Assembly (NCBI GenBank): GCA_016935315.1
Contig: JAFGRD010000019.1
Location: 62,001 to 126,000 of the forward strand
Direction of reading: 5' to 3'
Length of the DNA: 64,000 nucleotides
Source: Pirellulales bacterium
GTDB lineage: Bacteria > Planctomycetota > Planctomycetia > Pirellulales > Thermoguttaceae
This document shows, piece after piece, positions 1 to 64,000 of the stretch. Made by a program: the position numbers and the translations under genes. Below the pieces are notes generated by a model that saw only the letters and a program-made list of their open reading frames with translations, was not told where the DNA came from and made no database searches. Within the stretch, counting starts at the first letter, position 1. Each line of letters begins with the position of its first letter.

Positions 1-798
1 TTCGACCATGCCCGGCGGGCCATCGAGGCCTGCCACGCGGCGGGCATCTACACGTCGGTCTCGACGATCGGGTTCGCCGAGAAGCTCGAAAGCGGCGAGT
101 TGGAGCGGATCTACGACCTCTGCCGGCGATGGGGCGTGGCCGAGCTTCGCGTGCCGAACCCGGTGCCGACCGGCGGCTTCGCCGGCCGCACGGAGGCTCT
201 GCTGAACGCGGAGACGCGGCGCCGGCTGTATGACTTCCACGTCGAGCACAATCGCCGCAGAGACGACGGCGGACCGACCGTCACCTGCTTCGCCTACATC
301 GAATCGGAGGAGCTCTTCGGCTGCGGCGCCGCCTATCACCACCTGTTCGTGGACGCCGCCGGCGAGATCTCGCCCTGCGACGTGACGCCGCTGTCGTTCG
401 GCAATCTCAACCAGCGACCGCTTCGCGAGATCTGGGACGAGCTCGGGCGGTACTTCGCCCGCCCGCGGTGCCGTTGCGTGATGGCCGAGATCGGCTCGCA
501 ACTCTCCGGCGACGATCCCCTTCCCTTGCCGCCGGAGAAGAGCAGGGCGCTGGTCACGCCGGCCACGGACGCCACGCCGTTGCCCAAGGGTTACCGGGCG
601 CTGTTGAAGGGCGTCCCGTGCCGTGTCGCTCCGACTCCATCGGCGGCCGGGGGCGATGGAACCGGACCGTGCGGCGGTGCTGCACCCCATCGGCTCCGTG
701 GCGACTCAGCCGATGGCCAGACGGGTTCGGTGGCGACCCCGGTCGGCTTCGATCCCACCGAGCTGCCCGACGTGGGTTGCCCCCGGGACGCCTGGTAG
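1..798 (+). CDS. Radical SAM/SPASM domain protein, C-terminal part
   Basis: The frame is open from the first base, so the N-terminus, including the CxxxCxxC radical SAM cluster site, lies outside the window. What remains begins with a TIM-barrel-like strand/helix pattern (IYTSVSTIG, ELRVPNPVPTGG). A SPASM-like cysteine segment follows: CGAAYHHLFVDAAGEISPCD, then FGNLNQRPLREIWDE and CRCVM. The motif G-x-I-x-P-C-D followed by G-N-L-x-x-x-x-L-x-E-I-W is typical of SPASM proteins that bind auxiliary Fe-S clusters and modify peptides or act as maturases. The last 60 residues or so are Gly/Pro/Ala-rich and match nothing I recognise. The substrate cannot be inferred, because the upstream neighbours are missing. 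Confidence 0.8.
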   Translation, partial: FDHARRAIEACHAAGIYTSVSTIGFAEKLESGELERIYDLCRRWGVAELRVPNPVPTGGFAGRTEALLNAETRRRLYDFHVEHNRRRDDGGPTVTCFAYIESEELFGCGAAYHHLFVDAAGEISPCDVTPLSFGNLNQRPLREIWDELGRYFARPRCRCVMAEIGSQLSGDDPLPLPPEKSRALVTPATDATPLPKGYRALLKGVPCRVAPTPSAAGGDGTGPCGGAAPHRLRGDSADGQTGSVATPVGFDPTELPDVGCPRDAW

Positions 799-846
799 GG
801 CCGGCCGGGCCGGATTGCCGATCGGGCGCGGTGCTGCTGCCAAGGG

Positions 847-3800
847 CTACTGCTGCCAAGGGCCCTGCAGATCGAGGTCGAACGTCAGCGAGGCCCAGTC
901 GATTTCCGCACGGTCGTCGGCGTTGCTGGCGGTCGCCGTGATGCGGTCGAAGTGGGCCGCCTCCAGCAGGAAATCGATCGCGGAGTTGGAGAATCGGGCC
1001 GAGTCCGCGGAGGCCTCCAGCAGATCGGCCGACGGCGAATCGTCCAGGTCGGCCACGTCGTCCTCTCCTTCACCGGCGTCGGCGTGGACTTCCTCGAAGT
1101 ACTTCGCCCGGTTGTAGAAGCCGTCGCCCCAAAGGGCCGCTTCGGTGGGCGACGCGTAGAGGTGATCGTCCTGGGCGCTGCCGCGCAGCGTCGCCACGTC
1201 GTGGCCGCCGGCGGTGGCGTAGGCGTGGACGCCCTCGAAGCCGACGGCTCGCAACAAGGACTCGCCGCCGGCCAATTTGAGCTCCGCCATCTCCGGCAGG
1301 CCGCTCTCCGCTCGCACCTCGGTGACGAATTCATCGTCTCCGGCCGAATCGTAGATCTTGGCCACGTCGTTTCCGTACGCATCGACGCCGGTTCCATCGT
1401 CAACCTTCTGTGCCGTTGCGACAACGGTCTCGAAATTGCGGGCTTCCGCGTGGAAGCCGCCGCCGTACTCGCCGGAGAGCGAGCCGTACTGGGGCGTCGC
1501 CACGAACTCGTCGTTGCCCGGCGAATCCTCGAACGTCGCGGAATCCGATTGGCCCGCGGTGGCGAAGGCCAACACGCGGTCGAATCCATTGGCCGTATTC
1601 CGATAGCCCGAGGCAAGCGGCGGCACGTAGGTGTCGCTGTACATGACGCCGGAGTTCGCTTCGGCGGAGAACTCGAAATTGTCGGTGTCCACCGAATCGT
1701 ACAGCCTGGCTTCGTCGAATCCTCCGGATCCGGCATCGGCCGTGACTTCGTCGAAATGCTTGGCTCGATTATAGAAACCCTCGCCCCAGAGGGCCGCTTC
1801 GGTGGGCGAAGCGTGAAGGTGATCGTCCTGGGCGCTGCCGCCCAAGATCGCCTTGTCGTGGCCGCCGGCGGTGGCATAGGCGTGGACGCCCTCGAAGCCG
1901 ACGGCTCGCAGCCAGGACGCTCCGCTGTCGATGTTGAGCACGGCCTCTTCGGGCAGCCCGCTCTCACTCTGTACGGAGGCGGTGAACACATCGTTGCCCG
2001 GCGAATCGCACATCCGGGCCACGTCGACTCCGTAGGTATCGACGGCGCCTTCCTCCTCGAACTTCTGCGCCTGGGCGACGACGCTTCTGAAGCGCATGGC
2101 CTCGGCGTGGTATCCGCCTCCGTAATCGCCGACAAGCGAGCCGTACCCAGGCGACGTGACGAACTCGTCGTTTCCCGGCGAATCCAGGAAGCTCGCCGTG
2201 TCGAGCTGTTCGGCCGTGGCGTAGGCGGCCACGTGGTCGAACCCCACGGCCTTGTTGCGGTAACCCGAGGCGTACGGCGGCACGTGCGCGTGGCTGTACA
2301 TGACGCCGGAATTCGTTTCCGCGTAGAACTCGAAGTTGTCGAAGTCCACGGAGTCGTAGAGCCTGGCCACGTCGAATCCTTCGGCGCCGGCATGGGCCGT
2401 CACTTCCTCGAAATACTGGGCCCAGTTGCAGTAGCCCTCGCCGTGCAGCGCGGCCACGCTGGGATAGGCCCAGAACGTGTCGTCCGCGGCGGAATCGATC
2501 AGCTCGGCCCGGTCCTCGCCGCCGGCCGTGGCGCGTGCGTGGACCTCGGCAAACTGCTCCACCACGACCGCCCTGGAGTTATTGGAGATGATGCTAGCCT
2601 GACCGGGGGATGCCGTGAAGAGGTCGTCGCCCGGCGTATCGTAGAGGTTTGCCACGTCGGTGCCGCCGGCGCCGGCCGCCACCCGAAAACTCTCAAAGTT
2701 CCTGGCCGTGCCCCGCCAGTCGCCAACCGTCAGCGTTCCGCCGTTCGGCGATCCGGCAAAAGTGTCGTCCCCGGAGCCCCCGTAGAGCTCGGCCTGGTCG
2801 AAGCCTGAACTCGATGCCGAGGCCGTCACGCTGCCGAAACCGTCGATGTTGACGGAGGCGGCGACATTGGAGATGCTCGTTGACTCGGGGCCGGCCACCA
2901 GAAGATCGTCTTGCCAGGAGTCGCGCAGCGTGGCCTGGTCATACTTGTCGCCCTCGCCGCCGCTGCCGGCGTGGGCCTCGACGGCGCCGAAGTACTTGGC
3001 CCGGTTGTAGTACTGGCCCGGGCGATACATGGCCGCTTCGTCGCCCGGGGTGGCCGAGAACAAGTCGTCTTCGGCCGAATCGTACAGCCGAGCGACGTCC
3101 GCGCCGCCCCCGGAGGCGAAGGCATGGACGGCGGCAAAGCCGTTGGCCTCGTTGTAGTATTGCCCGGGGAAGTACAGCGCGGCCGAATCGGGCCCGGCGT
3201 CGAAGACGTCGTCTTCGGCCGAATCGTAGAGCTTGGCCACATCGACGCCGCCTTCGACGGAATGTGCACGAACCGTCGCGAAGTTCTCCGCCCGCACGGA
3301 GAACCCGGTGCCCTTGAGCTGGCCGACCAGCGGCGTGCCCACGAATTCGTCGTTGCCGGACGAGTCGGTCAGGTCGGCCTCATCGAGCCCGCCCCCGCCG
3401 CGGATCGTGATCGTGGCGACGTTGTGCAGCTCGATCCGGTATTCCGCGGCGGCTCCGGCGTCCGCATGGGGTGAAAGCACTGCATAGCGCGGCGAGAGAG
3501 TCGCCGTTTCGGCGGCGGCCGTGCCGGTCACCGTGGCCTGGTCGGTGCCCCAGCCGGACTCGATCACGATCGTATCAATCGGCGTTTGAGAGGTTGCACC
3601 GTCGGAGAAGTGTTCGCCGGTGTCGTAAAGGACGTCGTTGATCAGGAACTGGTGCGACGGTCCGGCCGTGACCACGAACGTGTCGTTGCCCGTCGTGTCG
3701 TAGACCATCAGTTGATTGCCGTCCTGGGCTACCAGGTTGGTCAGCCGGAAGGTGACCGCCGAATTATTGCCGGAGGCCACCAGCCGGAACGTCTCCAGCT

Positions 3801-6800
3801 CCTGGCAGGGGACGTCGATGCGCTCGTTGTCGTTGCCGGTGGCCGAGCGGCCGACCACTTCGTTCGCCTCGTTCAGCAGCACCAGATCGACGTTGCCGGC
3901 GGCGTGCGAGAAAAGGGCCTCGACGGTCAGCCAGCCATCCCTGGTGGTGAGGAAGGGCTCGCGATACTCGCCGCTTACGACTATCACCGACGAGCGGTTC
4001 TGCGTGACGCGGATTCCGATGTCGACGGCCAGCTCGAAGGTCTGCTCGGAGAAGTTGCCCGCCCGATCCGTGGCGCGGACGACGACCTGCTGGGTCGGCC
4101 CCTGACCTTCTCCGGCGGTCCAGTACATTTGGCCGGTCGACGCGTCCAAGGTCATCCCGGCCGGCGCCGTCACCAGGCTGTAGGTCACCGGCGTGCCGGC
4201 GGCCTCGTCGTCCGTGCTCGCGTTGTAGCTCCACGCCCGGTTTTCGATGGCGTACGGGTAGGCCGTCGAGAGGAACTCCGGCGCGGCGTTCTTGACGCGG
4301 ATTTGCAGCGAGGGAGACGCGCCGCTATGGACCTCGATGGTCTCCTGACGATTTCCACAGTCGATCTCATACTCGCCGAAGGTCTGCCGGGCGGTAATCG
4401 TGTGGGTCCCGTCATCCAAGGCGGTCGCCCCGTCGGTGGTGATCACCACCGTGTCGCCGGTGGCCATGGCCTGGCCGATCACCTCGCCGTCGGCCAGCAA
4501 TTGCACCTCGGTGTCGGGCGTGACGCCGCTGACGCGGAATTGAAGCGTCTGGCCGGCCGTGTTGTTCAGAGCGGTTAGATGGTCGCTGTTGCTGACGCCC
4601 GTGTCGGAGCCGGGTAGCAGCTCGACGCCCGTGGGAGTGGTGGGGTAAATGATCAGGGGCACTTCCTGGACGTCGGTGCTGACGTGGTCGGGCCGGTAGT
4701 TCCGATTGCCGGGCCAAACGGCAAAGAACATGTTGTGGACCCCGCGCAGCCCATGGCGCGGCCGGATGCTCACTTGGCCCGTCCAATCGACCGAGACCGA
4801 CAGATCCGGATGCAGCGGAGTCGCCACGCCCTCGTAGTTGATCGTATTGCCCTCGACATCGACCACGGGGAGCTGGAACGTCACGGGCGTATCCACGGTC
4901 GTGGAGACCTCCGTGATCGACTCCATGAACGGATCGTCGTTGTACCAGTCGGGCCAGGCGTAGACCCGGAACGTCTCCGACGCCGTGTAGGTTCCGTCGG
5001 ACACTCGGACCGTCACGTCGGCCGAGCCGCTGGTGATGTCGTTGGGGATGCCGAGCATCAGCACGGCGTGCTCGTCGTCCTGGCCGGCCGGGACGATTTC
5101 CAGCGAGGTGATGCTCACCTCGGATTGCAGCGCGCCGCTGGAGCCGGCCGGCACCTGTGCGATCTTGTCGAGGACGTCGTAGCCGTCGCGGAGGAACCCG
5201 AAGACCGAGTACTGGAAGTCGAAGCCGCGCTTCTCCTGCGTGGTGACGAAGAACTCCATGCCGTTGGTGTCGTCGTGGTCCTTGACCATCGACAAGACAC
5301 CGGCGCTGGTGTGCTGCAGATCGGGATGGAACTCGTCGTCATACAGCGGCCCGCTGTAATCGGCGTCGCCGCCGATCACCGCAACCGTGGTGGTACCCGC
5401 GGAACTCACTTCCCGGACGGCCGTATGGAACGGCAGACCGTCGAATGCCCCTTCCTCGACCCAATCGATGAAACGGGCGGTGGTGTCCGGGGCGCGGTCC
5501 TCGAACAGCTCGAACACCAGCTCGCCGGAGAACGGCGACTCTCCCTCGCCGGTGCCGCCCGTGCCGGCGTACGCCACCGTCATCTTCACGCTGCGGTTTC
5601 CTTGGAGAATCGTCGTGGTCAAGGCGTCGGGCGCCGTGCTGGTGACGGAGAACGTCAGCGGATCGCCGTCTTCATCGGACGCTTCCAGCGGGATGTGCAG
5701 CGGCGCGCCGGAGTAGAGAACCACGTCGTCTGGCAGCTGCAGAACGGGCGCCGCGTTGTCCAGGACCGTGACCGCGAAGGTCTGCACGGCCTGGTCGGTG
5801 CCGTCGCTGACGGTCACCGTTACGTTCGTCTGGCCTTCGGCGCCCTCCGCCGCGACAAGCGTCAGGACCTCGCCGTCCAGCGATGTGCTCAGAAGGCTCG
5901 TGTCGGCAACAGACACGTCGAAGGTGAGGGGATCGTCGTCCGGGTCCGACGCCTCCAGCGTCACGTCGAGAGACTGGCCTCGCGACAAGGTCACGTCGTC
6001 GATGGGCGCCAACGCCGGCACGCCGACGGTCACGGTAAACGTCTGCTCCGCCGTGCCGCCGGCATCGTCCTGGGCGCGCACCGTCACGCTCGTCTGGCCC
6101 CCTCCGTTCTCAGTCGCCACCAGCGTCAGCACGCCGTTCTCGACCGAAGCGCTCACAAGCGTCGTGTCCTCGACGACCACGTCGAACGTGAGCGGATCGT
6201 CGTCCGGGTCCGACGCTTCCAGCGTCACATCGAGCGACTCGCCTCGCGCCATTTTGACGTCGTCGATCGGTTCCAGCGTGGGGCCGTTGACCGTCAGAGA
6301 GAACGTCTGTACCGCCGTTCCGCCGTGGCCGTCGCTGACGGTGACCGTCACCTGGGCGGCACCCTCCATGCCCGCCGTGGGGGCCGAGAGCATCAACACG
6401 GCGTTCTCGTTATCCTGGAAGACGTCCACCGAGGTCATGACGACCGGCGACAACGGCCTGCTGTTCGTGCCGGTCGCCACGCCGGCGATGTCCTGCCGGG
6501 TCTGCTCGCCCTCGACAAGGAAGCCGAAGACCGTGTGGGCCCCGTCCAGCCATGGCGTGGGCTCGGACGTGATGAAGAACTGCGAATCGTTCGTGTTGGC
6601 GCCCGCATTGGCCATCGACAAAACGCCCTTGCTGGTGTGCAGCAAATCGGGGTGGAACTCGTCGTCGAATGTCACGCCCGAGCCTTCATAGCCGTAGCCG
6701 TCGGAGCTGCCGCCTTGAATCATGAACGTCTCGATCACGCGGTGGAAAACCAGGCCGTCGTAGAACCCTTCCTCGGCCAGTTCGATAATCCGCGCGGTAG

Positions 6801-7200
6801 TGTTGGGCGTGCGGCCCTCGAACAGCTCGAGGACCATCTCGCCCTCGAAAGACGGGTCGTTATCGGCCCCCGCGTAGCCCTCGTGCTCGACCGAGATCCG
6901 CAGGCTGCGGTTTCCCTGGGGAATGAAGGTCTCGATGCCGTCGAGGCCTTCGACGCGGACCTCGTAGCTCAGGGCGTCGCCGTCCGCGTCGAAGCCGTCC
7001 AGCCCGATATGCAGCGGCTTGCCGACCTCCATCGCCGCGTCGTCGATCGGCATCAGCGTCGGCGCCACCGCCAGCAGCCGCCGGTCTTCCAGGGGCTCGA
7101 ATCGGGGCGACCGCGTCGAGGACCTCCGCGTGCCGCGAGAAACACGCCGGCTGCCTGAGTGCGCGGGACCGGTGAGGCGACGAGACCAAAGAGACTTCAT
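847..7200 (-). CDS. Giant surface protein (2117 aa): two cyclophilin-like domains, cadherin-like domains, LYDSxGDD repeats
   Basis: The basic N-terminus ends in the planctomycete signature FEPLEDRRLLA (residues 34-44), found on large exported proteins. Residues about 120-260 form a cyclophilin-type peptidyl-prolyl isomerase domain (FHRVI, FMIQGG, GVLSMANAG, SQFFIT). A second copy near 545-690 is degenerate: FHTAVREV replaces FHRVI and the QGG motif is gone, so it is probably inactive. Between them are cadherin-like repeats containing LEASDPDDDPLTFDV, and further Ig-like domains follow. Roughly residues 1300-2090 are about 16 copies of a 45-60 aa unit built on xVAxLYDSxGDDxFxAxP, rich in Asp and Gly. 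The protein ends IDWASLTFDLDLQGPWQQ, almost the same tail as the upstream gene at 7305-10202. It is probably secreted or cell-wall associated; its ligand is unknown. Start is the ATG ending at 7200. Confidence 0.88.
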   Translation of the reverse strand: MKSLWSRRLTGPAHSGSRRVSRGTRRSSTRSPRFEPLEDRRLLAVAPTLMPIDDAAMEVGKPLHIGLDGFDADGDALSYEVRVEGLDGIETFIPQGNRSLRISVEHEGYAGADNDPSFEGEMVLELFEGRTPNTTARIIELAEEGFYDGLVFHRVIETFMIQGGSSDGYGYEGSGVTFDDEFHPDLLHTSKGVLSMANAGANTNDSQFFITSEPTPWLDGAHTVFGFLVEGEQTRQDIAGVATGTNSRPLSPVVMTSVDVFQDNENAVLMLSAPTAGMEGAAQVTVTVSDGHGGTAVQTFSLTVNGPTLEPIDDVKMARGESLDVTLEASDPDDDPLTFDVVVEDTTLVSASVENGVLTLVATENGGGQTSVTVRAQDDAGGTAEQTFTVTVGVPALAPIDDVTLSRGQSLDVTLEASDPDDDPLTFDVSVADTSLLSTSLDGEVLTLVAAEGAEGQTNVTVTVSDGTDQAVQTFAVTVLDNAAPVLQLPDDVVLYSGAPLHIPLEASDEDGDPLTFSVTSTAPDALTTTILQGNRSVKMTVAYAGTGGTGEGESPFSGELVFELFEDRAPDTTARFIDWVEEGAFDGLPFHTAVREVSSAGTTTVAVIGGDADYSGPLYDDEFHPDLQHTSAGVLSMVKDHDDTNGMEFFVTTQEKRGFDFQYSVFGFLRDGYDVLDKIAQVPAGSSGALQSEVSITSLEIVPAGQDDEHAVLMLGIPNDITSGSADVTVRVSDGTYTASETFRVYAWPDWYNDDPFMESITEVSTTVDTPVTFQLPVVDVEGNTINYEGVATPLHPDLSVSVDWTGQVSIRPRHGLRGVHNMFFAVWPGNRNYRPDHVSTDVQEVPLIIYPTTPTGVELLPGSDTGVSNSDHLTALNNTAGQTLQFRVSGVTPDTEVQLLADGEVIGQAMATGDTVVITTDGATALDDGTHTITARQTFGEYEIDCGNRQETIEVHSGASPSLQIRVKNAAPEFLSTAYPYAIENRAWSYNASTDDEAAGTPVTYSLVTAPAGMTLDASTGQMYWTAGEGQGPTQQVVVRATDRAGNFSEQTFELAVDIGIRVTQNRSSVIVVSGEYREPFLTTRDGWLTVEALFSHAAGNVDLVLLNEANEVVGRSATGNDNERIDVPCQELETFRLVASGNNSAVTFRLTNLVAQDGNQLMVYDTTGNDTFVVTAGPSHQFLINDVLYDTGEHFSDGATSQTPIDTIVIESGWGTDQATVTGTAAAETATLSPRYAVLSPHADAGAAAEYRIELHNVATITIRGGGGLDEADLTDSSGNDEFVGTPLVGQLKGTGFSVRAENFATVRAHSVEGGVDVAKLYDSAEDDVFDAGPDSAALYFPGQYYNEANGFAAVHAFASGGGADVARLYDSAEDDLFSATPGDEAAMYRPGQYYNRAKYFGAVEAHAGSGGEGDKYDQATLRDSWQDDLLVAGPESTSISNVAASVNIDGFGSVTASASSSGFDQAELYGGSGDDTFAGSPNGGTLTVGDWRGTARNFESFRVAAGAGGTDVANLYDTPGDDLFTASPGQASIISNNSRAVVVEQFAEVHARATAGGEDRAELIDSAADDTFWAYPSVAALHGEGYCNWAQYFEEVTAHAGAEGFDVARLYDSVDFDNFEFYAETNSGVMYSHAHVPPYASGYRNKAVGFDHVAAYATAEQLDTASFLDSPGNDEFVTSPGYGSLVGDYGGGYHAEAMRFRSVVAQAQKFEEEGAVDTYGVDVARMCDSPGNDVFTASVQSESGLPEEAVLNIDSGASWLRAVGFEGVHAYATAGGHDKAILGGSAQDDHLHASPTEAALWGEGFYNRAKHFDEVTADAGSGGFDEARLYDSVDTDNFEFSAEANSGVMYSDTYVPPLASGYRNTANGFDRVLAFATAGQSDSATFEDSPGNDEFVATPQYGSLSGEYGGGFHAEARNFETVVATAQKVDDGTGVDAYGNDVAKIYDSAGDDEFVTEVRAESGLPEMAELKLAGGESLLRAVGFEGVHAYATAGGHDVATLRGSAQDDHLYASPTEAALWGDGFYNRAKYFEEVHADAGEGEDDVADLDDSPSADLLEASADSARFSNSAIDFLLEAAHFDRITATASNADDRAEIDWASLTFDLDLQGPWQQ
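1073..2387 (-). repeat. Two-copy internal tandem duplication, period about 657 bp
   Basis: Inside the 2117-aa surface protein gene a block of about 219 codons occurs twice in a row. Matching landmarks lie 657 bp apart; for example the same GGGCCGCTTCGGTGGGCGA stretch begins near 1134 and again near 1791. In protein terms each block runs from ARLYDSVD through SGVMYS, VPP, ASGYRN and DSPGNDEF to SPTEAALWG and GFYNRAK. The copies have diverged at many positions, so the duplication is not a recent assembly artefact. Boundaries are approximate. Confidence 0.75.
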
Positions 7201-7304
7201 GGGGAGCTACTCCAAGTGAAGTTGGGTCGGTGCCCGGCCGAAAGGCGGGCAGAGAGATACCTTATTGTGTTTTCCGAAACGGTTTGATGTCCGGCATTTG
7301 GCCC

Positions 7305-10202
7305 TTACCACGGACCCTCCAGGTCGAGTTCGAAGGTCAACGAGTCCCAGTCGATGTCCGTGTAGTCGGCGGGCCGATTGGCGGTCGCCTTCACGTAGTT
7401 GAAGTCCTCCAGGCGGTAGAGGTAATCGACAGCCGCGCTGGAGAGCCGGACCCAGTTGCCTTCGGCTTCCAGCAGGTCGGCCGCGGTCGAATCCTTCAGG
7501 TAGGCCTCGTCGCGGTCGCCGGCGCCGGCGCCGGCATAGGCCCGAACCTCCTCGAAGTACTTGCCCCGGTTGTAAAACAGCCCCGGTCGATACAGCGCGG
7601 CTTCCTCCGGGCTGCCGCGGAGGACGTCGTTGCCGTCGGAATCGTAGAGCCGGGCCAGGTCGTGGCCGTCGTTGGTCGCGTAGGCGTGCACCCCGTCGAA
7701 GTGCTTGGCCCGATTGTAATAGTGGCCGGGGCTGAACAGGGCGCCTTGCACCGGGTCGGCATGGAAGATGTCGTCCCATGGCGAGTCGTACAGCTTGGCC
7801 ACGTCGTTGCCGCCCGAAGTCGCGTAGGCGTGCACCCCGTCAAACGACACGGCTTCGCAGTAGAAACCCGCGCCGGACAAGGCCCCGTAGCCGGGGGTGG
7901 CCACGAACTCGTCGTTGCCCGGCGAATCGAACATCTTCGCCTCGTCGTTGCCGCCGGCCTCGGCGTAGCCGCGAACGTCCTCGAAGAACTTCGCCCGATT
8001 GTAGAAGCCGGCGCCGTAGAGCGCCCCGTAGACGGGCGTGGAGACGAATTTGTCGTTGCCGGGCGAGTCGTAGAGCTTGGCCTGGTCGGCGCCGCCGGCC
8101 GTGGCATAGGCGTGAACACCCTCGAAGAACTTGGCCCGGTTGTAGAAGCCGGCGCCGAAAAGCGCGGCTTCCTCGGCCGTGGCGCGCAGCGTGTCGTCTC
8201 CGGCCGAATCGTAGAGCTTGGCCACGTCGGTGCCGCCAGCCGTGGCATAGGCGTGCACGCCCTCGAAATTCCTGATCTCGAACGAGAACGCGTCGCCGTG
8301 CAGCCGGGCGTAGACCGGGGTGGCGATGAACTCGTCGCTGCCCGACGAATCGTACAGCTTCGCCGTATCCGTCCCACCGACGTTGGAATCGGCCTGCACC
8401 GTCTTGAAGTCGTAAGCCTCCTGCGTGAAGCCGGGCCCGGTCATCTTCGTGTAGCCGACCAGGCAACTCAATTGGTCGTTTCCGGCCGAGTCGTGGAAGA
8501 TCGCCAAATCGGCGCCCCCACCCGACAGGGCCAAGGTCGTCTCGAAATTCCGGCAGCGGATGATCGAGCCGCTCTGGCGGAATTCGCCGCGGTCGGGCCA
8601 GAGTTCGACGGTTTCGCCGCCGCTGCCGGCAAACGTGGCCGAATCGGCACCGCCGGCCCCGTCGACATCGACCGTCGGCACGTCGATCGTCAGCAAGCCG
8701 TAGCCGCTGCCGACCAGCTCGACAGTGCCCGACCAAAGCGTGGCGTCGTCGGTCTGCGCCGATCCCGCCAGCGCGGCCACGTCGCTGCCGCCGCCGCCCT
8801 CGAAGGAGATCTCCGGTGTGCTGCTGACCTGCACCACGTAGCCCGCGCCGGTCACCTCGGCCGTGTTGGGGCTCATCGACGCGGTGTCGGTGCCGGCGGA
8901 ACCGGTCAGCAGGGCCGTGTCGTCTGCCCCGGCGCCCACGAAGGTCACGGAAAAGGTGGGGGTGGGAGAGGCGGGGCGCACCAACTCGTAGTCCAACTCG
9001 TTGATCAGGAACCCGCAGCGATGGACCGCCTGGACGCCGTCGTGCTGGATCGTGCCGTCGAACTCGAAGACCTGGGCGCCGCCGGTGCCATGCACGGTCG
9101 CTCCGGCTTGCGTCGGGGTAACCAGGTTGGCCAGCCGAACGCTCAGCGGTGAGTCGGCTCCTTCGATGCGAAGGAAATACTGCTGGCCGGTTGTAGCTGA
9201 TTGATAATCCAACCGCGGCTGGCCGGAAGCCAACTCCTGCAGGCTGCCGTTTGCCTGTTGGCGGTAGAGTGTCATTTCCACGCCCGAGGCGGCGCTGAGG
9301 CCCGGCAAGTCGGCCGTGAGATACCCGTCATGAGTGGCCTCGACGCGATACCAGAGCTCGCCGAGCGTCGATTGTTGGCTGCTGAGGCTGATGAATCCGA
9401 GAGGGCCCAGGTCGGTCGGCGGCCGAAAGACGGTGGCGGCGCCGTTGATGCCCTGCAACGACGAATGCGCCAGTTGAGCGACACGCGTATAGGCGGCGTC
9501 GGTCGTATTGATGTGGTAGACGTCGCCCCCGGAGCGAAAGGCGTACATCCGCGGGGCCGGACCGTAGAGCAGACCGTAGTAGTCGGTGGCGCCGGCCCAG
9601 CCAACCACTTCGCCGTCATCCAGGGCCGGATCGGCCCTCAACAGATCGCCGTCGAAGGTCGTGATGTACAGGTTGCCGTCGACGTCGAACGCCAGGTCGC
9701 CGGCCGACTGATAGGCTCCCAGCAAGACTTCCGGCTGGGCCTCCGCGGTGGCCGGGTCGATGCTGAAGACCATCCCGTCGCCCGACGAATCGTAGCCCGA
9801 GGCAAACAGCACGCCGTCGCTGCGGAACTCCAGGCCGTTGACGAAAATCCCGCTGCCGCCCATCTCGACCGTGTCGACGAGGGTCGTCGTGATGCCTGCC
9901 GATGGATTGTCGAGGTTCAGGTCGATCTGGTAGAGCTCGCTGGGCCCTGCGTCCGGCCCGCCGACTCCGTAGAGCGTTCCGTCGGGGGAGAAGGCCAGGT
10001 CGAACATCACCTTGTCGGCTCGCCCCAGGTACTGCAGAGCCATATTGTCCAGCACGTCGACGGCAAACAGGTCGCCGTCGGTGTCGCCGATCACGCTGCC
10101 GAACCAGCCGGCGCCATCGAGCATTTTGCGGTCTTCGAGCGATTCGAGTTGCAGTCTGCGCGCAAACCGTCGTCGCAACAAATGCTTGTGTGAGGGTCTC
10201 AT
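7305..10202 (-). CDS. Surface protein (965 aa) with LYDSxGDD repeats, paralogue of the downstream giant protein
   Basis: I place the start at the ATG ending at 10202, giving MRPSHKHLLRRRFARRLQ and then the planctomycete motif LESLEDRKMLDG. The reading frame could begin 12 codons earlier, but that stretch does not look like an export signal. The first 300 residues resemble a beta-propeller or lifetime-type region (LAFSPDGTLYGVGG, LAFDVDGNLYITTFDGDLLR). A segment with NGSLQELASG and YFLRIEGADSPLSV looks like a bacterial pre-peptidase C-terminal fold. From about residue 430 there are about 11 repeats of AKLYDSxGNDxFxATPxxxxL followed by YNRAKxFxxVHAYATAGG. The C-terminus DIDWDSLTFELDLEGPW matches the tail of the 847-7200 product. 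The two genes are 104 bp apart in the same direction and are probably co-transcribed. Confidence 0.88.
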   Translation of the reverse strand: MRPSHKHLLRRRFARRLQLESLEDRKMLDGAGWFGSVIGDTDGDLFAVDVLDNMALQYLGRADKVMFDLAFSPDGTLYGVGGPDAGPSELYQIDLNLDNPSAGITTTLVDTVEMGGSGIFVNGLEFRSDGVLFASGYDSSGDGMVFSIDPATAEAQPEVLLGAYQSAGDLAFDVDGNLYITTFDGDLLRADPALDDGEVVGWAGATDYYGLLYGPAPRMYAFRSGGDVYHINTTDAAYTRVAQLAHSSLQGINGAATVFRPPTDLGPLGFISLSSQQSTLGELWYRVEATHDGYLTADLPGLSAASGVEMTLYRQQANGSLQELASGQPRLDYQSATTGQQYFLRIEGADSPLSVRLANLVTPTQAGATVHGTGGAQVFEFDGTIQHDGVQAVHRCGFLINELDYELVRPASPTPTFSVTFVGAGADDTALLTGSAGTDTASMSPNTAEVTGAGYVVQVSSTPEISFEGGGGSDVAALAGSAQTDDATLWSGTVELVGSGYGLLTIDVPTVDVDGAGGADSATFAGSGGETVELWPDRGEFRQSGSIIRCRNFETTLALSGGGADLAIFHDSAGNDQLSCLVGYTKMTGPGFTQEAYDFKTVQADSNVGGTDTAKLYDSSGSDEFIATPVYARLHGDAFSFEIRNFEGVHAYATAGGTDVAKLYDSAGDDTLRATAEEAALFGAGFYNRAKFFEGVHAYATAGGADQAKLYDSPGNDKFVSTPVYGALYGAGFYNRAKFFEDVRGYAEAGGNDEAKMFDSPGNDEFVATPGYGALSGAGFYCEAVSFDGVHAYATSGGNDVAKLYDSPWDDIFHADPVQGALFSPGHYYNRAKHFDGVHAYATNDGHDLARLYDSDGNDVLRGSPEEAALYRPGLFYNRGKYFEEVRAYAGAGAGDRDEAYLKDSTAADLLEAEGNWVRLSSAAVDYLYRLEDFNYVKATANRPADYTDIDWDSLTFELDLEGPW

Positions 10203-10415
10203 GGCTGTCCCGATCATTCGATAAGAGCCCCGGCCCAACCGGCCCAGGCTGCCCTGCCGGCGGTTCGTTCATTATGATTGTCTTCTCCCTAGCCGTCAAA
10301 GATTTTGTGCCCCGAAGAAGACGGTAAACCGCTGCCGTTTCTCGGCATGCGCCGGCACATCTTGCAGAATCCGGCCAAACCGTCACAATGCAGGCTGCCA
10401 GACGGAGAGAGAACC

Positions 10416-11612
10416 ATGCCGGACGCGAAGCACGATCATGGCAGTCGGTCCATCGCCACCCGAACCGTTCATCACCCGGTGGCATCCCCCACTTCATATC
10501 CCGTGGCAACCCCCCTCTACCAGACATCAACCTTCCGAGTAGCCGACGCCGCCACGATCGCCAGGTATGCCGAGCAGACCCAACCCCAGGCATACTACAC
10601 TCGCTGGGGAAACCCGACGATCGAGGTCCTCGAAAAGGTGTTGGCCGATCTGGAGGGGGGCCAGAAGTGCCTGGCACTGGCATCCGGCATGGCGGCGGTC
10701 ACCACGACCCTGCTCGGGCTGCTCCGACCCGGCGACCATGTCGTGGCCGGGTCCTCTCTGTATACTGCCACGACCGAATTCTTGTCGTCCGATCTGGCTG
10801 AGTTGGGCATCTCGGTCGATTTCGTCGATCCGACCGATCCGGAAGCGTTCGCCCGGGCTGTGCGAAAGAACACCCGCATGTTCTACGTAGAGACGCCCAC
10901 CAATCCCACGCTGCAACTGACCGATCTGGCCGCCGTGTGCCGCATCGCCGACGAGACGGGAAACCTTGCCGTGGTCGACAACACGTTTGCGTCGCCCTAC
11001 AACCAGACGCCGTTGGCCCTTGGGGCCGACGTGGTGATTCACAGTGTCACGAAGTACCTTTCCGGCCATACGGACGTGATCGGCGGCTGTCTGGTAACCG
11101 ACGCGGAGACGGCCGAGCAACTGTGGCACCAGCGCACGATGCTCGGCGGCTGTATCGATCCGTTCGCCGCCTGGCTTGTGCTGCGAGGGGTCAAGACGCT
11201 GGCCGTGCGGATGCAACGGCACAACGACAACGCTTTGGCGGTCGCCGAGGCGCTGCGGTCGCATCCGGCCGTCTCGCGCGTGCTCTATCCCGGACTGGCC
11301 AGCCATCCCCAGTACGAGTTGGCCCAACGCCAGATGAGCGGCTTCGGCGGCATGATCGCTTTCGAGCTGGCCGGCGGCAGAGCGGCCGGCGTGAAGCTGG
11401 TGGAATCCACCCGGCTGGTCGTTCTGGCCGTCAGCCTCGGCGGCGTGGAAACCCTGATCGAGCATCCCGCCTCGATGTCGCACGCCCCGCTCAGCGACGA
11501 GCAACTCCGACGAGCCGGCATTCCCCCGGGACTGATTCGGTTGTCGGTCGGCATCGAAGATCCCGACGACCTGATCGCCGATCTATGGCAGGCGCTGGAC
11601 CGGCTGTCATAG
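10416..11612 (+). CDS. Cys/Met-metabolism PLP enzyme (cystathionine gamma-synthase/lyase or homoserine sulfhydrylase type)
   Basis: This 398-aa protein belongs to the PLP-dependent transsulfuration family. The lysine expected to bind PLP is in VIHSVTKYLSGHTDVIGG. Other family signatures are SGMAAVTTTLLGLL, the YVETPTNPTLQ segment, ADVVIHS, and a C-terminal SLGGVETLIEHPASMSH block followed by LIRLSVGIEDPDDLIADL. Family members cleave or form C-S bonds of cystathionine, methionine or O-acyl homoserine; sequence alone does not separate these activities. I chose the ATG at 10416 because GGAGAGAG precedes it at good spacing and the conserved N-terminus starts there. No other methionine genes are adjacent. 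A 14-bp tandem repeat starts just past the stop codon. Confidence 0.92.
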   Translation: MPDAKHDHGSRSIATRTVHHPVASPTSYPVATPLYQTSTFRVADAATIARYAEQTQPQAYYTRWGNPTIEVLEKVLADLEGGQKCLALASGMAAVTTTLLGLLRPGDHVVAGSSLYTATTEFLSSDLAELGISVDFVDPTDPEAFARAVRKNTRMFYVETPTNPTLQLTDLAAVCRIADETGNLAVVDNTFASPYNQTPLALGADVVIHSVTKYLSGHTDVIGGCLVTDAETAEQLWHQRTMLGGCIDPFAAWLVLRGVKTLAVRMQRHNDNALAVAEALRSHPAVSRVLYPGLASHPQYELAQRQMSGFGGMIAFELAGGRAAGVKLVESTRLVVLAVSLGGVETLIEHPASMSHAPLSDEQLRRAGIPPGLIRLSVGIEDPDDLIADLWQALDRLS

Positions 11613-11614
11613 AG

Positions 11615-11704
11615 GCGCTGTCGTACGGGCGCTGTCGTAGGGGCGCTGTCGTAGGGGCGCTGTCGTAGGGGCGCTGTGGTAGGGGCGCTGTGGTAGCGGC
11701 GCTG
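11615..11704 (+). repeat. 14-bp tandem repeat, about six units
   Basis: Six near-identical 14-bp units with consensus GCGCTGTCGTAGGG run head to tail and start three bases after the stop codon of the PLP enzyme gene. The fifth and sixth units carry GTGG in place of GTCG, and the sixth ends AGCG. A partial seventh unit (GCGCTGTGTCGCGCTG) closes the array. There are no spacers between units and every unit contains a TAG triplet. It is a simple tandem array, not a CRISPR. Confidence 0.85.
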
Positions 11705-11982
11705 TGTCGCGCTGAACTGCGGCAAAAACGGCCATGAAAGGAGCCGTGGCAAGACGGTGCCGCATACACGCGACCGGCCGGGCCCAACGCCCGAATGACT
11801 CCACCGAGGGGGGTTCTGGTTCTTTCGTGCGGATTGGCCACCGCGGGGCTTGATGTTCTCCCTCGGACGAGTATCATGGGAGGCATGGTCGCGGGCTGTG
11901 GCGGGGTCATGCCGCGGCGCGGTCGGCAGCCGCGATTGGTCGCCCACGAGGTCGCTGTTGTCTTCTTTCGCGAGGAGTGATC
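11705..11982. other. Non-coding stretch between the 14-bp array and the PEP-CTERM gene
   Basis: I see no convincing gene here; reading frames in all phases are short and have no recognisable content. The only clear signal is the ribosome binding site GAGGAG at 11972-11977, five bases before the ATG at 11983. Confidence 0.5.
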
Positions 11983-12843
11983 ATGAGACCTGCACGTCCG
12001 GCATCACGTCCCTACAGACGCCGCATGGGCCGATGGTTGACGCCGCCGAAGGTCGCCGTGCTGATCGTTGTCTTCAGCGCACTGACCTATGGCGCCCAGA
12101 TTCCGATCTATTTGGACGACTTCGAGAACTGCGCCCCGGGCACCAATCCCACGTTGCCTGCCGTCGGTGAACCCTGGCAGATTTCGGAGCCCGATCCCGG
12201 AGGCATTGGCGTGCTGATGGATCCACTGACCGCGAACAACCTGACCATGGGCTTCTTCCACTACCGGAACATCGCCGTGGCGCCGTTCTCGGCGGAGAAC
12301 CGGCAGCGGCTGGCCCTGGCCGGGAACGCGACGATCCGCTTCGACTACACGGGCTTCACGTCGTACGGGTATTCGCACTATTTCGACGTCGGCGCCTACG
12401 ACCCCGTAAGTGGCGACCCCGCGTTCCTGGTCCGCTTTGCCCCGCAAGCCAGCCCGTTTTTGCCCGGGATGCACGACGTACACTACCTGGACCCCATGGC
12501 CGGACTGGTCGATACGGGTCTGGACGTGACGGTCAACGCGGTTCAGCCTATCTCCATTTTGGCGGATTTCACCGCAGGGACCTATCAGCTCGACGTGGCC
12601 GGCGTCAGCACCACCGCCCTGCCGATGTTCGTCTGTCCCAATGAAATCGCCGGGGTGGAGTTCGCCAACTACGGCGTGGCCATGGGCTCCGGCGCGATCG
12701 ACAATCTGAGCATCACGGTCACGGAGCCGGACGGGGACGCCGGCCCGGGGACTCAGGTTCCCGAGATTGCCACGCTCTTGCTCCTGATTGTCGGAGCAGG
12801 CACTCTCGCGTGCGCCCGGGTGCTCCGACGAAAGGCCGAATAG
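11983..12843 (+). CDS. PEP-CTERM-like exported protein
   Basis: This 286-aa protein has a basic N-terminus, then a hydrophobic signal segment (VAVLIVVFSALTYGAQ), then a beta-rich body with no family I can name. The C-terminus is a variant PEP-CTERM sorting signal: VPEIATLLLLIVGAGTLA followed by CARVLRRKAE, that is a VPE motif, a hydrophobic helix and a basic tail. Such proteins are cut by an exosortase and usually associate with exopolysaccharide. The start is the ATG at 11983, preceded by GAGGAG; a GTG two codons upstream overlaps that site and is less likely. No exosortase gene lies in the window. Confidence 0.8.
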   Translation: MRPARPASRPYRRRMGRWLTPPKVAVLIVVFSALTYGAQIPIYLDDFENCAPGTNPTLPAVGEPWQISEPDPGGIGVLMDPLTANNLTMGFFHYRNIAVAPFSAENRQRLALAGNATIRFDYTGFTSYGYSHYFDVGAYDPVSGDPAFLVRFAPQASPFLPGMHDVHYLDPMAGLVDTGLDVTVNAVQPISILADFTAGTYQLDVAGVSTTALPMFVCPNEIAGVEFANYGVAMGSGAIDNLSITVTEPDGDAGPGTQVPEIATLLLLIVGAGTLACARVLRRKAE

Positions 12844-12868
12844 CCAACGGCAATGGGGCGCCTTGGCG

Positions 12869-13720
12869 TCAGTCTTTCCGCGCACACAGCGGCCGCATGC
12901 CGCGAACCTTCGTCGCGATGCCGAGCAGCTTGTCGGCCGAGGTGACAAACAGCGTGGCGAAATCCGGTCCGCCAAAACAGCAGTTCGAAGCATACGGCAC
13001 CTCGATCCGCCCGATCGGCTCGCTCTCGGAGTCAAAGAGCTTCAGGCCGGCCCGGCCCAGGCAGACGTACAGATGGCCGTGCTGGTCGAGCGTCATGCCG
13101 TCGGGGTTGGCGCCGAGCTTGTCGATCCAGAGCCTCTCGTTGGCCAGGCGGCCCGGCCCGAGCACCTCGTAGCGGTAGATCCGCTGGCCCCGGCTGTCGG
13201 CCACGTAGAGCGTGACCTCCTCGGCGTCGAGCAGCACGCCGTTGGGCTTGAAGCAGACGGTCGACACGCGGTGAACGCGGCCGGACGCCGAGCAGTAGTA
13301 CGTGTCCTGCTTCATCAGGGTCGGCTGGCCGCGATGCTGGTAGTTGGGGTCGGAGAAATAGAAGCCGTCGTGCCGATCGACGGCCAGATCGTTCGGCTCG
13401 TTGAAAGGGGTACCGTCGATCTCGCCGGCCAACACCCGCTTCTGCCTGGTGTGCACGTCGAAAGCGACGATCCGATGGGCGGCGCCCTCGCAGACGTACA
13501 GCTCTCCCTTGCGGTTGAACATCATCCCGTTGGCGTCGGTGCTGTCGTCGGTGAACAGTTCCACCGGACTGCCCGGCCGGTAGAGGTGGATGCTGTCGTG
13601 CCGGCCGTCGGAGAAATAGACGTTGCCGTCCGCGTCGGCGGCCGGTCCTTCGGAAAACCCATAGCCGGTCCCCAACACCTGTGGCTCGGTGCCGGGGGCG
13701 AGGATCGCGTCGAGTTTCAT
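12869..13720 (-). CDS. SMP-30/gluconolactonase/LRE family protein
   Basis: This 283-aa protein is a six-bladed beta-propeller of the SMP-30/gluconolactonase family, whose members hydrolyse sugar lactones using one divalent metal. Expected metal-site positions are present: Glu in GFSEGPAADADGNVYFSD (about residue 24), Asn in NEPNDLAVD and Asp in GANPDGMTLDQHGHLYV. The fold signature YRYEVLGPG and ANERLWID is also clear. The start ATG at 13720 is preceded by GGAGG at five-base spacing. There is no signal peptide, so a cytoplasmic sugar-lactone role is likely; the substrate is unknown. Its 3' end faces the plus-strand PEP-CTERM gene 25 bp away. Confidence 0.88.
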   Translation of the reverse strand: MKLDAILAPGTEPQVLGTGYGFSEGPAADADGNVYFSDGRHDSIHLYRPGSPVELFTDDSTDANGMMFNRKGELYVCEGAAHRIVAFDVHTRQKRVLAGEIDGTPFNEPNDLAVDRHDGFYFSDPNYQHRGQPTLMKQDTYYCSASGRVHRVSTVCFKPNGVLLDAEEVTLYVADSRGQRIYRYEVLGPGRLANERLWIDKLGANPDGMTLDQHGHLYVCLGRAGLKLFDSESEPIGRIEVPYASNCCFGGPDFATLFVTSADKLLGIATKVRGMRPLCARKD

Positions 13721-13737
13721 CGAGGCCTCCGTGGTGG

Positions 13738-13757
13738 CTGAAGTCGCCGGACTTCAG
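13738..13757. other. Perfect 8-bp stem hairpin upstream of the SMP-30 gene
   Basis: CTGAAGTC and GACTTCAG flank a GCCG loop, 18 bases upstream of the SMP-30 start codon. It could be a leader hairpin or a degenerate relative of the CTTCAGC/GCTGAAG repeats at 23948 and 50731. Confidence 0.4.
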
Positions 13758-13812
13758 GTTGGGGACGTTTTGGTGTGCAGCATCACGGCAATCTGAATTC
13801 TCATGAGGTCCG

Positions 13813-14838
13813 CTACAGGTCCTGTGCATTCAGCAAACTCCGGGCCAGGTCGCGGAGGAAAATCGAGCTGGAAACGACCAGGACCGGCCCCAAGACGCAG
13901 AACAGCGGGCGGTGCAGGTTTCCGGTAATGCCGGCGTAGGCGCCGAGCAACGTCACCACCACGGCCATCCCGGCCGAGGTGGCCAGCAACGCCGCCGGAA
14001 GCCGTCGCAGCCGGGGAACTGCCATCGGCAACAGAAAGGCGAAGGCGTACACCTGGGTCCGCTCGAAGAGGCATCCACCGAGGTGGGAGAACATGGCCGC
14101 CAGCCGAGGCACCGACAGCACGTGCCCTTCGTACGACGGCACGCCATATCGGCACACGCCCAGGGCGAGCGATCCCCCGGCCGCCGCAACCACCACGGCG
14201 ACAAGCGCCGGCCGCGTACACCGCGTCCCCCGCAGCCGGGCCGTCGCCCACCAGATCGCCAGCGCCGAGAGTCCCAACGGCAAGATGGTCTCCTTGGCCA
14301 CCGGGCCGACGGCGACCAGAATCGCCGCCGGCAGCCAACGCTCCCGCAGCAGTGCCAAGAAAATTGCCGCCAAGAAAAACGCCTCCGCCGAGTCGATCAG
14401 GCCCGCCAAGTGGTGATTCACGACCACGAACGACGACAGGTAGACCCATGGCGCGAGGGCAACGACGGCCAGGTCGTCGGCCACGATCGCTGCGATGCGC
14501 ATCACGACCAGCGCGGTCAGCGAGGTGAAGGCCGCATTGACGATCCAGAGGGCAAACAAGGCCGGATCCCATCCGCCGATCTCGCATCGCGAAACCACCG
14601 GCAACACGCCGCGAGCCAGCGCAGGCGTCAGCACGCGATAGCAGAACGGGGGGACGACGTTTCCCCGGTTGACCATCCGGCGATACCAGAACGAGTCCGT
14701 ATTGCCCTTGCCCTTTTCGGAAGGGTCGTAGCGGGCCAAGGCCGGATAGCCCAACGTGAAACAGACCAGGAAGAAGCCGAGAAACAGCAGGACCATGGCA
14801 CCCGGTCGCGGAGTGCCCGTTGCGGAAGAGTCGGCCAT
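13813..14838 (-). CDS. Polytopic membrane protein of unknown function
   Basis: This 341-aa protein has about eight hydrophobic segments: VLLFLGFFLVCFTLGYPAL at the N-terminus, then ALFALWIVNAAFTSLTALVV, FFLAAIFLALL, LALVAVVVAAAGGSLALGV-like segments and VLGPVLVVSSSIFL near the C-terminus. The first extracytoplasmic loop has FWYRRMVNRG and PFCYRVLTPALAR. That layout recalls membrane-embedded sugar-transfer proteins of the GT-C superfamily, but no catalytic motif is clear. The frame stays open far beyond the ATG at 14838, into the opposite-strand methyltransferase; that extension is hydrophilic and is rejected. The gene is divergent from the methyltransferase, with a 201-bp shared upstream region in which I cannot name a promoter. 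Confidence 0.75.
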   Translation of the reverse strand: MADSSATGTPRPGAMVLLFLGFFLVCFTLGYPALARYDPSEKGKGNTDSFWYRRMVNRGNVVPPFCYRVLTPALARGVLPVVSRCEIGGWDPALFALWIVNAAFTSLTALVVMRIAAIVADDLAVVALAPWVYLSSFVVVNHHLAGLIDSAEAFFLAAIFLALLRERWLPAAILVAVGPVAKETILPLGLSALAIWWATARLRGTRCTRPALVAVVVAAAGGSLALGVCRYGVPSYEGHVLSVPRLAAMFSHLGGCLFERTQVYAFAFLLPMAVPRLRRLPAALLATSAGMAVVVTLLGAYAGITGNLHRPLFCVLGPVLVVSSSIFLRDLARSLLNAQDL

Positions 14839-15039
14839 GGTACGATGCGGTGCGACGGGAAGCCCCCGCGATGGGGTCGGGAGACGATCTGCCAGGCGGT
14901 GCCCTGAGGCGAGCGACGCCCATTTTACTTCACCCCGGCCCGTCCACACAAGAACAGTGATCTGGCTTCGCGTCGGCGTTTGCGTTACAACGGAACCTTT
15001 GTGAGTCTTTGGCAAGACCTCTCCGGAGGGAGACGGCAG

Positions 15040-15996
15040 ATGAGCAATCACCACATGGAGGTAGTCGCCGGCCGGCGGTTCCGGTTCGGCAGAAACTGGG
15101 CCCGGTTTCTCGGCATCGTCGACCGGCGGCGGATCGAACAGGCCGAAGCGTCTCTGGTCGAGGCCTTCGGCGGCGCCGATTTTCGCGGCAGGCGTTTTCT
15201 CGACATCGGCTCGGGCAGCGGGCTGTTCAGCCTGGCGGCCAGGCGGCTGGGCGCCCGCGTCCATAGCTTCGATTACGACCCCCAATCGGTCGCCTGCACC
15301 TTGGAGCTGAAACACCGCTTCTTTCCCGACGACCCCACGTGGACCGTCGAGGACGGCTCCGCCCTCGACCCGCGATACATCGAGTCGTTGGGACGGTTCG
15401 ACATCGTCTATTCCTTCGGCGTGCTCCACCACACGGGCGACATGTATCGGGCGTTGCACAACGCGCAGCTTCCCGTCGACGACGAGGGGCTGCTGTTTGT
15501 GGCCATCTACAACGACCGGGGCTTTCGCTCCCGGCTGTGGCGCGGCGTGAAGCGGCTCTATTGCCGCGGTCGGCTGGGCCGCGCGGTGGTCGTCGGCACC
15601 TTCGTGCCCTGGTTCGTCTTCTCCGGGCTGCTGAAGGACCTGCTTCGGCTCCGGGCGCCCTGGCGACGCTACGTCCAGTACCGCCAGCGCCGGGGGATGT
15701 CGATCGTCTACGACTGGCTCGATTGGCTGGGGGGATACCCGTTCGAGGTCGCCAGGCCCGAGGAGATCTTCCGTTTCTATCGCCAGCGCGGCTTCACGCT
15801 CGAAGAGCTTTGGACCACGCCGGGCGACGGGACCAACCACTTCGTGTTCCGCAAGACGGGCCCCGGCGCGGGCGATCCCTTCGACTCGATGGACAGAACC
15901 TCGACGTCGGCCCCTCCGGATATCGACCGGCGGACACCGCCGGCGCCGGATACCCGTCACTCTCGAAAGGAGACTCGACTATGGCAACGTTCTTGA
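15040..15996 (+). CDS. Class I SAM-dependent methyltransferase
   Basis: This 318-aa protein has the Rossmann-type SAM-binding motif I FLDIGSGSGLFSL at residues 53-65, an acidic motif II (VHSFDYDPQSVAC), and the post-II segment FDIVYSFGVLHHTGDM typical of small-molecule methyltransferases. A positively charged insertion with a hydrophobic stretch (VVVGTFVPWFVFSGLL) follows and could touch the membrane. The methyl acceptor is unknown. The ATG at 15040 is preceded by GGAGGGAG at correct spacing. The last 16 bases overlap the start of the GYD-domain gene, so the two are probably translationally linked. Confidence 0.88.
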   Translation: MSNHHMEVVAGRRFRFGRNWARFLGIVDRRRIEQAEASLVEAFGGADFRGRRFLDIGSGSGLFSLAARRLGARVHSFDYDPQSVACTLELKHRFFPDDPTWTVEDGSALDPRYIESLGRFDIVYSFGVLHHTGDMYRALHNAQLPVDDEGLLFVAIYNDRGFRSRLWRGVKRLYCRGRLGRAVVVGTFVPWFVFSGLLKDLLRLRAPWRRYVQYRQRRGMSIVYDWLDWLGGYPFEVARPEEIFRFYRQRGFTLEELWTTPGDGTNHFVFRKTGPGAGDPFDSMDRTSTSAPPDIDRRTPPAPDTRHSRKETRLWQRS

Positions 15997-16265
15997 TGTA
16001 TGGCAACTACTCATCCCGGGCGTTGCAGGAGATGAGTGTGCAGCGGACCAGCAAGGCCGTGGACCTGATCCGGCGGCTCGGCGGGGAGGTCGAGGCGATG
16101 TATGCCGCCTTGGGCCAGCACGATCTGGTATTCGTGCTGTCGATGCCGGGCATCGACGAGGCCGTCAAGGCATCGGTCGCCCTGACGAAGCTGACGGGCA
16201 TCGCCTTCAGCACCTCGCCTGCCGTCAGCGTGGAGCACTTCGACAAGCTGATGAGCGAAATCTGA
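15981..16265 (+). CDS. GYD domain protein
   Basis: This 94-aa protein fits the GYD domain family of small ferredoxin-like-fold proteins: MATFLMYGNYSSRALQEM at the start, then SKAVDLIRRLGGEVEAMY, GQHDLVFVLSMPG and VKASVALTKLTGI. The family has no firm biochemical role. The ATG lies inside the end of the methyltransferase gene, with AGGAG eight bases upstream, which supports coupled translation. Confidence 0.85.
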   Translation: MATFLMYGNYSSRALQEMSVQRTSKAVDLIRRLGGEVEAMYAALGQHDLVFVLSMPGIDEAVKASVALTKLTGIAFSTSPAVSVEHFDKLMSEI

Positions 16266-16533
16266 TCCGGATGGACCCGCGAAATCCGATTCGGACGACC
16301 TGCGCTCTCGCCCGATCGAGACGCGCCGGATCGACTTCTCGTCACCATGATCTCGGTTTGCTTCGGACGCTCGCGTAGCCGGCCGGGCAGGAGCGCGTGC
16401 CGTGTCGAGGCCAATTGCCCGTGCCGGGTGTCGATCCTCTCCATTCGCGGCGCATAGCATCCCGAGCAGGGAACGAGCGGGGGAAAGGCGTCCCGCCGCC
16501 CCACGGCAACCGCAACTCGCTCCGTGGCAATGG

Positions 16534-16561
16534 GTTAGAGCAATATGGTAGGGTTTATAAG
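16534..16561 (+). promoter_or_regulatory. Possible flagellin promoter
   Basis: TATAAG at 16556-16561 matches five of six bases of a sigma-70 -10 box. A weak -35 (GTTAGA, 16534-16539) lies 16 bases upstream. I find no good match to the sigma-28 or sigma-54 consensus. This is a guess based on position and composition. Confidence 0.28.
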
Positions 16562-16564
16562 GGT

Positions 16565-16608
16565 GGAGTATGCCCTTTCGGGCCCGGTCTTCTGCCACAA
16601 GATACTCC
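16565..16608 (+). promoter_or_regulatory. Nested inverted repeat in the flagellin 5' leader
   Basis: GGAGTAT (16565-16571) and ATACTCC (16602-16608) pair perfectly around a smaller hairpin, GCCC-TTTC-GGGC (16572-16583). The structure ends 15 bases before the flagellin ATG and so sits just upstream of the ribosome-entry region. It could regulate translation or be bound by a protein such as CsrA; the loops carry no clear GGA site. Confidence 0.5.
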
Positions 16609-16623
16609 AGACGAGGGCGAACG

Positions 16624-18021
16624 ATGCGCATCGGCAGCGGTCTTTCCGGAATCGATCTGACGGCCCAGCAGAACCTTTTGCAGGCGTTTACACAACTTAG
16701 TCAAAGCAGCGTGCGGCTGGCCACGATGCAACGGATCAACTCGGGGGCCGACGACCCGGCCGGGCTGATCGCCGCCGAGGAGCTTCGTGCCGAGATCACC
16801 GCCATCCGCGCGGCCAGCGACAACGCCGCCCGCGCCCGCGGAATGATCCGCGTGGCCGACTCGGCCATGAGCGAGGTGAGCGGCCTGTTGAACACGATCC
16901 GCGGCAACCTCGTCTCCGCGGCCGGCGGGGGATTGAGCGACGCGGAGACGGCCGCGCTGCAAATGGAAAACGACGCCGCCCTGGAGGCCATCAACCGCAT
17001 CGGCGGCTCCACCTCCTTCGGCAGTCAATCCTTATTGGACGGCAGCGCCGGCTTCCACGTCTCGGGAGTCAACGCGGCCCAGGTGACCGACATTCAAGTA
17101 TATGCCAACGCCGGCGGCGGGACACAAACGCCCAACATCGAGGTCACCCAGGCCGCCGAAGCGGCCACCCTGACCTTCAGCGACGCCGACGCGACTCTGG
17201 ACGCCGACGTGACGCTGGCGCTGACCGGCACCGAGGGGACCGTCACGCTGGAGTTCGCCGCCGGCACCACCTTCGACCAGGTTTCCGCGGCCGTGAACAC
17301 TTCCAGCGACAGTACCGGCGTGGCCGCTTCGGCCGCCGGCGGCGACCTGACGTTCTCCAGCACCGCCGTGGGCTCCGACGCCACGGTGAGCATCGAAGTA
17401 CTCGACGGCGCCTTCTACGCCGGCGACGCCTCGGCCGCCGGGACCGACGTGGTCGCCAGCGTCGACGGCGCGGAGTTCACCGGCCAAGGCAATCGGTTAG
17501 AGATCAGCACCGCCACGCTCCAGGCCGACATCGAGTTCGCCCAGGGGTTCACCGGCGAAGTCGATCCGATCACCATCTCGGGCGACGCCATGACGTTCGT
17601 CTTCTCGCCGCGGGTGGGCAACACGTCCACGCTGGCATTGCCCAACATCAGTACCTCGACCCTGGGCAGAGGGGCCGACCGGCTCGGCGATCTGGCCAGC
17701 GGCGGCTCGGCGAGCCTGGCCAGCGGCAACTTCGCCCAGGCGATGGACGTGCTCGACGCGGCCCGCGGCCAGGTGCTCGGCGCCCGCACGCGGGCCGGGG
17801 CCTTCGAACGGTACACCATCGAGGCGTCCGAGCGGGTGCTGGGCTCCATGGAGGTAAACCTCAGCAGCGCCTTCAGCCAGATTTTCGACACCGACGTGGC
17901 GGCGGAAACGTCCAACGCGATCCGCGCGCAGATCCTCGTGCAGGCCGCCACGTCGTCGGTGATGCTGGCCGGGCAAAGCCGCGGCATGATGGCCGGGCTG
18001 CTGCAAACCGCATTTGCCTGA
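16624..18021 (+). CDS. Flagellin
   Basis: This 465-aa protein has both conserved flagellin ends. N-terminal D0/D1 helices include LLQAFTQLSQSSVRLATMQR, RINSGADDPAGLIAAEELR and ARARGMIRVADSAMSEVSGL. The C-terminus has VEINLSSAF-like EVNLSSAFSQIFDTDVAAET and a last helix rich in Gln, Ala, Ser and Met ending LLQTAFA. The middle (about 140-320) is a Thr/Ala/Asp-rich variable region with a Flagellin_IN-like unit. It polymerises into the flagellar filament after export through the flagellar type III apparatus. It stands alone: no hook, FliD, FliS or chaperone genes are nearby. Start is the ATG at 16624 with GAGGG upstream. Confidence 0.9.
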   Translation: MRIGSGLSGIDLTAQQNLLQAFTQLSQSSVRLATMQRINSGADDPAGLIAAEELRAEITAIRAASDNAARARGMIRVADSAMSEVSGLLNTIRGNLVSAAGGGLSDAETAALQMENDAALEAINRIGGSTSFGSQSLLDGSAGFHVSGVNAAQVTDIQVYANAGGGTQTPNIEVTQAAEAATLTFSDADATLDADVTLALTGTEGTVTLEFAAGTTFDQVSAAVNTSSDSTGVAASAAGGDLTFSSTAVGSDATVSIEVLDGAFYAGDASAAGTDVVASVDGAEFTGQGNRLEISTATLQADIEFAQGFTGEVDPITISGDAMTFVFSPRVGNTSTLALPNISTSTLGRGADRLGDLASGGSASLASGNFAQAMDVLDAARGQVLGARTRAGAFERYTIEASERVLGSMEVNLSSAFSQIFDTDVAAETSNAIRAQILVQAATSSVMLAGQSRGMMAGLLQTAFA

Positions 18022-18069
18022 CGGTCGCCGACACGTGCACGCCCAGGCATGCGGTCCAACGATTGGCGC

Positions 18070-18087
18070 TGACGGCTCGCACCGTCA
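18070..18087. terminator. Hairpin between convergent flagellin and DUF5010-like genes
   Basis: TGACGG and CCGTCA form a six-bp stem around a CTCGCA loop, overlapping the stop codon of the minus-strand gene and 49 bases past the flagellin stop. There is no clear T-tract on either strand, so termination activity is only suggested by position. Confidence 0.35.
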
Positions 18088-19620
18088 CTTCTCGGCCCGC
18101 CGGATCGACACGTGGCCGACGACCAGATCGGCGTTGCTGCAAGCCAACCGGAAATCGCAGCCGTTGGCGCGGCCGGCGAACCGGGCATGGGGCACGACGA
18201 AACGGGCTTCCTTCCAGGTCTTGCTGCCCTGGATCGGTTGCACCGGACCCTCGCGAAACTGCTGCCCGACGCCCGACAGCTCCGGATCGCTGGAATCGTA
18301 TTGCAGCCGAAAGCCGTCGGGGCCGTCGTCGAAATAGCCAACCGTCACCTCGACCGGTTCGTCCCCGTCGTAGAGGAACGCGTAATCGACGTCGAAGTAC
18401 AGATAGCGGGTGACCGGCGAATGGCGATTCTCCTTGGTGCTCCAAGCCTGGCGCCCCGCCACCGTGCCGTCGACCACCGGCCCGTCGCCGTCGGGCAACG
18501 GCACCAGCTTCAGCCCTTCCGACTTCTCCGGCGAGGCGGCAACTTGCTCGAGCCGGGGCATGCCCTCGGCCGGATCGATCCGCCGCCGGTCGTGAAACTT
18601 CCGGGCGTAGCGGCGGGTCAGCTCGATGTACTTCCGGCCGTATTCGACCGTTTCGCAGATGTCCGTGCCTTCGTGCAGCTCGTTCCAGGTCTCCAGGTGC
18701 AGCAGCCAGGGCCGCCGCGCGGGGTCCATGGCCAGCAGCCGTGTCCAGCCGAACTGGTAGAACCGGCCGTCGTCGCGGGGGCGGACCAGCGGCGCCCGCC
18801 CGGGAACCGCCGAATGGTCGTAGCCGGGCCCGATCGCCGCCGTGTCGTGTATCTGCGGGGCGATCGCACCGCCCCACTGATACTCGCTGTCGGCCTCACC
18901 CGGCCAGTCGCGCATCTTCACCACGTAGAGATCCGTCCCGAAATCGTCGCGAAACATCCGTCGCACGGCCGGAATCAGCTCCGCGTCCACCTGCTTGGCG
19001 AAATGGGCCGAGTAGAGCAACACCAGCGGCTTGCCGTCGATGCACGCCCGGTGCCGGGCCGGAATCAGCGAGAAGAAGTTGCGGATCGTGCCGTAGAACC
19101 ACAACCGGCCCGCCGGCGTGGTCAGATCGACGCGGTAGTTGCGGCTGTTGTATTGCAGCGTGCTCGTGTCGTAGAACATGCCCAGCCGCGGAGCCTGCTT
19201 GCCCTGGCGCAGCAGCCGCTCCCGGGCGGCAACCATCGGCGGCAGCCCCTCGTCGCTCCACGTCTTCTCCACGTAGGGCACGCCCCAATACACGGGCAAG
19301 GCCACGTCGATGCCCGCGGCCGCCATGTCGGCCAGTTGTTGGGCGTGCCAGTCGGCGTTGTTGTAGCTGAAGCCGTCCAGCGTCGGCGGGTGGTCGGTCA
19401 GGGCGTCGGTTCCGTCGGGGTCGACGACGTGGAACTTCGTCTCCGCGTCGTACCAGTAGAAGTACGACGTGGCCACCAATGGCGCGCCGGCCGCAAACGT
19501 CGGTGCGTCGGCCCCAGCCCGCTCCAGTGCTCCCGGCGGCGGGGAAAGCTGGAAGTCGGCAGGCAGATCCGCGCCGAACGTGGCGCACAGAAGCATCGCG
19601 AAAAGGTGAGTCGTCGCCAT
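18085..19620 (-). CDS. Secreted DUF5010-like (glycoside hydrolase-like) protein
   Basis: This 511-aa protein starts with a short signal peptide (MATTHLFAMLLCATFGADL). The body resembles DUF5010/GH99-like TIM-barrel proteins: SYFYWYDAETKFH near residue 52, a Asp-rich entry segment, ADMAAAGIDVALPVYWGVPY, LGMFYDTSTLQYN, KPLVLLYSAHFAKQV and LHLETWNELHEGTDI. The last contains the E-x-x-N-E-x-x-E cluster expected at the end of a strand in such barrels. The C-terminal 130 residues form a beta-sandwich-like domain (VTVGYFDDGPDGFRLQYDSS). It probably acts on polysaccharide outside the cytoplasm, but the substrate cannot be named. The gene is convergent with flagellin. Confidence 0.78.
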   Translation of the reverse strand: MATTHLFAMLLCATFGADLPADFQLSPPPGALERAGADAPTFAAGAPLVATSYFYWYDAETKFHVVDPDGTDALTDHPPTLDGFSYNNADWHAQQLADMAAAGIDVALPVYWGVPYVEKTWSDEGLPPMVAARERLLRQGKQAPRLGMFYDTSTLQYNSRNYRVDLTTPAGRLWFYGTIRNFFSLIPARHRACIDGKPLVLLYSAHFAKQVDAELIPAVRRMFRDDFGTDLYVVKMRDWPGEADSEYQWGGAIAPQIHDTAAIGPGYDHSAVPGRAPLVRPRDDGRFYQFGWTRLLAMDPARRPWLLHLETWNELHEGTDICETVEYGRKYIELTRRYARKFHDRRRIDPAEGMPRLEQVAASPEKSEGLKLVPLPDGDGPVVDGTVAGRQAWSTKENRHSPVTRYLYFDVDYAFLYDGDEPVEVTVGYFDDGPDGFRLQYDSSDPELSGVGQQFREGPVQPIQGSKTWKEARFVVPHARFAGRANGCDFRLACSNADLVVGHVSIRRAEK

Positions 19621-19852
19621 GGCGGGCTCCTCGGGTCGGCGTGATACGGGGTGGGGTCCGGACGGGACTCGCCATGGTGCGGGAGTCCGATCCCAGTCAC
19701 GATTCTAGTCCCACCGCGTGCCGCCTGCAACTCGGCAGATCATGGCGCCTCGCGCGTCAGGCGAGTCCCCATTGCTGGAGATTCACCGGCGTCACGTTCG
19801 CCGCGCGGCCACGGCAATCAGACCCAGAAAACCGGAGGCCAAACCGCGATGA

Positions 19853-20599
19853 TCAGCCTGCATCAACGCCGAAATCCTCCACCTCCGTGCGCAAGACCTC
19901 GCGTTTCCAGCCCTCTTCGTGGACCGGCCAGCCTCGAACCGCCCGGGTGCCTTCGGTGGCGTCTTGCGGGCGATTGCGGCGGTGGACCGTTTCCCAGCAT
20001 TGCCGTTCGACCGGCGAAAGCGACGGGGCACGGCCGGGAAGGTTGCTGCGGCGGAAATAGAGCCGCCCATGGTCGAAGATCGTGATGATCACCGGTGGGC
20101 GGCACTCGAGCATTCGCCGGGCGATCAGTTCGTGGCTGGCCGTGGCGTAGCGGGCCTTGAGCGTCAGCAGGTCCCAGCCGCACCGGCAAGCGTCGGGCTC
20201 GAACCACGCGCCGGGCAGCAGCAGACGACCGGCCAGATGATTGGCGACCAACTCCCGGGCGTTGCCCGCCGCCGTGCACGGATCGGCCCCCAACCGGGCG
20301 AAGACGCGATGGGCTACGTGCTCGCCGATCTCGTGGGCGACGGCCCAGTGCTTGCGTTCCGGACGCGGTTCGGGCCGCAGCAGGATGGTCGCCCGAGGAC
20401 ACGGCGATCGGTAGCCTTTCAGCCGTACGTACCGCGCCCGGCCGTGCTGACAATCGTCCAGCGCCACGGCGATTCCCAACGCCGCCGCCACCCCAAACGC
20501 ATCGACCGGCGGCCGGTCGACACCCGCCTCGTCGAGGACCTCCATGGCGACGGCGTCCAGCGAGGTGGCGATTTCTTCCGGAGCCAGTTCGGGGAGCAT
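19853..20599 (-). CDS. ImmA/IrrE-type zinc metallopeptidase
   Basis: This 248-aa protein carries the zinc-peptidase motif HEIGEH (residues 89-94) followed by ELVANHLAGRLLLP, which corresponds to the second conserved block of ImmA/IrrE peptidases (ExxANxFAxxLLxP). The N-terminal half has the usual PPVDAFGVAAALGI helix. Well-studied members cleave HTH repressors to derepress mobile elements or stress genes. Here there is no HTH domain in the protein and no HTH repressor gene next to it. The C-terminal 70 residues (CPPV-like RPPVIITIFDHGRLYFRRSN) are longer than in minimal members. A sigma-70-like promoter lies 92-119 bases upstream. Confidence 0.82.
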   Translation of the reverse strand: MLPELAPEEIATSLDAVAMEVLDEAGVDRPPVDAFGVAAALGIAVALDDCQHGRARYVRLKGYRSPCPRATILLRPEPRPERKHWAVAHEIGEHVAHRVFARLGADPCTAAGNARELVANHLAGRLLLPGAWFEPDACRCGWDLLTLKARYATASHELIARRMLECRPPVIITIFDHGRLYFRRSNLPGRAPSLSPVERQCWETVHRRNRPQDATEGTRAVRGWPVHEEGWKREVLRTEVEDFGVDAG

Positions 20600-20690
20600 G
20601 GGGTTGATGCGCCGTGGGAGGACGGGAACGAATCGAGTCGGCAGCCCGGCGGCAAGGCCGACGCAGGACTCAGAGTGTGTACTTTCGTAT

Positions 20691-20718
20691 AGTATACCGT
20701 CGGCTGCAAGCAGTGCAA
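20691..20718 (-). promoter_or_regulatory. Probable sigma-70 promoter of the metallopeptidase gene
   Basis: On the minus strand TTGCAC (20718-20713) and TATACT (20696-20691) are separated by 16 bases, a good sigma-70 match in an otherwise GC-rich region. The -10 overlaps a perfect 11-bp palindrome GTATAGTATAC (20687-20697), which could also be an operator. Confidence 0.5.
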
Positions 20719-20824
20719 GCGGTCGAATTGGGCCACTTACGATCGGGGCCGAAATGGGGTAGGGTTCGTTGAGGCGATCGCCTCGATCCCACCGCCGCCC
20801 CCCCGTTTAGAGAAACCACCGATC

Positions 20825-22189
20825 GTGTCGCAAAACGCCGTGGAACCCCGGTACCGAGGAACCTACGCCCTGGTCAGCCTGGGTTGCCCCAAAAACCTGG
20901 TCGACAGCGAGCGGATGGCCGGGCTGTTGCGGCTGGAGGGATTTCGACTGGTCCGGGAGCCGGCCGGGGCCGATTTCGTGGTCGTCAACACGTGCGGGTT
21001 CATCGACGACGCCCGGACCGAGTCGGTAGACGTGATCCGCGAGATGCTCGACCTGAAGCAAGAGGGGTCCGTTCGGGGGGTGATCGTAGCCGGATGCCTG
21101 GTGGAGCGGGACCGCGAGGCCCTGCTGGAAGCCTGTCCGGGGATCGACCAGTTGGTGGGCGTCTTCGCGCGGGACGAGATCGTCGCGGCGGCCGAGCGAC
21201 TGCTCGGCGGCCTGGTCGAGCAGCGGACGGTTTTCCGGCCGGCACCCAGCCGACCATTGCCCGACACGGACCGGCTGCGAATCACGCCGCGGCATCTGGC
21301 GTTTCTGAAGATCTCCGAGGGCTGTAACCGCGCGTGCAGCTTCTGCACGATCCCTCAGATCAGGGGGCCTTATGCAAGCAAGACCATCGACCAGGTGGTG
21401 GCCGAGGCCGAGCAGTTGGCCGCCGACGGGGCCCGCGAGCTGGTGGTGATCGCGCAGGACACAAGTTTCTACGGCATAGACCTTTACGGCGAGCCCCGTC
21501 TGGCCGACCTACTTGTCCGGCTCGAACAGATCGACCGGCTGACATGGATCCGCCTGATGTACCTCTACCCGATGCACATCACCGACGAGTTGATCGAGGT
21601 GGTGGCCTCCGGCGGCAAGGTGCTGCCGTATCTCGATTTGCCGCTGCAGCACATCAACGATACGGTGCTGCGGCGGATGCAGCGCCGGGTCAACCGCAAA
21701 CAGACCGAGCGGCTGTTGGATCGGCTGCGGGAGCGGATCGACCGCCTGGTGCTGCGGACCACGCTGATCGCCGGATTCCCCGGCGAAACCGAGGAGCAGT
21801 TCGAAGAGTTGCTGGCGCTGGTCCGGCGGCAACGGTTCGAGCGGCTGGGCGTGTTCGCCTATCGCGACGAGCCCGGCACCCCTGCTTTCGAGCTAGACGG
21901 CAAGGTTCCCGAGAAGATCGTCCAAGCCCGCCGCAACCGGCTTCTGGCCGCACAGCAGGAAATCGCGTTTGCCTTCAACGCCGCCCAGGTCGGCCGGCGG
22001 CTGAATGTGCTTCTCGATGGTGCCGTCGCCGGGCAGAACGACGCCTACATTGGTCGCAGCTACGCGGATGCCCCGGAGGTGGACGGCATAGTCTATGTAA
22101 CCGGCAGAGATTTGGCGCCCGGGCAGATAGTGGCCTGTGAAGTTGTCGCTGTCGAGGGTTATGATCTAATAGGGGCCGCGGTGACGTGA
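20825..22189 (+). CDS. rimO: Ribosomal protein S12 methylthiotransferase RimO
   Basis: This 454-aa enzyme beta-methylthiolates the conserved aspartate of ribosomal protein S12. The N-terminal MTTase domain has its three cluster cysteines at C21 (SLGCPKN), C57 (NTCGFI) and C91 (AGCLVER). The radical SAM site CNRACSFC supplies C167, C171 and C174, followed by IPQIRG. DTSFYGIDLYG and the IRLMYLYPMHI segment distinguish RimO from MiaB. A TRAM domain occupies the last 65 residues or so (GRRLNVLLDGAVAG). The start is a GTG with only weak ribosome-binding sequence upstream. The gene is followed 41 bp later by pgsA, probably in one transcript. Confidence 0.96.
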   Translation: MSQNAVEPRYRGTYALVSLGCPKNLVDSERMAGLLRLEGFRLVREPAGADFVVVNTCGFIDDARTESVDVIREMLDLKQEGSVRGVIVAGCLVERDREALLEACPGIDQLVGVFARDEIVAAAERLLGGLVEQRTVFRPAPSRPLPDTDRLRITPRHLAFLKISEGCNRACSFCTIPQIRGPYASKTIDQVVAEAEQLAADGARELVVIAQDTSFYGIDLYGEPRLADLLVRLEQIDRLTWIRLMYLYPMHITDELIEVVASGGKVLPYLDLPLQHINDTVLRRMQRRVNRKQTERLLDRLRERIDRLVLRTTLIAGFPGETEEQFEELLALVRRQRFERLGVFAYRDEPGTPAFELDGKVPEKIVQARRNRLLAAQQEIAFAFNAAQVGRRLNVLLDGAVAGQNDAYIGRSYADAPEVDGIVYVTGRDLAPGQIVACEVVAVEGYDLIGAAVT

Positions 22190-22230
22190 CTCTGCGGACC
22201 GCGAGCTGTGGCGCAGCACCAGGAGCCGAC

Positions 22231-22866
22231 ATGGCAGCCAACACCCAGGAAACGCGGCGCGGGCGGACGTCCGTCTTCAACCTCCCCAATCAGTTGACGA
22301 CCTTGCGCCTGCTGCTGTCGGTCGCCCTGTTCGCCCTGATCCACTTCGATTTTTACCTGACGAGCCTGGCGCTGTTTATCATCGCCGCGGGCACGGACTG
22401 GCTCGACGGCTATTTCGCGCGGAAGTACAACCAGGTCACTCGGTTGGGGCGGATCCTCGATCCGTTCGCCGACAAGGTGATCGTCTGCGGCACGTTCATT
22501 TTTCTGGCGGCGGCGCCGGCGATGCACTCCGATCGGTTCGGCGTGAAGGCCTGGATGGTCGTGGTGATCGTGGGTCGCGAGCTGCTGGTGACGGCGCTGC
22601 GGAGCTTCATCGAGCAGCGCGGCTCCGACTTCTCGGCCAAGATGGCCGGTAAGCTGAAAATGCTGCTGCAATGCGTGGCCGCCGGCGTGGGCCTGTTCTA
22701 TCTCCATTACCCCACCGCCCTCGACGTCGAACAGGGTCGATTCGTGGTAGACGCCCCGCCGTGGTGCGACTGGCTGTTGCTCGTGTCGGTCTGGTCGGCG
22801 GTGGTACTGACGGTTTATTCGGGCGTGGGCTACGTGGTGGCGGCGGTGAAGCTATTGCGGGCGTAG
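22231..22866 (+). CDS. pgsA: CDP-diacylglycerol-glycerol-3-phosphate 3-phosphatidyltransferase
   Basis: This 211-aa membrane enzyme makes phosphatidylglycerol phosphate from CDP-diacylglycerol and glycerol 3-phosphate. The CDP-alcohol phosphatidyltransferase motif is intact: D56, D59-G60, A63-R64, G73, D77 and D81 (DWLDGYFAR then LGRILDPFADK). N-terminal FNLPNQLTTLRLLLS is typical of PgsA. Four to five hydrophobic segments follow. The ATG at 22231 has AGGAG five bases upstream. The long insertion between the last two helices (DVEQGRFVVDAPPW) is a little unusual. Confidence 0.93.
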   Translation: MAANTQETRRGRTSVFNLPNQLTTLRLLLSVALFALIHFDFYLTSLALFIIAAGTDWLDGYFARKYNQVTRLGRILDPFADKVIVCGTFIFLAAAPAMHSDRFGVKAWMVVVIVGRELLVTALRSFIEQRGSDFSAKMAGKLKMLLQCVAAGVGLFYLHYPTALDVEQGRFVVDAPPWCDWLLLVSVWSAVVLTVYSGVGYVVAAVKLLRA

Positions 22867-22898
22867 CTGCTTCGTGGAGTTGGGCGTCTCGACCCACC

Positions 22899-23861
22899 GT
22901 GGATCATCTCGGGCCAAACGTGAAGCAACCTGTTCCAGAAGCTGTTCCTCTCTGGCTTCTCTCGGTAGCGGCCGTGGCCGTTTGGCTTTTCCTGGCGGCG
23001 TGGTCGACGATCCTGGTCCACTGGCGGCGCGGAGAGCCGGTGCTGGAGTACCAGCCGCGGCGCCCCGTGCCGTGGAGGGCGTTGGATCTGGTGATGGTCT
23101 TCGGGGTCTACGTGATCGCCGTGGCAGGCATCGAGCTGCTGATCATTGCTGTGCTCGGCGGCACGCCGCTGATCGAGCCGCCGAGGATTCAGCCTGCCGA
23201 AAGCCCCAACGCGGCCCACATCGTCGCCCGGCTCCTGAACCAGGGCAACGCGATCGTCCTGCTGGTTTGCGGCCTGTCGGCGGTCGTGGTGGCTCCGGTG
23301 GCCGAGGAGTTTTTCTTCCGCGTGCTGTTACAGGGCTGGTTGGAAGCCGGGCAAAGGCGATTGAGACCCGCCATGCCCACCTTGCGACGCTGGGTGCCGG
23401 GCGCCTCGGGCCCGATCGTGCTCACCGCACTGCTGTTCGCCCGAATTCACTTCCGCGTCGATACGCCGATGATGAACATCCACTACCTGACGCTCCTGCT
23501 GGCGGGCAACGCGGCGGCCAATGTGCTGGTGATGTTGGCGACGGTTTGTTTGCTGCGGATGCGCGCGGGTGCGACGGCCGTCGACTTCGGCTGGGTGCCC
23601 GGGAAGTTCTTCGGCGACGTCGGGCTGGGGTTGGCCGCGTTTGCCGCGGTGGCCGCTCCGGTCTATGCGATGATGATCACATTGACGGCGCTGATGCCGA
23701 AATGCATCGCCCCCGATCCGCTGGTGCTGTTTCCCTTCGCGCTGGTGCTGGGAACTCTCTACTGGCGGACCCATCGCATCGTGCCGGCCATCGTGCTGCA
23801 CATGGCACTGAACGCGACGAGCCTGGCGGTTGCCCTGGCTTGGATCGCATTGCAGAAGTAG
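22899..23861 (+). CDS. CPBP family intramembrane metalloprotease
   Basis: This protein of about 320 aa belongs to the CAAX protease/bacteriocin-processing family. Motif 1, EEFFFR, is at residues 136-141; motif 2 is the histidine in LLFARIHF (about 184); motif 3 is HMALNAT near the C-terminus. Seven or so hydrophobic segments surround them. Family members cleave membrane substrates or modify prenylated proteins; the substrate here is unknown. No ATG fits: GTG codons at 22899 and 22920 are in frame, and I chose the first. It lies 32 bp after pgsA. Confidence 0.87.
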   Translation: MDHLGPNVKQPVPEAVPLWLLSVAAVAVWLFLAAWSTILVHWRRGEPVLEYQPRRPVPWRALDLVMVFGVYVIAVAGIELLIIAVLGGTPLIEPPRIQPAESPNAAHIVARLLNQGNAIVLLVCGLSAVVVAPVAEEFFFRVLLQGWLEAGQRRLRPAMPTLRRWVPGASGPIVLTALLFARIHFRVDTPMMNIHYLTLLLAGNAAANVLVMLATVCLLRMRAGATAVDFGWVPGKFFGDVGLGLAAFAAVAAPVYAMMITLTALMPKCIAPDPLVLFPFALVLGTLYWRTHRIVPAIVLHMALNATSLAVALAWIALQK

Positions 23862-23947
23862 GCTGCTTTGGGCGTGGCCTCGCGCAACTCCGGCAGGCCG
23901 TCTGGACCCTTTTCACCGATCGCACACGGCCCTATAATCACGTCACA

Positions 23948-23970
23948 CTTCGGCTAAATGGTAGCTGAAG
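23948..23970. repeat. 23-bp hairpin repeat, copy 1
   Basis: CTTCGGCTAAATGGTAGCTG plus AAG forms an imperfect hairpin. Its reverse complement matches the copy at 50731-50753 at 21 of 23 positions, and the flanks also match (GTxACA before the stem). It lies 30 bases before the ATG of the oxidoreductase gene. Confidence 0.6.
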
Positions 23971-23999
23971 TCACAAACGTCTCGAGCAGGAGATCTCCC

Positions 24000-25091
24000 A
24001 TGGCAACCGGTTTTGGCATTGTGGGTTGTGGCATGATCGCGCACTTTCACGCCCGGGCGATCGCGGACGTCCGCGGGGCCAGGCTGGTGGCCGGGTGCGA
24101 CACCGTGCCGGCCGCGGCCGACCGGCTTGCCGAGACGACCGGCTGCAAGGCGTACTACGGCCTACGCGAGATGTTGGCCGATCCGCAGGTCGACGTGGTG
24201 ACCATCGGCACCCCAAGCGGGGCACACTTGGACCCCGCCGTGGCTGCCGCCCGGGCGGGCAAGCACGTCATCGTCGAAAAGCCGCTGGAAATCACGCTCC
24301 GCCGCTGCGACAAGATCATTCGCGAGTGTGAGAAAGCCGGCGTGGTGCTCTCGACGATCTTCCCCTCGCGGTTCCACAGTTCGAGCATCGAAATGAAACG
24401 GGCGGTCGATGCGGGCCGTTTCGGGCGGTTGACCGTCGGCGACGCGATCGTCAAGTGGTATCGGACTCAGCAATACTACGACAGCGGGGCCTGGCGGGGA
24501 ACCTGGGAACTCGACGGTGGCGGGGCCTTGATGAACCAGGCCATCCACAGCGTCGACCTGCTCTGCTGGCTGATGGGGCCGGTCGCCGAGATCCGCGCCC
24601 AAACGGCCCTGCTGGCCCACAAGCGGATCGCCGTCGAAGACGTCGCCATGGCCACGCTGCAATTCGACAGCGGGGCGTTGGGAATCATCGAAGCCAGCAC
24701 GGCGATCTATCCGGGTTACCTGAAGCGGATCGAGATCCACGGCTCAGCCGGTTCGGCCATCATGGAGGAAGAAGACCTGATCAAGTGGGACTTCGCTAAG
24801 AAGGGCCCCCGCGACGCGGCCATCCATCGCAAGATGGCCGAGCAGGTCAGCGGCGGTGGCGGCGCGGCCGATCCGGCCGCCATCGGCCATCATGGCCACG
24901 CCCGCCAGTTCGGGGACGTTCTAAAGGCGATCAAGAAGGGCACCACCCCGGCCATCGACGGACACGAGGGCCGCCGCTCGGTGGAGGTCATCCTGGGCAT
25001 CTACAAGGCGGCCGAGACCGGCCGCGCCGTGAAGCTGCCGCTGAAGAGCGATCCGGTCTTGAAGGCCCGCAAGACCGGCATGGGCGGCTGA
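24000..25091 (+). CDS. Gfo/Idh/MocA family oxidoreductase
   Basis: This 363-aa NAD(P)-dependent dehydrogenase has an N-terminal Rossmann fold (FGIVGCGMIAHFHARAI) and the family signature VIVEKPLEITLRRCD. A C-terminal GFO/IDH/MocA domain has GDAIVKWYRTQQYYDSGAWR, GGGALMNQAIHSVDLLCWLMG and GHHGHARQFGDVL. The His in QAIHSVD is expected at the active site. Members oxidise or reduce sugars and cyclitols; the substrate cannot be read. The ATG at 24000 has AGGAG upstream. The family is abundant in planctomycetes. Confidence 0.92.
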   Translation: MATGFGIVGCGMIAHFHARAIADVRGARLVAGCDTVPAAADRLAETTGCKAYYGLREMLADPQVDVVTIGTPSGAHLDPAVAAARAGKHVIVEKPLEITLRRCDKIIRECEKAGVVLSTIFPSRFHSSSIEMKRAVDAGRFGRLTVGDAIVKWYRTQQYYDSGAWRGTWELDGGGALMNQAIHSVDLLCWLMGPVAEIRAQTALLAHKRIAVEDVAMATLQFDSGALGIIEASTAIYPGYLKRIEIHGSAGSAIMEEEDLIKWDFAKKGPRDAAIHRKMAEQVSGGGGAADPAAIGHHGHARQFGDVLKAIKKGTTPAIDGHEGRRSVEVILGIYKAAETGRAVKLPLKSDPVLKARKTGMGG

Positions 25092-25219
25092 AAACGTGTC
25101 TGGCCCGGCTTGAGACTCGGGACTCGCCCCACCCGCAACCGCCGAACAAACCGCTCTTGGACCCCGGAGCCCTTCCTGCGAAAATGGGCCCATTCGCTAC
25201 TGCACGGAGGGACCCCTGC

Positions 25220-26143
25220 ATGCGCCGCAACTCGATTGCCGATTGGCTCGTCTACCTGGTGGTTCGTGTGCTGATCTGCGTCGTCCAGGCGATGCGAATC
25301 GACACCGGCAAGATGCTGGCCCGGTGGTTCGCCTGGCTGTTTGGCGACGTGCTGCGGATCCGCGCCAAAGTGGTCGATGACAACCTGGCCCACGCCTTGG
25401 TCGGGCTGCCCGCGCCCCAGCGCCGAAAGCTGGCCCGGCAGATGTGGGAGCACCTGTTCCTGCTCGTCTTGGAGGTGGCCCGCGCGCCGCGGGCGATCCA
25501 CGAGACGAACTGGCGGGATTACATCACGCTGCACGACGCCGACCGGCTGGTGCGGCTGCTGTTGGCCGACCGTCCCGTGCTGATCGTTACCGGCCATTTC
25601 GGCAATTTCGAGGTGGCCGGCTACGTGTTGGCGATCCTGGGTTTCCCTACCCACACCGTGGCGCGAACCTTGGACAACCCCTATCTCGACCGCTTTCTCA
25701 ACCGCTTTCGCGGCGGGACGGGCCAAAGGATGATTCCGAAGAAGGGCGGCTACGACCAGATCGTCGAGGTGCTCGCCCGGGGCGGGACCATGACGTTTCT
25801 GGCCGATCAATACGCCGGACCGAAGGGTTGCTGGGTGGAGTTTTTCGGGCGACCGGCGTCGGCCCACAAGGCGATCGCCTTGCTGGCGCTGGAGCACGAT
25901 GCCCCGGTGGCCGTCTGTTCCGCCCGGCGAATCGGAGGTCCGCTTCGCATCGAATTGGATACGCCGGCCGCCATCGATCCCCGCCATGCCGACGATGCGG
26001 TCGGCACCGTCCGCGATCTGACCCAGTGGTACACCGCCCGGCTGGAGGATTTCATCCGCCGTACGCCGGGGCAGTACTGGTGGCTGCACCGCCGCTGGAA
26101 GGACACCCGGGAAGCCCGACGCCGCAAGCGAAGAGCGGCGTAA
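25220..26143 (+). CDS. Lipid A biosynthesis acyltransferase-like (LpxL/HtrB family) protein
   Basis: This 307-aa protein has a membrane-proximal N-terminal helix (LVYLVVRVLICVVQAM) and the LpxL-type active-site motif H-x4-E in VTGHFGNFEVAG, followed by VARTLDNPYLDRFLNRFR, IPKKGGYDQIVEVLARGG and FLADQYAG. The C-terminal RTPGQYWWLHRRWKDTR is diagnostic of the family, which adds a secondary acyl chain to lipid A or a related glycolipid at the inner membrane. It supports a Gram-negative-type envelope. I chose the ATG at 25220 because GGAGGG precedes it; an upstream extension is possible but lacks homology. Confidence 0.9.
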   Translation: MRRNSIADWLVYLVVRVLICVVQAMRIDTGKMLARWFAWLFGDVLRIRAKVVDDNLAHALVGLPAPQRRKLARQMWEHLFLLVLEVARAPRAIHETNWRDYITLHDADRLVRLLLADRPVLIVTGHFGNFEVAGYVLAILGFPTHTVARTLDNPYLDRFLNRFRGGTGQRMIPKKGGYDQIVEVLARGGTMTFLADQYAGPKGCWVEFFGRPASAHKAIALLALEHDAPVAVCSARRIGGPLRIELDTPAAIDPRHADDAVGTVRDLTQWYTARLEDFIRRTPGQYWWLHRRWKDTREARRRKRRAA

Positions 26144-26317
26144 AATTGTGTGGGACGGGTCGACGTCGACGGTCAGCGAACTCGGTGTGGAGCGGATTGC
26201 CGGATTGTGCCGAATGGATCGAATGGACTGGTGTTCCATGGTCCGGCGCACGGGATGCGCGTTGACGCGTGCGGCGATTGCGACTGCAAAGAAGAGGCAA
26301 GACAGAGAAGCTCGCGT

Positions 26318-27793
26318 ATGTACGAAGCCTACTTCGACTTTGGACGACGACCTTTTCCTGCGGTGCCGCAGGCCGACCAGTATTTCCCGGCCTCGGCGAT
26401 CGAGACGGCGCGCCAGACGTTGGCCCGTTGCATCGAGCGGGGCGCAGGGGCGGCCATGGTCGTGGGGCCCTCGGGAACCGGCAAGACGCTGTTGTGCCAG
26501 GTGCTGGCCCAGCAGTGGAAGGATTCCTTTCCGGTGGTCTTGCTCTCCAGCGGCCGGCTGAGTACGCGCCGCGCGCTGTTGCAGGCGATTCTCTACGGGT
26601 TGGGCCAGCCGTACCGCGGCATGGACGAAGGCGAGTTGCGGTTGGCACTGGTCGAGCACCTCACGACCCATGAAGGCTGCCCCCACGGAATCCTGCTGCT
26701 GGTCGACGAAGCCCATACCTTGCCGCTGCGGCTGCTCGACGAAATCCGCATGCTGACCAACGTGACCCGCGACGCGCAGCCGAGCATCCGCCTGGTGCTT
26801 TGCGGGGCGTGCATGCTGGAGGAGCGATTTGCCAGCCCCAAGCTGGACTCCTTCAGCCAGCGCCTGGTGGCACGATGCTATCTGGAAGCGTTCAACGGCG
26901 CCGAAACCCAAAGCTACGTCCAGACCCAGATCAATTCGTCCGGCGGGGCGGGCGAGCCCATCTGCTCGGACGAGACGTGCCGGAGGATCCATCAGGTGAC
27001 CGACGGCGTGCCGCGGCTGATCAACCAGGTTTGCGATCATGCGTTGCTGCTGGCCTACGTCGCCGGCCGCCACCACCTGGAACCGAACGACGTCGAAGAG
27101 GCATGGGCCGATTTGCAGCAATTGCCGCCGCCGCGCAGCGGGCAGACCGAGACGGCCGACGCGGGCGACAACGTGATCGAATTCGGGGGGCTCGAGGATC
27201 AACCGGGCGACGTCGAGCACGCCGCGGATGAGGAGCCGGCCTTGCCGCCGCTGCGCATCTCGCCGGAAGACGGCGAAGCGGACTTGCACCCTGTCGAGCC
27301 GGCCGAGCAGCTCGACCAGATCGAGCAGATGCTGGAAGACGTGGAAGAGGAGTTCCAGCCGGCCGGATCGATCGGGCCGGAGGTGGAACTGGTTTTCGAC
27401 GAGCCAAGCCGGCCGTTTCGCGAGCCGTTCGAGCGAGAGGAGATCGTGGCGGATCGTGCCGTCCCGTCGGCCGGCCCGCAGACCGACCAGATCGCCCGAG
27501 TCGAGCAGACCGAGGCGGACTATCCGCCTGAACCGGAGGAAGCGGCCGAAACCGGGGCGTTCGACTGGGCGGCCGGTTCGCCGGACGAACCCGGCGCCGC
27601 GGCCGACTGGGAGGTGGACCGCCGCACGGTTCCCATGCGCCGGCGGGGATCGGCCGCGATGGTCGATCGCGAGGATTCGGATCTGCTCGTGGCCGAGCAA
27701 GAGGACGACGAAGGGCTGCGAAGTGCCGCAGGGGTCGGACCGGTGCGGGGGCATGCATACGGACGATTGTTCGCCAAGCTCCGCCGTGGCTGA
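26318..27793 (+). CDS. ExeA/GspA-type AAA ATPase with acidic C-terminal extension
   Basis: This 491-aa protein starts MYEAYFDFGRRPF, the usual opening of ExeA/MshM-type ATPases. Walker A is GPSGTGKT (50-57) and Walker B is LLLVDEAHTL with D130/E131. LRMLTN-like EIRMLTNVTRDAQPSIRLVL and GVPRLINQVCDHALLLAY complete the AAA core up to about residue 270. The rest, about 220 residues, is Glu/Asp/Pro-rich, probably disordered, and has no match I know. Relatives help assemble secretins or act with polysaccharide-export systems. The next gene begins 55 bp downstream on the same strand and encodes a BY-kinase-like protein, so a shared role in exopolysaccharide or secretion control is likely. Confidence 0.85.
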   Translation: MYEAYFDFGRRPFPAVPQADQYFPASAIETARQTLARCIERGAGAAMVVGPSGTGKTLLCQVLAQQWKDSFPVVLLSSGRLSTRRALLQAILYGLGQPYRGMDEGELRLALVEHLTTHEGCPHGILLLVDEAHTLPLRLLDEIRMLTNVTRDAQPSIRLVLCGACMLEERFASPKLDSFSQRLVARCYLEAFNGAETQSYVQTQINSSGGAGEPICSDETCRRIHQVTDGVPRLINQVCDHALLLAYVAGRHHLEPNDVEEAWADLQQLPPPRSGQTETADAGDNVIEFGGLEDQPGDVEHAADEEPALPPLRISPEDGEADLHPVEPAEQLDQIEQMLEDVEEEFQPAGSIGPEVELVFDEPSRPFREPFEREEIVADRAVPSAGPQTDQIARVEQTEADYPPEPEEAAETGAFDWAAGSPDEPGAAADWEVDRRTVPMRRRGSAAMVDREDSDLLVAEQEDDEGLRSAAGVGPVRGHAYGRLFAKLRRG

Positions 27794-27848
27794 GACGCGT
27801 GGCGGCTGGCACGCGGGGCGCCGTCAAGATATCGAAAGCGACCATGCC

Positions 27849-28658
27849 ATGGGGCGCACGCTGAAGGCTCTACAGAAGATTGAGGCCGAATCGGCCTGGC
27901 CGTCGGCGCCCGACGCCGAGGCCGCCTTGTCGCGCGCCGAGGCAGCCGCCGCCATGGCAGCGGACGAATTCTCGGACGGCGGCCCGGCCCACGCCGAGCG
28001 AGCTGCCGTGGAGCCGGAAGCCGAACCCTCGCGGGACGGCGCCGTGGCCTGGCCTCAACCGCCCTCCGCCAAACACGCGGAGGCTTGCGGCCGGTTGGCC
28101 CAAAAAGTCCTTTCGCAACTGCCGCCGAAGGGCCCGGCCTCGCTGGTGTTTACCAGCCCAGGCGACGCAGCAGGCACCACGGGATTGCTGGTTTCGCTGG
28201 CCGAGGCGTTGGCCCAGCGGGTTTCGGGCAACGTGCTGTTGGTCGACGGCAATTGCCGGCATCCGTCGCTGGCAGACCATTTGGCAATCGACGTGGCGGA
28301 CGGCTGGGCCGACGTGCTTTCCGGCACGGTGCCCTGGCAGCAAGCGATACGCACCACCAGCGTGCCCCGGCTACACGTCCTGCCGGGCGCGGGGGCCGTG
28401 GCGGACGAGAATTGGCTGTCTCAAACACGGCGGTTCAGCCGGTTGCTGAGGGATCTCTGCCGCTCGTATCGGCTCGTGCTGGTCGACGCGGCGTCGCTGG
28501 CCTATCCGGAAGTTGCCCCGGCGGCCCGTCACTGCACGGGCGCCTATCTGGCAATCCGCCTATCGCGGACGACCCGTCGCGCGGCGCGGGAGGCCGTCGA
28601 GGTGATCGATGCCGGCGGCGGCCGTCTGTTGGGTTGCGTGGTGCTCGAGGGTTATTGA
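27849..28658 (+). CDS. CpsD/CapB-like (BY-kinase-type) ATPase with degenerate P-loop
   Basis: This 269-aa protein has a variable N-terminal part (1-90) and a MinD/BY-kinase-like domain. Walker A' is well kept (NVLLVDGNCRHPSL). The P-loop region reads TSPGDAAGTTGLL where active kinases have a GEGKS/T core, so the catalytic lysine is missing. DVLSGTVPWQQAI, LHVLPGAGAV and YRLVLVDAAS are further family blocks. There is no tyrosine-rich tail; the protein ends EGY. The final Tyr codon and TGA stop come from the mobile element that begins at 28652. It may be an inactive regulator partnered with the ExeA-type ATPase immediately upstream. Confidence 0.82.
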   Translation: MGRTLKALQKIEAESAWPSAPDAEAALSRAEAAAAMAADEFSDGGPAHAERAAVEPEAEPSRDGAVAWPQPPSAKHAEACGRLAQKVLSQLPPKGPASLVFTSPGDAAGTTGLLVSLAEALAQRVSGNVLLVDGNCRHPSLADHLAIDVADGWADVLSGTVPWQQAIRTTSVPRLHVLPGAGAVADENWLSQTRRFSRLLRDLCRSYRLVLVDAASLAYPEVAPAARHCTGAYLAIRLSRTTRRAAREAVEVIDAGGGRLLGCVVLEGY

Positions 28659-28755
28659 CGCTTGCCCGGTCAATGCGCGAGGGCGACCAACGGGAGCCCG
28701 AGTTTTCCGGCCTCCCGTTGATCGGCCTGGATCATTCACAATGCAAACATCCATA
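28652..28755 (+). mobile_element. MITE-like element, copy A (provides the stop codon of the upstream gene)
   Basis: This 104-bp element begins TTATTGACG and ends ATGCAAACATCCATA. TA dinucleotides bound the TIR core at both ends (28653-28654 and 28754-28755). The interior has a palindrome, GACCAACGGGAG (28685-28696) facing CTCCCGTTGATC (28712-28723). It is one of four copies, with others at 29611, 39527 and 52187. The in-frame TAT TGA at its left end closes the BY-kinase-like gene. It encodes nothing. Confidence 0.8.
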
Positions 28756-28760
28756 GGAAC

Positions 28761-28787
28761 CGTCGCAAGACAAGCTGGGCATTCTTG
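28761..28787. repeat. Short interspersed repeat (GGGCATTCTT family), copy 1
   Basis: CGTCGCAAGACAAGCTGGGC followed by ATTCTTG resembles the stretch at 33325-33353 (CTCGTAAAAGAACAAGTG then GGGCATTCTT) and, more distantly, 32464-32494. It lies six bases past MITE copy A. Confidence 0.45.
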
Positions 28788-28903
28788 TCGGTCCCTTCAC
28801 AAAGCAGCCGGTCTCGCACGCAAGCCCAACCGTAGCTGAGTGCACGAGGGTTTTCGGTGCCCTGGTACGGACAGATCCCGCGATGGAAGTCTTGCGACTT
28901 GCG

Positions 28904-29488
28904 TTACCATTTGGCCGCGATGTCACGCAGAGGTTGTTCTTCGGCCGGGGCGGCGGCCGCTTCTCGCTTGGGCAATCGCTGTGCGGTCAGTTGCACCGAT
29001 TCGATGGCCCGCCGCTGCACCAGCACGACGCCCAATCGCGATGCGGCAAGATTGTGAGTCGAGCTGTGCACGGTCACTTCGGTCAGGGCAAGGAACGGGG
29101 AAAGCGTGCTGCCTTCCTCCAACAGCGTCAGCGGGGTGGAACGCGACGGCAGATGGACGATGCCCGACAGAAGGTGGCCGGGCAGGGCGATCATGGCCCC
29201 GAAACGGTCCTTTGCCACGTAGTTGTTGGCCCGGCGGATCGGCGCCTCGTGAGTCCCCTTGGGAATCACCATGAAGATCCCGCTCTTTCTCAAGTAGAGC
29301 AGGTTCCAGCGGACGCTGGCCGACCCGTTGCCGATCAACCCGGTTACCGTGTCGCGCATCGTCAACGTATCGACAGTCGCGTCGTTGAGGACGTCGGCAA
29401 CGCGAAAGCCCCTCGTGGTTACCTCTCCCGTGTACCAGCACTGCCCGGTGATCACGTCGACCGAGGTGGTTGTCTGCTCGCCCTGCAT
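28904..29488 (-). CDS. Conserved-looking hypothetical protein
   Basis: I do not recognise this 194-aa protein. It starts MQGEQTTTSVDVITGQCWYT, is mostly beta-strand in appearance (LYLRKSGIFMVIP, GAMIALPGHLLSGIVHLP), and ends in an Ala/Glu-rich tail with AAKW. It has no signal peptide or membrane segment. The ATG ending at 29488 is preceded by GGAG eight bases upstream. The frame stays open upstream into MITE copy B, but that extension encodes only element sequence and is excluded. Confidence 0.65.
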   Translation of the reverse strand: MQGEQTTTSVDVITGQCWYTGEVTTRGFRVADVLNDATVDTLTMRDTVTGLIGNGSASVRWNLLYLRKSGIFMVIPKGTHEAPIRRANNYVAKDRFGAMIALPGHLLSGIVHLPSRSTPLTLLEEGSTLSPFLALTEVTVHSSTHNLAASRLGVVLVQRRAIESVQLTAQRLPKREAAAAPAEEQPLRDIAAKW

Positions 29489-29868
29489 CGTGGTTCTCCA
29501 AGGGTGCCCGTCTAGCATCGGTCTTCGTGATTCGGCCGGCGGCACGGCCTCAGCCGGCTGCAACTTGGGACTCGCAAGAGGCGCTGCGCGCATTGGCCAT
29601 CCGCGAGTCCTTATTGGTGTTTGCATCACGAATGATCCACGCCGACCAAGGGGAGGCCGGAAAAAAATCGGGCTCCCGTTGGTCGCCCTCGCGCATTGAC
29701 CGTGCAAACGTCAATAAACGGCCGAGAGACCTATAGGAACTCTCGTTTGAAGATGGGGCCGCGTCAAGCGAATCGGCGAATAATCGCGATGACAGCCGGA
29801 TATTCAGGTTCTGCCGGTTGCGCCGGTCTCCTTCCCAACTTGCTCCTGTGCCTGCTTACCGCAGCCAC
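29489..29868. other. Gene-free stretch containing MITE copy B
   Basis: This 380-bp region lies between two minus-strand genes. It contains MITE copy B (29611-29717). Near 29566 it has CTTGGGACTCGCAA, which also starts the composite repeat at 32459. The remaining 150 bases up to the aminotransferase stop codon hold no gene or clear signal. Confidence 0.5.
29611..29717 (-). mobile_element. MITE-like element, copy B
   Basis: This 107-bp copy is in reverse orientation. On the minus strand it reads TTATTGACGTTTGCACGG at its left end and TGCAAACACCAATAA at its right end; the terminal inverted repeats match at 13 of 15 positions. TA flanks both ends. The internal stem is GACCAACGGGAG against CTCCCCTTGGTC, with one mismatch. 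Confidence 0.8.
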
Positions 29869-30786
29869 TTACTCGCGACGCGCGAACCGCTCCGCCTGCC
29901 CGGCAATATCGATCCCCACCAACTCGCCCCAGGCCGTCAGCAGGCGGCGAAACACGGCGCCCGGCTTGCCGTCGCCGATCGGGCGGCCGTTCAGTCGCGT
30001 TACCGGCAAGAGGCACAGCGGCGTGCTGCCGAGCAGCACCTCGTCGGCCGCCGCAACTGTCTCGCACTTCAGGTCCCGCTGGAGGACGGGAATGCCGAGT
30101 TCTTGGGCCAGGTCGAGAAGGGTCGCCAGACTGATCCCGCGAAGGATTCGCGATTCGGGAGGCGAGATGAGCCCTTCGCCCGAAACGTAGGTCACCACGT
30201 TGGCCGTGGAGGTTTCGGTCACGTGGCCCTCGGCATCCAGCAGCAGCGCTCGGGAGCCCGCCTCGATCACGGCGGCCTGGCGGTCGGCCAGGTAGTAGTG
30301 CATCCGGCTGCGGCACTTCAACGCCGGCGGCCAGCACCGCGACGGCACCTGCTCGACGTCGGTGGTGACCAAGGACTGACCGCTGCCATACTTTTCAACC
30401 CAGAGGTGAAACGGCAGCGGATAGGTGTGCAAACAGACAGTCGGCCCGGCCGATCCATGCTCCGCATAGGCCCGATAGGTCCCCGGCGTAACGAACACCG
30501 ACAACCCCAGGTCGTCGCCGGCAGCCAGCAGCCGATGGTTTCGGGCGACCAGGTCTCGGGCAACGTCGGCAAATTGACCGATCGTCATGCCCGGGTCGAC
30601 GCCCACGATTTGCAGCGACCGCTGCAGCCGGGCCAGATGGTCATCCAAGCGGAACAGCCTTCCGGCAAAGGTCCGCACCTGTTCGGCGACCGTGGCTCCC
30701 AAAGTGAATCCGGTGTCGGCGACCGGCACGACCGCCGCGGAGGCGGGAATCCACCGGCCATTGAGAAACGCTTGAGGTTCGTCCAT
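29869..30786 (-). CDS. Class IV PLP aminotransferase (branched-chain/D-amino acid aminotransferase or aminodeoxychorismate lyase type)
   Basis: This 305-aa protein has the fold-type IV PLP enzyme layout: FLNGRWIPASAA then DTGFTLGATVAEQVRTFAG, RLDDHLARLQRSL, and the C-terminal LLLDAEGHVTETSTANVV block with ILRGISLATLLDLAQELGI. The lysine in ALKCRSRMHYYLADRQA aligns with the PLP lysine of D-amino acid aminotransferase (DIKSLNLLY). Substrate class cannot be decided by eye. I start at the ATG ending at 30786; a TTG six codons upstream is the alternative. It follows the hydrolase-like gene by 21 bp on the same strand, suggesting an operon. Confidence 0.87.
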   Translation of the reverse strand: MDEPQAFLNGRWIPASAAVVPVADTGFTLGATVAEQVRTFAGRLFRLDDHLARLQRSLQIVGVDPGMTIGQFADVARDLVARNHRLLAAGDDLGLSVFVTPGTYRAYAEHGSAGPTVCLHTYPLPFHLWVEKYGSGQSLVTTDVEQVPSRCWPPALKCRSRMHYYLADRQAAVIEAGSRALLLDAEGHVTETSTANVVTYVSGEGLISPPESRILRGISLATLLDLAQELGIPVLQRDLKCETVAAADEVLLGSTPLCLLPVTRLNGRPIGDGKPGAVFRRLLTAWGELVGIDIAGQAERFARRE

Positions 30787-30807
30787 GCCTCGGATGGCAG
30801 CCAAATG

Positions 30808-31929
30808 CTAGTGGTGGGTGATGAGCTGCCGATCGCCGTGAGGCGCGGAAAGCACAGGTCCAACGGCGGACGGCGACGCCGTCACCTGCTCGGGTTCCTC
30901 GGCGGCCTGCGGAAGCGGGTCCTGGCGGGGCTCAGTCGCGGTCTGCAAGGGCAGCTCCTGCTCCCCATCCGACCCATCATCCAGTAAGAACGTGTACCAG
31001 GCCAACCGGCCGCGGAGGCTGGAAGAGACCATGTAGCGGCCGAAGTCGTGGGCCCGGCCCACCGAGCAACTCAGGTTCAGCAGGTCGAGGTCCTCGCCCG
31101 ACGGGCAGCCGGCCGGACCCGCGTAGCCCAAGGCCGGCGGGCCGCCGCGACGGTACATCAGCGGATACCACTTCAACACGGGATCGCTGTGGTTGCGGGT
31201 AACCAACATGCGCTGGACCTGCGAGAGGGCCAGCCCGTTGCGGTGGCCCGGCAGCAGCCAATCGGCATCCAGCGCGGCGGCCAACAACACCGCGCGACGA
31301 CGCGGTTGCCGGCCGTCGGCGTTCGCGTCTTCGCCGGCCGGCTGCGCCAGGCTACGCCCGGCTACGTGCCCTCCGGCCAGAAGGTGCAACGTGCCGGTGA
31401 TCACCCGAGCCCCGAAGCTGTAGCCGACCAGGCCGACGGGCACGTCGGGCCGGATCCGCCGTAGGCAATCGGCCAGGTAATAGGCCTGCACATCGCTCCG
31501 GCAGGCCTTGACCTGCAAGTCCTGTCGGGTGCGACCGCGAATCCGGTCGCTCGGCCACGACCAGATCACCAACCGAAAGGCCTTGCCGGACGCATCCCGC
31601 TTCATTTGCCGGTACACGCGCCAACCGGCAGATACGGCGTCGCAGCGGTCGGTCCGGTTGCCGTGGATGAAGACCGTGGTGGGCCTCGAGGGTTCGTCTT
31701 CCTGGTGAAAAACACCCGCGTCGAGTTGCTGCCAACGGCGATCCGCTTGCAGCCGCCAATAGGTGATTCGGTCTTCGGCGGGGCGCAGGCTTCCGGATCG
31801 CGGGGCCCGCCGCGTGTTGACGATCCAAACGGATTCGAGCCCTTCGTCGGCGCCGGCGGGTGCGACGGCGGCCAGCACCGTCGTGCCGACGACCCAGGCA
31901 GCAATCGTCTTGTAGAGGGCAGCGTTCAC
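30808..31929 (-). CDS. Exported alpha/beta-hydrolase-like protein
   Basis: From a GTG ending at 31929 this protein has a clean signal peptide (NAALYKTIAAWVVGTTVLAA then VAPAGADEG). The mature part has TTVFIHGNRTDRCDA, a His-Gly oxyanion-type segment, and VGLVGYSFGARVI, which carries the G-x-S-x-G nucleophile elbow of lipases and esterases. AYYLADCLRRIRPDVPVGL and the later HSDPVLKWYPLMYR and SVGRAHDFGRYM could supply the acid and histidine. The frame remains open to an ATG at 32073 (421 aa), but that 48-residue extension does not look like an N-terminus. The C-terminal 50 residues are low-complexity Glu/Pro/Gln. Substrate unknown. Confidence 0.75.
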   Translation of the reverse strand: MNAALYKTIAAWVVGTTVLAAVAPAGADEGLESVWIVNTRRAPRSGSLRPAEDRITYWRLQADRRWQQLDAGVFHQEDEPSRPTTVFIHGNRTDRCDAVSAGWRVYRQMKRDASGKAFRLVIWSWPSDRIRGRTRQDLQVKACRSDVQAYYLADCLRRIRPDVPVGLVGYSFGARVITGTLHLLAGGHVAGRSLAQPAGEDANADGRQPRRRAVLLAAALDADWLLPGHRNGLALSQVQRMLVTRNHSDPVLKWYPLMYRRGGPPALGYAGPAGCPSGEDLDLLNLSCSVGRAHDFGRYMVSSSLRGRLAWYTFLLDDGSDGEQELPLQTATEPRQDPLPQAAEEPEQVTASPSAVGPVLSAPHGDRQLITHH

Positions 31930-32059
31930 GGTTCGCAACGGTCGGCACAGGAACGGTCTGAGGTTCTCGCAGCAAAACTCTTCTGTAGTGTAGCCTCTAT
32001 TGAACGTCGAGGTCGCAAAAAGGAAAAACGCTTCGTGGGAAAAAACACTCGCGTTGCGT

Positions 32060-32087
32060 TTGCACATCATCAAAACTGTTGTAGAGT
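32060..32087 (+). promoter_or_regulatory. Possible promoter of the small lipoprotein gene
   Basis: TTGCAC (32060-32065) and TAGAGT (32082-32087) are 16 bases apart, the same -35 and spacing as the promoter proposed at 20691-20718. It lies in one of the few AT-rich stretches of the window. Confidence 0.33.
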
Positions 32088-32133
32088 TGACGTGGCGAGA
32101 ACCTCGCGAAAAAGGGTCCGTTTCGACTGGAGT

Positions 32134-32346
32134 ATGCGAATAATGAAGAAGCTACTGATTCTGACGGCTGTGTTGATGCTGACGAGTAGCGCAGTGGGCT
32201 GCCGATGCTGTGATTGGCTGTGGCGCGGCGCGCCTGCCAGTCCGTGCGTGCCGATGGCCACGTACGGCGACTACAGCCCGCCCTGCAATCCGTGCGATTC
32301 GTGCGCGCCCGCAGAGCCCTACTCGTCGATCCCCGGCCCTCAGTAA
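32134..32346 (+). CDS. Small Cys-rich predicted lipoprotein
   Basis: This 70-aa protein (67 aa if the second ATG at 32143 is used) begins MRIMKKLLILTAVLMLTSSA followed by VGCRCCDW. Lys-Lys, a hydrophobic core and the AVGC lipobox indicate a lipoprotein signal. The mature part is only about 45 residues and contains seven cysteines (CRCC, CVP, CNPCDSC) and several prolines. GGAG at 32128-32131 favours the ATG at 32143. I know of no assigned function; short Cys/Pro-rich lipoproteins of this type occur in planctomycetes. It is too short for homology-based naming. Confidence 0.65.
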   Translation: MRIMKKLLILTAVLMLTSSAVGCRCCDWLWRGAPASPCVPMATYGDYSPPCNPCDSCAPAEPYSSIPGPQ

Positions 32347-32463
32347 CGAGACAAACCGAGTCAAGCAGTCTGTTCCCCTCCCAGCAGTGCGAGACCGTCG
32401 CGCGTCGGCCGTGCCATCCTGAACGCGGCCGGCCGCGATTGGCCTCGCCCGCGCCGTTCTTGG

Positions 32464-32550
32464 GACTCGCAACAAAACACGTTGGGCGTTGTTGAGGGTC
32501 TGCGCTTTCTGAAAAAACGGCACATAGGCCTGGATGAAAGAGAAAAGGCG
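32464..32550. repeat. Composite interspersed repeat, copy 1
   Basis: GACTCGCAACAAAACACGTT plus GGGCGTTGTTG is followed at 32501 by a 50-bp block (TGCGCTTTCTGAAAAAACGG then CACATAGGCCTGGATGAAAG) that matches 42255-42304 at 45 of 50 positions. The second block has CTTTC/GAAAG ends and a central AGGCCT palindrome, so it can fold. It lies between two convergent genes and has no coding capacity. Confidence 0.65.
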
Positions 32551-32566
32551 GCACAAACACCGCGAC

Positions 32567-33268
32567 TCATCCAGGCCGCCGCGCTCTGCTTCGTCTTCGA
32601 CCCAGAAGACCGCCCAGCCCCAACACGGCGAACCCGACGCCGAGCAGAGTGGAACACGCCGGCTCGGGAACCGCCGACGCGTTGAGACGCACGTTGTCGA
32701 TGCCGGTGATTTCAAAGGGAGTGTAGTTGGTGTAATACGCCATCTCGATCCTGAGCTCGGTAACGTCCTCCAGCAGTGCGCCCCAATCCCCGGACATCGC
32801 GGCCCACGCTGATTCCACCAGGGTGGCCTCCAGCGGCAGCCAGGAAACCGACGGATTCGGCGCCGGGCCGAGCCACCGGAATGCACCTCCCGGGCCGGAA
32901 ATGACGACGGTGTAATCCCCGATGCTTGCCACGCTTCCGGTCGTGAAGATATTGGCTTCGTAGCTCAGATCGGTCACACCGAGAGCCGACCAGTTGCCCA
33001 GATAAGCCGGCGGCGCATAGATCGACGTGGTGGAGCCTGCCCCGTACGGCACGTTGTTGTCGTACCGCATGTATCCGCCCGGATTGCCGCCTGCAGATTG
33101 CCAACTGATTCCCGGATCGGCAGCAAGCCGGGTCCAGCCCTGGCTGCCGTCGTCGAAATCGCTGCTTGCGATGGTGATGGTCGTCGCCGCGGCCGGCGTT
33201 GCCGCCATCGCGAACAGTGCCAATCCAGAGATCCATCCTGTTGTGAGTACTCGTGCAGTCGGTGTCAT
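32567..33268 (-). CDS. PEP-CTERM sorting-domain protein with laminin-B-like region
   Basis: This 233-aa protein has a signal peptide (VLTTGWISGLALFAMAATPA), a beta-sandwich body of the kind seen in laminin B-like carbohydrate-binding domains (SSDFDDGSQGWTRLAADP, PGGYMRYDNN, FEITGIDNVRLNASA), and a textbook PEP-CTERM tail: VPEPACSTLLGVGFAVLGLG then GLLGRRRSRARR. It should be processed by an exosortase and released or anchored outside the cell. GGAGGG precedes the ATG ending at 33268 at about four-base spacing. Confidence 0.88.
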   Translation of the reverse strand: MTPTARVLTTGWISGLALFAMAATPAAATTITIASSDFDDGSQGWTRLAADPGISWQSAGGNPGGYMRYDNNVPYGAGSTTSIYAPPAYLGNWSALGVTDLSYEANIFTTGSVASIGDYTVVISGPGGAFRWLGPAPNPSVSWLPLEATLVESAWAAMSGDWGALLEDVTELRIEMAYYTNYTPFEITGIDNVRLNASAVPEPACSTLLGVGFAVLGLGGLLGRRRSRARRPG

Positions 33269-33324
33269 TCATCCCTCCAGGTGATGATGGATTTCCGGCA
33301 ACTGATGCCAAACCCATCCAAGGA

Positions 33325-33353
33325 CTCGTAAAAGAACAAGTGGGGCATTCTTA
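33325..33353. repeat. Short interspersed repeat (GGGCATTCTT family), copy 2
   Basis: CTCGTAAAAGAACAAGTG (33325-33342) is identical to 42237-42254 and is followed by GGGCATTCTTAGCCC, a small hairpin. Together with 28761 and 32464 this defines a short dispersed repeat. Confidence 0.6.
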
Positions 33354-33381
33354 GCCCACAACGGCGACCATGGTAACGGCG

Positions 33382-33413
33382 CGCCCCCTCCGTGTATAGG
33401 GGCGGACGTTTTT
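33382..33413 (+). terminator. Terminator-like hairpin in the leader of the CotH gene
   Basis: CGCCCC (33382-33387) pairs with GGGGCG (33399-33404) and TTTTT follows at 33409. This looks like an intrinsic terminator reading toward the CotH gene, although no plus-strand gene ends just before it. It could insulate the gene or act as an attenuator. Confidence 0.33.
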
Positions 33414-33469
33414 GATATTACCGCAGAAAACAGCCGAAAATCTTGCACTGCCCAGCATTATCCAACATA

Positions 33470-36268
33470 ATGATACTCGTTGTGTTGCGGGATGGTCGAG
33501 CCGGGGAGGTTGTTTTGTTGCGCCACTTGACGCGTGCGTGGGGACGGGCACGTTGGGGGCCGACCGCGCACAAGAACACCGGTGCCCGATCCACGGCCCG
33601 CTGGAGCAACGGGGCCCCGTTCGAGTCGCTCGAGCCGCGACTGGTCCTTGATGCGGGGCCGCTGGTGATCAGCGAACTGCTGGCCGTCAACGACAGCGTC
33701 TATCCCGACGGCGACGGCGACTTCTCCGATTGGATCGAAATCCATAACCCCACACAAACCGCCGTCCAGTTGGGCGGCTGGTTCCTGACCGACGATGCGG
33801 ACAGCCTGGCCAAGTGGCAGTTTCCGGCCTTTTCGCTTGCCGCGGGCGCCTATGAGGTTATCTATGCCTCGGGCAAGGATTCGGCGGGTCCGCCGGGGCA
33901 AATGCACACCAACTTCCGGCTCGACGGCAACGGCGAATACCTCGCCCTGGTTCGGCCCGACGGGGTGACGATCTCGCACGCCTATGCGCCCGAATTCCCC
34001 GGGCAGTACGCCGATGTTTCCTACGGCGTGGCCCAAGACGCCACGGCCTTCGCCCTGGAGACGGACCAACTGGCGTACCGTGTGCCGGAAGCGGCCGATG
34101 CGGCCCTGGGGACTTCCTGGGCCGAAGTGGATTTCGAGGATTCAACCTGGAGCGGCTATCGGCTGCCGCCGCAGGTCCTGATCACCGAGGCCGGGACGGA
34201 AGACGATTTTGTTGAGATCCAGAATCTCGCCGGCGAGCCGGTCGACACGTCGGGCTGGGTGGTGGCGGTCAACTATCCTCGGGGCGACGAGCCGGTCGTC
34301 AACAACACGAACACGCTCTTCTGGGCCTTGCCGGAGGTGATGGCGCCCGACGAGATCCTCTACCGGCACGACGACGCGGACGACCCCGGGCATTATTGGG
34401 GTGAAGGCATTGTCTGGCAGACGACCGGCAACGGCTGGGTGATGATCGTCGACGATCTCGGCCAGGTCGTCGATCTTGCCGTCTGGGGTTACACGGCCGC
34501 CGAGATTGCGGCGATGACGGTGGAGATCAACGGGTTCGACGTAACCGCAGGCAACGCTTGGTCGGGCGACGGGGCGCCCCGCTCCACGGGCCCCGGCCTC
34601 TCGCTCCAGCGCCACGGCGACGCGGACCACGACGATGCCTCGGACTTCGGCTTCGTCGGGCCGGTGTCGATGGGCCAGCCCAACAACGAGCTGGTGCTGC
34701 CGTTCTCCTCGCGGGGCGTGCCCGGCGTCGGATTCGACCTCAATCCGCCCGATTTCGACGGCGCGATCCTCCTCGACGTTCAGGAGCCGATGCACGGCGT
34801 CAACGCATCGCTGTGGATGCGGATTCCCTTCGAGGTCGACGACCTGGCCGCGTTGAACACGATGCAGCTTCGCATCCAATACAACGACGGCTTCGTGGCG
34901 TACCTCAACGGCCGCGAGGCGGCCCGACGCAACGTGCCCGATTCGCCGCAATGGGATTCCGCGGCCCCGGCCGCCCGCGACGCGGCCGAATCGCTGGTGC
35001 GGGAGACCATCGACATCACCGATTCCCTCGGCGATCTGACGGTGGGCACCAACGTGCTGGCCATCCACGGGCTGAACGTCGCCCCGTCCGACGGCAATTT
35101 CCTGATCGTGCCGGAGCTGGCGGCTACCAGCACCGAGTATTTTCTCGATCCGACGCCGGGAGAACCCAACGGGCCGGGGCTGCTGGGGTTCGTCAAGGAT
35201 ACCCGCTTCAGCGTCGACCGCGGCTTCTACGACGAGCCGTTTGCGCTGGAGATTTCCAGCGACACGGCCGGGGCGTTGATCTGCTACACGCTCGACGGCT
35301 CCGTGCCCTATCTCGATCTGGACAACGTAGCCCCCGACGAGACCAACGGCATTGCCTATTCGGGCCCGATCCCCATCGATCGCACGACCACGCTCCGCGC
35401 GGCCGCCTTCAAGCGGGGATTCCAGCCGACCAACGTCGACACGCACACGTACATCTTCGTCGACGACGTGGTCCGGCAGGACTACCAGGCCACGCTCGAC
35501 GCCGGCTTCCCGACGACCTGGGGCAGCGTCTCGCCCGACTACGGCATGGATCCGGACGTCATCGGCCCGGACGACCTGTTCGGCGGGATCTACGCCGCCA
35601 CGATCCGCAACGACCTGAAGTCGCTGCCCACGCTGTCGATCGTGATGAACATCGACGACATGTTCGGCCCCAGCGGGATCTACACCAATTCGCAAGCCGA
35701 AGGCGTGGCCTGGGAACGGGCCACCTCGGTCGAATGGATCGATCCCGACGGCGACGACCGGTTCCAAGTTGATTGCGGGATCCGCATTCAGGGCGGCTGG
35801 TTCCGGCAGGACAGCGGCACGAAGAAACACTCGCTGCGGCTGCTCTTCAAGAGCGACTACGGGCCGACGAAGCTCGCCTTCCCGCTGTTCGGCGAGAGCG
35901 CGGTCGACCGTTTCGACACGATCACGCTGCGGGCCGGCGCCAACGACGCCTATTCGTGGGACGCCGCCTACTTGACCGAGCAATACACCCGCGACGAGTT
36001 CGGCCGCAGCCTGCAACGGGCGGCCGGGCAGGTCGGCTCGCACGGCAACTTCGCCCATCTGTACATCAACGGGATCTATTGGGGGCTCTACAATCCGGTC
36101 GAACGCCCCGACAACTCCTTCTCGGCCAGCTACTACGGGGGCGACAAGGAACAGTGGGACGCGATCCACGACGGCAGCGCATCGGCCGGCAGCACGACCG
36201 CCTGGAACCAGATGATTTCCCAGTCGCAGGCGGCGGCAACTTCCAACGCGGCCTATCAGCGCCTATAG
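33470..36268 (+). pseudogene. CotH/lamin-tail surface protein, N-terminal fragment ending at a premature amber codon
   Basis: This is the first part of one gene of about 2,020 codons; the rest is at 36308-39532 in the same frame. It has the planctomycete motif FESLEPRLVLDA and a lamin-tail domain directly after it (ISELLAVNDSVYPDGDGD, DWIEIHNP). A second lamin-tail-like unit (FVEIQNLAGEPVDTSGWVV) and a chitobiase-like unit (GALICYTLDGSVPYLD) follow. A CotH kinase domain comes last (CGIRIQGGWFRQDSGTKKHS, LRLLFKSDYGPTKL, ITLRAGANDAYSWD, LYINGIYWGLYNPVERPD). The frame stops inside CotH at TAG 36266-36268, where a CAG codon would restore QRLQGNNADGTRNP. Start is uncertain: ATG 33470 is used, but GGGGAGG precedes a TTG at about 33518. 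Confidence 0.85.
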
Positions 36269-36307
36269 GGCAATAACGCCGATGGCACGCGCAACCCCGT
36301 CTACCCG

Positions 36308-39300
36308 GTGCTGCTGGACGTGGCCAACTACGTCGACTACATGGCGATCAACATCTGGGGCGGCAACTGGGACTGGCCAAACAAGAATTACTGGGCGGGC
36401 CGCGACCGCTCGGCGGAGAGCACCGGTTTCAAGTTCTACAACTGGGACTTCGAGAACACGATGGGCAACAACCGCAGCCGGTCGCCGTTGACCATGGTGG
36501 CCCCGCGAAACACCGACGGCGCCGGCCAGCCGCACCGCTACCTGGTGCAGAACGCCGAATACCGGATGCTCTTCGCCGATCGCCTGCACCGGCTGCTTCT
36601 CAACGGCGGCGTGCTCACCCCCGACTCCTTGATCGCCCGCTACGCCGAGTTGGCCGACCAGGTCGAAAGGGCCATCGTCGCCGAGTCGGCCCGCTGGGGA
36701 GACCAGCACCACAGCCCACCGCTGACGCTGCAGCAATGGTACACCGAGCGAAACTGGATCCTCAACACGTACCTGCCCCAGCGGTCCGGCATCGTCTTGC
36801 AGCAGTTCCGCAACAGTGGGCTGTATCCCAACGTCAGTGCCCCCGCCTTCTATGTCGATGGGGCGTACCAGCACGGCGGATTTGTCGCCTCCGGCGGCCG
36901 GTTGACCATGCCGGCCGCCGCGGGAACGGTCTACTATACGCTCGACGGCTCTGACCCCCGGCAGTTCGGCGGCGGCATTTCCCCTTCCGCCGAACTCTTC
37001 GACGGCAATCCGGCGCTGCTGAGCGGGTCCATGGTGGTGAAGGCCCGGGCGCTGGTCGGCGGCGAGTGGTCGGCGTTGAACGAGGCGGAGTTCTTCGTGG
37101 GACAGATGGCATCGGCCGACAACCTGGCGATCAGCGAATTGAACTACGCCCCCTATCCGCCTACCGCCGAGGAAGCAGCGGCCGGCCTCACCGACAGCGA
37201 GCAGTTCGAGTTCGTCGAGCTGCAAAACGTCGGCGAGGAGTCGCTCGATCTGGCCGGCGTCCGGTTTGCGGGGGGAGTCGCCTTCACCTTCGCCGCCGCG
37301 CCGCTGATGCTGGACCCCGGAGGGCGAGTGGTTGTGGTCCGCGACCAGTCCGCGTTTGCGGCCCGCTACGACACGGGCGCGATACGCGTCGCCGGCCAAT
37401 ACGACGGCAGGCTCCGCAACGAGGGCGAGGAGATCTGGCTGCAAGACCGCTTCGGCGGAACCATCGAACGGTTCAGCTATGACGACGGCGGCGACTGGCC
37501 CGGCCGGGCAGCCGGCAAGGGCGCCTCGCTCGAGTTGATCGACCCGCAGGCCGTCCCGCCAGCCGAGCCCGACCGCACCGCCTACCTTCAAGACGGCAAT
37601 CACTGGCGTTCCAGCAGCGAGTACGGCGGCTCGCCGGGCGCCGGGGGCGAAGGCCCCCGGGGCGACGTCCTGGTCAACGAAGTGCTCACGCACACCGATT
37701 GGCCCCAGATCGACACGATCGAGCTGATCAACACCACCGGCAGTCCGATCGACGTCGGCGGTTGGTACCTGAGCGACTCCTGGGGCTGGGGTGAAAACGA
37801 CGGCCGCAGCAATTACCGGAAACACCGCATTCCCGACGACACGGTTATCCCGCCCGGCGGATACGCGGTCTTCGACGAGGACGACTTCAACCCCACCCCG
37901 CTGGACCCGGGGCCCAACGACTTCGCGCTCGACGGCGCCCACGGCGACGACGTCTGGCTGATGGAGGCCGACGCTTCGGGCAGGCTGACGCGGTTCGTCG
38001 ATCACGTGGAGTTTCCCGCGGCCGCCAACGGCGAGACGTTCGGACGCTGGCCAGACGGCGCCGGGCCGCTGTATCCGATGACCACACCCACCTTGAACCC
38101 GGCTCAGGGCGAGAACAGCGGTCCGCGCGTCGGGCCGCTGGTGCTCAGCGAGCTGGGCTACAACCCGGGCGCGTTTCCGGGCGCCGACGAGTTGGAATTC
38201 GTCGAGATCTTCAATCCCACCGGCACGGCCGTCGATCTGACCGACTGGCGGGTCCGCGGCGGAATCGACTACGACTTCCCCGACGGCACGCTGCTGGGCG
38301 CCGGGGCGGCCCTGGTGGTCGTTCCCTTCGACCCCGGCGACGCCGACAAGGCCGCGGGATTTCGGGCCGAGTATGGAATCGACGGTTCGGCCATGTTGCT
38401 CGGTGCGTATTCCGGCCGGCTGGACGACGACGGCGAGACGGTCCGCTTGCAGCGACCCGACGAGCCGCCGCCGGACGAGCCCGAGTTCATTCCACACCTG
38501 CTCGAAGACGAGCTGCCCTACGACGACCAGGCCCCATGGCCGGGCGAAGCCGACGGCGGCAGTTTCTCGCTGAACCGGCTGGGGGCCGACTCGTGGGGCC
38601 ACGACGCGGCCAGTTGGACGGCCGCGGCCCCGACGCCCGGCACGGCGCCGTTGCTGGCGTCGGCGGGGATCGTCGGCCGCCACGTCTTCTACAACGGCAG
38701 CACCTTCGACGGCAACAGCCCGGCGGCCCATTCGCAGGACGACGCGGCCGTGGCCACGGACAAACAGCCACTTCTGCCCGGCCAGACCGCCACGTTTGCC
38801 AACTACACCAGCTTCAGTCGAGGCATCAACGGCGTGATGGTCGACTTGGTCGGCTTGCCGCAAGCCGCCGCGCCGGGGACCGACGACTTCGTCTTCCGCG
38901 TGGGCAACAGCAACGATCCGGGCACCTGGGGCCTCGCCACCGCGCCCACTGCGATCACCGTGCGGCCCGGCGCCGGCACCGGCGGTTCCGATCGGGTGAC
39001 GTTGATCTGGCCCGACTTCGCCGTCGTGAACCAGTGGCTGGAAGTCACCGTGCTGCCCACGCCCGACACCGGGCTGGCAGAAGCGGACGTCTTCTATTTC
39101 GGCAACGCGATCGGCGAGGCGGGCAACTCGACCGTCGACGCGAAGGTCAACGCCTCCGACATGCTCTTGTCGCGGAACAACCCCCGGACTTTCCTGAACC
39201 CGGCCCCGATCGACTTCCCCTGCGATTTCAACCGGGACGCCCGCGTCAACGCCACGGATATGCTCATTGCGAGAAACAACCCGACGCATTTTCTCAACGC

Positions 39301-39532
39301 CTTGAGGCTGATCGCGGTGCCGGACAAGGCGGCCGAAGGTCCATCGGAGAGCAAGACAAAGAGCAAGGCCGTCGACCGGGAGGAGAACAAGACCGTCGGC
39401 CGGGATCGGCCGGCGGACGACCAGACGTGGATTTTCGAGGTGGCTGAAATCGGCAGGGCCCGGCGACCGTCGGCGAAGGACAATTCGACGTATGTTGCCA
39501 TCGATGAACTGCTGGCCGCCGAGGCCTATTGA
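36308..39532 (+). pseudogene. CotH/lamin-tail/dockerin surface protein, C-terminal fragment
   Basis: In frame with 33470-36268, this 1074-codon part continues the CotH domain (DVANYVDYMAINIWGGNWDW). At least three lamin-tail domains follow (LNYAPYPPTAEEAAAGL, VLVNEVLTHTDWPQIDTIEL, LVLSELGYNPGAFPGADELE), with a chitobiase-like unit between (TVYYTLDGSDPRQFGG). A dockerin-type pair lies near the C-terminus: TVDAKVNASDMLLSRNN and DFNRDARVNATDMLIARNN with calcium-loop Asp/Asn positions. A 70-residue charged tail ends EAAY-like AEAY. The GTG at 36308 could permit re-initiation, but without the LEPRLVLDA end this piece would not be exported. The last TAT TGA derives from MITE copy C, so the original C-terminus is unknown. 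Confidence 0.83.
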
Positions 39533-39629
39533 CGTTTGCACGGTCAATGCGCGAGGGGGACCAACGGGAGGCCGATTTTTCCGGCCTCCCGTGGGTCGGC
39601 CTTGATCAGGCGCGATGCAGACATCAATA
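39527..39629 (+). mobile_element. MITE-like element, copy C (provides the stop codon of the CotH gene)
   Basis: This 103-bp copy runs from TATTGACGTTTGCACGG to TGCAGACATCAATA, flanked by TA at both ends. The stem is GACCAACGGGAG against CTCCCGTGGGTC. The TGA at 39530-39532 inside its left terminal repeat ends the CotH/dockerin frame. Same orientation and same junction type as copy A. Confidence 0.8.
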
Positions 39630-39826
39630 GACGGCGATGGAAGCGCCCGTTTGCCGCCTTTGGCTACCGATTGTGCCGCCTGTGTCGATCACAACGGCGT
39701 GTGGTGATTTCGCAACGAAATAAATTGCAAAAAGCCCCCATGTTGCCGAAACGCATGCTAGCCTTTCAATAGTGGCGTATTGTGCAGACCGTTTAGTCAG
39801 GAGCGTCGCGGGCCGAGGAAAGGGCC

Positions 39827-42235
39827 ATGAGGTCTTCAAGGACGAGAATCCGGCTGGGCACTCTCGCACTGGCACTGTGTGTGGCGGCGGCTCCCGGATG
39901 TGCCTACCTTAGGGTCCCGCGTATCGACCCGACCGGACAGCGGGTCTTCGCCGAGCCACCTCTTGCCGGCGCCCCGCAATACCAGTCCCAGCCGGGCGGC
40001 CATCTGCCCTGGGACGACGTGGCGCTGACGCTTTCGCCGAAAACCACCGTGGCGCCGGTGGGTAGCGAGGTGGTGCTGCTGGCCGGGATCCTCGGCGGTG
40101 ACAACTATCTGCGGACCAACCGGCGGCTGGAGTGGTCGCTTGCTCCCGGCGGCGTGGGACATTTTGTGGCGGTCGGCAAGACCGGGGCAGTCGACATGCT
40201 GCTGGGCGATTTCAACCGGCCCCGCAAAATCGACAACACGTTTGCCGTCGGCAGCACCTCGCGCAACTACCTCCGGCTCGACCGGGGCACGCCGACCCTG
40301 GAAGACGACGTCTGCGTCTTGCGGGGCCAGGGATGGATCACGCTCACCTCGCCGGTGGAAGGGGCCAGCCAGGTGATGGTCTACGGGCCGAGCGTTCACG
40401 GCTGGAGCAACCGAACACAGACAGCAACCGTCCATTGGGTCGACGCCCAGTGGCGCTTCCCACCGCCGGCAATCAACCCGGCCGGCGGCCGACACGTGCT
40501 GACCACCACCGTGATCCGCCACAGCAACGGCACGCCGTGCGCGGGCTGGCGCGTCCGCTATGAGGTTGCCGACGGCCCGGCCGCCGGATTCGCGCCCGAC
40601 GGGGCGGCGGCGATCGACGTGGTCACCGACGGCGCCGGGCAGGCCGGTGCCGAGATCTTTCAGCAGTCGCCCGCCCGCGGCACGAACCGGGTCTGCGTCC
40701 GCGTGATCCGGCCGGCGTCGCTGGGCGACTCCAACGGCAGGGAACTGGTCGTGGGGACCGGTAGCACGCTGGTGACTTGGAGCGCGCCCGATCTGGCCGT
40801 CCGCAAGACCGGGCCGGCAGTGGCGTCGCCGGGCGCCACGATCAGCTACGCCGTCGAGGTCTCCAACCCGGGCGACCTGCGCGCGGAGCAGGTCGTGGTG
40901 ACCGATACGCTTCCCGATACACTCACCTATCTGGACAGCAACCCGGCCGCCGAGGTCAGCGGCCAGACGCTGCGGTGGCCGCTGGGAGAGCTCGCGGCCG
41001 GCGAGAGCCGGAGGCTGACGCTGGACTGCCGTGCCGATCAGCCGGGAACCGTAAGCAACTCGGCGGAGGCCACTGCCGACGGCGGCGGCGCCGTCGGGCA
41101 GTTGAAGGCCAGCGACACGGCCACCACCAATGTGGGCGCGCCCACGATCGAGGTGGAAGTCTTCAGTCCGGCCCGGGCGACCGTCGGCACCGAAGTCACG
41201 TTCCGGATGATCGTCCACAACCGCGGCCAGGTGGCGGCGACGGGGCTGTTGATCAAGGATCGTTTCGACCCCGGGCTACAGCACCCCGCCATGCCCGGCC
41301 CCCAGCGACGCGTGATCGAACGCGAGCTGGGCGAGCTGGCGCCGGGCGCGTCGCGCGAGATCACGGTGACCTTCCGGGCGATGCAGGCCGGGCGGCTTTG
41401 TCATACCGTCGAGGTCAGCAGTGCCGGCAGTGTGTTGGCCAGTGCCGAGGGTTGCGTGACGGCCGTGGCCGCCGCGGCCGTCGAGACACCCACCGAAGAG
41501 CCCTCGCCGCAGCCGCGCCCGATGATTTCCGTGACCAAGACGGGGCCGCAGCAAGCGGCCGTGGGCGCCTTGGCTCAGTTCACCATCGACGTGACCAACT
41601 CGGGCACGCAGCCGTTGACCGGCGTGAAGGTCGTCGATCAGTACGACGCCGCGTTGAACCCCGAGATGGCGACCGACGGCTACGCGATCGAGAACAACGA
41701 TCTCGTGTGGACCATCAATACCTTGGCGCCCGGCAAGACGGAGCGGCTGCAGGTCCACTGCCGGTGCCGCAAGGCGGCCGCCAAGGCCTGTAACCGCGTC
41801 GTGGCGACCGCCGGGGAAACCGCCCGAGACGAAGCGGAAGCGTGTCTGCAGATCGAGGCGGTCAAGAGCGCATTGAAGATCACCGCCGCCGCCCTGCGGG
41901 AGCCGGTGGCCGTGGGCCGGAACGTGACCTACGAGATTCTGGTCACCAACGGCGGCACGGTTGCGGAGACTCAGGTGGCCGTGGTGGCTACGGTGCCGCT
42001 GGGTATGACGCCGGCGGCCTTGGGCACCACTGGTCCGGCGCAGGCACCGAAGCCGACGATCCAGGGCCAGACGGTGCAATTCGATCCGGTGGCCGAGATC
42101 CCTCCAGGCAAGACGCTCGTTTATCGCGTCGTGGTTCGCGCCGGCCAGCGAGGTGATTTCGTGTTTCACGCCGAGCTGATCAGCCCGAGCCGGACCCTGC
42201 CCTTGGCCGCCGATGCGAAGACCCAGGTGTTTTAG
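39827..42235 (+). CDS. Predicted lipoprotein with DUF11 repeats
   Basis: This 802-aa protein has a lipoprotein signal (IRLGTLALALCVAAAPGC) with Cys near residue 25. The N-terminal 330 residues include an Ig-like region (LTLSPKTTVAPVGSEVVLLA) often found before DUF11 domains. Four DUF11-type units follow: DLAVRKTGPAVASPGATISY, a unit starting IEVEVFSPARATVG, ISVTKTGPQQAAVGALAQFT, and a last unit with YEILVTNGGTVAETQVAVVA. Motifs such as VxVTNxGxxxxxxVxVxDxxP are DUF11 hallmarks. It is probably an outer-membrane or cell-wall structural protein; such proteins are common in planctomycetes. GAGGAAAGG precedes the ATG at 39827. Confidence 0.88.
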   Translation: MRSSRTRIRLGTLALALCVAAAPGCAYLRVPRIDPTGQRVFAEPPLAGAPQYQSQPGGHLPWDDVALTLSPKTTVAPVGSEVVLLAGILGGDNYLRTNRRLEWSLAPGGVGHFVAVGKTGAVDMLLGDFNRPRKIDNTFAVGSTSRNYLRLDRGTPTLEDDVCVLRGQGWITLTSPVEGASQVMVYGPSVHGWSNRTQTATVHWVDAQWRFPPPAINPAGGRHVLTTTVIRHSNGTPCAGWRVRYEVADGPAAGFAPDGAAAIDVVTDGAGQAGAEIFQQSPARGTNRVCVRVIRPASLGDSNGRELVVGTGSTLVTWSAPDLAVRKTGPAVASPGATISYAVEVSNPGDLRAEQVVVTDTLPDTLTYLDSNPAAEVSGQTLRWPLGELAAGESRRLTLDCRADQPGTVSNSAEATADGGGAVGQLKASDTATTNVGAPTIEVEVFSPARATVGTEVTFRMIVHNRGQVAATGLLIKDRFDPGLQHPAMPGPQRRVIERELGELAPGASREITVTFRAMQAGRLCHTVEVSSAGSVLASAEGCVTAVAAAAVETPTEEPSPQPRPMISVTKTGPQQAAVGALAQFTIDVTNSGTQPLTGVKVVDQYDAALNPEMATDGYAIENNDLVWTINTLAPGKTERLQVHCRCRKAAAKACNRVVATAGETARDEAEACLQIEAVKSALKITAAALREPVAVGRNVTYEILVTNGGTVAETQVAVVATVPLGMTPAALGTTGPAQAPKPTIQGQTVQFDPVAEIPPGKTLVYRVVVRAGQRGDFVFHAELISPSRTLPLAADAKTQVF

Positions 42236-42236
42236 G

Positions 42237-42304
42237 CTCGTAAAAGAACAAGTGTGCACTTTCTGAAAAAACGGCACTTAGGCCTATATGAAAGAGGAAA
42301 GGCG
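42237..42304. repeat. Composite interspersed repeat, copy 2
   Basis: CTCGTAAAAGAACAAGTG (42237-42254) abuts a 50-bp block (42255-42304) with CTTTCTGAAAAAACGGCAC and AGGCCT that is 45/50 identical to 32501-32550. It lacks about 15 bases in the middle compared with copy 1, including the GGGCATTCTT part. It starts one base after the stop codon of the DUF11 gene. Confidence 0.65.
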
Positions 42305-42335
42305 CGCAGCGGCCTTGCTGAATGTACTCGCCCCC

Positions 42336-42701
42336 ATGCCGCAATTCGTCATCCTCCGCCACAACAGCCCGCGCGGGCTGCATTGGGACCTGATGATCGA
42401 ATCGGGAGGGGTTCTGCGGACTTGGGCCCTGTCGCAACCGCCGGCCCCGGGTGCGGAGATCGCCTGCGAGTCGCTGCCCGACCACCGGGCGGCCTATCTC
42501 GATTATGAAGGGCCTATCTCCGGCGAACGGGGTTCGGTCAGCCGCTGGGATCACGGCACCTGCCGGATCGTCGAGCAAGGCGAGGCGGCGTGGATCTTGG
42601 AGCTTTCCGGCCAGAAGTTGCGAGGCCGGGCAATCGTCGGGCAATCGCCCGAAGCCCCGCAAGCCTGGCGATTCTCGTTCACGCCGCGGCCGGCCCCGTA
42701 G
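42336..42701 (+). CDS. Stand-alone LigD-type 3'-phosphoesterase domain protein
   Basis: This 121-aa protein is the 3'-phosphoesterase (PE) domain that bacterial NHEJ ligase D carries. Signature segments are FVILRHNSPRGLHWDLMIE, containing the catalytic His and the metal-binding HWD, then VLRTWAL, YEGPISGERGSVSRWDHGT and LELSGQKLRGR. In LigD this domain trims 3' ribonucleotides or phosphates before ligation. Here it is alone: neither ligase nor Ku genes are nearby. The ATG at 42336 starts the conserved part; a frame extension to 42288 would be made of repeat sequence and is rejected. Confidence 0.85.
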   Translation: MPQFVILRHNSPRGLHWDLMIESGGVLRTWALSQPPAPGAEIACESLPDHRAAYLDYEGPISGERGSVSRWDHGTCRIVEQGEAAWILELSGQKLRGRAIVGQSPEAPQAWRFSFTPRPAP

Positions 42702-42723
42702 CCAGCCGGCGAAGTCCGCGACC

Positions 42724-43434
42724 TTATCGACCACCGTGGGCCGCGGGCGGATGCTCGCCGCGGCGGCTGGTCGATCCGGTCAAGAGGATCTCGTCCTCGC
42801 CCAGGTGCAGACTCTCGATCTGCACCATCCGGTCCTCCTGATCCCGGGGCTGCGGAATCGCGATGAACACCACGGGGTCGCCGTCGATCTGCCGCCAGTG
42901 GACGTGCAGGTTGGCTTCGCCCGCAGCGGCCGAAACGCGATCGAGCACTTCGCCCAAGGGCACGGGCAACGTGCCGGCCCGAGCGCGGCAAATCCGCAGC
43001 GCCAGCACGTTCGGTTCCGGCAAGTACGGCTCGACGGCCAGGCTGAGCACGCTGGTGAGTTGGCCTTGGTGGAAGCGGCATCCCAGCGTCACGCCGCTCG
43101 GGTCGATCGCCACGCGGGGGTCGCGAAGGCTCGGCGGCAACGCCTGGGGATGATTCTCCACCAGGTCGACCGCCAGCCAGCCGTTGATCTGTTCGGCCGT
43201 GAACAGGGCCTGCCAATGGCCTTCTTCTTGCACCTCGTTGACCAGGGCGGTCGCCCGGCGGAGCATCTGGTCGCTGGCTTTCCGCTGTACGGCCGGGGCC
43301 ACGGCCATGGCGTCGCGGTAGAACTGAGGCACCTGCTGCGAGGCCCGTACCAGCAGATAGCCCCCCACGGCAATCAGCAGCAGCAAACCGCCACCTACGG
43401 CCGCAGCAACGCGAAGCTTCTTCCGCACGGACAT
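42724..43434 (-). CDS. Membrane-anchored hypothetical protein
   Basis: This 236-aa protein has one N-terminal membrane helix (VAAAVGGGLLLLIAVGGYLLV, residues 9-29) and a soluble, probably periplasmic domain with VPQFYRDAMAV, FTAEQINGWLAVDLVENHP, DGVT-like DPSGVTLGCRFHQGQ and LHVHWRQIDGDPVVFIAIP. I know no named family. It is 180 bp downstream of tyrS on the same strand. The layout suggests a lipid- or envelope-facing scaffold protein, but no function is assigned. Confidence 0.7.
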   Translation of the reverse strand: MSVRKKLRVAAAVGGGLLLLIAVGGYLLVRASQQVPQFYRDAMAVAPAVQRKASDQMLRRATALVNEVQEEGHWQALFTAEQINGWLAVDLVENHPQALPPSLRDPRVAIDPSGVTLGCRFHQGQLTSVLSLAVEPYLPEPNVLALRICRARAGTLPVPLGEVLDRVSAAAGEANLHVHWRQIDGDPVVFIAIPQPRDQEDRMVQIESLHLGEDEILLTGSTSRRGEHPPAAHGGR

Positions 43435-43614
43435 TCACCGCAGATCGAGGAAACCGGCGCCCCCTTGCCGGCGGTCCCGAGCGCCGGCGGCCGCAATGGT
43501 AAGCAGGCCCGCCGAGCGAGTCAATGGACGTTTGACGCCGAGATTCCTGCTAGGTGGGGGGGGCGGAAGGCTCGCCAACGATCGCCGACGCCGGCCCGCG
43601 GCGCGCCCCGCACG

Positions 43615-44901
43615 CTAGCCGCCCGTGAAACGCAGCAACGCGTACTTCTTTTTCCCGCTGCGCAGCACCACGGTGCTCTCGCCAACCAGATGCTGAGGGC
43701 CGAGGCAGGTCTCGATCCCCTCGACGCGGCGGTTGTTTACGTAGGCCCCGCCCTGGGTGATCGTCCGCCGGGCCTCGCCTTTGCTTTTGGCCAACCCGCT
43801 CTCGAACAGCGCGTCGATGATCGAAAGTCCCTCGCCGGCCAGGCGGTCCCGCGGCAACTGGCTGCTGGGCACGTCGGCAAAAATGCCTTGCAGTTGGGCG
43901 TCGGAGAGTTCGCCGACCTCGGCCCCGAAGAAGATTTCCGTCGCCTGCCGGGCGGTGGCCAGTCCGTCCGGACCGTGGACCAGCCGGGTGACTTCCGTGG
44001 CCAGGCGGCGCTGGGCGCCGCGGCGGCCCGGGTCCGTCCGGTGCTCGTCCATCACCGCCTTGATCTCTTCCGGGCCCAGCTCGGTCAGAAACCGCAGACA
44101 CGTGCCTACGTCGGAGTCGTCCAGGTTGATCCAGTACTGGTAGAAATGGTAGGGGCTGGTCTTCTCGGGCGAGAGCCAGAGCGTGCCCGAGGCGGTCTTG
44201 CCCATCTTGGCGCCGTCGCTTCTGGTCAGCAACGGGCAGGTCATGCCGTAGAGCTGCACGGAGCACAGCCGCCGGGCCAGATCGATGCCGGCGGTGATGT
44301 TACCCCACTGGTCGCTGCCGCCGGCCTGCAACTCGCAGCCGTACTCGTCGTAGAGGTGCACGAAATCGTACGCCTGTAGGAGCATGTAGCTGAACTCCGT
44401 GTAGCTGAGCCCGACGTCGGTTCGTTGCAGCCGGCTGCGGACCGAGTCCTTGGTAAGCATCACGTTGACCGGGAAGTGTTTGCCGACGTCTCGCAGAAAC
44501 TCCAGGTAACCGAACCTGCCCATCCAGTCGTGGTTGTTGACCATCAAGGCCGAGCTCGCGCCGCAGTCGAAATCGAGAAACCGCTGCAACTGGGCCTCGA
44601 TCGCCGCCAGGTTGGCCCGCAGGACGTCGACCGACAGCAGGTTGCGCTCTTCGCTCTTGCCGCTGGGATCGCCGATCATCCCCGTGGCCCCGCCGACCAG
44701 GGCGATCGGTCGGTGTCCAGCCTTCTGGAAGTGGCGCAGGATCATCACGGCCACCAGGTTGCCCACCTGGAGGCTGTCGGCCGTGGGATCGAACCCGGCG
44801 TAGACGGTGCGGGGCCGCTCGGCCAGCCAGCGGGGCAGGTTCTGGTCGTCGGTCGTCTGGTGGACCAACTGGCGCCAACTCAGTTCAGCGAAGATGTCCA
44901 T
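43615..44901 (-). CDS. tyrS: Tyrosyl-tRNA synthetase
   Basis: This 428-aa class I synthetase charges tRNA-Tyr. The HIGH-equivalent is PTADSLQVGN (family PTAxSLHLGN), and the KMSKS-equivalent is AKMGKT. Tyrosine-binding and class features include VYAGFDPTADSL, GATGMIGDPSGKSEER, MLLQAYDFVHLY and GGSDQWGNITAGIDL. A C-terminal S4 domain (SKGEARRTITQGGAYVNNRR) completes the protein, which has normal length. I chose the ATG ending at 44901; the open frame reaches a TTG at 44925. The gene order tyrS, corA, ispD on one strand is not a known operon, so co-regulation is uncertain. Confidence 0.95.
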   Translation of the reverse strand: MDIFAELSWRQLVHQTTDDQNLPRWLAERPRTVYAGFDPTADSLQVGNLVAVMILRHFQKAGHRPIALVGGATGMIGDPSGKSEERNLLSVDVLRANLAAIEAQLQRFLDFDCGASSALMVNNHDWMGRFGYLEFLRDVGKHFPVNVMLTKDSVRSRLQRTDVGLSYTEFSYMLLQAYDFVHLYDEYGCELQAGGSDQWGNITAGIDLARRLCSVQLYGMTCPLLTRSDGAKMGKTASGTLWLSPEKTSPYHFYQYWINLDDSDVGTCLRFLTELGPEEIKAVMDEHRTDPGRRGAQRRLATEVTRLVHGPDGLATARQATEIFFGAEVGELSDAQLQGIFADVPSSQLPRDRLAGEGLSIIDALFESGLAKSKGEARRTITQGGAYVNNRRVEGIETCLGPQHLVGESTVVLRSGKKKYALLRFTGG

Positions 44902-44993
44902 CGGCAGCGATTCGCGGGCGGTCAAGAGTGGGTGGGTGGTCGAGGTTTACGGGTCCTTGGCTATCTTCTCACGATCGTCGGCGGCCGACAAGA

Positions 44994-45968
44994 TCAGACC
45001 CACCGTTTGCGTCGAAAGTACCAGAGCAGTCCGCCGGCCACGGCTGCCATCACCCCGATCACGCCCCAGAAGCTCGCCGGGTGCTCGGGTTTGGGCCACA
45101 CCGGCAGGTTCATCCCGTAGATGCCGGAGATCAACGACAGCGGCAGCAGCACGGAGGCGAACACGGTCAGCGTGCGCATGATGGCGTTGGTCCGCATGGC
45201 GATGGCGGCGTGGTAGTTGTCGCGCACCCCGTTGGCCACTTCCCGCAAACTGTCGACGTGCTCGATCACCTTCAGCAAGTGATCGCGGACGTGGGAGAAG
45301 CCTCGCCCCAGTTCGCCGGAGACGTAGTCGTACTCGCCTTCGGAAACCGGTTCGAGCAACTGCAATTGCGAGGCGGCGATCCGCCGCAGTTCCAGCAAGC
45401 GCCGCCGCAGGTCGGAAAGCTCGCCGAGCACCGAGTCGACGGAATCGAGGTCCTGAGATCGCTCCTCGAGCTGCTCGAGCACGGTCTCGTAGGTCTCGGA
45501 GACTCGCAGATAGCCGTCCACAATCGCATCGATGACGTAGTACAGCAGGTGATCGACGCCACGCTGCAACAGGGTGGACGCGTGCAGACGGCACCTTCCT
45601 CGCAGGTGCTCGATCGCGGCGAAGGGCTCCTGGTGAACCGTGATCAGGAACCGGTTGCCGCAGAAGGCGGCCAGCTTTCGCGCCACCGGGTCGGTCGCCG
45701 CCTCCGGCTCCGAGAGTCCGTAGACCAACAGGAAGATGTAGTTCTCGTATTCGTCGATGCGCGGCCGCTGCCGGCCGCGGAGACAGTCGTCCCAGGCCTC
45801 ATCATCGAGGTCGATCACCGCGTCGACCGCCCGGACCTCCTCCTCGGTCGGCTGCTCGACGTCGATCCAGACGACGGCCTGCTGGTCCGACCACTCGGCT
45901 GCCAGCTCGTCCGGGCGGCTTAGGACCCGCGCCGTGCCGTCTGCGTGTCGGAGGTAGGCCGTAATCAT
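44994..45968 (-). CDS. corA: Magnesium/cobalt transporter CorA family
   Basis: This 324-aa protein is a CorA-type pentameric channel subunit. The C-terminus has two helices with the signature YGMNLPVWP between them (VFASVLLPLSLISGIYGMN and FWGVIGVMAAVAGGLLWYF) and a basic tail, RRKRWV. The N-terminal cytoplasmic domain includes AVVWIDVEQPTEEEV, YIFLLVYGL and a long coiled-coil-like helix (LEQLEERSQDLDSVDSVL) leading to the pore helix. Start is the ATG ending at 45968. The frame stays open upstream through ispD in another phase, which is not real. It moves Mg2+ across the inner membrane. Confidence 0.92.
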   Translation of the reverse strand: MITAYLRHADGTARVLSRPDELAAEWSDQQAVVWIDVEQPTEEEVRAVDAVIDLDDEAWDDCLRGRQRPRIDEYENYIFLLVYGLSEPEAATDPVARKLAAFCGNRFLITVHQEPFAAIEHLRGRCRLHASTLLQRGVDHLLYYVIDAIVDGYLRVSETYETVLEQLEERSQDLDSVDSVLGELSDLRRRLLELRRIAASQLQLLEPVSEGEYDYVSGELGRGFSHVRDHLLKVIEHVDSLREVANGVRDNYHAAIAMRTNAIMRTLTVFASVLLPLSLISGIYGMNLPVWPKPEHPASFWGVIGVMAAVAGGLLWYFRRKRWV

Positions 45969-46033
45969 GGCAACCAGGGATCCGCCGAGGAGGCGAGTTG
46001 AGGGTTTCCGGGGACGGCAAGGCGGCCCACGAG

Positions 46034-46771
46034 CTACCGCCACATGTCGTCGTCGGCAAATGGGTGCAGCGGCCCCAGCTTCGGCTTGGGCAAGGCCTTC
46101 AGGGCCTGTTCCGCCAGGCGCTGGTCCTCCTTGGTGGCGATCTTCAGGTTCAGCGGCGAGCCGGGCACGACGGTCACCGGGTGGCCGAGCCGCTCGACAA
46201 GCTGGGCCTCGTCGGTCGCCGAGAACCCCTCCCGCTTGGCATACGCCTCCAAGAGCAGTTCGCGGCGGAAGACCTGCGGGGTTTGGGCCTCCCAGAGCCC
46301 CGCTCGGGATACGGTCGCTTCGATCGTCTGATCGGCGGCGACGCGCTTCAGCGTGCCGGTAATCGGAATGGCAAACAGGGCCGCCTCCGTCTTCTCGGCC
46401 GCCTGGAAGATCGTGTCGATCCAGACGTCGGTCAGACACGGCCGGGCGGCATCGTGGACGCAGACGAAATCGGCTTTCGGGGTAACGCGGGCCAAGGCGG
46501 CCTCGACCGAGTCGGCCCGTTCGGCCCCGCCGTCGACCACCTCGATGCCCAGGATGGCCACGTTCGAGGAGAACTTGAAGTTGAAGTCGCCGCGATCCTC
46601 GGGCGAGATCACCAGGATGGTCTGCACGACGTCGTCGCGCCCCAGGAACCGCTCGGCCGAGTGCAACCATATGGCTCGGCCCGCCAGCGGGGCAAACGGC
46701 TTCTTGTAATGCTTGTCTTTGAATCGGCTGCTGCGGCCGGCGGCCGGCAGAATCACGGAAAACTTGGCCAC
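46034..46771 (-). CDS. ispD: 2-C-methyl-D-erythritol 4-phosphate cytidylyltransferase
   Basis: This 245-aa enzyme transfers CMP to methylerythritol phosphate in the non-mevalonate isoprenoid pathway. The nucleotide-binding motif PAAGRSSRF is at residues 9-17, with KPFAPLAGRAIW after it. The VHDAARPCLT block and LWEAQTPQVFRRELL are typical, as is the C-terminal NLKIATKEDQRLAE. RSSRF instead of the common GxGxR reflects normal variation. It lies 65 bp upstream of corA on the same strand. Confidence 0.93.
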   Translation of the reverse strand: MAKFSVILPAAGRSSRFKDKHYKKPFAPLAGRAIWLHSAERFLGRDDVVQTILVISPEDRGDFNFKFSSNVAILGIEVVDGGAERADSVEAALARVTPKADFVCVHDAARPCLTDVWIDTIFQAAEKTEAALFAIPITGTLKRVAADQTIEATVSRAGLWEAQTPQVFRRELLLEAYAKREGFSATDEAQLVERLGHPVTVVPGSPLNLKIATKEDQRLAEQALKALPKPKLGPLHPFADDDMWR

Positions 46772-46840
46772 AACTGGTTTCCCTCCACGTCGGATCGGAG
46801 ACGCCCCGGGCCAATCATTGTCCGCTTTCGCCCGGGTGCG

Positions 46841-48304
46841 TCAAGGCGGGCCGCCGGCCGGGCCTTCCGAGGTAGCGCGGGAGGGCGTATGGTAGAAACG
46901 CCGATCTTCTCGAGCCATCTCCTCCAGAAAGCGCGTGGGCTGTGCCCGCAGGCCCAGGTCGTCCAGCGAATCGAGCAGCTCGAGGATCCGCCGCAGGCCC
47001 AGCGTGTCGGCCCACCAGAGCAAGCCGCCTCGGGCCGCCGGAAACCCGAGGCCGAAGAGCACGGCCAGGTCGATGTCGCGCGGATCGCGAACCTTGCCTT
47101 CTGCAAGAATCCGCGTGGCCTCCAGCACCATCGGCAACAACAGCCGTGCGGCGACCGAGCCGGCCGTGTGGCGCCGGGGCGTTCGGGCCCAGCGGCCGAT
47201 CATCTGGCCGACGATCGGGTCAACCGTCCGCGCCTGCCCGCCGGGCTGGCCCGGTCCATCGGCGTAGCGGAAGAATCCGGCCCCCGACTTGCAGCCCAAG
47301 CGCCGGGCCTTCAGCATGCCGATCAACAAGGGCGATGGGGCGATGCGATCGGCGAAGGCGTCGCGCAGCACGATTCCCCCTTGCAGCACCGTATCGAGTC
47401 CGATCTCGTCGGCCAGTTGCAGCGGGCCCTTGGCCATGCCGAAATCGATCGCCGCCCGTTCGATCGTCTCGATCGCGGCCCCTTCCAGCAGAAGCTCGAA
47501 CGCTTCGCCCAGATACGGCAACAACAGCCGATTGACCAGGAATCCCGGCCCGTCGTCGACCACGATTGGCATCTTGTCGAGGCCTTTGGCATGGGCGACG
47601 GCCGTGGCCACGGTCCGGTCGCTGGTGGCCGGCCCGCGGACGATCTCGACCAACGGCCGGCGGCGGACGGGGTGGAAGAAGTGGATTCCGCAGAATCGTT
47701 CCGGCCGGGCCAGTCTCGCCGCCAACCGCCCGATCGGAATCGTCGACGTGTTCGACGCCAGCAGGGTCTCGTCGCCCAGGTGCGGCTGCAGCGCGGCGTA
47801 GAGCCCTTGCTTGGCGGCAAGGTTCTCCACAATCGATTCGATCACCAGATCGCACTGCCCCAGGGCAGCGTGGTCGGCGGTTGTCCGCACCATCTCGGCC
47901 ACAAGCCTGCGGCCCTCGCCGCCGGGAACGTCGCAGGGAACGTCGCAGGGAACGTCGCAGGGCACTTCACCGGCCAACTCCGCAACGATCTGGCGCGGCA
48001 CGCCAGCCAACACGGACTCGTCGGCATCGGTCAGCACCACCGGCACGTTTCCGCGCACATGAACCGCCGCCACGGCGGCACCCATCATGCCGGCCCCCAC
48101 GATACCCACCGAACGGATCGGGCGGGCGTCGGCCGTCGCGCCGTCGAGCCCCGGGTCGCGCCGGTTCCGCTCGATCAGCAATCGGACGTTGCGTTGCGCC
48201 GGCCCCGGCGGCGTTTCGCCGAAGATGGTCTCACGCAGAAGGTCGTCGTCAGCGGGCAAGTTCGTCGGGGCCTTTCGTGGTGCCGCGGGCGGCCTGGCGG
48301 GCAT
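46841..48304 (-). CDS. 3-hydroxyacyl-CoA dehydrogenase without hydratase domain
   Basis: This 487-aa protein matches the C-terminal half of FadB/FadJ-type multifunctional enzymes. NAD binding is VGIVGAGMMGAAVAAVH near residue 65, followed by IESIVENLAAKQGLYAALQP, SNTSTIPIGRLA and FCGIHFFHPVRRRPLVEIV, where His is the catalytic base. FLVNRLLLPYLGEAFELL and two HCDH_C-like regions complete it. It oxidises 3-hydroxyacyl-CoA to 3-ketoacyl-CoA. The first 60 residues (LIERNRRDPGLDG) look like the linker that follows the enoyl-CoA hydratase domain in fusions, but no hydratase is encoded upstream. Its start overlaps the HEAT-lipoprotein gene by 56 bp. Confidence 0.88.
   Translation of the reverse strand: MPARPPAAPRKAPTNLPADDDLLRETIFGETPPGPAQRNVRLLIERNRRDPGLDGATADARPIRSVGIVGAGMMGAAVAAVHVRGNVPVVLTDADESVLAGVPRQIVAELAGEVPCDVPCDVPCDVPGGEGRRLVAEMVRTTADHAALGQCDLVIESIVENLAAKQGLYAALQPHLGDETLLASNTSTIPIGRLAARLARPERFCGIHFFHPVRRRPLVEIVRGPATSDRTVATAVAHAKGLDKMPIVVDDGPGFLVNRLLLPYLGEAFELLLEGAAIETIERAAIDFGMAKGPLQLADEIGLDTVLQGGIVLRDAFADRIAPSPLLIGMLKARRLGCKSGAGFFRYADGPGQPGGQARTVDPIVGQMIGRWARTPRRHTAGSVAARLLLPMVLEATRILAEGKVRDPRDIDLAVLFGLGFPAARGGLLWWADTLGLRRILELLDSLDDLGLRAQPTRFLEEMAREDRRFYHTPSRATSEGPAGGPP
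47925..47960. repeat. 12-bp tandem triplication inside the dehydrogenase gene
   Basis: GGAACGTCGCAG is repeated three times in a row. On the coding strand it gives an in-frame run of CDVP units in the product, in a loop of the NAD domain. The units are perfect copies, so slippage or recent expansion is likely. Confidence 0.85.
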
Positions 48305-50696
48305 ACCACTGCTTCCACCGGCGAATCCGCTCGGAAGTGGACGCCGGCCCGTAGTCGCCGCCGAGGGAGACGTCGCGGCCGACCAACTTGGGAAGATGCT
48401 GCAAGGCCGCCCGGGCGATCGACGCGCGACCGTCGAGCATCTGGATCAGCATGGGCAGGTACGACGCATCCCCCGTTTCGCCCATGGCCTCGGCCACGCG
48501 GCAGGCAATTGTCGGGTCGGGGTGGTAGGCCAGCCTTTGCAGTTCCGCTCCGCCCGCGGGATCGCCGAGCCGCGCCAACGTCAGGGCCGTTTCCAGCCGC
48601 AGTTCCTCATTCGTCGAAAGCAGCAACCGCCGCAAGGGCTCCGGGTTTTCCATCCGGCCCGCTCGTCCCAACGCCCGCACCGCCGCACAGCAAACCGAAT
48701 GGTTCGGATCCTCCAGCGCCGGCAGCAGCACGGCGGCGTGTTCGGGAAGCGGCTGGGCGGCCAGGTTCTCGCAGGCACGGCGGCGGACCTCGGGCACCGG
48801 ATGGCCAATCGCCGCATAGGCCATGTGGATCGCCGGCTCGCGGGGATCGCCCGAGACGGCCATCAGCACGCTCCGCCAGACCAATTGGTCCGGTTCGGCG
48901 ACGACCAACTGGCTCAGCCGTGCAAGGGCTAAACGCCCCAACGGGCCGTGTTTTGCCAGCCCGGCCAGCTCGTCGGCCGCTCGGCGCCGCTGGGCCAGCT
49001 CGGCGGAGGTTAGGCGATCCAACACACCGAACGCCGGATCGTACCGCGGCAACACGTGACGATACACGGCCTCGGGCAAGACTTGCCGGCGGTCGAAGGC
49101 GAGCTGCTCCAGCGTCTCGACGAGCCCCGATCCGAAGTGGACCAAGCTCTCGATGTCCTGTTGGCCCAGCAGGCGTTCGACTTCAGCGACCTGCTGAGGC
49201 GTGAGCTTCTCGGCCGACGATTCGTGCCGGCCGGCCGCGGCCAAAGCGTCGCGGTCGATCGAGCCGAATTGTCGCCGGAAGCGCTGGTGTAGATCGGCCA
49301 GCATCGCCGCCCGGCGCTCCGCCGACGCCTTCGCCGAAAACTCGCCCGCAGCAGGCCATCGCCCGGTAAGTTGCCCGGCCGCTGCGTCTCGAACCGCAAG
49401 GCTTTGGCTGTCCATCGCCGCCAGGAGAACGGGGCCGGCGCGGGCAAGCGGCCAGGCCTGCAGCGACCGCACCACCTCCTGCTGCACCTGGGTACTGTGG
49501 TCGGCCAGCAGCCGATCAGCGGCCGCCGCCCCCTCGCGGTCGGGCCACCGGGCCAACGCCTGCGCCACGCGCGTCCGCACCCGCCACGACTCGTCCTCGA
49601 CCGCCCCGAGCACCGTCTGCTTGGCGCCGAGCCGGGCCAGCGCCGCAACGGCCGCGGCGCGAATCCGCTCGGTCCGCTGCGTCAGGAGGCCCTCCAGAGT
49701 TGCCCGGGCCCTCTCGCCGCCCAACTCGCCCAGGCCGGCAATCGCCGCCACGCGCACCCGATAGTCGTAGTCCTGCAGCGCGGCGGCCAGATGGGCCGGC
49801 GCGCGGGGATCGCCCCGCTTCGCCAAGGCCAGCAGCGTCTCGGCCCGCAGCTTCGGATCGCTGGCTTCGAGCAGTTCGTCGATAGTCTCGGGCATCGCTT
49901 CGCCGCGGCTTTGGGCCCACGCCCGCAAGGCCTCGATTTGGACGATCGGCGCCGGATTCTTCAACGCGTCGGTCAGCCGCGGATTGTCCGAAGGATCGAC
50001 GTGTCGAGCCAGGCCGCGGATCAGCTCGGCATGGAGCTTGGGATCGTAGTTCGACGGAGTGTCCAGTGCGCTGCGCTCGTAATCTTCGAGGAGTTTTTCC
50101 AGCGCCACCGCCGCCGAGGCCGTCGGCAGCCCGGCCAGCGCCTCGACCGCCGCGCACCGCATCGGCGAGGGGATCGAGCCAGCACCCGCCGTCTTGGCCA
50201 ATCGTCTCGCTCCTGCCGCGTCGCCAAGCCGGGCCAGCGCGATCGCCGCGTGGCCGGCGACGATCGGATCCCTGTCGGCCAGCAGCCGTCGAAAGTCGGG
50301 ACGCCGTGCGGGCGGCTCGGCCAACAACCTCTCCAGATCGAGGTATTGCCAGCGGTAGCCTTGCGACAGGGGGTCATCGTCTTCCGGGGAAACAACAGGC
50401 ATCCAGACGCTGCGCTGCTTCGAGTCGGTCCGGCGGGCGAGCACGGATCGGGTAGAGAACGACGTTCCCGCTGCCCCCGTGCCATCCGATCGCTCCGACC
50501 TCGCGGCATCGGCCGGCGGGGGAGAAGCATCGCTCGGCGCCTCGGCCGGGGCACCCGGCGGCAGGATCGAATGCCAGGGCGCTTCGCCCGACGGCTGCCA
50601 GCGCGCACATCCCACACACGCCGGAGAGACCAACAGTGAGACCGCCGTCACGCGGGCCAAGGTCCAGGGCTTGAAGAAGAGCGACACGTCGGGCAA
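48249..50696 (-). CDS. HEAT-repeat predicted lipoprotein
   Basis: This 815-aa protein starts with a signal segment (TLARVTAVSLLVSPACVGC); Cys27 or Cys30 would be lipidated. A Pro/Ala/Ser-rich linker leads to many HEAT/PBS-type helical repeats from about residue 110, such as DPIVAGHAAIALARLGDAAG, DPKLRAETLLALAKRGDPRA and DYDYRVRVAAIAGLGELGG, and again near the C-terminus (EELRLETALTLARLGDPAGG). HEAT solenoids are protein-binding scaffolds, so an envelope scaffold or binding role is likely but unproven. It is the first gene of a run with the dehydrogenase, which starts inside its end. Confidence 0.87.
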   Translation of the reverse strand: MPDVSLFFKPWTLARVTAVSLLVSPACVGCARWQPSGEAPWHSILPPGAPAEAPSDASPPPADAARSERSDGTGAAGTSFSTRSVLARRTDSKQRSVWMPVVSPEDDDPLSQGYRWQYLDLERLLAEPPARRPDFRRLLADRDPIVAGHAAIALARLGDAAGARRLAKTAGAGSIPSPMRCAAVEALAGLPTASAAVALEKLLEDYERSALDTPSNYDPKLHAELIRGLARHVDPSDNPRLTDALKNPAPIVQIEALRAWAQSRGEAMPETIDELLEASDPKLRAETLLALAKRGDPRAPAHLAAALQDYDYRVRVAAIAGLGELGGERARATLEGLLTQRTERIRAAAVAALARLGAKQTVLGAVEDESWRVRTRVAQALARWPDREGAAAADRLLADHSTQVQQEVVRSLQAWPLARAGPVLLAAMDSQSLAVRDAAAGQLTGRWPAAGEFSAKASAERRAAMLADLHQRFRRQFGSIDRDALAAAGRHESSAEKLTPQQVAEVERLLGQQDIESLVHFGSGLVETLEQLAFDRRQVLPEAVYRHVLPRYDPAFGVLDRLTSAELAQRRRAADELAGLAKHGPLGRLALARLSQLVVAEPDQLVWRSVLMAVSGDPREPAIHMAYAAIGHPVPEVRRRACENLAAQPLPEHAAVLLPALEDPNHSVCCAAVRALGRAGRMENPEPLRRLLLSTNEELRLETALTLARLGDPAGGAELQRLAYHPDPTIACRVAEAMGETGDASYLPMLIQMLDGRASIARAALQHLPKLVGRDVSLGGDYGPASTSERIRRWKQWYARQAARGTTKGPDELAR

Positions 50697-50730
50697 ATCC
50701 TTTTGCCGAGGTGGAATCCTTTTCGTAACA

Positions 50731-50753
50731 CTTCAGCTACCATTTGGCTGAAG
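50731..50753. repeat. 23-bp hairpin repeat, copy 2
   Basis: CTTCAGCTACCATTTGGCTG plus AAG can fold as CTTCAGC/GCTGAAG with a short loop. The reverse complement of the copy at 23948 matches 21 of 23 bases. It sits between the two HEAT-repeat genes. A similar core, CAGCCAAATGCTAG, is found near 30798 between the hydrolase and aminotransferase genes. Confidence 0.6.
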
Positions 50754-50804
50754 CATTACTCCTTTGCTTGGTCGGGCTCGTGCCGAGTCCAGGCTTGAGG
50801 GCAA

Positions 50805-52019
50805 TTATGAGGACAAAAGTCGCTGGAGCTTCGGCAGCTCCTCGCTGACCTTCTTCATGATCTCGTCATCGCTCAGCCGCCGGTCCTCGAAGGTATCCAG
50901 CAGGGGTTTCAGCACGGCTTGCACCTTGGCCACGGAGGCCGAGTCCAGCGGCGCTACGGCGGCCAGCCCGGCCGCGGCACAATGGAGGCAAACCTTCAGC
51001 CGCCGCGCCGACGGGCTGGGCGCCTTCTTTTCGGCTGCACAGGCGTCGGCCGCCAACCGGCCCAACGCGGAGGTCAGCGACGAGGCGTCCAACCCGGCCG
51101 CGCCGCGGAGATTGAATTTCGCCAGCGCCTCGGCCGCGGCACATCGGGCGGAGAAGGGGATCCCTTGCTCGGCCGCCATCTGTGCCAGCGCCGTGATCAC
51201 CGAACCGTTGTTCCCCGCCACCTTCAACTCCCCGAGCGCCTCGGCGGCCAACGCCCGCATCCAGGCATGGCCGGCGGCGGAGCGGCCGGGGGCCGTCTTC
51301 GACGTCACCAGTTGGTACGCTTCGGTCGCCAGGGTGTTGCGGTCGCCCGGCGCCGTGCCCCCACCATCCCTGAGATGGCGGAGAATGCCGACCAGCGAGG
51401 CCACCTTCACGGCGTCAGTCTGCGTGGGAGAGACGAACTCCCCGACCAGCACCGGAAAGGCCTCGGCATAGGGGGTGTCCGGCTGATCGCGGCCGCCGCC
51501 GTAGGCCGAATTCAGCTCGCCGATCATCAACAGGGCGTTGATCCGCACGGCCGGATGGTAGTTCTTCTCCGCCCGATCCTTCATGAAGGCCAGAATCAAC
51601 GCATTCAGATGGGTACGGACCGCGTCGCTTCGCACCGACTTCAGCGAGTTACGCAATTTGTTGCGGTAGACCGTCAGGTTGTCGATGTTCTCCGGTTGGG
51701 ACCATTCGGCCAGGACGTACTTGGTGAAGTGCTCGTCGAGGGTCGCCCCGTCGGCCGCAGCCAGACCGGTTCCCCGCAGAATCCGGGGCACCTCGCGATT
51801 CCTCATCTGGGCCCGATCGATCGGATCGACGACGTATTCGGCCGTGCCGCCCGCGTCGGCCATCGCCGGCGCGGCGGGTGGCCCCGCGGGGGTGGCTGGG
51901 GTAGCCTGGCCGGGCAACTCGCCGCACATCAGCAAGCCGATCCACGACGCCAGGACCGATATTACCAGAAGCGATCGCGACACGACGCGACCGCGAGTAT
52001 AGTACTTCAGGGTGGGCAT
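50805..52019 (-). CDS. Secreted HEAT-repeat-like protein
   Basis: This protein of about 404 aa has an N-terminal signal/anchor segment (SLLVISVLASWIGLLMCGEL) and a helical, HEAT-like body (AAVRINALLMIGELN-like, AWMRALAAEALGELKVAGNN, FSARCAAAEALAKFNLRGAA). The C-terminus is charged (LSDDEIMKKVSEELPKL). I find no catalytic motif. I used the ATG ending at 52019; a start nine codons upstream is possible. It is 108 bp from the HEAT lipoprotein gene on the same strand, so the two may work together. Confidence 0.75.
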   Translation of the reverse strand: MPTLKYYTRGRVVSRSLLVISVLASWIGLLMCGELPGQATPATPAGPPAAPAMADAGGTAEYVVDPIDRAQMRNREVPRILRGTGLAAADGATLDEHFTKYVLAEWSQPENIDNLTVYRNKLRNSLKSVRSDAVRTHLNALILAFMKDRAEKNYHPAVRINALLMIGELNSAYGGGRDQPDTPYAEAFPVLVGEFVSPTQTDAVKVASLVGILRHLRDGGGTAPGDRNTLATEAYQLVTSKTAPGRSAAGHAWMRALAAEALGELKVAGNNGSVITALAQMAAEQGIPFSARCAAAEALAKFNLRGAAGLDASSLTSALGRLAADACAAEKKAPSPSARRLKVCLHCAAAGLAAVAPLDSASVAKVQAVLKPLLDTFEDRRLSDDEIMKKVSEELPKLQRLLSS

Positions 52020-52366
52020 GGGGCATGTAAGACTTGCTGCCGACAAGCTTTGAGAGAACGCCTACAATATACAGACTACCACCGCCTAAGCCGAGCTGTC
52101 AAGTTGTATCACCTGGGATGGATCGCCGGCCGCGCGGGGTGCTTGCCTCGTTTGACATTCCGACGGGCCGTGGCGTAGAGTATGTTTTACTGATGTTTGC
52201 ATGGCAGATGATCCAGGCCGACCAACGGGAAGCCGGAATAGTCGGGCCCCCGTTGGTCGCCTTCGCATATTGACTGTGCAAACGTCGATAAGCTAAACGC
52301 TCGGCACGCAACAGGGGGCGAGCGGGTGGACTGAATAGCCTGGGACGGATAGAGAGGAAGCACGCG
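52020..52366. other. Divergent intergenic region with MITE copy D
   Basis: These 347 bases separate a minus-strand and a plus-strand gene. A perfect TTGACA -35-like hexamer reads leftward at about 52096-52101, but only a weak -10 candidate lies at the right distance. MITE copy D occupies 52187-52291. No gene is visible. Confidence 0.45.
52187..52291 (-). mobile_element. MITE-like element, copy D
   Basis: This 105-bp copy is in reverse orientation. On the minus strand it reads TTATCGACGTTTGCACAG at one end and TGCAAACATCAGTAA at the other, with TA flanking the core on both sides. The inner palindrome is degraded (GACCAACGGG/CCCGTTGGTC kept). It lies in a divergent intergenic region and does not supply a stop codon. 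Confidence 0.78.
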
Positions 52367-53353
52367 ATGAGCCTGCTCTACTTCGGACGCTGGTTCCTGG
52401 AACACGAGACCGGGCACCATCCGGAAAGGTCCGCGAGGATCCGGGGGATACCTGAGCGGCTCGAAAGGGCCGGACTGGACGGGGCTGTCCAGCGACCCGA
52501 TTTCAAACCCGTCTCGCGACAACGACTCGGCCGCGTCCATTCCCTCGCCTATGCCCACGAGATCTGGGCCCTGGCCAAGTCCGGCGGCGGCGACATCGAG
52601 GCCGACACCGTGGTCAGCCCCGCTTCGTACCATTCCGCCCTGATGGCTGCCGGATGCGTTTGCGACGCGGCCGAGCGGATCGTCCGCGGCGAGGCCACCC
52701 AGGCGCTGTGTCTGGTCCGGCCGCCGGGCCATCACGCCATGGTGGACCGCGCGATGGGCTTCTGCCTGTTCAACAACGTGGCCGTGGCCGCCCGGACGGC
52801 CATCGACGAACTGGGGCTGGAGCGCGTGCTGATCGTCGACTGGGACATCCATCACGGCAACGGCACCCAGGCCACCTTCTGGGAAGAGCCGCGGGTCGGC
52901 TTCTTCTCGGTCCACCGCTGGCCGTTTTACCCGGGCACCGGACACAGCGACGAGACGGGCGGCGGCGACGGCCTGGGCACCAAGCTGAATCTGCCCGTCG
53001 AGTTCGGAATCTCGCGCAAAGACTATCTAACCCTCTTCGCCGACAAGCTGGAGCAGTTCGCCAACCGGATCAAGCCGCAACTGGTCTTCATCAGCGCCGG
53101 CTTCGACACGCATCACCGCGACCCGGTAGGGAACCTTGGCCTCGAGACGGAGGATTTCGCCACGCTGACCGACCTGGTGTTGGACGTGGCCGAAACACAT
53201 GCCCAGGGGCGAGTGATCAGCGTTCTGGAAGGCGGCTACGATCCGCCGACGCTGGCCGATTGCATCGAGGTGCACCTGTCTCGCATGGTCGCCAGGGCGA
53301 AGGGGGACGCCGACGCCGAGGAGGTGTCTTGCGCCCAGGACGGGCTTTCCTGA
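52367..53353 (+). CDS. Histone deacetylase/acetylpolyamine amidohydrolase family protein
   Basis: This 328-aa zinc hydrolase belongs to the HDAC class II/AcuC/Aph superfamily. The active-site RPPGHHAMVDRAMGFCLFNN, metal-binding VDWDIHHGNGTQATF (D-x-H pattern) and SAGFDTHHRDP are intact, as are VFFSVHR-like FFSVHRWPFYPGTG and the final glycine-rich LEGGYDP. Bacterial members deacetylate polyamines or acetylated proteins. Full length and likely active. The preceding ribosome binding site is GAGAGGAAG before the ATG at 52367. Confidence 0.92.
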   Translation: MSLLYFGRWFLEHETGHHPERSARIRGIPERLERAGLDGAVQRPDFKPVSRQRLGRVHSLAYAHEIWALAKSGGGDIEADTVVSPASYHSALMAAGCVCDAAERIVRGEATQALCLVRPPGHHAMVDRAMGFCLFNNVAVAARTAIDELGLERVLIVDWDIHHGNGTQATFWEEPRVGFFSVHRWPFYPGTGHSDETGGGDGLGTKLNLPVEFGISRKDYLTLFADKLEQFANRIKPQLVFISAGFDTHHRDPVGNLGLETEDFATLTDLVLDVAETHAQGRVISVLEGGYDPPTLADCIEVHLSRMVARAKGDADAEEVSCAQDGLS

Positions 53354-53474
53354 GCCGGCCCGTGCACGTGCTCGCCTGGCCGCGGGGTGTCGATTTGTGG
53401 GCGGGTCGCTCGCAGGGGGCGATCGCGGCACCGGGCGATCGCGGAAGCTCCGCCACCGCTCCGGCGACAGATCG

Positions 53475-54782
53475 CTACATGCCTTTGCGGCGAAAGAACG
53501 CCCGGGTCAGCTCCTGCCGCCTGGGCCGCGGATAGAACTGGTCCATGTCGTCGAGCTTCATGAACATCCACGGCCGAAGAATCGTGCTGCCGTTTTTCGT
53601 AAACACGACGTCGGCGGCGATGTAGACCGCCGAGTGGATCGTGCGGTCCTCGTGATCGACGTAGACCACCAGGTCGCCGAACTGCGGGTTGCGGAAGATC
53701 CGGTAGTAGTCCTGTCCGAACGTGTCGAAGGCCGTTTGGACCTTTCCGAACCGCTCGTCGGGCTGCTCGCGGAAGAAGTTCAGTGCCGTCCAGTGACAGT
53801 CGTGCGAGCTATCCGGAATCGTGCCCGGCAAAACCGGATAGGTGTAAAGCCGCTGCCGGGCGAACGGCGGCAGCAGGTGGGTTACGTCGAGGCTCTGCTC
53901 GCCTCCCAGTCGGGCAAGCGATTCGAGGATGGGGCGGACCTCCTTGGCCCGGCCGCCGCGTCCCCAGTAGTCGGCCAGCGCGTCCAGGTCGCTATCCGGC
54001 GAGATCTTCAGCCTCAGCAGCAGCGTCGCCTCGCGGGTCATCGTCAGAATCAGTCGCCGGCGCTCTGCTTCAGACGGCAGAAGTGGAAGGACGCTCCGCA
54101 GATCGGAGAAGAACAGGAAGCCGCCCTGGCGGTAGATCAGCGGAGTGATCAGGTCCCTGGTTTCCGGCAACAGGGGTGAATCGCCTATCCATGAGTCCAT
54201 CGATTCGCCGCAGAACTGAAACCCGTTGCACTGGTCCTCGTTCTCGCGAAACGAATGGAGAAAGACATACAGCTTCCTGCGGACCTCGGGACTGAGTCCC
54301 AGCACCAACTCCCGGTCGGGAAAGACGGAACACCCGCCGATCGTATGGTTCAGCTTGGTCGCCGCCCGCAGCCGGACGACCAGCGAATCGGGCAACCCCA
54401 GCTCGAGCAGTTGGTCGGACAGCCTGGCAGGGCTGACGTTGACAAAGTGCCACACCACCTCTTCGCGGTCGTCCTCCCCGCCCTCGACGACGAATTCCGG
54501 CGGCGGGGAAATCGTGATCGGCACCATCTCCAGCCGGCCCCAAGGACCCTCCACCACCTCGCCGCTGCCCAGCGACCCGGTCGCGTCGGCCGGAGGCAAC
54601 TCGGCGCCACCTACGGAGGCCGCCGCCGCGCCGGGCGCTTCGGCCGTCTCGGGCTGCCAGAAGTGGATCCCCAGCCACATCCAGGTGGCGAGCATCAGCA
54701 ACGTCAGGATCGAAAGCCACCAGGTTGTCGTCTGCGAGAGCGCGAAGCGCCCGGTCGCTGTCCCGCGTTCGCTCCGCGCCAT
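53475..54782 (-). CDS. Membrane-anchored protein with NlpC/P60-like C-terminal domain
   Basis: This 435-aa protein starts at an ATG preceded by a perfect AAGGAGG. One N-terminal membrane helix (WWLSILTLLMLATWMWLGIHF) is followed by an Ala/Pro-rich linker and a long helical region (LLPETRDLITPLIYRQGGF, LILTMTREATLLLRLKI). The C-terminal 108 residues contain DCHWTALNFF (Cys about 329), FGDLVVYVD and IHSAVYIAADVVFTKNGST (His about 383), the order Cys, GDLVxY, HxAxYI seen in NlpC/P60 cysteine peptidases. I infer a possible cell-wall or other amidase role. This is a family-level guess from motif order and spacing. Confidence 0.68.
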   Translation of the reverse strand: MARSERGTATGRFALSQTTTWWLSILTLLMLATWMWLGIHFWQPETAEAPGAAAASVGGAELPPADATGSLGSGEVVEGPWGRLEMVPITISPPPEFVVEGGEDDREEVVWHFVNVSPARLSDQLLELGLPDSLVVRLRAATKLNHTIGGCSVFPDRELVLGLSPEVRRKLYVFLHSFRENEDQCNGFQFCGESMDSWIGDSPLLPETRDLITPLIYRQGGFLFFSDLRSVLPLLPSEAERRRLILTMTREATLLLRLKISPDSDLDALADYWGRGGRAKEVRPILESLARLGGEQSLDVTHLLPPFARQRLYTYPVLPGTIPDSSHDCHWTALNFFREQPDERFGKVQTAFDTFGQDYYRIFRNPQFGDLVVYVDHEDRTIHSAVYIAADVVFTKNGSTILRPWMFMKLDDMDQFYPRPRRQELTRAFFRRKGM

Positions 54783-55296
54783 CGAGGTCCTCCTTCGTCC
54801 CGTGGAAATCTCGTGCGATGCGCTCATGTCGAACCTGGGAGCAACCCGGTCAGCCCGCGCGCCAACGGCCTCGCGTCTTCACACGGCAAGGGACCGCGCG
54901 AAAGCTGGGACAGTCGGAGTCGGGAGAAGTGCGTTCCGGGGTAAAGACCTGTTCCGTAGAGGTGCGCGGGGGCTTGCGTCCCGCAGCGTCCGCTGTTTTG
55001 CCTCTTACTACCTATGTTACCAGCTTCCGGCAACGACAGCAAGGATTCCGAGGTGCCACCGTCTCCTGCGGCCGCACCAGACGGGCCGCTGGGGTGAAAC
55101 ACTTTTCTGGGTTGCTTCCCTCCTTTCGCGCAGCCGGAACCGCTGGTCGCCCGAAGGCGGCACGAGAGGACGCACTATCCCACGATGCCTCTTCGCGACA
55201 CTGACCACACTAGTCCTTGAAACCCCGGCGAGCGGCCCGAGTTTCGCGCGGCACCAATCAGATGCTCGCCCCGGCCGGACGCCGCGACACGCGCAA

Positions 55297-55350
55297 CGTG
55301 ATTCGCATCAACATAACCTTTTGCCAGGCGGCATGTTGCAGCGAATCACG
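55297..55350. other. 18-bp inverted repeat with 18-nt loop
   Basis: CGTGATTCGCATCAACAT (55297-55314) and ATGTTGCAGCGAATCACG (55333-55350) pair at 16 of 18 positions around an 18-nt loop, AACCTTTTGCCAGGCGGC. This is the strongest fold in the 767-bp gene-free region. No T-tract follows, so simple termination is unlikely. Confidence 0.65.
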
Positions 55351-55434
55351 CGAGGCTCGCCCCAAGGGCTTCCCATGAATCGCAACGGCAGGGCCCTTGC
55401 GGCACAGTAGAGGACCGTCTCCTCGCACGGTATT

Positions 55435-55454
55435 GTGGGGGGTTGTTCCCCCAC
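55435..55454. other. G/C-stem hairpin
   Basis: GTGGGGG and CCCCCAC form a perfect seven-bp stem around GTTGTT. It lies 96 bases past the stop codon of the DUF4838 gene on that gene's strand, where a terminator could be, but no U-run follows. Confidence 0.45.
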
Positions 55455-55549
55455 GGGACAAAACGTTGCAGCCCTCGGCCGCGCCAACGCACGGCAACGC
55501 AGGTTCGCGGCCCGCACGCCCGCACGCGCGGCCGTCGCATCTCAGTCTG

Positions 55550-57367
55550 CTATTGCCCCGTCACTCCCAGCGCCGCCGCCAGCGTGCTTTGATACTTGTC
55601 CTTATCCAGCGCATCCCATTCGCGAATGCGACTGACGCGGCTGGATCGCAGGACCTCGCAGAACGGCCGGAAGCGTGCCAGGGCCAAGGCCTTCAGGTCG
55701 GCGTCGGCGTTGACACCGGCGATCCGGGCCCGCTCCAGGACGGCGTAGTCGACGCTCATCCGCGAGAGTTTCACCCGCCGCAACACGTCCGGCTCGGTGG
55801 CCACTCGGGTCTCGGCCTCCTGCCAGAGCCGGTCGGCACGGATCAGCAACTCGTCGGTCAGGTGCGGCGAGTTCGGCTCGGCCCAGATGTTCACGTGGAT
55901 GTTCTCCTGCTCCGCCCGATCGTGCAGCAGATCGATGTACGTGCGAATCGGCGCGGCGGCCTTGCCGTAATAGCCTTCGAGAAACTCGCCGATCGCCGTG
56001 TCTTCATCGTAGTCGGGATTCCAGAGGAACTTGGCGGTCAGGTAGCCCCCCAGCTCGACCAGCTCGCTCTGGGGCGTGTTGTAGGTGTCCTGCTCGAAGA
56101 TGCCCTTGACGTTGTGGCGGATGAAGAAGCGGATGTTGTCGTTGCGCACCCGCTGGTTGGGAAACGGCAGCAGGTAGTTGCGGAAGTCGGTCACGTAGTC
56201 CCAGACCCAGAGCCGGTTGGCCACCTTGGCCCAGGCCTCGGCGTCTTCGCGGAAACGCCGGTTGGCTTCGCTGTCGCAGGTGGCCAGCGGATGGGAGAAG
56301 CAACACTCGATCGAGCAGAGCCGCACCACAACGTTGGGCCGCGGCCGGATGGTTTTCGGCGCCTTCCGCGTCCACTGGTAGGCCAACGTCTCGACCACCT
56401 GGTTGGGAAACTCCTTCTCGACCGCTTCGGCCACCCGATTGACCAGCGCCAGCACCGGGGCCATCTGCGAGTCTTCCTGCGTTGCCAGCGCCTGGCACTT
56501 CTCGCACTCGCAGTAGTTGTGCCAGTCGTTCTGCGAGACGGAGAACGCCAGCGCGTCGGGCTGGGCCCGCATGGCCCGGCGGATCTCCTCGGCGCAGAGC
56601 CGGATTACGTCCTCGTTGGTGCAGCAGAGCTGGGAACGCTCCTTGAGCCGCTTGCCCTTGACCAGCGAGAAGTATTCGGGGTGCTCGTCGAAGTATTTCT
56701 CGGGCGGGACCAGCCGGTTGAACGTGTGGACGAAGAACCCGCTGCCGAACTTCACCTTGCCGCCGTGTTTCGCCTCGAGCCGGCCGCTGCTGGAGTTGAC
56801 CCGGTTGCGGGCGCACCAGTCGCCGTCGAAGCAATCTTCGGTGAACGGCTCGCGATATTCGAGCACCGGCACCTGCCTCTCGTCGAGCGGACCGAGGGCC
56901 AGCCGCGGGCGTGTGGGGATGCGGCTGACCTCGGGCGTGAACCAGCGGCAGCCCAGATGGTCTTCCAGCAGGCCGTACACGCCGTAGAGCGTTCCCCGCG
57001 GCTCGCCGCCGGCGATCACCAGGTGGTCGCCCACGGTCCGCAGCACGTAGCCTTCCTTGCCCAACGCGTCGAAATCGATCTTGGCGTCGAGCTGTTTCAG
57101 ACGGGCGTTGTCGCCCAAGACGATCTCCCGCTCGCTGATCGGTTCCCGATCGGAGACCATCGGCAGCTTGACCCCGCCGATCTGTTCGAGGAACGCCTGC
57201 AACTCGTCGGCGGCATGCCGGGTGGAAACCGAGGCGTCGTCGGCCACGACGATCCGATAGGCCGATTGGCCCTTTTCGCAAAGCAGGATTTCGCTTGCCT
57301 GCAGAGTGCCGGCTCCCCTTGAACACAGTGCTGTGATCACAATCAGAATCAGTCTTCTTCCGGTCAT
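55550..57367 (-). CDS. Secreted DUF4838 domain protein
   Basis: This 605-aa protein has a signal peptide (RRLILIVITALCSRGAGTLQ). An N-terminal GH20-like alpha/beta domain follows (STRHAADELQAFLEQIGG, GGEPRGTLYGVYGLLEDHLG and CRWFTPEVSRIP). The central DUF4838 part has KYFDEHPEYFSLVKGKR, FSVSQNDWHNYCECEKCQAL and FEQDTYNTPQSELVELGGYL. It resembles alpha-glucuronidase-type glycoside hydrolases and probably attacks a polysaccharide outside the cytoplasm. AAAGGAG precedes the ATG ending at 57367. It lies 49 bp after the PEP-hydrolase-like gene on the same strand, so it may share that transcript. Confidence 0.87.
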   Translation of the reverse strand: MTGRRLILIVITALCSRGAGTLQASEILLCEKGQSAYRIVVADDASVSTRHAADELQAFLEQIGGVKLPMVSDREPISEREIVLGDNARLKQLDAKIDFDALGKEGYVLRTVGDHLVIAGGEPRGTLYGVYGLLEDHLGCRWFTPEVSRIPTRPRLALGPLDERQVPVLEYREPFTEDCFDGDWCARNRVNSSSGRLEAKHGGKVKFGSGFFVHTFNRLVPPEKYFDEHPEYFSLVKGKRLKERSQLCCTNEDVIRLCAEEIRRAMRAQPDALAFSVSQNDWHNYCECEKCQALATQEDSQMAPVLALVNRVAEAVEKEFPNQVVETLAYQWTRKAPKTIRPRPNVVVRLCSIECCFSHPLATCDSEANRRFREDAEAWAKVANRLWVWDYVTDFRNYLLPFPNQRVRNDNIRFFIRHNVKGIFEQDTYNTPQSELVELGGYLTAKFLWNPDYDEDTAIGEFLEGYYGKAAAPIRTYIDLLHDRAEQENIHVNIWAEPNSPHLTDELLIRADRLWQEAETRVATEPDVLRRVKLSRMSVDYAVLERARIAGVNADADLKALALARFRPFCEVLRSSRVSRIREWDALDKDKYQSTLAAALGVTGQ

Positions 57368-57416
57368 TGTCCCGCTCCTTTCTGAGAGTTCTTTCGTTAT
57401 GTGAGCACCGCGGGCC

Positions 57417-58247
57417 TCAATCCTTGCGCATCTGCACGAATCTCTCCGTCTGCTGGCGGATCGCCCGTTCCGTGGGCAGGCGCTCCATCGAGCTGGCGCC
57501 GTAGAAGCCGTCGACCGCCTGGCAGTGTCGCAACACGTACTGCGCGTCGTCGGGCTCGGCGATGGGGCCGCCGTGGCAGAGCACGATTACCTCCTCGCGC
57601 AGTCCCTTGGCCGTCTCGGTGATCGCGTCGATCAGGGCCACGCTGTCGTCGAGCGTCTTGGCCGTCCGCGCGCCGATCGACCCGGCCGTGGTCAGGCCCA
57701 TGTGGGCCACCAGGATGTCGGCCCCGGCCTCGGTCATCGCGGCGGCCGTGTCCGGGTCGAAGACGTAGGGAGTGGTCAGCAGATCCATCTGCCGAGCAAG
57801 GCGGATCATCTCCACCTCTTTGTCGTAGCCGAAATTCGTTTCCTCGAGGTTGACGCGGAATGTCCCGTCCAACAGGCCCACGGTAGGAAAGTTCTGCACG
57901 CCGGAGAATCCCACCGCCTTGATCTGCTCCAGAAACTTGTCCATCAACCGCATCGGATCGGTGCCGCAGACCCCGGCCAGTACCGGAGTCTCCCGGACCA
58001 CCGGCAAGACCTCGGACGCCATCTCCATGACGATCGCGTTGGCGTCGCCGAAGGGCATCAGCCCGGCCAGCGAGCCATGGCCGGCCATGCGGAAGCGGCC
58101 CGAGTTGTAGATCACGATCAGATCGATGCCGCCGGCCTCCTCGAACTTGGCGCTGATGCCCGTGCCGGCGCCGCCGCCGATGATCGGCTTGCCCCCGGCG
58201 ATCTTCCGGCGAAAACGTTGCAGGATTTCACTTCTACTTTCGGCCAT
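57417..58247 (-). CDS. Phosphoenolpyruvate hydrolase-like TIM-barrel protein
   Basis: This 276-aa protein belongs to the PEP-hydrolase-like TIM-barrel family, named for distant similarity to PEP mutase-type enzymes. Landmarks are [84 protein letters not shown] and [20 protein letters not shown]. In plants this domain is fused behind a Tm-1-like domain in the tobamovirus resistance protein Tm-1, and here the Tm-1-like gene is immediately upstream, 32 bp away. The reaction is not established. AAGGAA precedes the ATG ending at 58247. Confidence 0.9.
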
Positions 58248-58279
58248 GGGGAATTCCTTCCGGCATCAGCCACCCACCG

Positions 58280-59497
58280 TCAGGCGGAAGCAACGCGGAG
58301 CATCTTCAGCAACGTTTCGGCACATCGCCGCGAAAACTCCGCGTCGTTGATGTTGCCGTCGATCTCGACCACCGGAATATCGTCGCGAAGGTTTTGCCTT
58401 AACGCATCGAACAACGCCCGGTTCGCCTCGGGCCACCAGAACGGGCCGCCCTCGGCGTCGATCATACTCAACCCGCGGAGCGGAAGCAACACGCTCACCG
58501 GGCCCGTGCTCTGGTTGAGCTTCTCGGCCAGGACGCGGCCCAGCCGGCGGCATTCGTCGGGCGTGGTCCGCATCAGCGTGATGTTGGGGTTGTGCGGATA
58601 GAACTTGCGGCCCTTGAATTTCTCCGGCACGGTCTCGGGCGCCCAGAAATTGACCATGTCGAGACAGCCGGGGGCGACGATCGCCGGCACGCCAGCTCGG
58701 GCGGCCGCCTCCAGGCGGGTCGGCCCGGCCGCCAACACGCCGCCGACCAACTCGTCGGCCCATTCCGTGGTCGTCACGTCCAGCACGCCGGAAATCAGCC
58801 CGGCCTCGACCAAACTCTCCATCGTCCGGCCGCCGGTGCCGGTGGCGTGGAAGACGAGCACTTCGTATCCGGCCTCTTCGAGGATCGCCTTGGCGGCTTC
58901 CACGCAGGCGGTCGTGTTGCCGAACATCGAGGCGGCCACCAGCGGCCGATCTTCGCCGGGCGGCGCGTCGGCTTCCAGCATGCCGCAGATGGCCCCGGCC
59001 GCCGTGGCGAAGACCGGCCGGCTGATGCGGTTGACGCCCGAGATATCGACAATGCTGGGAATCATCACGATGTCTTTTACGCCGACGTAGCCGGAGACGT
59101 CGGTCCCGGCCACCGTCGAGACCATCACCTTGGGCACGCCCAGCGGCAAGGTGCGCATGGCGGCGCAGGCGACCGAAGTGCCGCCGCCGCCACCGAGGGC
59201 CATCACCGCATCGAGCTTCCCTTCGGCATAGAGCATCGGCATCAGCGTGGCGGCACCGCGGCTCATCGCGGCCACGGCCTCGCCGCGGTCGGCCTTTTGG
59301 GCCAGGGCCGCCGCATCGGCCCCGGCCGCCCGGGCAACCTCTTCCCGCGAAACGTCCGGCTCGACCGCCGGTGGCCCGAGAACGCCTACGTCGATCAGCA
59401 GCGTCTTGTGTCCGCGGGCCTCGATGCACCGCTTCACGAAAGCGTATTCCGTGCCCTTGGTGTCCAGGGCACCCAACAGCGCCACGGTCTTGGCCAC
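58280..59497 (-). CDS. Tm-1-like (UPF0261) ATP-binding domain protein
   Basis: This 405-aa protein is of the UPF0261/Tm-1-like family. It begins AKTVALLGALDTKGTEYAFV and has GGGGGTSVACAAMRTLPLGV, KVMVSTVAGTDVSGYVGVKD, FHATGTGGRTMESLVEAGLI, GCLDMVNFWAPETVPEKFKG and FYPHNPNITLMRTT. Plant Tm-1 joins this domain to the TIM-barrel encoded by the next gene. Biochemical role in bacteria is unknown; nucleotide binding is likely. The GTG ending at 59497 has AAAGGAGG upstream. The frame reaches 59647, but that leader lacks conserved residues and is excluded. Confidence 0.9.
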   Translation of the reverse strand: MAKTVALLGALDTKGTEYAFVKRCIEARGHKTLLIDVGVLGPPAVEPDVSREEVARAAGADAAALAQKADRGEAVAAMSRGAATLMPMLYAEGKLDAVMALGGGGGTSVACAAMRTLPLGVPKVMVSTVAGTDVSGYVGVKDIVMIPSIVDISGVNRISRPVFATAAGAICGMLEADAPPGEDRPLVAASMFGNTTACVEAAKAILEEAGYEVLVFHATGTGGRTMESLVEAGLISGVLDVTTTEWADELVGGVLAAGPTRLEAAARAGVPAIVAPGCLDMVNFWAPETVPEKFKGRKFYPHNPNITLMRTTPDECRRLGRVLAEKLNQSTGPVSVLLPLRGLSMIDAEGGPFWWPEANRALFDALRQNLRDDIPVVEIDGNINDAEFSRRCAETLLKMLRVASA

Positions 59498-59643
59498 GGG
59501 GCGTCCTCCTTTGCTGGTATTCGACACACGGGAGCCGTGCCGCATGGTATCGCAGGCGGGCCGAGATGTCGAGCGGGGCTGCAGTCCGCGCCGCGGCGCG
59601 AACCTTGCCGACGCCGCCGACAACCGCATGCTTGCGGACTCAG

Positions 59644-59967
59644 TCACGACGACTGCCGACGGCCGTCCAGATAGTGTCGCAGCGCGAGGATCGGATGCCG
59701 CAGCAGCATCCGTGGCCCGGCGTAGCGCATGATCGCTCGCGTCTCAGCTCGCATCGACGGCTTGTAGCAGTGGATCGGGCAGTGGCCGCAGGTGGGCTTC
59801 TCGGCGCCGAACCGGCAGCAATCCAACCGGCGCTGGGCGTAGCCGAGCACTTCGCGACACTTCGCGCAAAGCGGGCCGGCTGTGCGGTGATGGGCGCGGC
59901 AATAGATGCCGACCATGGCAGCAAGGGTCCGTTTTTCCCGGGCGATGCGAGGTCGATCGGTCGACAC
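59644..59967 (-). CDS. Nitrous oxide-stimulated promoter (YgbA) family protein
   Basis: This 107-aa protein matches the small YgbA-type family named after a nitric oxide-responsive gene. Signatures are REKRTLAAMVGIYCRAHH, LCAKCREVLGYAQRRLDCCR, FGAEKPTCGHCPIHCYKP and MRYAGPRMLLRHPILALRHY. The Cys-x2-Cys and Cys-Pro-x-His-Cys sets suggest metal or cluster binding. The start is a GTG with GAGGA nine bases upstream, 11 bp after the stop of the preceding membrane gene. Upstream in-frame sequence belongs to that gene in another phase. Confidence 0.88.
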   Translation of the reverse strand: MSTDRPRIAREKRTLAAMVGIYCRAHHRTAGPLCAKCREVLGYAQRRLDCCRFGAEKPTCGHCPIHCYKPSMRAETRAIMRYAGPRMLLRHPILALRHYLDGRRQSS

Positions 59968-59978
59968 GCCAGGAGTCC

Positions 59979-61925
59979 TCAACGCAACCAGACCAGCCGG
60001 TAATGTCGCAACGCGCCATCGGCGTCGCGATAGAAGTATTCGTCGAGCGTGCAGAGGCTCTCGCCCGTGTCCACGGCCCATTGGGCCTCGGCCAGGCGGC
60101 TGAGCGTGGAGTCGTAGCCGATGCCGTCGCCGGCGACCGTTTCGGCCAGCAGCAGATGCGTGAATCCGGCCTCGCGCAGCCGCCGGCCGAACTCGGTCGG
60201 CCGGCGAATCTCCCGATCGTAGTGCGTGTAGCGCCGGTAGAAGTTTTCCCGAGTCACCCGATGATCGAAGTAGAAGGCGCGATAATCCTGGCTGAGCAGG
60301 TGGGCGTCGGCGCCCAGCAGCGCGTTGGCCACCGCGGCGGCCCGATAGGTCGGCTCGTGGCGGACCAGGTAGGCGTCGCGGTCCTCCCACCCGACGGCCA
60401 CGCCCACTTGCCCGCCACAGCGCGTCACGGCCGCGGCACAACTGGCCGCCACGGCACAGGCAAACGCGCCGCCGCTAATCCACCGCGCAGGCCGAGGGAA
60501 GCGGCGCAACTCGATCCAGACCCAGGTGGCCGCCACGCATAAAGGCGCGACGGCCGGGAACAGGAACCGCACGTTCTGCCGCAACAGATACCAGAGCACC
60601 CCATAACCCAACGCCACCGTCAGCAGCGTCCCCAGCCCGCGAAGCCGCCGCGCCAGCACCATGCCCGGCACCGCGGCCAACAGCACCACGCCCAGTTGGT
60701 GGCCGCGGCCGCCGAACCGCTCCGGGTGCATGGTCACCTGCCAGGGGGCGCTCAGCAGTCCGCTCAGGTCGCGGCCCAAGGGCGCCTTGTCCTTGGGCAA
60801 CGTTTCGGTGGCGCTGACGGCCGTGCCGGCGTCGCCGAACACCTCGCCCAGGAACGGGAAGACCGGGTTGCCGCGATACCAGGCCGCCCGGGCGTACCAG
60901 GGTCCGCCGATGCTTGCCGCCACGACGGCCACCACGGCCGCCCCTTGCAGCAGGAACCGTCGTTGATGGGGTTTACGCACCATACACCAAATCCAGACCG
61001 CGGCCAGGGCGGCGGCGAAGACCAGGGCGATGTACTTCGTGCCCAGGGCCCCTCCAGCCGCTACGCCGGCGACGACGAACCAGCGTTGGTCCTCGTCGCA
61101 GAACGCCGCCCGCCACCAGGCAGCCAGCGCCAGCGTGGTCATCGCGGCCAGGGCGACGTCGTTCAGCGGGGCGGTCATCTGGTTGTTCACGCCCGGTGTG
61201 AGCACGACCAGCGCCCCGGCGACCCATGCCCAAGGGCGTCCCAGAAGCGGCGTGGCCAGCACGACGGTGGCCAGCGCCAGCAGAACGCCCAGCCCCCAAT
61301 GGACCAATTGGGCACCGACGCCGCCGTCCAGCGCCAACGCCCAGAGATACCACATCTCGGCCAGCAAGGGGAACGTGGCGTTGTCGTGATACGGCAGGTA
61401 GCCGATCTCGTGTTGCAGCAGGAACGTCTTGGGCAGCTCCAGGTGGTAGCAGAGGGCGTCGCCGGCGGTCGGCGGTGCCAAAGCCCCAACGAGCGAGCCA
61501 AGGCAAGCACAGACCGCGGCAGCCACGATCCCCCGACCGACCCAGCGTCCCGGCGGGCCCCAGGGCGCCTCGTCCGGCAGCTCGGGCGCTTCGTCCGGCA
61601 GCTGGGGCGCTGCGGGCGACGCGTGCGGGAGGGAAAACGCCTCCCGTTCGGCCACGTGCAGCCGGCCGCGCACTGCTTCGCTCAGCCCCCAGGCGCACGC
61701 GACCATTGTGATCACGCCGACGAGCGGAACGTACAGCAGCCCCAGCAGCCCCAGCCCGAGCCAGAGCAGCCCGGCCGCGATCAACCCCAGGGCCACGCTC
61801 CACACGGCCGCCGACAGTCGGTCTTCTTCACCCAGGCCCAGTCCCCGCCACAGCGGTCGCCCCAGCCCAAACGCCGCCATGGCCAGCGTGCAGAAAGCGA
61901 AGATCGAATAAAGCTGTTGGATCAT
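59979..61925 (-). CDS. Polytopic membrane protein, GT-C/ArnT-like glycosyltransferase
   Basis: This 648-aa protein has about 11-13 hydrophobic segments and an early extracytoplasmic loop, PTAGDALCYHLELPKTFLLQ, with the Asp-rich GDxxxYH pattern of GT-C glycosyltransferases. Downstream PFLGEVFGDAGTAVSATETLP is a large loop. The last 130 residues are a soluble domain (DRDAYLVRHEPTYRAAAVAN, FYRRYTHYDREIRRP). GT-C enzymes use lipid-linked sugars to modify glycans or lipids. It sits in a glycan cluster with a GT9-like and a GT4-like gene. Start ATG at 61925; the frame continues to 61970. Confidence 0.8.
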   Translation of the reverse strand: MIQQLYSIFAFCTLAMAAFGLGRPLWRGLGLGEEDRLSAAVWSVALGLIAAGLLWLGLGLLGLLYVPLVGVITMVACAWGLSEAVRGRLHVAEREAFSLPHASPAAPQLPDEAPELPDEAPWGPPGRWVGRGIVAAAVCACLGSLVGALAPPTAGDALCYHLELPKTFLLQHEIGYLPYHDNATFPLLAEMWYLWALALDGGVGAQLVHWGLGVLLALATVVLATPLLGRPWAWVAGALVVLTPGVNNQMTAPLNDVALAAMTTLALAAWWRAAFCDEDQRWFVVAGVAAGGALGTKYIALVFAAALAAVWIWCMVRKPHQRRFLLQGAAVVAVVAASIGGPWYARAAWYRGNPVFPFLGEVFGDAGTAVSATETLPKDKAPLGRDLSGLLSAPWQVTMHPERFGGRGHQLGVVLLAAVPGMVLARRLRGLGTLLTVALGYGVLWYLLRQNVRFLFPAVAPLCVAATWVWIELRRFPRPARWISGGAFACAVAASCAAAVTRCGGQVGVAVGWEDRDAYLVRHEPTYRAAAVANALLGADAHLLSQDYRAFYFDHRVTRENFYRRYTHYDREIRRPTEFGRRLREAGFTHLLLAETVAGDGIGYDSTLSRLAEAQWAVDTGESLCTLDEYFYRDADGALRHYRLVWLR

Positions 61926-61929
61926 CGAA

Positions 61930-62139
61930 TCAGATCCACCCCAACATGGAGGCCGCATAGGCGCCGACAACGATCACGACCCAGCCGGTATACAGCCACG
62001 CCTGCCAGGCCGGCACCCACGGCGTCTGGCTGCCGCGCCGCGGCCGGTCCGACAGCAGCGTGGACGCCACCAGACGATAGGCGCGGCGGATGCCCGGCGG
62101 CCGCGGGCGGGTCTCCTTCTGGCGAATGGGAGCAATCAT
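61930..62139 (-). CDS. Small membrane protein
   Basis: This 69-aa protein starts MIAPIRQKETRPRPPGIRRA and ends with a single membrane helix (WLYTGWVVIVVGAYAASMLG then WI). Its ATG overlaps the GT9-like stop codon as ATGA, so translation is coupled. I know no family; the basic N-terminus should face the cytoplasm. The 4-bp overlap with its neighbour and position between two glycan genes suggest it is a real accessory subunit. Confidence 0.6.
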   Translation of the reverse strand: MIAPIRQKETRPRPPGIRRAYRLVASTLLSDRPRRGSQTPWVPAWQAWLYTGWVVIVVGAYAASMLGWI

Positions 62140-63512
62140 GACGGGGCTCCTTCCCGACGCGCGGCGATCCGACGACCGCGGCGGCCGGCCGGCGGCTCGG
62201 CGAGCACGCCTTCCAGCTCGGCCGCCACGCGACCCGGCAACAGCCCGCTCATGCACGGATGCTCGGCGCGAGGACAACGCTCGCGATGGCAGGGCGAACA
62301 GGCCACCGCGTGGCGGAGGACCGTTACCCGCTCGCCGGCCGGCCGCCATTGCCGCGCGTGGTTCGTGCCGCTGAATAGCACGACCACCGCCGTCCCCACG
62401 GCCGCTGCCAGATGGGCCGGGCCGGAATCGGCGCCCACCAGGACGTCGGCCCGCCGCAACAACGCGGCCAACTCGTTCTGTGTCAGCGCGCCCGTCCAAT
62501 CGGTCACGCCGGGCCAGGGCCGGCTGCCGAGGATTTGCCAGGCGGTTGGGCGGTCTTTGCCGCTGCCGACCAGGATAATCTGAGCCCCGTGGCCGACGAT
62601 GATTCGCCCCAGCAACTCCCGCCAGTGTTCGACGGGCCAGCTCTTGGCTTGCGTGCCGGCCCCTACGTGCAGAACGACACACGGCGCCGAGCCCGGCGAC
62701 GGCAGCTCGGCCAGCCGACGACCGATCCGTCGGCGGGCGCTCTCGGATGGGCAAAAGCGGGGTTTTCGGGCTGCGGGCGTTTCGGGAAGATCGATTCCCA
62801 GCGCCGAGACCACGGCCCAGCGCGACTCGACCTCGGGCCGACCGGGCACGAAGTCGACGCGATCGGTCAACAGGAACCCGCCGCCGCCGCAATCCCAGCC
62901 GATTCGCCGGCGCGCCCCGCAAAGCCATAAGATCACCGCCACGGGGAACTCGCCCCGAACGTCCAACCCCAGGTCCACGCGACGCCGTCGCAGCCGCAGT
63001 CCCCACCAAAGCATGGCGGGAATCCAGGCAAAGCGCGTCAGGGAGCCGCGGGCGAACCGGTTGATCCGCGAGACGTGGACCCGATCGACCTGGGGCATCG
63101 CCTCGAACACCTCCCGATTCCAGGCCCCGGCGAGCACTTCGATCGACGCGGCCGGATAACGATCCCGCAGGACCGGCAACACGGCGGTCGAGAGGATCGC
63201 ATCGCCGAGGTGGTCGAGCTGCACCAGCAGGATGACCTTCGGCTGCTCGGGCGGATACTCCCGCGCCGGCGGTCGCGCGCGACTGGCGACCAGGCGTCTG
63301 ACTGACCGCCCGGCCCCGAACACCGCTTCCCCCAGGAAGTCGACCACCGCGAACAAGATCCGCCACCGCGCCCGCACATAGCGATATCGCCCCAGCGGCA
63401 TTCGGCGCAGCCGTTGCACGCCGACGGCTTGTTCGACCGGCGGGCTGTTTCGCGCGGTCGAGCCGGTCCGTGACGGGATTTCGGACAGATGCGGTTGCGG
63501 GTGGTCGGTCAT
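62136..63512 (-). CDS. Glycosyltransferase family 9 (heptosyltransferase-like) protein
   Basis: This 458-aa protein has an N-terminal Rossmann-type domain (ILLVQLDHLGDAILSTAVLP, LRDRYPAASIEVLAGAWNRE) and a C-terminal donor-binding domain with PCVVLHVGAGTQAKSWPVEH, ADVLVGADSGPAHLAAAVGT and VVLFSGTNHARQW, the usual GT9 set. The first 90 residues are a basic, low-complexity extension before the first strand. GT9 enzymes add heptose or similar sugars to lipid A-core. It is followed by the coupled small membrane gene and preceded by a GT4-like gene. Confidence 0.9.
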   Translation of the reverse strand: MTDHPQPHLSEIPSRTGSTARNSPPVEQAVGVQRLRRMPLGRYRYVRARWRILFAVVDFLGEAVFGAGRSVRRLVASRARPPAREYPPEQPKVILLVQLDHLGDAILSTAVLPVLRDRYPAASIEVLAGAWNREVFEAMPQVDRVHVSRINRFARGSLTRFAWIPAMLWWGLRLRRRRVDLGLDVRGEFPVAVILWLCGARRRIGWDCGGGGFLLTDRVDFVPGRPEVESRWAVVSALGIDLPETPAARKPRFCPSESARRRIGRRLAELPSPGSAPCVVLHVGAGTQAKSWPVEHWRELLGRIIVGHGAQIILVGSGKDRPTAWQILGSRPWPGVTDWTGALTQNELAALLRRADVLVGADSGPAHLAAAVGTAVVVLFSGTNHARQWRPAGERVTVLRHAVACSPCHRERCPRAEHPCMSGLLPGRVAAELEGVLAEPPAGRRGRRIAARREGAPS

Positions 63513-63628
63513 GGGAGCAGCTAGGAGCGTGTGACGGGGACGGAGCGGGGAGGTGTTTTGTGGGATCGGTGGTTGGGGGTTGTGTCGTGTCGAGACCGGC
63601 CCGGTAACTTGCTGTTGGCGGCAGCACG

Positions 63629-64000
63629 CTACCGCCGGTGCCGCCTGAGGATTCCTTCGTACGCTTCTCGGGTGGCCTGGGCCGCGGCGGCCCAGGAGAA
63701 GTTCGTGCGGATCAGGTCGGCCAGCGTCCTGCTCCGCTTCCGCCGCAAGGCGGCCAGCACGGCGCGGCGGATGCCCGGCAGATCGTTCGGTCGGACGTAG
63801 GCGGCCCGCGGGCCGAAGTACTCGCATGCACAGCCACCCTCGGGCAGCACCAGCGGCGTGCCCGACATGCCGGCCTCTAGGGCCACCAGTCCCGGCGTCT
63901 CGTACCAACTGGCCAGCACGAGACAGCCGCACGCCGCATAGGCACTGGCCAGCCGGGGATCATGGTGCGGAAGCCGTGGCACGAACCGGACCTGGGGATC
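63629..64000 (-). CDS. Glycosyltransferase family 4-like, C-terminal part
   Basis: The frame runs off the window at its 5' end, so only about 124 C-terminal residues are visible. They show the GT4 donor-site block: VRFVPRLPHHDPRLASAYAA, then LASWYETPGLVALEAGMSGT, PLVLPEGGCACEYFG and YVRPNDLPGIRRAVL, with the E-x7-E pattern. The gene precedes the GT9-like gene by 116 bp and so belongs to the same envelope glycan cluster. Confidence 0.88.
   Translation of the reverse strand, partial: DPQVRFVPRLPHHDPRLASAYAACGCLVLASWYETPGLVALEAGMSGTPLVLPEGGCACEYFGPRAAYVRPNDLPGIRRAVLAALRRKRSRTLADLIRTNFSWAAAAQATREAYEGILRRHRR

Follow-up and report, generated by a model that had tools for sequence, protein, structure and literature searches.

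The window considered here, a stretch of 64,000 nt from a Pirellulales bacterium, contains four copies (A to D) of a palindromic repeat, two of which end protein-coding genes (Table 1). The first of these genes is BY-kinase-like; in NCBIfam it comes closest to the models for XrtA-associated tyrosine kinase and EpsG, in both cases under the cut-off. In both genes the last two codons, TAT TGA, belong to the repeat and form its first six bases. It can thus be read directly from the sequence that the element ends give both genes an in-frame stop and that the TA in TAT TGA is the duplication, as the initial annotation had proposed. A search of Rfam gave 0 matches at gathering score over the whole window and, at 28500-29800, four weak matches below this score, none of them overlapping the element.

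Table 1 Repeat copies and associated genes in the 64,000-nt window
Feature	Position	Strand	Remarks
BY-kinase-like gene	27849..28658	+	269 aa including added Tyr; stop from copy A; end GGT 28650-52, TAT 28653-55, TGA 28656-58
Copy A	28653..28755	+	103 nt from TA to TA; left end TAT TGA is the gene's stop; right flank G; reconstructed empty site GGT TAG G
TGA from copy A	28656..28658	+	element positions 4-6
Copy B	29612..29716	-	intergenic, inverted relative to copy A; not at a stop
CotH / lamin-tail-domain gene	36308..39532	+	1074 aa including added Tyr; stop from copy C; end GCC 39524-26, TAT 39527-29, TGA 39530-32
Copy C	39527..39629	+	103 nt; left end TAT TGA is the gene's stop; right flank G; reconstructed empty site GCC TAG A
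TGA from copy C	39530..39532	+	element positions 4-6
Copy D	52188..52290	-	intergenic, between divergent genes; not at a stop

The repeat and its target site

Judging from its sequence, the repeat looks like a MITE of the IS630 type, and the Pirellulales genome carries hundreds of copies of it; 205 were counted in the 2.757 Mb sampled (39% of the genome). It is short (consensus 103 nt), non-coding and high in copy number, as MITEs are. Three of the 6 reading frames of the consensus are open over the whole length. The consensus has terminal inverted repeats (TATTGACGcTTGCACAgTCAATG / TATTGATGTtTGCATTGtGAATG), and at both ends the repeat starts with TTGA. Among 160 full copies the duplicated TA is present at the left end in 102, at the right end in 103, at both in 71 and at one or more in 134, and it is missing from both ends at 25 of 158 sites. 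A pyrimidine precedes the left TA and a purine follows the right TA in 155/160 copies each, which defines the target as Y-TA-R.

One IS630-type element of 1104 bp, encoding an HTH plus a DDE_3 domain, was found in the same genome. Over the first 14 bases its right end agrees with the repeat at 12 positions and its left end at 10, while further in they differ. No element-like repeat was found at the loci of the four DDE_3 matches. Nor did the sampled sequence yield an autonomous element bounded by the repeat's own ends: where two element-like ends lie 125-4000 nt from each other, their spacing does not recur at any one size, and inspection revealed no evident IS. The repeat may be mobilised by an IS630 transposase.

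The repeat is rare within genes. Genes were predicted with a home-made caller based on codon usage and not taken from a curated annotation; 15 of the 158 sites lie inside coding sequences called in this way, and three called genes cross an entire element; when GC is substituted for TA at every site, 38 called genes still span a site. Of the YTAR sites inside coding sequences 5 are occupied and 1082 free, compared with 120 occupied and 1151 free elsewhere (p=3e-27). Purging of in-gene insertions may be the cause.

Stop codons supplied from either end

At 34 of the 158 sites the TA occupied by the copy belongs to the TAA or TAG stop of a called gene (42/158 if a TA is assumed at every site). These 34 copies form 37 gene ends, 18 by the left and 19 by the right element end, and in all 37 the first or second codon read in the element is a stop, with Tyr-stop in 24. 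Both ends can act at once: a convergent pair of a ketoacyl-synthase and an MFS gene, with one common stop TA, is split by an element that gives each gene a TGA from its own side, and a convergent TIM-barrel/Gfo-Idh-MocA pair with a common stop TA is split likewise.

The initial annotation had judged two independent window insertions in the same frame to be more than chance. However, when a Y-TA-R inside a gene has its TA at codon positions 1-2, the codon must be the gene's own stop, TAA or TAG, and the common frame therefore follows from the target and needs no separate explanation. Two same-frame insertions among four copies are also not beyond chance, the probability of at least two of the four lying at stops being 0.20 if the genome-wide share (34/158) is applied and 0.16 if the proportion that stops make up of free non-coding YTAR sites is taken instead; the genome-wide pattern is real.

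Whether such insertions shorten the protein can be judged from empty sites, which were reconstructed and not taken from a relative's genome, none of the 59 relatives listed being congeneric, and which would represent the historical state. In copies A and C the base 3' of the right-hand TA is G, so that the uninterrupted codon would read TAG and just one residue was added. Most homologues of the CotH protein in the sampled genome (15/24) end within one residue of the same point, the other 9 ending more than one residue away (range -19 to +34). Relatives of the BY-kinase-like protein were not confirmed in the genome contigs, and its C-terminus was judged by the end of the EpsG profile, where residue 265 aligns to position 272 of 274. 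Since most CotH homologues and the EpsG profile end at about the same residue, the two genes appear not to be truncated, contrary to what had been suggested for them.

Truncation, with replacement of the original C-termini, is a most improbable general account of the repeat. Among 48 gene ends inside elements, 45 fall on a TAA or TAG once the empty site is reconstructed, and another keeps the same length, so that by reconstruction truncation is rejected for 46 of them; the other two (C120:106563-107234 and C142:95823-97496) do resemble truncations, the element having apparently entered a TAC codon for Tyr. Homologues or family profiles lend further support for some genes, the inspected profiles ending, like most CotH homologues, at about the element. 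A comparison of homologue ends was possible for 7 of the 37 genes; in one of these a match extends 1478 residues beyond the gene end, and in one family 12/14 matches are 2-6 residues shorter. In most cases, then, the element joins the end of a gene, the stop comes one codon later and the protein is left undamaged.

Furthermore, the stop is better retained at those element ends that terminate a gene. It is kept at 37/37 stop-supplying ends. Within the same elements the opposite end keeps it in 24/31 cases (one-sided p=0.0027), and in other elements having TA at one or both ends it is kept at 159/198 ends (p=0.0006). If TA is written at every site the values are 45/45, 32/39 and 184/232, respectively. 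The TGA alone is intact at 35/37 stop-supplying ends, while the remaining ends taken together have it in 219/279 (two-sided p=0.025). Base 4 is kept in 36/37 against 196/229 and base 6 in 37/37 against 208/229, while bases 1-3 are no better conserved at the stop-supplying ends.

Position and orientation of the copies

Stops are occupied modestly more often than intergenic YTAR sites (occupied 33:87, free 212:939; OR 1.68, p=0.02), also after stratification by tetramer and flanks (OR 1.78, p=0.012). This excess, and the larger proportion of intergenic copies that are at most 100 nt away from the 3' end of a gene (29/87 compared with 173/883 free sites), would be expected if the element, in addition to preferring YTAR, actively sought stops or 3' ends with the help of a host factor or of a process linked to termination. 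We consider this quite unlikely, because the excess disappears when the YTAR sites used for comparison are those no more than 100 nt from a 3' gene end (OR 0.94, p=0.89) and is not significant within 200 or 400 nt (OR 1.27 and 1.37, p=0.38 and 0.22). In addition, no significant stop excess was seen in a first, smaller sample of 1.63 Mb with 90 sites (p=0.46). Nearness to 3' ends is not special either, since 5' ends, too, lie closer to the copies than to free sites (49/87 and 357/883 within 100 nt), and their distribution over tandem, divergent and convergent regions (47, 34 and 6) resembles that of free sites (486, 338 and 59). The strand bias at 3' ends that the initial annotation had regarded as a supporting sign is absent, left and right ends being used equally.

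The same annotation foresaw a hairpin shortly after the stop, and the predicted fold is indeed very stable (consensus -54.4 kcal/mol, z -8.0; copy A -42.0 and copy C -58.0). Such a fold could speak for a transcription terminator or an mRNA-stabilising hairpin, for the sake of which gene-end copies were kept. However, the T-run of the consensus belongs to the loop and is confined to one strand, whereas the two orientations are equally frequent at stops (18:19) as well as among intergenic copies in tandem regions (23:24), and convergent regions are not enriched (6/87 compared with 59/883 free sites). A terminator or stabilising role thus appears unlikely, and neither position nor orientation of the copies supports a terminator.

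Proposed mechanism and relation to known repeats

The arrangement is very probably explained by a non-autonomous IS630-type element that splits a stop codon at Y-TA-R, re-makes it, is tolerated and is then kept by selection. A transposase acting in trans would insert the repeat at Y-TA-R with duplication of the TA and thereby divide a TAA or TAG after its TA. Because both ends start with TTGA, a ribosome arriving from either side would read TAT TGA, that is, an extra Tyr and then a stop. Insertions within genes would mostly be purged and those at stops tolerated, as a consequence of which copies would persist at gene ends. Thereafter the gene would depend on the stop of the element, and selection would retain it.

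The IS630-Spn1-linked MITE RUP of the pneumococcus (107 bp, 108 copies) also has a TA-containing target, and its ends resemble an IS630 element of its own genome, a likeness that the present repeat may share; RUP is, however, described as lying between genes and as having stops in each of its six frames (PMC2229807), whereas about one fifth of the present copies lie on gene stops and three frames are open. Closer in effect is BOX of Streptococcus pneumoniae, a different repeat with ends likened to ISSpn2, which encodes the stop at the extreme 3' end in 36/58 BOX-overlapping genes, strong evidence for truncation being absent (PMC3049150). Like BOX, the present repeat gives a stop to many mostly untruncated genes (48 gene ends, 2 apparent truncations). 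Small mobile repeats fused to genes, several of them at the 3' end, have also been reported for enterobacterial RU-1, Coxiella QMITE2, Acinetobacter MITEAba12 and the Neisseria Correia element (PMC2759123, PMC5896051, PMC6382973, PMC2229807). According to the passages on these examples, RU-1 and QMITE2 at gene 3' ends lengthen the protein by about 33-35 residues (PMC2759123, PMC5896051) and MITEAba12 leaves a protein 398 residues shorter (PMC6382973), while here usually one residue is added. The supply of stops by a repeat is thus already known from BOX of the pneumococcus; what is new here is the rule that covers both ends, together with the signal of retention. In the parts of the BOX account concerned, no stop-splitting rule, two-ended supply or retention test was found (PMC3049150), and some literature searches for the stop-splitting mechanism, within open-licence PubMed Central, gave no match, which does not imply that it is unpublished.

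The finding amounts to a simple, testable rule: a mobile repeat can settle at gene ends almost free of cost by splitting TAA or TAG and re-making the stop from either end. For annotators a terminal Tyr-stop is to be expected at such sites. With the opposite ends as internal control, the end of a transposon is apparently held by selection as the stop codon of a gene. The YTAR target and the TTGA ends may even form together an adaptation for harmless landing at gene ends, including those of convergent genes that share a stop, an idea that we regard as doubtful; if true, hosts would become dependent on the element, and about 2-3% of the genes in the copy-rich sample end in element DNA.

The repeat, its copies and its relatives

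The 103-nt palindromic repeat is a MITE-like element which duplicates TA and is found four times in the window. Its consensus, built from 84 copies, is TATTGACGcTTGCACAgTCAATGCGCGAGGGCGACCAACGGGAGCCCGAtTTtTCCGGCCTCCCGTTGGTCGGCCTgGATCATTCaCAATGCAaACATCAATA. An initial annotation had noted that copies A and C end a kinase-like and a CotH gene, respectively, by an in-frame TAT TGA, and both endings are read exactly so.

Copies of the palindromic repeat in the window
Feature	Position	Strand	Description
Element copy A	28653-28755	+	103-nt palindromic repeat
Element copy B	29612-29716	-	palindromic repeat, the one of 105 nt
Element copy C	39527-39629	+	103-nt palindromic repeat
Element copy D	52188-52290	-	103-nt palindromic repeat

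Copies A and B are inverted around a minus-strand ORF of 194 aa (28904-29488) with a DUF6812 match below cut-off. In addition, the window contains a 53-nt repeat unlike the element (32498-32550 and 42252-42304, 89% identical) and short tandem arrays whose units are 14 nt and 12 nt long (11603-11700 and 47917-47964).

With copy C as query against its own genome (7.1 Mb, 172 contigs) at least 68 matches were obtained with 40 of 421 candidates scored, certain copies being counted on both strands. The core pattern of the element matched 236 times forward and 264 times in reverse, some copies twice, compared to 1 and 1 for the reversed control. By its gene content the organism would seem to resemble a planctomycete. 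A profile search of 2,757,339 bases (fetched stretches plus the window) revealed 205 copies, 197 of them clear of edges and 160 of these full length with more than 50 bits; after removal of two which overlap another copy, 158 remained for the site analyses. A head-to-tail pair is located at C78:191091-191291 (contig:position in the own genome), one copy apparently inserted at the terminal TA of the other.

DDE_3 has four matches over three contigs of the genome. One of them belongs to a 1104-bp IS630-type element on contig C149, where HTH domains are encoded in a first frame and DDE_3 follows in the -1 frame, which suggests a -1 frameshift at an A-run. Its ends are GATTGACC... and ...GAGTCAATA; the right one equals the left terminal repeat of the palindromic element at 12 of 14 positions, the left one at 10 of 14. 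The profile of the repeat found nothing at the loci of the DDE_3 matches. An element combining HTH and DDE_3 with a TA target is one we take to be IS630, and the passage on RUP agrees. The closest known kinds are RUP, which is linked to IS630-Spn1 (PMC2229807), and BOX, which has already been described as supplying stops with no clear truncation of the genes (PMC3049150).

Matches to the repeat were present in 17 of the 60 genomes searched, the own genome included. Six of nine related loci fetched from other genera of the order could be resolved to full-length repeats with the ends Y|NNTTGA...TCAANN|R, and none of these is placed at an evident gene stop. Furthermore, the 23-mer GAGGGCGACCAACGGGAGCCCGA (element positions about 27-49) occurs exactly in 15 Oscillospiraceae MAG contigs (with 'Lapin' isolate names) and one Flavobacterium contig, in surroundings that differ from the element (loci L204-L219). 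L208 also carries the other arm type, GGCC/GGCC around the loop GACCAACGGGA, and in L204 the 23-mer falls inside a match to Flavo-1 RNA that stays under the gathering score. The 23-mer may be a hairpin shared between these genomes or, for the single Flavobacterium case, a matter of chance.

Target site and fate of the interrupted genes

C or T precedes the left TA in 155 of the 160 full copies, and A or G follows the right TA in 155 as well; the target is therefore Y-TA-R, a class identical from either strand. TA is intact at both ends of 71 and at one end or more of 134 of these copies, 126 of the latter in Y-TA-R. With TA at codon positions 1-2, such a site would be the gene's own stop, because a codon of TA and a purine can only be TAA or TAG; on this reasoning the frame shared by copies A and C needs no coincidence. 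Since their right TA is followed by G, the empty sites (element excised) of copies A and C are GGT TAG and GCC TAG, and judged from these reconstructions either insertion would cost its gene one added Tyr.

Both element ends supply stops, the left one at 18 and the right one at 19 of 37 gene ends. The added residues are Tyr (24), His (5), Cys (3), Ser (2), Asp, Lys and none (1 each), the non-Tyr residues resulting from changes in the first three bases of the element. At C107:18226 convergent ketoacyl-synthase and MFS genes, formerly with one common TTAG in the reconstruction, are now parted by the element and both end TAT TGA. A TIM-barrel and a Gfo/Idh/MocA gene are likewise split at C37:27402, the latter now ending CAT TGA, and one member of a third pair (C65:135239) is a low-score call of 119 aa.

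The truncation of C-termini expected by the initial annotation does not hold as a general outcome. In the actual sequence 48 called genes terminate within an element, 45 of them at a reconstructed TAA or TAG and one (C120:100134) with unchanged length; the other two (C120:106563, C142:95823) appear to have been cut short by an element that entered a Tyr codon (TAC). A separate count, restricted to overlaps of more than 3 bases, gave 46 gene ends in elements, all at depth 6, as well as five genes starting in an element and three running across one. The CotH/LTD gene (36308-39532) belongs to a large paralogue family (at least 21 matches in the own genome, 19 of 137 candidates scored). Among 24 homologous places in the sampled genome, the gene itself excluded, 15 end within one residue of the present end and the remainder at -19 to +34; one of the 15 is a paralogue with a damaged element copy at its stop (C107:12451-12553), reading TCT TGA. 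Residues 72-265 of the kinase-like protein align with positions 79-272 of 274 of EpsG, at a score below the family cut-off. For many homologues in relatives the alignment extends as far as residues 264-268 of 269, these being ends of alignments rather than observed stops. In a citramalate synthase ended by an element, the alignment to the family reaches position 525 of 526.

Placement of copies relative to genes

A home-made codon-usage caller, applied to the sequence with elements excised, yielded 1814 genes, of which 1796 have a stop codon (TGA 908, TAG 662, TAA 226). The 158 sites comprise 34 at stops, 109 intergenic and 15 in coding sequence. In YTAR context 33 stop, 87 intergenic and 5 coding sites are occupied, and 212, 939 and 1082 are free, a strong depletion at coding sites (p=3e-27). 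Compared to intergenic YTAR sites, stops show a modest excess (OR 1.68, p=0.02; stratified OR 1.78, p=0.012), which was non-significant in a first sample of 90 sites (12:45 vs a total of 122:591, p=0.46). That the element seeks stops appears unlikely: the excess is lost when the comparison is with YTAR sites no more than 100 nt from the 3' end of a gene (33:29 vs 209:173, OR 0.94, p=0.89). Intergenic copies sit closer than free sites to gene ends of both kinds: a 3' end is no more than 100 nt away for 29/87 copies vs 173/883 free sites, and a 5' end for 49/87 vs 357/883. Placement thus appears to follow availability and tolerance near genes rather than stop-seeking.

Retention of the supplied stop

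Site classes were assigned on the empty sequence, independently of bases 3-6 of the element end. A stop lies in the first two codons at 37/37 stop-supplying ends. The values are 24/31 for the opposite ends of the same elements (one-sided p=0.0027) and 159/198 for the ends of those other elements that have at least one terminal TA (one-sided p=0.0006). When TA is placed at every one of the 158 sites, they become 45/45, 32/39 and 184/232 (p=0.0034 and 0.00008), and 34/34 for genes of at least 150 aa with a score above 60. TGA itself is kept at 35/37 stop-supplying vs 219/279 other ends (two-sided p=0.025); the two exceptions have a TAA instead and an immediate TAA, respectively. Stop-supplying ends preserve bases 4 (36/37 vs 196/229) and 6 (37/37 vs 208/229) better than other ends do; base 5 hardly varies in either class (36/37 vs 227/229), and bases 1-3 are no better preserved (30/37, 32/37, 34/37 vs 198/229, 206/229, 210/229).

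It is highly probable that the repeat is an IS630-type MITE which splits stop codons on insertion, that either of its ends re-makes the stop and that selection afterwards retains the stop supplied by the element; called genes that run across elements lower this confidence slightly. The excess of copies at stops most likely reflects, for the most part, where the element can land harmlessly.
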